A stretch of 18,582 bases of DNA from Oehlia diaphana (lineage: Eukaryota; Glomeromycota; Glomeromycetes; Glomerales; Glomeraceae), in contig QZLH01000360.1 of assembly GCA_003833135.1 (NCBI GenBank), positions 34,944-53,525 of the forward strand, given 5' to 3'. Both the position numbers and the translations under genes were made by a program. The notes below the pieces were generated by a model, which was not told the DNA's origin, did no database searches, and worked only from the letters and a program-made list of their open reading frames with translations. Below, piece after piece: positions 1 to 18,582 of this stretch (position 1 is its first letter; every line of letters starts with the position of its first letter).

Positions 1-528
1 TTTTAGAGATACGGAATTGTGCATTTTTCCGTATCCTATTATGATACGTTATTTCTAAGGAAAAAAAATCGTATAAAAACTTTATAAAAAACGTATCCAA
101 TTTTTTTATAGGGAAAGAAAATTAAAATTTTATCATTATGACAGCTAATATTAGAAGTTTATTGGTCATAATGAGATAATTTTAAAACTAAGGATAATAG
201 GTTCAAACCATGACATATTTCCATTTTTGGACATTTGTAGTTAATATAATTCTGGCCAAAATTATGTTTTAATTTTGCATTCCCTAAAATGAATTTAAAT
301 GACGTCATTTCCAGCGGCTAAAAATTGGCTTTTCTTTGTAGCGAATTCTTTTTTATTTTCGTTCTCAGACTTATAATGTTATATTTTTCTGCATAATTAT
401 GATTTGTAAAAAGAATCAATTATAAATTTAATTAATAAATGAATAGTAATTTACCAAAAATGTAACCTATCTTGATTTATTTATTAAATAATTGTTAAAT
501 TGAATAGAAAATTTTAAATAATAATAAA
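1..528. other. A/T-rich flank, no gene seen; one hairpin
   Basis: No open frame with recognisable protein similarity is visible. A perfect 9-bp inverted repeat lies at 8-16 (GATACGGAA) and 27-35 (TTCCGTATC) with a 10-nt loop. Positions 200-380 (TTCTGGCCAAAATTATG, GACGTCATTTCCAGCGGC) have a richer base mix than the surroundings and may be the end of a transposon that continues outside the window. I cannot name the family. Positions about 470-528 are the 3' flank of the dead gene on the minus strand. Confidence 0.4.
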
Positions 529-946
529 CTATTGTTTGGTTACAACGAATGTTTCAATTTCTTCAATATCATAAATTGTATTTGTATTTAAATTATTTTC
601 ATAATTACGGTCACTATTGTGAGCTCTTAACCATTGATAATCGTTTATATACAATGAATTAAAGCCAAAATCAAATCCAGTGCCATGATAATTATAAATA
701 GCTTTATCATAATTTATCACACGACTTATTTTCATATTTTGAGTATCTTCACTGTTTCAAATGAAAAAATAAAGTTATCTGATGAATGGTAAAATCGTTG
801 ACTAATATTATTAATACGTAAAAGACTGTCTTCAATTAAGTTAAACCCAATAGAGCTATATCCGCCAAATATTTTATTCGCTTGTTTAACTTTAACTAGA
901 ACTAAACTTTCTACTTGACCTTTACATTTGTTTTTAAATGATTAGT

Positions 947-954
947 ATTAATAC
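947..954. repeat. Left 8-bp target site duplication (ATTAATAC)
   Basis: Identical to 1391-1398 on the other side of the MITE. The intact paralogue has only one related copy at this place, within codons for GSIDGIST. Confidence 0.9.
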
Positions 955-1390
955 TAGGGATGGCAACGGTCGGTCATGGTCGGTCATCGGTCGGTCATAA
1001 CCGGTCAAGAACCTTTGACCGACCGACCGACCGTTTGACCGACCGTTTGACCGATCCTGAAAACGTTTGCGAAATGTTTTTTTTTTATGAATTACTTAAT
1101 AAAAAACGTTTTCGCAACATTTTTTATTAAAATAATTAAAAAACGTTTGCGAAACATTTTTTTATTAAATTTTATATTAAAAAATGTTTCGCAAACGTTT
1201 TCAGGATCGGTTAAACGGTCAGTCAAATGGTCGGTCAAACGGTCGGTCAGACTGGTCGGTCAAACGGTCGGTTAAACGGTCGGTCAGACCGGTTGGTCAA
1301 ACGGTCGGTCAGAGGTCTTTGACCGACCGATATCGGTCACGGTCATGACCGGTCATAACCGGTTAATGACCGTGACCGTTGCCATCCCTA
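955..1390. mobile_element. Non-autonomous hAT-type MITE inserted in the TLDc exon
   Basis: The element is 436 bp with perfect 17-bp terminal inverted repeats (TAGGGATGGCAACGGTC). It is flanked by perfect 8-bp target duplications ATTAATAC at 947-954 and 1391-1398. Removing the element and one duplication restores alignment with the paralogue, which proves insertion. An 8-bp duplication and a TAGGG terminus fit the hAT superfamily. The subterminal regions are filled with GGTCGGTCAAAC-like tandem motifs in both orientations, and the centre carries several AACGTTTGCGAAA motifs in alternating orientation, so most of the element can fold back on itself. It has no transposase; the open frame at 1087-1275 is a by-product of the repeats. 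Confidence 0.93.
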
Positions 1391-1398
1391 ATTAATAC
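1391..1398. repeat. Right 8-bp target site duplication (ATTAATAC)
   Basis: Perfect partner of 947-954. It directly follows the right terminal repeat GTTGCCATCCCTA. Confidence 0.9.
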
Positions 1399-2506
1399 CA
1401 TCAATACTACCTCGATAAATAAGATCAAATTTATAACGTAAAGTCCAGAAATCTTCTTTATTAATCCATTTAAGAATTATTTTTGCGAGTTTTTGTTTGA
1501 TAATATTTGAATCAAATTTTCCTATTCTAGGTGGTAATGTTGTTATTTTAGGGAAGGTACCTTTATCATAAAATTCTTCAATTTCTTCATAAATTTGATT
1601 AGGGATAATATCTTTATACGGTTTGATTTTATTATTAAAATTATCAGAAGCAATATCCACAAATCGAATGAGAGGAATAAATTGATGTAATAATTCTTTC
1701 AATGCTTCATAGTCCTCGTTTCTGTTGCACTTCTCATTTACCGAAACAGTTACATTGCATTTCTCATTTTCCAAACCAGGAGTCTGTCCAATACCCATTT
1801 AATTAAGTGATCCAAATGACAACTTCTTTAATCGGTAAATTATCTCTCTCAAGAATTTTATAAAGAATATCTTTGTCTAAAGAAAGAAATTCATTTGAAG
1901 TAATAAATGCTTGTGTATTTTCACAAATAATTTCAAGGCAATAATCTTGTATTTTCTTGCAATTAACAATTTTAAACGCAATATGTAAAACAAGATAAAA
2001 ATTTTTTAGAACCCAATCAATTTGTTTTTCAATTAAATAACCTTGAACATAATTAAATAATTCATCAATGAGTAATTCATCCGATGTGATTAGTAATTCA
2101 AAAATATCTTCACCAGATTGTTCAGTTAAATCAAGTTTACCAACGTAAATATATCTAAATGTATATATTATTATTACATTACTTTTTTTAAAAAAAAAAT
2201 AAATTATTTAATTTAATATAAGAATATAGAAAAAAAATAAAATTATTCTTACCTTAAGATTAAATCGCAAACATTTGGTGTAATGTTTGTTTTGTTAAGT
2301 ATAATCATATCATTTTTCTTTGTAATCCAATTAGATGAAGGAGCACCTTTGAAATAAGGAGAACGAGCACGTAAAATTACTGAATGTGCACGAAATTCTT
2401 TTATATTTTCATTTTCGTCAACGTTAATAATAACATCATAATCATCGGCATCATTTAATATTAAGGAAAGGTCATTAGAAAGATTGGAATAGAAAAAGGA
2501 AACCAT

Positions 2507-3333
2507 TTTAAAAACGAAAATGAAAATGCAAGCTTAAGAGGTACATGCGATTTTTTTGCTTAAATGTAAGTTCAGTTATAAAGATTAATTTGGAAATAAA
2601 TGTTGATGATCAGAGCTTGTGTTGCGAGTAATTTGAAGTCACGTGATATGTACGAACGTCGGACGATGTCTAATTTTTTATTTTATTTTTGAATTTTTTA
2701 AATATTATTTTTACATTTTTATGTTTATCAGATTGTATTTCTTTTCTAAACAATAGATAAATAAATCCAAAAAAATAATTTCGCTATAGAAAATAATCGA
2801 TTCTATTTCTCCATAGATCTAGATATCCTTAGCCGCCGGCGGCCCTGAGCTTTTTAAGTCAATCGTGATCCAAAAAAAGAAATTTTTTTTTAATATATAT
2901 ACATAAATATAGGTCGGATGACCATTCCATGAAATGGTTTCAAGTAACACTATAAGCCTCAATAAAAGAAACCGAAAAACTAAATGTTCTTCATTTTCAT
3001 CATTAATGGAACGTTTAATGTTACTAAAGTAAATTCAAATCCTCTATAATTATATGAAATTTATTAAATAATAAGAAATTTATGGGTAGAATCTGTAGCG
3101 GTTCTTACCGTCTTCCGTAATAGGTACATCAGTATAGTTTCTTTGAAAGTTATCAAAATAAGTAATTATTTTTGATAATAGAATTGATAAATAACTTACT
3201 CTCTACTTTAGAACAAGAAGACTACAAGAAGTTACAGTCATGTTACGTGGCAAAGTCTACAAACTATATTACCTAATAGTGAACTATTTATGTAGATTAT
3301 CCAATATTAACTTACAGTATTTTGTATTATTAT
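2507..3333. other. Intergenic, no gene recognised
   Basis: The first 60 bases are the 5' flank of the dead gene (CATTTTCATTTTCGTTTTTAAA on its strand resembles the leader of the intact copy). A TCACGTGAT palindrome is at 2639-2647. A G/C-only 12-bp palindrome GCCGCCGGCGGC is at 2832-2843 in otherwise A/T-rich DNA. The part after about 2900 may hold further decayed 5' exons of the Kelch relic, but I could not align any. Confidence 0.4.
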
Positions 3334-4101
3334 TTAGGTGGTATGTTTGGTAGAGGTAAATATTATTGAAGAGGAAATAAATAATAGAAATTAATAGAAT
3401 TCCTAATTTTGATAGGTTTGCTTATACGATATTATTAATGATAAATGGTTTATAAAGTAAGTCAAAATGTATTATCATTATCATTATCATTATTGTTACT
3501 ATAAATAATAAATAATAACTAATTATTAACTAAAGAAGACTTCAGGTTCAATACCTTCGAAAGATATATGTACACGTATTTTTGTAAATAAAAACAAATG
3601 AATAGATTTAAAGTTTTTATTATTTTAATAGGATTAGATGGTGAAAAAGTAATAATTTTTGGAGGGAAAGGAAATATTATTTGCAGATCTGAAGAATCAC
3701 TATACTGTATAACTTAAATATAAACACTTTTGAATGGTCTATTCCAATTGTTTCTGGAAAAATTCCAAAATCCAGAATTTTTCATAAAGCACACGTAATT
3801 GGAATATATGGTTATATCATTTGGTCAAACTTGGATCGATTATTGTGTTAACGCAAAAATATTATTAATTTTAATCGGTTGAAAGTGAGACATTGTTACT
3901 CGCGATAATGAATATATATCTGATCTAGACAATAATATTTGATCCTTCGATTTTCTAATAATATTATGGATTCATCATCCCCATTTTTACAATTGCAGCT
4001 ATTGTTGGATCTTCGTTTGGCAGTATATTACTATCATTCGGAAGTTACAATTTATATAAATGGAAAAAAAATAAACAAAATCAAAAACATATAACAAGAA
4101 C
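3334..4101 (+). pseudogene. Kelch-repeat protein with C-terminal membrane anchor, decayed
   Basis: Pieces of a Kelch protein appear in order but in shifting frames. They are LGGMFG (3334 on), YDIINDKW (3425-3448), TSGSIPSK (from about 3539) followed by a plausible GTAAAT donor, then after an AATAG acceptor GLDGEKVIIFGGKGN (3631 on). A shifted frame then gives NTFEWSIPIVSGKIPKSRIF (about 3735-3790). The tail at 3977-4101 reads as a hydrophobic helix (IPIFTIAAIVGSSFGSILL) followed by a basic stop-transfer segment YKWKKNKQNQK. Kelch motifs ending in a single membrane helix are typical of a large Glomeromycotina family. Stop codons (for example TAA near 3710 and 3849) and frame changes show it is dead. 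A CATTAT microsatellite at about 3471-3495 sits where coding sequence between YDIINDKW and TSGSIPSK is expected. Confidence 0.72.
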
Positions 4102-4999
4102 AGTATTTCCTTGCAATCTCTTACGATTTTTAATTTGTTGAATCCTTTCTAATACGAAAAATGGGCGATCACGTTCACGAAGTATTTATTTTGTGTTGGT
4201 CTAGAATTTTAATTCTATAGTGGTGCTAGTTGATTGATCTTATCCTTTTCTTTATAAATTAACTTAGTCAATTTTTGTACATTGCCTTTATTCTTTATAA
4301 TTGATATAATTTGCATTTCCTTATTTTATAATTAATAACCTTCGACATCCAATTTCTTGCTAATATTTATTTGACTGATAGTAAGAGACCATATTAAAAT
4401 AAATTAAGTGCAAATGAATTTAACACCATTAAAGAATCGATATTTAAATTTACTTTCGCCAATCAAGACGTCAGGAGCTGTAAAACCAAACTCCGGTTTC
4501 CTGTGTAAATTTAGCCATTGATATACTTGGAAAATCTTTTAACTAATCATCAATCGTAAAAAATAAAATAGATTATGGCAAATAAATGATTGGGATCTGC
4601 TATAGTATGAAAAGTATAAAAAGTATACAATGCATTCAGTTTATTTACTTAAATTATTAATATTAATTTTTGAAAATATTGATACTTTCTCATATGTTAA
4701 TACTAAAATATGCCAGTGCCAAATATCTCATATAATTCCTTTAATTGATCAGATGGATTAATAAAAATATTAACTTAATTGATCTAGCATATTCGACTTA
4801 AATAAATTCATTAGGCTATAGAAATTTACTTGATATAATAAAATATCACTTTAGCACGAGCTAAAATTTGATCTGCGTTGAAAGTTTCATATTTTCACGG
4901 AACACACATGTCACATTTAACATGAATACAAACATGCAGATCATCATTATTTATTTCTTATCATAGTTAAACTTTTTACTTTATAATGAACCTAATTTC
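4102..4999. other. Intergenic, nothing recognised
   Basis: A/T-rich, with stops in all frames. I see no repeat or conserved gene fragment. The last few hundred bases are presumably the promoter region of the BTB-TLDc gene. Confidence 0.5.
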
Positions 5000-5007
5000 T
5001 ATAAAAA
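5000..5007 (+). promoter_or_regulatory. TATA box of the BTB-TLDc gene
   Basis: TATAAAAA lies 62 bp upstream of the ATG at 5062, a distance that fits a TATA element with a short leader. The leader between them is pyrimidine-rich (TTTCATTTTCATTTT). Confidence 0.55.
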
Positions 5008-5061
5008 GTGTCATTGGTAACTTGAACCTCTTGTAACTTTCATTTTCATTTTATTATTAAA

Positions 5062-6599
5062 ATGACTTCATCTTTCTATCCCAATCTTTCGAAAGACCTT
5101 TCATTAATCTTAGATGATGCCGATGAATATAATGTTATTATTAAAGTTGGTGAAAACGAAAATACAAAAGAATTTCGTGCACATTCAGTAATTTTACGTG
5201 CTCGTTCTCCTTATTTTAAAGGTGCCCTTTCATCTTATTGGGTTACAAAAAAGGATGACATGATTATGTTCAATAAGCCAAATATCAAACCAGATGTTTT
5301 TAACATGATTTTAAGGTAAAAATACTTTTAATTGAATTATATTCTTAGAGTATTTATTAATAAATTATTTATTTAATATACTGTATACTGTAAATATATT
5401 TATATAAATATTCTATATTTAGGTATATTTATACGGGTGAACTTAATTTGACAGGACAACTGAGTGAGAATATACTTAGACTTTTAATTGCATCTGATGA
5501 GCTGCTTCTTGAAGAATTAGTTAAATTTTTACAAGAATACTTAATTGAACAAAGAAAAAATTGGGTTCATAAAAATTTTGTTTTTGTCCTTAATACTGTA
5601 TGTAGCCTTACAAGTTGCAAGATTTTACAAGATCATTGTTTTGAAACCATTTGTTTTGATCCAGAGTTATTACTCGCTTCAGATAGCTTTCCCAAACTAG
5701 ACAAAGATATTCTTTATGACCTGCTTGAGCGAGATGACTTATTGATTCAAGAAATTGTTGTTTGGGATCATTTAATTAAATGGGGTATTGAACAAACTCC
5801 TGGTTTGGGAAGTTTGAATTGTGACAGAAACAAATGGAATAATGAGGATTATGAAGCATTAAAGGAAACGTTGAATGAATTTATTCCTCTCATTCGATTT
5901 ACGGAAATTTCTCTTGATGATTTTAATTATAAAATCAGGACATACAAAGATATTATTCCTAATCAAATTTATGAAGAAATTGAAAGATTTCATTACAAAG
6001 ATACCAAAGTTACTTTACCAACAATATTTAATATATCACCTAGAATAGGAAAACTTGATTCAAAAATTATTAAACCTAAACTTGCAAAAATAATTATTAA
6101 TTGGATTGATAAAAAAGATTCCTTTACCTTACGTTATAAATTTAATCTTATTTATCGTGGTAGTATTGATGGTATTAGTACCGAATCATTTAAAAATAAA
6201 TGTAAAGGTCAAGTAGAAAGTTTAGTTTTAGTTAAAGTTAAGCGAATAAATAAAATCTTTGGCGGATACAGTTCTATTGGGTTTAATTCGATTGGAGATA
6301 GTCTTTTACGTATTTATAATGGTAATCTACGATTTTATCATTCGTCAGATAACTTTGTTTTTTCATTTGAAAACGATGAAGATACTCAAAATATGAAAAT
6401 AAGTCGTGTGATAAATCATAATAAGGCTATATATGATTATCACACCACTGGATTTGATTTCGGTTTTAATTCATTGTTTATGTATCATGATCAATGTTTA
6501 TATGCTAATAATGATGACTATAATTATGAAAGTAATTTAAATACAAATGTAATTCATGATATTGAAGAAATTGAAACATTTATTGTAACTAAGCAATAA
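5062..6599 (+). CDS. BTB-BACK-TLDc domain protein, two exons
   Basis: Exons 5062-5315 and 5423-6599 are joined across a 107-bp GT-AG intron (donor GTAAAAAT, acceptor ATTTAG). The codon AG|G spans the junction and gives MILRYIYTGELN, a normal end of a BTB domain. The product is 476 residues. The BTB domain is at about 15-110 (FRAHSVILRARSPYF at 38-52). A BACK region follows at about 115-235, including KDILYDLLERDDL and VVWDHLIKWGI. TLDc is at about 296-475 with LRYKFNLIYRGSIDG, KIFGGYSSIGF and the terminal EIEEIETFIV motif. BTB domains dimerise and recruit Cullin-3 ligases, while TLDc domains bind V-ATPase or protect against oxidative stress. The true role of this fungal family is unknown. The TATA box is 62 bp upstream. 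A dead divergent paralogue lies at 529-2506. All domains are complete and in frame, so the gene is probably functional. Confidence 0.94.
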
Positions 6600-6636
6600 T
6601 CAAATAATTTATAAAATCAAGATTATGACTTTATTT

Positions 6637-6642
6637 AATAAA
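6637..6642 (+). terminator. Possible polyadenylation signal
   Basis: AATAAA lies 38 bp after the stop codon of the BTB-TLDc gene. In such A/T-rich DNA the motif is common, so this is only a likely candidate. Confidence 0.35.
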
Positions 6643-6953
6643 ATCATATTTTCAACAATGAGACGTCGAGACTTTTTTATAATATCAGATATTATAATTT
6701 TTGTTTGCAAAATGACATAGATATGAACATATTATAAGAAATTTTACGAACGCCCAGAAGATTAAAATTGCATCTGCAATTACTATAGTTTGATAAAAAA
6801 CGAAGTTTAAGTGTATTTAACTTTGAATTTCAAAAAGCAGAATAAATCAAACTCGTATTAGCGTTGGATTTAAATATATATAAAATATAAACTTAATCAT
6901 TTAATTAATATATATATAGCCGAAATTTCCATTTAATTCTATAAAAAATTCTT

Positions 6954-7065
6954 GGTCCTATAACCGGGATTTTGGTGATTCAAAGCCTCTTCAAAATAGG
7001 GTGTAATTATAGACCATAAATTCAGTCTATGAACTGGACTACTTACCAAGATCCCGTTTAGGACC
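6954..7065. repeat. Short inverted-repeat (MITE-like) element
   Basis: The left arm 6954-6976 (GGTCCTATAACCGGG, then ATTTTGGT) pairs with the right arm 7045-7065 (ACCAAGATCCC, then GTTTAGGACC) with few mismatches. The whole unit is about 112 bp and more G/C-rich than its surroundings. I see no convincing target duplication, so the superfamily is open. Confidence 0.5.
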
Positions 7066-7848
7066 TAATCATCTCATATGATAATTATCTAACGTTCTTT
7101 AAATTTCATTTTTGCTGTTTTTAATCCACTTTATAAGCTTTATTTAAACTTTTCCTATAAAAAGTTTCATTTCATCATATTTATCATATTTTCATTTTTT
7201 AGTTTATTAATAATTTATTTTAATATGGCTATTAGAAATTTTTACAAGGAAATACTTTTAATAATTGTAAATTGTAATAATACTTTAATATAGTCTATCA
7301 AAAAAGTGAGTTTATCATGCTATATAATTAACTTCATGATAAATTAAATATTTTCCCTTATGATTAAGCAAATACAGTATTTCAGAATATTAAATATTGA
7401 AAATTATCTTATCTATCAATAAATTCACATCTTTTGAATGCATTATCCCGATAATTCATCCTCCTGATGATAATATTATATTTATCTTCATAATATTTGG
7501 TAAGTTAATGTCACAACCCGTGATTTTTTTATCATTCTAAAGTCTACAGAATGTGATACAAACAGATCAGCCTCAACATCATGGCTTTTCATTATTAATC
7601 AATAATATTTATGGCTTACTGTAACAACAATTGCTTTTTTTTCCAAATTATTTTACAATAATTCATCTTTATAATTTTCTAAACTTCTCTGAATAAAAGA
7701 TTTTATACAAAAATATTAAATATTGTAAAATAGATAAACATTTTAAAATTGTATCATGGTAACATAAATAACATATAAGATTAAACGCTTAAATTCGTCT
7801 GTTGCATTTTATTATGTAACAAATGATTTTCAGTGGCTGTAATGATAT

Positions 7849-7920
7849 TATATAAAAAAAATTTTGCCAAGCCAGTAAAATGATTATGTAAAAAAAACTT
7901 TACTAAGCCAATAAAATGAG
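7849..7920 (+). repeat. Two-copy direct tandem repeat, about 36 bp
   Basis: Unit one has TTTTGCCAAGCCAGTAAAATG and unit two CTTTACTAAGCCAATAAAATG, each preceded by a run of A. The copies differ at several positions, so this is an old duplication. Confidence 0.6.
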
Positions 7921-9075
7921 GCTTATAAAATATTTTAATATAAATAATTGCTTTGGACTCAAACTTTTTTTCGTCTTTCCCTTTTTACTTTTTTTTTACT
8001 TACAAAATACTTGCATACTTACACATGCCGGTCAAAATTATCTGGCCACTTTCAATAAACACATTTCCATGCTTCACATTTTTCATATTTTTCAGAATTT
8101 TTCAGAAATATAAACCATTTACTGAGTAAATTTATGATTTACGTAACGATAAATTAAAAGATTTTAAAAAATCCTGTAACTTTGTCAATATTAATCTAAT
8201 AAACACAAATTTACCACTATTCAAATCGCCTCAATGAGACGAATCCAATAAGCTGAAAATCATGGTTATACGATCACTGGATCAAAACTTATTATAAATT
8301 TTATTTAAATCTTTAAAGTGCAATTACATAACAAAATATCTATCCTACAAGAATGTAATTATTACCATTCGAATCTACTTAACGAGTCGAATCTAACAAA
8401 TCTTAATTCATGAAGATCCAATCACTGAGTAACGAAATATTCTTGATATACAATGTTTAAATTTAATCTATAATCTTATGCAAATTTTTATAAACTTACA
8501 TAATATTATGTTTATGTAAGTAGTCATAGATCAAGTCATAATCTTATATAATAATATATTGGATAATACTTAACCTTATTAAATTCCCTGATAAAAATAC
8601 TTGAAAAGCATGTTAAGGATGCATGGATAGTTATATCTCCAGAATCTTATTGATAGCATACTTTATAGTATTGAAGAAGCTATTGCCACCAATGAAAATA
8701 GAATTCATTATTAAATTTTTATTTAAATTAACACACAATGGCACAATGAATATATATAACTTTAAATTTTAAATTTCACAATATTATGCATATGTAAGTA
8801 AAAAAGTGGCTGGATAATTTCTAATTTAAAAATAAATTATAATGCACCTTTCAATAACATTAGTATAAACTAAATGTCTAATCTATTCAACATTATCATT
8901 CCGTATTTATCTAACGGAATGAAACAACCAAAAAATTGAATCGTCTCTATTTGATTATTTACCTTTTGGCAGAAGTATCACCGTAATGGCTATAGATAAT
9001 ATATTATTAGTAAATAAGGATCAGGATTAAAATTGCAGAACATACAACAACAATTATTTCATTGAATAGTCAAAT
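7921..9075. repeat. Repeat-rich non-coding region
   Basis: Several degenerate repeats suggest nested transposon remains. AAATTATCTGGCCACT (8036-8051) and AGTGGCTGGATAATTT (8805-8820) are inverted copies about 755 bp apart. Two direct copies start at 8236 (GAGACGAATCCAATAAGC) and 8384 (GAGTCGAATCTAACAAAT), each running to an ATCACTG motif. A perfect 10-bp hairpin is at 8494-8503 and 8512-8521 (ACTTACATAA and TTATGTAAGT). A similar motif (ATATTATGCATATGTAAGTA) recurs at about 8782-8801. No coding potential is visible, and no family name can be given. Confidence 0.45.
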
Positions 9076-9108
9076 TTGACAAGTGATCAGGCATTCTGGA
9101 AAAATATT

Positions 9109-9190
9109 CGCGCAAAATTTTTTTTTAAATACTTTTTTTCGCGCATAATTTTTTTGTTTAAATACTTTTTTTCACGCAAATTTTTTTTAC
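9109..9190 (+). repeat. Tandem repeat of CGCGCA plus T-tract and AAATAC
   Basis: Units start at 9109, 9140 and 9173 (the last partial), 31-33 bp each. They consist of CGCGCA or CACGCA, a T run, then AAATACTTTTTT. They lie 42 bp upstream of a short ORF and could be part of a promoter, but this is speculative. Confidence 0.55.
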
Positions 9191-9231
9191 TCACACTAAG
9201 TACTCTTTTATTCACCAACCTTTTTACAAAA

Positions 9232-9327
9232 ATGACTGAAGATAACGAAAGTTTTTCAGTCATAGAAAATAACGTTACTACAAAAGACATACTTAATAAT
9301 ATCGATAAAAGCTTTGAGATGATTTAA
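9232..9327 (+). CDS. Possible small protein or first exon of a lost gene
   Basis: There is a 31-residue frame from ATG to TAA, MTEDNESFSVIENN then VTTKDILNNIDKSFEMI. It is acidic and hydrophilic, has no membrane segment, and its codon use is less A/T-extreme than the surroundings. The leader just before the ATG (CTCACACTAAGTAC, then TTATTCACCAACC) looks like a 5' UTR, and T-rich tandem repeats lie upstream. I do not recognise the sequence. It could be the first exon of a gene whose remainder has decayed; a possible acceptor (TTATTTTTAG) occurs at about 9391-9400. The longer frame opening at 9076 has a poly-F start made from the T runs and is not credible. Confidence 0.22.
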   Translation: MTEDNESFSVIENNVTTKDILNNIDKSFEMI

Positions 9328-9722
9328 ATATGTTAAATAAATTATTGAGTGAATATATATGTTCAACATTTCAACTGAACAAAAAAAAAATTATTTTTAG
9401 AGTTGATAAGGAACAATTGTTAACAGCATATACCATTCCATTGCAGTGTCATTGCCTTAATTATGAAATTAAGACCTTTTAAAGTAAAAGCCAAATATAT
9501 TAATGAACTATTTGCACTATCTTATAAAACTATTAGCATTTAAAGAAAAGCCAATTAATATATAGACTATTAGGTAATTATGTTTAGTACATTATTTATT
9601 CCTTGTATTGAAATTAAAGAAAAAATCAAAGTTTCAGATATACTATGCTATAATCACTATTCCAATATGGCTAGTTATTATAATGTTAAACATTGAGAAT
9701 TTGCTTTAAGCTTAAAGAATAA
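9328..9722. other. Intergenic, nothing recognised
   Basis: A/T-rich with stops in all frames. A 25-codon frame at about 9462 (MKLRPFKVKAKYINEL) is too short to support. Confidence 0.4.
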
Positions 9723-9929
9723 TATTATACTTGTAAATATTCTATTCTTATTTCACTACCATCAGAGCATAATACTCTTCAAATTTTGAAGTTATTTGCT
9801 GAAATTTATTATGATAACTTTGGAATTTTCTAGTATACTTATATAACTAATAATACTTTAACTTTATTCAATCAAGGTGATACAAGATATAAAAATCTAT
9901 CTGGATATTATGTACTACAAAATATTTCA
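9723..9929 (+). pseudogene. Unrecognised ORF remnant with one in-frame stop
   Basis: The frame reads 36 codons including ISLPSEHNTLQILKLFAEIY, then TAG, then about 30 more codons including TLTLFNQGDTRYKNLSGYY before the next stop. The codons are varied for such A/T-rich DNA, which hints at former coding, perhaps of a transposon or an expanded gene family. I cannot assign a family. Chance remains possible. Confidence 0.25.
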
Positions 9930-10204
9930 ATTATCATTTGATACTATATATATATTTTTATAATATAAGAACCTAATAGAATGCATCATCATCATAAAGT
10001 AATGCAGAAAGTAAGATAAAATAAAAGTTTAAGTTACCTACCAATGCTTATTATACATTCAATGATTAAAGCAAAGAATTCCAGCTCTCATTTTCGCATA
10101 TTTCTTAGGACAACTCATAGAACAGTAGAAATGATTTAAACTTTTAATATAAAATTGAATATACAAAAACTTTAAGAATCAGTGCAGATGTCTTAACTAT
10201 GGTA

Positions 10205-10352
10205 GTTCTGGCTCTTACTAGTCACTTATCTAGGAAGTAATTACAACCAATTCTTACACAAATATAATAAGAGTATATATGTATAATACAATACTAAATA
10301 GGATTAACTGTCAAGAACATCATGGGCAACTTGACTGTAGTAGAGCCAGAAC
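10205..10352. repeat. Short inverted-repeat (MITE-like) element
   Basis: A perfect 11-bp pair, GTTCTGGCTCT at 10205-10215 and AGAGCCAGAAC at 10342-10352, extends inward with TACTAGTC against GACTGTAGTA. The unit is 148 bp. No clear target duplication is visible. Confidence 0.5.
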
Positions 10353-10424
10353 AGTCAACAAATATCAAAATTTATAAAAGTAATGATTTTTGTAATCCTT
10401 AATGAAATTTATTTAACACAGAGC

Positions 10425-11220
10425 TATGGGTTCTAATATAAGACATATCCAAAGCCTACCTGATAATGGAATTAACATCATGAACTGTTTAGATATAAAA
10501 AAATTATGAATGCTTATTTCTTCATTTTATATTAATTAATTTTTACTTTTACTTTAGATTATAATGAAAATAAATTTAATTAGAAATTAATTAGTTACAT
10601 ATACAATCAACCCACTTTATAGGCACCTCCTCCTATATAAAAACTCCTTCTTAAAACACACATTTTTTGGTCCCAATTTTTTTATACATAAAATACCTTT
10701 TCTATAATCACTTATTACTTACACGTACAAATCACACCAATTGTCAGTCCCGTATTATAATAAAAATATATAAAATTCCCCCTGCATAAGCACATGAATC
10801 ACATGATTTAATAAAACAAACAATTAGGTATTTGTTATATAGTCTGCATTTTAAACAAAGAGAAAATGGTAATTCTCACAAATCAAAAAAGAAGAACATA
10901 TGATGTTCAAACTCGAATTGGGATGGAACAAAGTTAGCATTAATTTTCAACCCTTGGGTGAAGGTACTAGAATATTAGGAGTACATCTAAGTGCAAATGG
11001 TAGTAATTCTACAACCATCATGAAAATCAACAGTATAGCCAACTATACATCCTTTTTATTAGAAACAAAAAGCTCACATATGATCACGTGATATACATGA
11101 TCAACAAAGTCATAATTCCATATATAGAATAGTACTAGCTCAATGCAACAGTGAGAAAGTTGTTTAAAAACTCCTTTCCTAGAAATACTTACAATTCTGT
11201 AATTCATAGTACTATATAAC
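10425..11220 (+). pseudogene. LINE-type reverse transcriptase, decayed fragments
   Basis: Three pieces of a non-LTR retrotransposon reverse transcriptase lie in order. LWVLI then DISKAY (10442-10459) is motif A with its first catalytic aspartate. The frame at 10900-11091 contains LELGWNKVSINFQPLGEG and TRILGVHLSANG, which resembles the segment after the YADD motif in these elements. A shifted frame from about 11072 gives LTYDHVIYMINKVIIPYIE, then after stops LFKNSFPRNTYNSVIH, a thumb-like region. Motifs B and C expected between 10460 and 10890 are missing, replaced by A/T-rich DNA. Frameshifts and stops show the element is dead. The resemblance comes from recall of glomeromycete LINE proteins, not from a search. 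Confidence 0.65.
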
Positions 11221-12226
11221 CTCATATTATTAATATTTTTGATAACCAATTAAAAGTGCAATCTTCATTATTTCTTGCATAAGCTAATTCACCTCATACT
11301 TCTAACATAATCAATTTCTTACGTTACTTTCTCAACGACAAAATAATTTTTATCTTCAAATAGTTTTGATTTTTTCTCTTTATTTGATTATCCTTTAAAA
11401 TATTTTACATGTTTAAAAAGTCCTTTCATTTTTTTTAGATACTAAAATATTTCTTTATCTACTAATTTTAAATTCTTAGTTAAGGGGAAATTTTTCCTGA
11501 CTCTCATTATATGGGCCTTTTGCAATAGAAAGGGGAGAAACTGTCAGAAAAACCAAAATTGAGTTGATAGCAGATTCAGATATATTTTGGCTTGGGAACA
11601 TATTTAACAAATAAAAGTATGTCAAGTTTCATAATAAAATTTCAAGAAAATGCAAGAAAAGTGTGATTATTTATAGATTACTATAAATTACTTAGTTAAT
11701 GAGTCAATGCAAATTGTGCTATTGCACGCCAATGTGGACAGATTGGTATTATTTTACATAAATAAATTTAACACTAAATACATGGTTTACAACTAATAAT
11801 GACAAATTTATAAATATTTAAAATTTCAATATAATTAGCATTAAAGCTACTTAAGCTTTTTGCTATATTAGGAAATAACTATAAATTTACAATAACAATT
11901 TAATAAATATACTATAAGATTGCAAACTAAATATGCATTAATAAGTATAGATGGTTCTTTATTATAATTTTTTTTTATTGTAAGCTAATAGAAATTAAGG
12001 AATTCCTATCATAAATTTTTTTTGCTTAAACAATACCAAATTTTTATATTAACAATTTATTATTATTTATAAAGATTACTTCATTTAAAAATTTTTGCTT
12101 AATGAAATAACTTTAATGTCATCAGCTCTTGAAAATGTGAATAAAAAGTATTAAATTATTGATCTTGATTTCATAAGTTGATAATTTACATTTAATAACT
12201 AGATAAGTTACAAAAAAATTTGATTT
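11221..12226. other. Intergenic, nothing recognised
   Basis: A/T-rich DNA with no frame above about 25 codons that looks coding. No repeat above background was seen. Confidence 0.45.
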
Positions 12227-12438
12227 ATTTAAATTACAAACTAAAGAACATGTAAATATTTTACTACTACTCTAATCTCAGTGTTTAAATAATCCTAAAT
12301 AAAATAAAAAAAGAGAATATATATATATAATATTTGGATAAGATATAATAAAAGGAGTTATTTAAATTACAAACTAAGAAACATGCAAATATTTTACTAA
12401 TCTAGCTTTAGTGTTTAAATAAATCTAAAAAGAATAAA
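12227..12438. repeat. Direct repeat pair, about 80 bp, downstream of the kinase gene
   Basis: Copies lie at about 12227-12308 and 12360-12438. Both start ATTTAAATTACAAACTAA, then (A)GAAACATG-like sequence, AAATATTTTACTA and AGTGTTTAAATAA. They are separated by about 50 bp with an AT microsatellite. This lies in the 3' flank of the kinase gene. Confidence 0.6.
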
Positions 12439-12523
12439 ATAAAGTTCAATTTCTGTAATTTCTGTTGAATGCATGATATCAAATATCAACTACTTAAGAT
12501 TTATTAAAAACACAATTGATTAG

Positions 12524-15500
12524 TTAATTTTCATCTGTTTTAATATATAAATAATCAAATAAATAAAATTAGCTTCATATAAATAATTTGCAAAAATTAA
12601 TTTCTCATATATATTATATAACATACCTAATGACTTCAAATCTTTAACTATATAATCATTCAAGTTATCACTTACTAGCACTTCATTCACATTTACGCTA
12701 GCTTGTGAATCTTCAGGCTTCAAATCTTTAATTATATAATCATTCAAATTATCACTTACTAACAATTCATTCACATTTACACTAGTTTGTGAATCTTCAG
12801 TTTCAAGACTTTCATTCAATTTTTTACTATTGAAATCAAGTAAGCGACTTATATAATATGCTTGTGGATGGGATTTAGTATCAAGATCATTATGCAAAAT
12901 TGGTGCATTTATAAATTCCATAACATTGTGTTTTAATTCTTCATTAATATCTTTGATTTCCTTTTCAAAAGGAAGATAAATCCATTCTTCAATAATATTT
13001 AAAACTTCTTCAGAAGTTGGCCTTTTTAATGGATCTTCATTCCAACACTTTTTCATCAAATCTACATAACATTGTGGAGTATTTTGAATAATTTCAGGAC
13101 GTTCACCTTTACAAATACTTAAACTAAGTTGAATATCATGTTCTCTATTACTAAATGGTGGTACTCCAGATGTAAATTCCCACATGATCATAGAAAAACT
13201 ATATATATCACTAGCTGGTGTATATGATCTGCCTCTTAAAATTTCAGGTGCCATAAATGGTACAACACCATAAATATCATCTTTTTCCAAAAATGATTTT
13301 GCAGGTCGACATAATCCTAAATCACTAATATAAATTTTATCTTCATTTATAACATTATGATTTAAAATATTACCATCATGAAAATCACAATGAATAAGAT
13401 TTTGTTTATGTATCTTATCAAGACCAGAAATAATATCATATAACATATGTAATTTTTGTTTCCAATCATTTTTGATTATTTTTGTTAAATTTCCTCTTAA
13501 ATTACCTTTGTTTGCATAATCCAATACAACCATATAATTCAAAGTATCTGGATTTCTTGTAAATCCATAAAATTTAATAATATCATTTGAATCTAAAAAA
13601 CTTTCATGAAATCTCCACTATAAATTAAATAATAATAATACATTAGAATAAAATAAATTAAAAAATTTTTTTTTAAAAAGAAATAAATAATAATAAATTA
13701 TCATACTTCATTTAAAAATTCATTTAAATTGTCATTTAAATTTTCATGACATTTAAGAACCACATCACTATTTACATCATTATTACCTAACCAAATAGCT
13801 TTATATATAACACCAAATCCTCCTTTATCAAGATATTCAACATTTTTAAATTTATTATAAGGAATCCATTTTAATCTTTTTTCAGAAATAAATTCATCAA
13901 TAATTGTATTTCCACTTTTTCCGAATCTATATAAATTTGAATATGTTGAAGTTTAAATTGTTTAAATTAAATATTATATAAAATTTAAAATTAAAAAAAC
14001 AATGATAATAATGATATCATACTTACTCTAAAATTTAATTGGGATTTAATAGTCGAATATATATAAACTTAGTTTTTGTATAAATATACATTTATAATAA
14101 CCCATAATTAATAACTTACCAACTAAAGTAACAAATAAAGAATTCAGTTAGCTAAAAATATAACTGAAATAAACATTATATAAGCCCTGTTCAATTCAAG
14201 ATCGTATCGCTCAAATCAGAAAAAAAATTAACCGGTCAAACTGCAGTTACAAATGTATAGCTCGATCGGATCATAAACAATAAATATGGTAGGCCGCTGG
14301 CACGCGTCACGTTAGTTTATCAAAATTGATCAGAGGCGAACACCTGTTTTCGTGGATCGGTTTGACTGACCGCTGATCAATGATCGTTTTTGTAATCAAT
14401 CATTTAGGGGCAACATTTTGCGATCAATCCGATCCGATCTAGAATTGAACAGGGCTATAATAAACAATGAAAATAACTAATGACTCACATGCTATAGCAA
14501 TATTATTAAATAAAAGAATTTAGTTAGTTTAAATTGTATGTATAAATATGTAATAATAGAATTAAATGAATAATTTGTAACTTACAATCTATTTAATAAA
14601 GAAATTAGTTAGTTCAGATTAATGTAAATAAGTAATAATAAAATTAAATAACTCACCTCCTATATTATTAAATATTAAAGAATTTAATTAGTTAATATAC
14701 ATATAAATATATTATAATATGTAATAACAAAATTCAATAAATAACTTATAACCTACCAACTAAAGGAAATTACCAAATAATTTTTAATAAAAGAATTTTG
14801 TTTAATTTAGATTATATGCAAATATTATATGAATATGCGATAGAATTAAATAAATAACTTATAACTTACTAACTAAAAGAAATCACCAAAAATAAAGAAT
14901 TAATTAGTTCAAATTATGCAAATATATTTTTATAAAGGTGTGATAATAGAATTAAATAAATAACTTACGAGCTATATTAAACAATTTTTTAAATAAAGAA
15001 TTTAGTCAGTCAAAAAATTAAACGCAAATAATATGACAATAGAAATAAAAAAACTTACTCCCTATATTATTAATTTTTTTTTAATATAGAATTTGGTTAG
15101 CTCAACTTATATACAATATTATATAAATATGTAATAATAAATAACTTACCCCCTATATTATTAAATATTTTTAAATAAAGAATTTAGTTAGCTCAAATTA
15201 TTTATAATATGTAATAATAAAATTAAATATATAACTTGTAACTTACCAACTAAAGAAATTATAATCAAACAGTTTTTTAAATAAAAAATTAGTTAGTTTA
15301 AATTATATGCGAATATTATTTAATTATGTAATAATCTAAATAACTTACGAACTATATTAAATAAAATAATTTTAAATAAAGAATTTAGTTAGTCTAAATT
15401 ATATATAAATGTTATAATAATAAATTAAATAAATAACTTACTCCCTATATTATTAAATAATTTTTTTAAATAAGAAGTTTTAGTTGTAATTACATATAAA

Positions 15501-17611
15501 TATTATATAAATAAATTAAATAAATAACTTACTTCCTGCGTTATTAAATAATTTTTTTAAATAAAGAATAATTAGTTTAAATTATATATATATATTATAT
15601 AAATATGTAATAATAAAATTAAATAATTAACTCACCCCCTATATTATTAATAATTTAGAATTATGTTAGTCTAAATTATATGCACGTATTTTATAAATAT
15701 GCAATAATAGAATTAAACAAATAACTTACGAACTATATTATTAAATAATAAAGAACTTAGTTAGTTAAATCGTATATAAATATTGTATGAATATGTAATA
15801 ATAGAATAAAATAAGTAACTTACGAGCTATATTATTAAATAATTTTCAAATAAAGAATTGTTAGATTGTATTATATGTAAAATTATATATATAATAATGG
15901 AATTAAATAAATAACTTACACACTATATTATTAAACGAATCAAGAATTTAATTAGTTAAAATTATATTAATTATTATATATATCAAAATTAAGTAAAAAT
16001 AACTTACGAGCTATATATTATTAATAATTGTTAAATTATATGTAAGTATCTTATAAATATGTAATAATAGAATTAAATAAGTAACTTATAACTTACGTTC
16101 TAAATAATTTACAGATAATTTTTTAAATAAAAAAATTTAATTAGTTTAAATTATATGCAAATATATTACAATATGTAATAATAGAATTAAGTAAATAACT
16201 TACGAACTATATTATTGAATAATTTGTTTAAATAAAGAATATAGTTAGTTCAATTATGTGTAAATATTATACAAATTCGTAATAATAAAAAACTTACGAA
16301 CTATATTATTAAACAAATAAAAATTTAGTTAGTTAAATTATCGTTATATGCATATATATTTTTTAATATAAATAATGGAATTAAATAACTTACGGACTAT
16401 ATTATAGTGTAATTAAGAATTTAGTTAATTTAAATTATATGTAAATATATTATAAATATATAATAATATAATTAAACAAATAACTTACCAACTATATTAA
16501 TAAATGATTTTTTGAATAAAGAATTTAGTTAGTGTAATCTATATATAAATATGTAATAATAGAATTAAATAAATAACTTACGCTCTATATTATTAAATAA
16601 ATTTTTAAATGTTAGTTCAAATTATTATAAATATTATATAAGTAATAATGAAATTAAATAAATAACTTACTCCCTATATATTTAATAAATAAAGAATTTG
16701 ATTAGTTCAAATTATATGAAAATATGCAATAATAGAATTAAATATATAACTTATAACTTACGTTCTAAATAAATCACCAATTTTTTAAATAGAAAATTTA
16801 TTAGTTTAAAACTATATGTAATTACTATATTAATAAAATTTAGTAAATTACTTATAACTTACCAACTAAAGAATTTACCAAATAATTTCAAATAAAAGAT
16901 CTTAGTTAGTTTAAATTATATAAATAATAGAAATAGTTGATAACATATAACTTACACCCTGTAGTATTATTAATTATTTAATTAGTTAAATATAAGCATA
17001 ATATAAAACATACTGTAAATTAAATTATCACTTACAATCTAGTTATTTAAATGAAAATATATAATTAGTTGAGTTGTATAAAATATTAAACAAATAAATA
17101 TAATACCAATAATTATTGTAACCTACCAGCTGTAATATAATTGATTATTAATAATTATTAATTATTTAAACAAAAATTTAGATATTTCAATATCATGTAA
17201 AATAAAGTAATAAAACTAATGATTTAAATAATAAATAACTTACCAACTATAGTATTATTAATTATTAAATGAATTATTTAATTATATGAAATATAACAAA
17301 AATAAGTTAATTCCGTTATTATTCAATTATAAGATAACTATTAACTTACGAGCTAAATTATTTAATATAATATTATTATAAAAACATAGTTAGTTTAAAT
17401 TAATGTAAAAGTTACATTATTATAATTATGGTAATATTATAAATCATTTACAGATAATTTTTATTTATATATTTTATATTGTTAAATAACATTAAATTAC
17501 CTTTAGATTTCTTGGTACTATTTGAAACTGTTGAAATTTGATTAAAATTTCAGAATAATGCTATTTTGTATTAAATGTTTATGTATTGTGCCTTTTACCT
17601 TTGTGAGCCAT
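12524..17611 (-). CDS. TKL-like protein kinase with an array of 3-nt microexons
   Basis: The proposed model has 38 exons: 17599-17611 (ATG), 17501-17527, 32 exons of 3 nt from 17350-17352 to 14120-14122, the single base 14027, then 13707-13926, 12627-13617 and 12524-12534. All introns are GT-AG. The sum is 1359 nt, an open frame of 452 codons plus stop. The N-terminus reads MAHKVSNSTKKSK, then the microexon part, then E46 and FGKSGNTIIDEFI. The kinase domain is at about 75-331: glycine loop GGFGVIYK (81-88), lysine K104, catalytic HCDFHDGN (195-202, in place of HRDxxxxN), DLG (218-220, in place of DFG), APE (242-244) and RP (318-319). A 28-residue direct repeat follows (393-420, 421-448). The domain is complete, so activity is likely; the substrate is unknown. 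The kinase exons are near certain. The last intron (12535-12626) and everything upstream of 13926 are inferred. Without the last intron the protein ends at 12520 with 35 different residues. The N-terminal exon model has about 0.65 confidence. Confidence 0.85.
12631..12798 (-). repeat. Tandem 84-bp coding duplication in the kinase tail
   Basis: Two head-to-tail units, 12715-12798 and 12631-12714, each encode 28 residues of the type EDSQxSVNVNE, xLVSDNLNDYI, then xKDLK. The only visible amino-acid differences are Thr/Ala, Leu/Val, Ile/Val and the last residue, so the duplication is recent. Confidence 0.9.
14027..14027 (-). other. Proposed 1-nt microexon
   Basis: The minus strand reads TTTTAG, A, GTAAGTATGA. 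The A is the only base between a good acceptor and a strong donor. The flanking introns would be 92 bp (14028-14119) and 100 bp (13927-14026), the same size as the rest of the array. The last 3-nt exon leaves one base of a codon (G), and the kinase exon at 13926 needs two bases before its first A. This single A closes the gap and gives GAA (Glu46). Splicing without it would throw the kinase out of frame. The only other acceptor nearby would give a 41-nt exon with the wrong phase. Confidence 0.5.
14120..17352 (-). repeat. Array of 32 one-codon microexons in homologous introns
   Basis: On the minus strand every unit reads AG, three variable bases, then a donor (27 GTAAGT, 3 GTGAGT, 2 GTAGGT). 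Many introns have an AACTAACTAA branch-point motif about 40 nt before the next AG. Intron lengths are 68-114 bp except one of 366 bp that holds a MITE. Lowest + strand base and triplet in coding order: 17350 CTC, 17244 TTG, 17127 CTG, 17036 ATT, 16956 GGT, 16863 TTG, 16762 AAC, 16671 GGA, 16582 AGC, 16489 TTG, 16394 TCC, 16298 TTC, 16204 TTC, 16097 AAC, 16008 CTC, 15920 TGT, 15824 CTC, 15730 TTC, 15636 GGG, 15533 GAA, 15442 GGA, 15349 TTC, 15247 TTG, 15150 GGG, 15059 GGA, 14969 CTC, 14870 TTA, 14757 TTG, 14657 GAG, 14586 ATT, 14489 CAT, 14120 TTG. The phase set by the upstream exons (one base carried over) gives ALADWFERKLVL (residues 14-25) through RILGGTLIGDSF (34-45) without a stop. The other frame compatible with no stop is more hydrophobic but does not fit the neighbours' phase; the third has stops. 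Confidence 0.75.
14183..14456. mobile_element. MITE inside a microexon-array intron
   Basis: The element is 274 bp with 27-bp terminal inverted repeats having two mismatches; the first 15 bases AGCCCTGTTCAATTC are identical at both ends. It is much richer in G/C than the DNA around it and has repeated GATCGGATC-like motifs near the ends. The flanks share TATAA (if the termini are GCCCTG) or ATA (if AGCCCTG). A 3-bp duplication would suggest a PIF/Harbinger-like element, but this is not settled. It lengthens the intron between the triplets at 14489 and 14120 to 366 bp; without it that intron would be about 90 bp, the normal size. Confidence 0.85.
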
Positions 17612-17749
17612 TATTATCAAAAATTTCTCCCTATCCGAAAAAAAAAGAATGCAAATATTTTTTTGTTTACCAGGCAATAATATTTATGCAAAAATGCATA
17701 TGTTGATAAATGCTGCATGTACAACAAATAAAGCTGAAGCCACATTGTT
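17612..17749 (-). promoter_or_regulatory. Short 5' flank of the kinase gene
   Basis: Only 138 bp separate the proposed ATG from the MITE at 17750. A TATA-like CATAAATA lies at 17681-17688, about 70 bp upstream of the ATG. The context AATAATAATGG at the start codon is purine at -3 and G at +4. The promoter is assigned only from its position. Confidence 0.35.
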
Positions 17750-18129
17750 TAGAGATGCGATCCGAAATCTGTCTATCCGGATAATCCGCCTTAAATCCGA
17801 TCCGAACCAGATAACGGATAATTTTCTGCCGTCACGGATAAATCCGGATAAATCCGCTAGATAACTTTATCCGTTATTACCCACTGTATATATATATATA
17901 TATATATATACTATATAATTAGAGAAACAATACTGTTCAAAAAATCGCAACATCCGAGTCACGTGATTTAATGCCGGCCGGCTCTACCAATGTTCCGGAT
18001 TGATTTCGGATATTCAGATATCCGCAATCGGGATATACGATAGTACAATTTTATACAACACGGATATCTGATAAATTTGTTAGTTTTCAATCCGCGACGG
18101 ATTATCTATAGATATCCGACGCATCTCTA
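17750..18129. mobile_element. Second hAT-like MITE, upstream of the kinase gene
   Basis: The element is 380 bp with terminal inverted repeats TAGAGATGCG at the left and CGCATCTCTA at the right. The flanks are ACATTGTT and TCATTGTG, an 8-bp duplication with a mismatch at each end (six central bases CATTGT identical). The TAGAG terminus and 8-bp duplication fit hAT. Subterminal regions are packed with ATCCG/CGGAT motifs, probable transposase-binding repeats, and a (TA)12 microsatellite lies at 17887-17910. It has no transposase; the frame at 17649-17864 that runs into it is not a gene. Confidence 0.8.
17887..17910. repeat. (TA)12 microsatellite
   Basis: An uninterrupted TA dinucleotide run inside the second MITE. 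Confidence 0.9.
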
Positions 18130-18313
18130 TCATTGTGGCGCAGCCAGAATCACGAAACAGAGAAATATCATTAAGTAGAGGCTTATTTAGGTGATGAAGC
18201 TAAGCTTTGAATTTTATTTTTGATTTGTTTGATTTTTCCGCCTTAAAATGATCGACAATGATGATGATGTTAGTTAATAGTTACTATAATCAAGATCAGT
18301 ATTACCACTAAAA
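18130..18313. other. Intergenic, nothing recognised
   Basis: A short spacer between two MITEs. No frame or repeat of note. Confidence 0.4.
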
Positions 18314-18582
18314 TAGGGATGGCAACGGTCACGGTCATTAACCGGTTATGACCGGTCATGACCGTGACCGATATCGGTCGGTCAAAGACCTCTGACCGAC
18401 CGTTTGACCGACCGTTTAACCGATCCTGAAAACGTTTGCGAAACGTCTTTTAATATAAAATTTAATAAAAAAATGTTTCGCAAACGTTTTTTAATTATTT
18501 TAATAGAAAACGTTGCGTCAACGTTTTTTATTAAGTATTTCATAAAAAAAAAACGTTTCGCAAACGTTTTCAGGATCGGTTA
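18314..18582 (-). mobile_element. Second copy of the hAT MITE family, inverted and cut by the window end
   Basis: It begins with TAGGGATGGCAACGGTCACG, matching the reverse complement of the right end of the element at 955-1390. Then follow the GACCGACCGTTT repeats, the AAAACGTTTGCGAAA core motifs and CAGGATCGGTTA. Its subterminal repeat block is shorter than the corresponding block of the first copy. The base octamer before it is CACTAAAA; the partner duplication lies outside the window. Confidence 0.9.

What the first reader, a model, noticed from the sequence alone, without database searches (positions are those of the whole stretch)
14120..17352. A kinase N-terminus encoded one codon per exon by 32 consecutive 3-nt microexons
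Seen: 32 sites on the kinase strand read AG, three bases, GTRRGT, spaced mostly 68-114 bp apart, many intervening introns with a CTAAC branch-point motif. Joining them with an ATG exon (17599-17611), a 27-nt exon (17501-17527), a 1-nt exon (14027) and the kinase exons gives one open frame of 1359 nt. Known: single 3-nt microexons exist, and micro-exon genes in schistosomes use many small in-frame exons. I know of no described gene with such a run of single-codon exons. Inferred: all 32 are spliced in. Gene finders and standard aligners would miss this and call the region a minisatellite.
Basis: partly seen in the sequence, partly recalled or inferred. Interest (0 to 1): 0.97.

Follow-up and report, generated by a model that had tools for sequence, protein, structure and literature searches.

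The report
Kinase segment built from three-base exons
In what is likely a root-symbiotic soil fungus, a family of kinase genes carries arrays of up to 55 three-base pieces, each set between splice signals, that are predicted to be spliced together into a highly variable protein segment which the matching public model of this gene lacks.

Summary
In detail: 32 AG-NNN-GTRRG sites lie on the minus strand at 14120-17352 (33 in the whole window, 0.59 expected). The reading holds too, and extends to a family. Upstream of 20 fetched paralogous kinase exons (20 of the 21 best matches) there are 3 to 49 such sites each; loci fetched later reach 55. The key test is genetic. In 30 arrays, 729 neighbouring triplet pairs joined in phase 1 (each codon takes one base from one exon and two from the next) give 0 stop codons against 33.5 expected from re-pairing; phase 2 gives 99. 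In the first 24 arrays, pairs that skip one triplet carry stops at chance (23 of 490, 21 expected). Stops are thus avoided only between neighbours, which implies ordered splicing and translation. A frame-restoring 1-nt exon is found in 28 of 29 loci examined. The segment's ends are conserved; its middle varies, each triplet being a variable island in a conserved intron cassette. None of 65 public relatives carries the window's decoded segment; two partial R. irregularis models seem to join such triplets in another frame. No RNA evidence was available; function (variable recognition region) is inferred.

The parts
17599..17611 (-). Exon 1, ATG exon, 13 nt (MAHK + 1 nt)
   Evidence: Sequence; ATG exon ending AAAG|GTAA also in paralogues such as L010, L020, L021, L026, L027
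17501..17527 (-). Exon 2, 27 nt, (V)SNSTKKSK + 1 nt
   Evidence: Sequence; homologous exon in paralogues, together with exon 1 ending in phase 1 in 7 of 7 found by script; public R. irregularis protein P0045 starts with a matching exon 1+2 peptide
17350..17352 (-). 3-nt exon 1, CTC
17244..17246 (-). 3-nt exon 2, TTG
17127..17129 (-). 3-nt exon 3, CTG
17036..17038 (-). 3-nt exon 4, ATT
16956..16958 (-). 3-nt exon 5, GGT
16863..16865 (-). 3-nt exon 6, TTG
16762..16764 (-). 3-nt exon 7, AAC
16671..16673 (-). 3-nt exon 8, GGA
16582..16584 (-). 3-nt exon 9, AGC
16489..16491 (-). 3-nt exon 10, TTG
16394..16396 (-). 3-nt exon 11, TCC
16298..16300 (-). 3-nt exon 12, TTC
16204..16206 (-). 3-nt exon 13, TTC
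16097..16099 (-). 3-nt exon 14, AAC
16008..16010 (-). 3-nt exon 15, CTC
15920..15922 (-). 3-nt exon 16, TGT
15824..15826 (-). 3-nt exon 17, CTC
15730..15732 (-). 3-nt exon 18, TTC
15636..15638 (-). 3-nt exon 19, GGG
15533..15535 (-). 3-nt exon 20, GAA
15442..15444 (-). 3-nt exon 21, GGA
15349..15351 (-). 3-nt exon 22, TTC
15247..15249 (-). 3-nt exon 23, TTG
15150..15152 (-). 3-nt exon 24, GGG
15059..15061 (-). 3-nt exon 25, GGA
14969..14971 (-). 3-nt exon 26, CTC
14870..14872 (-). 3-nt exon 27, TTA
14757..14759 (-). 3-nt exon 28, TTG
14657..14659 (-). 3-nt exon 29, GAG
14586..14588 (-). 3-nt exon 30, ATT
14489..14491 (-). 3-nt exon 31, CAT
14120..14122 (-). 3-nt exon 32, TTG
14027..14027 (-). 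1-nt exon (A), restores the kinase frame
   Evidence: Such a site before the kinase exon in 23 of 23 loci (A in 22, T in L026) and in 5 of 6 later arrays (not found in L032)
13707..13926 (-). Kinase exon 1 (FGKSGNTIIDEF..GGFG..), 220 nt
   Evidence: own-genome matches nearly all begin at its first residues
12627..13617 (-). Kinase exon 2 (catalytic core and C-terminal tail)
   Evidence: PF07714, PF00069; end placed from public protein P0001
12524..12534 (-). Last exon (..DEN stop)
   Evidence: Read by eye to fit the C-terminus of P0001; not tested separately

Best explanation
The window holds a kinase gene whose N-terminal segment is predicted to be encoded by 32 consecutive 3-nt exons and one 1-nt exon, which the spliceosome would join in order and the ribosome would read in phase 1, so that every codon straddles two exons. 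Shown: the sites, their recurrence in paralogues, the absence of stops only between neighbouring triplets and only in phase 1, and the recurring 1-nt exon. Inferred: inclusion is mostly constitutive and relies on intron definition, since each intron is short (65-124 nt, median 95 in 574 introns) and has its own strong donor and in most cases a CT[AG]A[CT] branch-like motif. Inferred: each intron-plus-triplet is a cassette that adds or removes one residue without breaking the frame, so the middle of the segment evolves freely in length and residue while its ends (L/F-x-D-W.. and ..F-E-FGKSGN) stay fixed. Inferred with low confidence (about 0.3): the variable segment is a recognition surface in front of a TKL-like kinase, for instance for self/non-self or partner recognition.
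For: Sites: 32 in the array, 0.59 expected in the whole window. Family: 20 of 20 fetched paralogues have 3 to 49 strict sites just upstream of the kinase exon; they are 20 of the 21 best matches, and the one left out, on C52, shows 5 sites in the short stretch held (L003). In 21 loci AG-N3-GTRAGT occurs 527 times in sense and once in antisense; other lengths at most 8 in sense except N1 with 57. Phase-1 stops between neighbours: 0 of 574 pairs in 24 arrays (25 expected), 0 of 323 distinct pair types (15.1 expected); in six further arrays 0 of 155 (8.5 expected, P 0.0002); together 0 of 729 (33.5 expected; phase 2 has 99). Skip-one pairs in the first 24 arrays: 23 of 490, 21 expected. Of 38 codons expected at least 3 times, only the three stops are never seen. 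Exon 1+2 end in phase 1 in 7 of 7 paralogues where both were found. 1-nt exon in 28 of 29 loci. Triplets 40% GC, intron cores 10%. Whole genome: 728 strict 3-nt sites against 6 for the reversed pattern; the 4-nt version 1 against 8.
Against: No transcript or peptide was available. None of 65 public relatives carries the window's decoded segment, and a decoded paralogue start found nothing. Two partial R. irregularis models (P0005, P0014) have N-terminal strings that look like triplets joined in phase 0, not phase 1. The arrays are related by descent, so the pair counts are not fully independent. In the six later arrays skip-one pairs were also low (2 of 121, 4.9 expected, P 0.06). Of 96 gaps of 150-330 bp in the arrays only 33 were filled. 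Five array fragments (L031, L033-L036) show no kinase exon in the stretch fetched, two of them next to assembly gaps. Skipping the whole array, or any one of 30 of the 32 triplets, also leaves the window's frame open, so openness alone does not prove inclusion.
Confidence: 0.92

Rival explanations
1. The array is a non-coding minisatellite with splice-like motifs, removed as one large intron or lying upstream of the real start.
For: Tandem Repeats Finder reports repeats with periods of 84-201 bp here. Public model P0001 starts inside the intron after the 1-nt exon, with its ATG at 14020, and ignores the array. Skipping the whole array keeps the frame.
Against: Phase-1 stops between neighbours are absent (0 of 729, 33.5 expected), with no such deficit in phase 2 or in skip-one pairs of the first 24 arrays. 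Non-coding DNA has no reason to avoid stops across 95-nt gaps in one phase only. Triplets are far richer in GC than the introns.
Confidence: 0.03
2. The triplets are joined, but the array is read in phase 0, through a 5-nt version (AGTAA) of the last small exon in place of the 1-nt exon.
For: Partial R. irregularis models P0005 and P0014 end ..LLSK-FGKSGN, as CTT TTG AGTAA would read, and 24 of 24 and 31 of 36 of their upstream residues are L, G, I, M, R, F or V, as phase-0 triplets are. A second GT lies 4 nt after the first in 21 of 23 loci (my count). Only 5 of 876 triplets are stops.
Against: Exon 1+2 end in phase 1 in the window and in 7 of 7 paralogues; with the 5-nt exon the window's kinase would be out of frame (my arithmetic). 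Phase-0 stops are rare only because TA and TG starts are rare: given the first two bases 7.6 are expected and 5 seen, while phase 1 has 0 against 33.5. P0005 and P0014 lack a start, and their similarity to our arrays is no better than that of shuffled strings.
Confidence: 0.05
3. The array is a splicing lottery: triplets are included optionally, so one gene yields very many in-frame N-termini.
For: All triplets share one phase; 30 of 32 single skips in the window stay open, and so does skipping all 32.
Against: If skipping were frequent and mattered, skip-one junctions should avoid stops too. They do not in the first 24 arrays (23 of 490, 21 expected); the six later arrays are weakly low (2 of 121, 4.9 expected). 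GTAAGT opens 544 of 574 introns, though the strict site definition favours such donors.
Confidence: 0.12
4. The introns are mobile introner-like elements that invaded an ordinary exon, so the triplets are remnants of that exon, not units amplified with their introns.
For: Introns 95-98% alike in different arrays (22 pairs) sit next to triplets whose base identity is 0.38 (left) and 0.58 (right), against about 0.32 for random pairs.
Against: Insertions at random would not leave exactly 3 nt each time. Neighbouring triplets are alike less often than chance (20 of 574, 56.7 expected), the opposite of a 3-bp target-site duplication. Array lengths vary greatly between paralogues, and unit blocks recur in order inside one array (L023, L025).
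Confidence: 0.2
5. The arrays belong to decaying pseudogenes.
For: Some fragments lack a visible kinase exon (L033, L034, L036), and a few kinase exon matches contain stops.
Against: The window kinase is open over all exons and matches PF07714 and PF00069. Absence of stops in 729 junctions means selection still acts.
Confidence: 0.03

Closest known systems
Micro-exon genes (MEG) of Schistosoma mansoni (PMC10526429; abstract and passages seen)
   Same: Genes built of many small exons, mostly multiples of three, giving variable proteins.
   Different: MEG exons are given as 3-81 bp in the abstract and as 6-81 bp, mostly 15 bp, in the text; introns up to 5 kbp; secreted proteins. Here dozens of exons are exactly 3 nt, introns are about 95 nt and form a repeat family, and the product is a kinase.
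Single-nucleotide exons: Arabidopsis APC11 (PMC4674806) and Fusarium CYP621A (PMC12940212) (abstracts seen; opening paragraph of the first)
   Same: A 1-nt exon needed to keep the frame and missed by annotation; the second is fungal, with read support according to its abstract.
   Different: Isolated events in one gene each; here the 1-nt exon closes an array of 3-nt exons and recurs in 28 of 29 loci of a family.
Bicycle and megacycle genes of aphids (PMC9168663; passages seen)
   Same: Many small internal exons of one phase, one gene with more than 100 microexons, fast evolution.
   Different: Exons are larger than one codon (recalled); a putative effector family, not kinases; no repeated intron-codon cassette in the passages seen.
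Small microexons of plants (PMC8831610; search listing with start of abstract only)
   Same: Exons of 15 nt or less that gene annotation misses.
   Different: Nothing in the listing suggests runs of dozens of 3-nt exons.

Membership tests
Protein kinase, PF07714/PF00069 (TKL-like) | Kinase domain match and catalytic motifs | tested here: met
   PF07714 E 1.9e-33, PF00069 E 5.4e-33; solved relatives among the best 60 rows include CTR1, TAK1 and RIPK kinases, the top row being an EGFR chain; motif residues (LK, HCD, DLG, APE) read by eye
Micro-exon genes (MEG) | Many short internal exons that are multiples of three | tested here: met
   32 sites of 3 nt in the window; 30 arrays with 3-55 strict sites; exon status rests on the stop test, not on RNA
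Micro-exon genes (MEG) | Secreted product with N-terminal signal peptide | not tested
   Decoded start MAHKVSNSTKKSK looks charged, not like a signal peptide (by eye)
Micro-exon genes (MEG) | Relationship by descent to schistosome MEGs | not tested
   Not compared; the 65 protein relatives found are Rhizophagus proteins, named as kinases or unnamed
Introner elements | Near-identical introns at many sites | tested here: met
   Introns of 95-98% identity in different arrays, 22 pairs
Introner elements | Target-site duplication flanking each intron | tested here: not met
   Neighbouring triplets identical in 20 of 574 cases, 56.7 expected; only a 3-nt duplication was tested
Non-coding minisatellite | No coding constraint on the unit | tested here: not met
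   0 phase-1 stops in 729 junctions, 33.5 expected

The most novel reading that the evidence does not exclude
A new kind of hypervariable locus: the variable segment of a whole kinase family is written one residue per intron-codon cassette. Cassettes recombine like beads on a string while the codon between two conserved splice sites changes far faster than its own flanks, giving the fungus a fast-evolving recognition repertoire that gene finders miss or misframe, perhaps used in self/non-self recognition or further diversified by splicing.
Probability: 0.35. Interest if true: 0.98.

Novelty: categorically new. Interest (0 to 1): 0.95.

Why it matters
If right, a protein segment can be encoded one residue per exon, for dozens of exons in a row and in a whole gene family, which stretches what the spliceosome is thought to do. 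It would give a new route to hypervariable proteins: because every cassette is frame-neutral, a residue can be gained, lost or swapped by recombination in intron sequence. It would also mean that public protein sets of these fungi lack or misread a variable region in many kinases. The claim is cheap to test with existing RNA reads and peptides.

Tried and rejected
Protein searches for a public protein carrying the decoded segment: (region 1-110 of the decoded protein) gave 65 proteins, all Rhizophagus. I read 43 of the 65 whole and listed the N-termini of all 65 by script: none matches the decoded 32 residues (best E 0.75, inside the kinase domain). P0025 covers 96% of the query region at 53% identity: it shares KKSKAL-x-D with the decoded start and then differs; without its gene I cannot say whether that stretch is an ordinary exon, a readout of triplets or a prediction artefact. 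Its closest locus here (L032) carries an array with different triplets. P0005 and P0014 look like joined triplets in phase 0; a search with P0005 found only P0014 and two models that begin at MSK-FGKSGN. P0012, P0018 and P0056 have further N-termini whose origin I did not resolve. A decoded paralogue N-terminus found nothing.

Phase 2 was rejected (75 stops in 574 pairs). Phase 0 was rejected for the reasons given under the second rival. The idea that the window alone proves inclusion was rejected: only 0.65 stops expected by re-pairing. The 66 junctions made by filling gaps gave no stop, but only about 3 would be expected there by chance, so I give them little weight. Literature: nine paper searches showed no report of such arrays in Rhizophagus or of runs of 3-nt exons; one search listed 20 of 33 papers and one search listed 25 of 53, I judged by titles and abstract starts, and the library holds open-licence papers only, so absence is weak. 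Rows left out of counts: L033, L035 and L036 were left out of the stop test (L033 separately gave no stop); of L001-L008 none was used in counts (seven overlap the window or later loci; L003 has 5 sites and 4 pairs without a stop, by eye); L023 was left out of the disjoint-pair comparison as a starting unit because its alternating repeats dominate.


Full report
What is there. On the minus strand of the window, 32 sites read AG-NNN-GTRRG between 17352 and 14122. Counting both strands of the whole window, AGNNNGTRRGT occurs 33 times, 32 of them in this stretch, while dinucleotide-preserving shuffles give 0.59 on average and 3 at most. Joining the ATG exon, the 27-nt exon, the 32 triplets, the 1-nt exon and the kinase exons gives an open frame that decodes as MAHKVSNSTKKSK-ALADWFERKLVLLQPLSLRGRILGGTLIGDSF-E-FGKSGNTIIDEF..., followed by a kinase domain. 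Because the exon before the array ends in phase 1, each codon takes the last base of one triplet and the first two of the next: no codon lies within one exon.

Where it comes from. The window's genome is held (108.8 Mb, 1672 contigs). Public protein P0001, named as Rhizophagus diaphanus, is identical over the part of the kinase exon it covers (100% over 58% of residues 1-110) and reads on through the decoded kinase. I infer that the window is from that fungus or a near-identical one. P0001 begins MISLLSL, which is encoded from an ATG at 14020, inside the intron just after the 1-nt exon; the public model thus has another start and lacks the array.

It is a family. A search of the own genome with the kinase exon gave 151 matches, and the best ones nearly all begin at the same residue, where an intron lies. 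I fetched the upstream DNA of 20 of the 21 best matches after the window; C52 was left out because its contig ends soon after, but the short stretch held for it (L003) has 5 sites. All 20 have strict triplet sites upstream, from 3 (L022) and 5 (L015, L017) to 49 (L009). Over the window and these 20 loci, AG-N3-GTRAGT occurs 527 times in sense and once in antisense; AG-N1 occurs 57 times in sense (the 1-nt exon, and also triplets that themselves begin with AG), and other lengths from 0 to 30 at most 8 times. Across the genome, a strict 3-nt pattern has 728 matches against 6 for the reversed control, and the same pattern with 4 nt has 1 against 8. More distant paralogues on contigs C37, C58, C106, C324 and C573 also have sites upstream of their kinase exon (by comparing places). 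Five array fragments fetched because they matched the pattern, L031 and L033-L036, show no kinase exon in the stretch held; L031 and L035 run into assembly gaps.

The decisive test. If neighbouring triplets are joined and translated in phase 1, stop codons must be absent between neighbours in that phase and nowhere else. In 24 arrays with 681 triplets and 574 adjacent pairs at most 130 bp apart, phase 1 gives 0 stops where re-pairing the same triplets within arrays predicts 25 (sd 3.9, lowest of 2000 shuffles 12); phase 2 gives 75. Counting each pair type once gives 0 of 323, with 15.1 expected. Pairs that skip one triplet give 23 of 490 (21.0 expected), skip two 21 of 419 (17.1), skip three 20 of 360 (15.2). 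I then repeated the test on six arrays not used before: 0 of 155 in phase 1 (8.5 expected, P 0.0002); skip-one pairs there were 2 of 121 (4.9 expected, P 0.06), a weak hint the other way. Together: 0 of 729 (33.5 expected), phase 2 has 99. Of 38 phase-1 codons expected at least three times, only TAG (14.7), TAA (9.6) and TGA (9.2) were never seen. In phase 0, 5 of 876 triplets are stops; given their first two bases 7.6 are expected, so there is no clear avoidance there. Related arrays are not independent draws, but the distinct-pair count and the six later arrays give the same answer. I know of no other cause than ordered joining and translation for a deficit that appears in one phase, between neighbours only, across about 95 nt of intron.

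Further support. The phase is set independently upstream: in the window and in 7 of 7 paralogues in which a script found both exons (L010, L020, L021, L026, L027, L029, L031), the ATG exon plus exon 2 are open and end in phase 1. Public R. irregularis protein P0045 starts MGQYIGKASSVIKEFVESGTEETK, a matching peptide, before its model appears to jump into the kinase exon. The 1-nt exon site lies at its place in 23 of 23 loci, A in 22 and T in L026, where the kinase exon start also differs; L013 and L017 have the donors GTTAG and GCAAG. In the six later arrays it was found in five and not in L032. Leaving it out of the window's transcript destroys the kinase frame. Of 96 gaps of 150-330 bp inside arrays, 33 could be filled with one triplet having a weaker donor; in L027 this restores the conserved start LDDW. 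The 574 introns are 65-124 nt long (median 95); GTAAGT opens 544 of them; CTAAC lies 8-60 nt before the 3' end in 291 (15 in shuffled introns) and CT[AG]A[CT] in 407 (98 in shuffled). Triplets are 40% GC and intron cores 10%.

What the public models show. Of 65 relatives, none carries the window's decoded residues. Many begin at or just before the kinase exon; eight begin MSK followed by F[GR]KSG (my count). Two partial R. irregularis models differ: P0005 and P0014 have 24 and 36 residues before SK-FGKSGN that consist almost wholly of L, G, I, M, R, F and V, the make-up of triplets read in phase 0, and end LL-SK, as CTT TTG AGTAA would read. Their strings are not more similar to our arrays than shuffled strings. 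The likely reading is that their gene models join dozens of such 3-nt exons but use a 5-nt version of the last small exon, without a start codon. That supports joining and disputes the frame. I keep phase 1 because of the stop test and the phase of exons 1 and 2.

What varies and what does not. In 17 of the 24 first arrays a start can be recognised by eye in the decoded runs: L or F, one residue, then D (13 of 17) or N, E, H, then W; in L031 the single residue is missing. Ends read ..SF..AF..PF or similar before E-FGKSGN. The middle differs in length and residues. Relative to re-pairing, W, L, N, F, D, K and E are enriched in phase 1, V and H depleted. The triplet is a variable island: in 285 pairs of units chosen by their far flanks, the three triplet positions differ in 42-51% of pairs and the nearby flank positions in 0-29%. 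In 19 disjoint best pairs whose flanks differ by 2.5%, the triplets differ by 53% per base; in 6 pairs with identical flanks, by 22%; in 35 pairs with flanks 21% apart, by 48%. Two readings fit: selection (or a mutation process) changes codons much faster than their introns, or introns spread between arrays without their codons. Neighbouring triplets are identical less often than chance (20 of 574, 56.7 expected), which speaks against single-unit duplication as the latest step and against a 3-bp target-site duplication.

How it probably works. Shown: sites, family, phase-1 constraint between neighbours, 1-nt exon. Inferred: the introns are recognised one by one (intron definition), spliced in turn, and the mRNA contains all triplets. 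Optional inclusion cannot be excluded, since 30 of 32 single skips in the window and the skip of the whole array stay open, but there is little sign of selection for it. Inferred and uncertain: the segment is a fast-evolving recognition surface of a cytoplasmic TKL-like kinase; no test of function was possible.

Comparison. Schistosome MEGs, aphid bicycle genes and isolated 1-nt exons in Arabidopsis and Fusarium are the nearest things I found. None of the passages seen describes a run of exons that are all one codon long, or a variable codon inside a repeated intron cassette. Nine paper searches showed no earlier report, in a library of open-licence papers. I call it categorically new as a way of encoding a protein segment, while each ingredient (microexons, 1-nt exons, short introns) is known.

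Noticed in passing
14176-14463: A MITE-like element with 34-nt inverted ends (85% complementary, AGCCCTGTTCAATTC core) sits inside the intron between triplets 31 and 32, which explains the one 369-bp spacing.
   Followed up: partly
14018-14027: The donor after the 1-nt exon is a tandem GTAAGT with a second GT 4 nt on (21 of 23 loci, my count); choosing the second would add AGTA-like bases and change the array's frame, which may be how some public models arose.
   Followed up: partly
12634-12800: Two tandem copies of an 84-bp unit in the kinase C-terminal tail (92% matches); several R. irregularis relatives have variable numbers of a similar repeat.
   Followed up: no
967-1325 and 18393-18582: Two palindromic, tandem-repeat-rich elements with CGGTCGGTCAAACGG and AACGTTTGCGAAACG motifs near the two ends of the window, likely copies of one mobile element.
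   Followed up: no
1388-2533 (-) and 5026-6599 (+): Two related genes in opposite orientation; the + copy has BACK and TLDc domains (PF07707, PF07534), and the minus copy's exon 1388-1798 had no Pfam match on its own.
   Followed up: no
L028, about 282 and 387 bases before the kinase exon: Two 6-nt exons (AATCTT, ATTCTT) where other arrays have two 3-nt exons, as if an intron between two triplets had been lost without changing the frame.
   Followed up: partly
L023 triplets 17-28; L025: Blocks of several triplets repeat in order inside one array (alternating TTG and AGC in L023; LNGRRT twice in L025), a sign of recent multi-unit duplication.
   Followed up: partly
3194-3204 (-): A single further AG-AGA-GTAAGTTATT site outside the array, near the chance expectation.
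   Followed up: no
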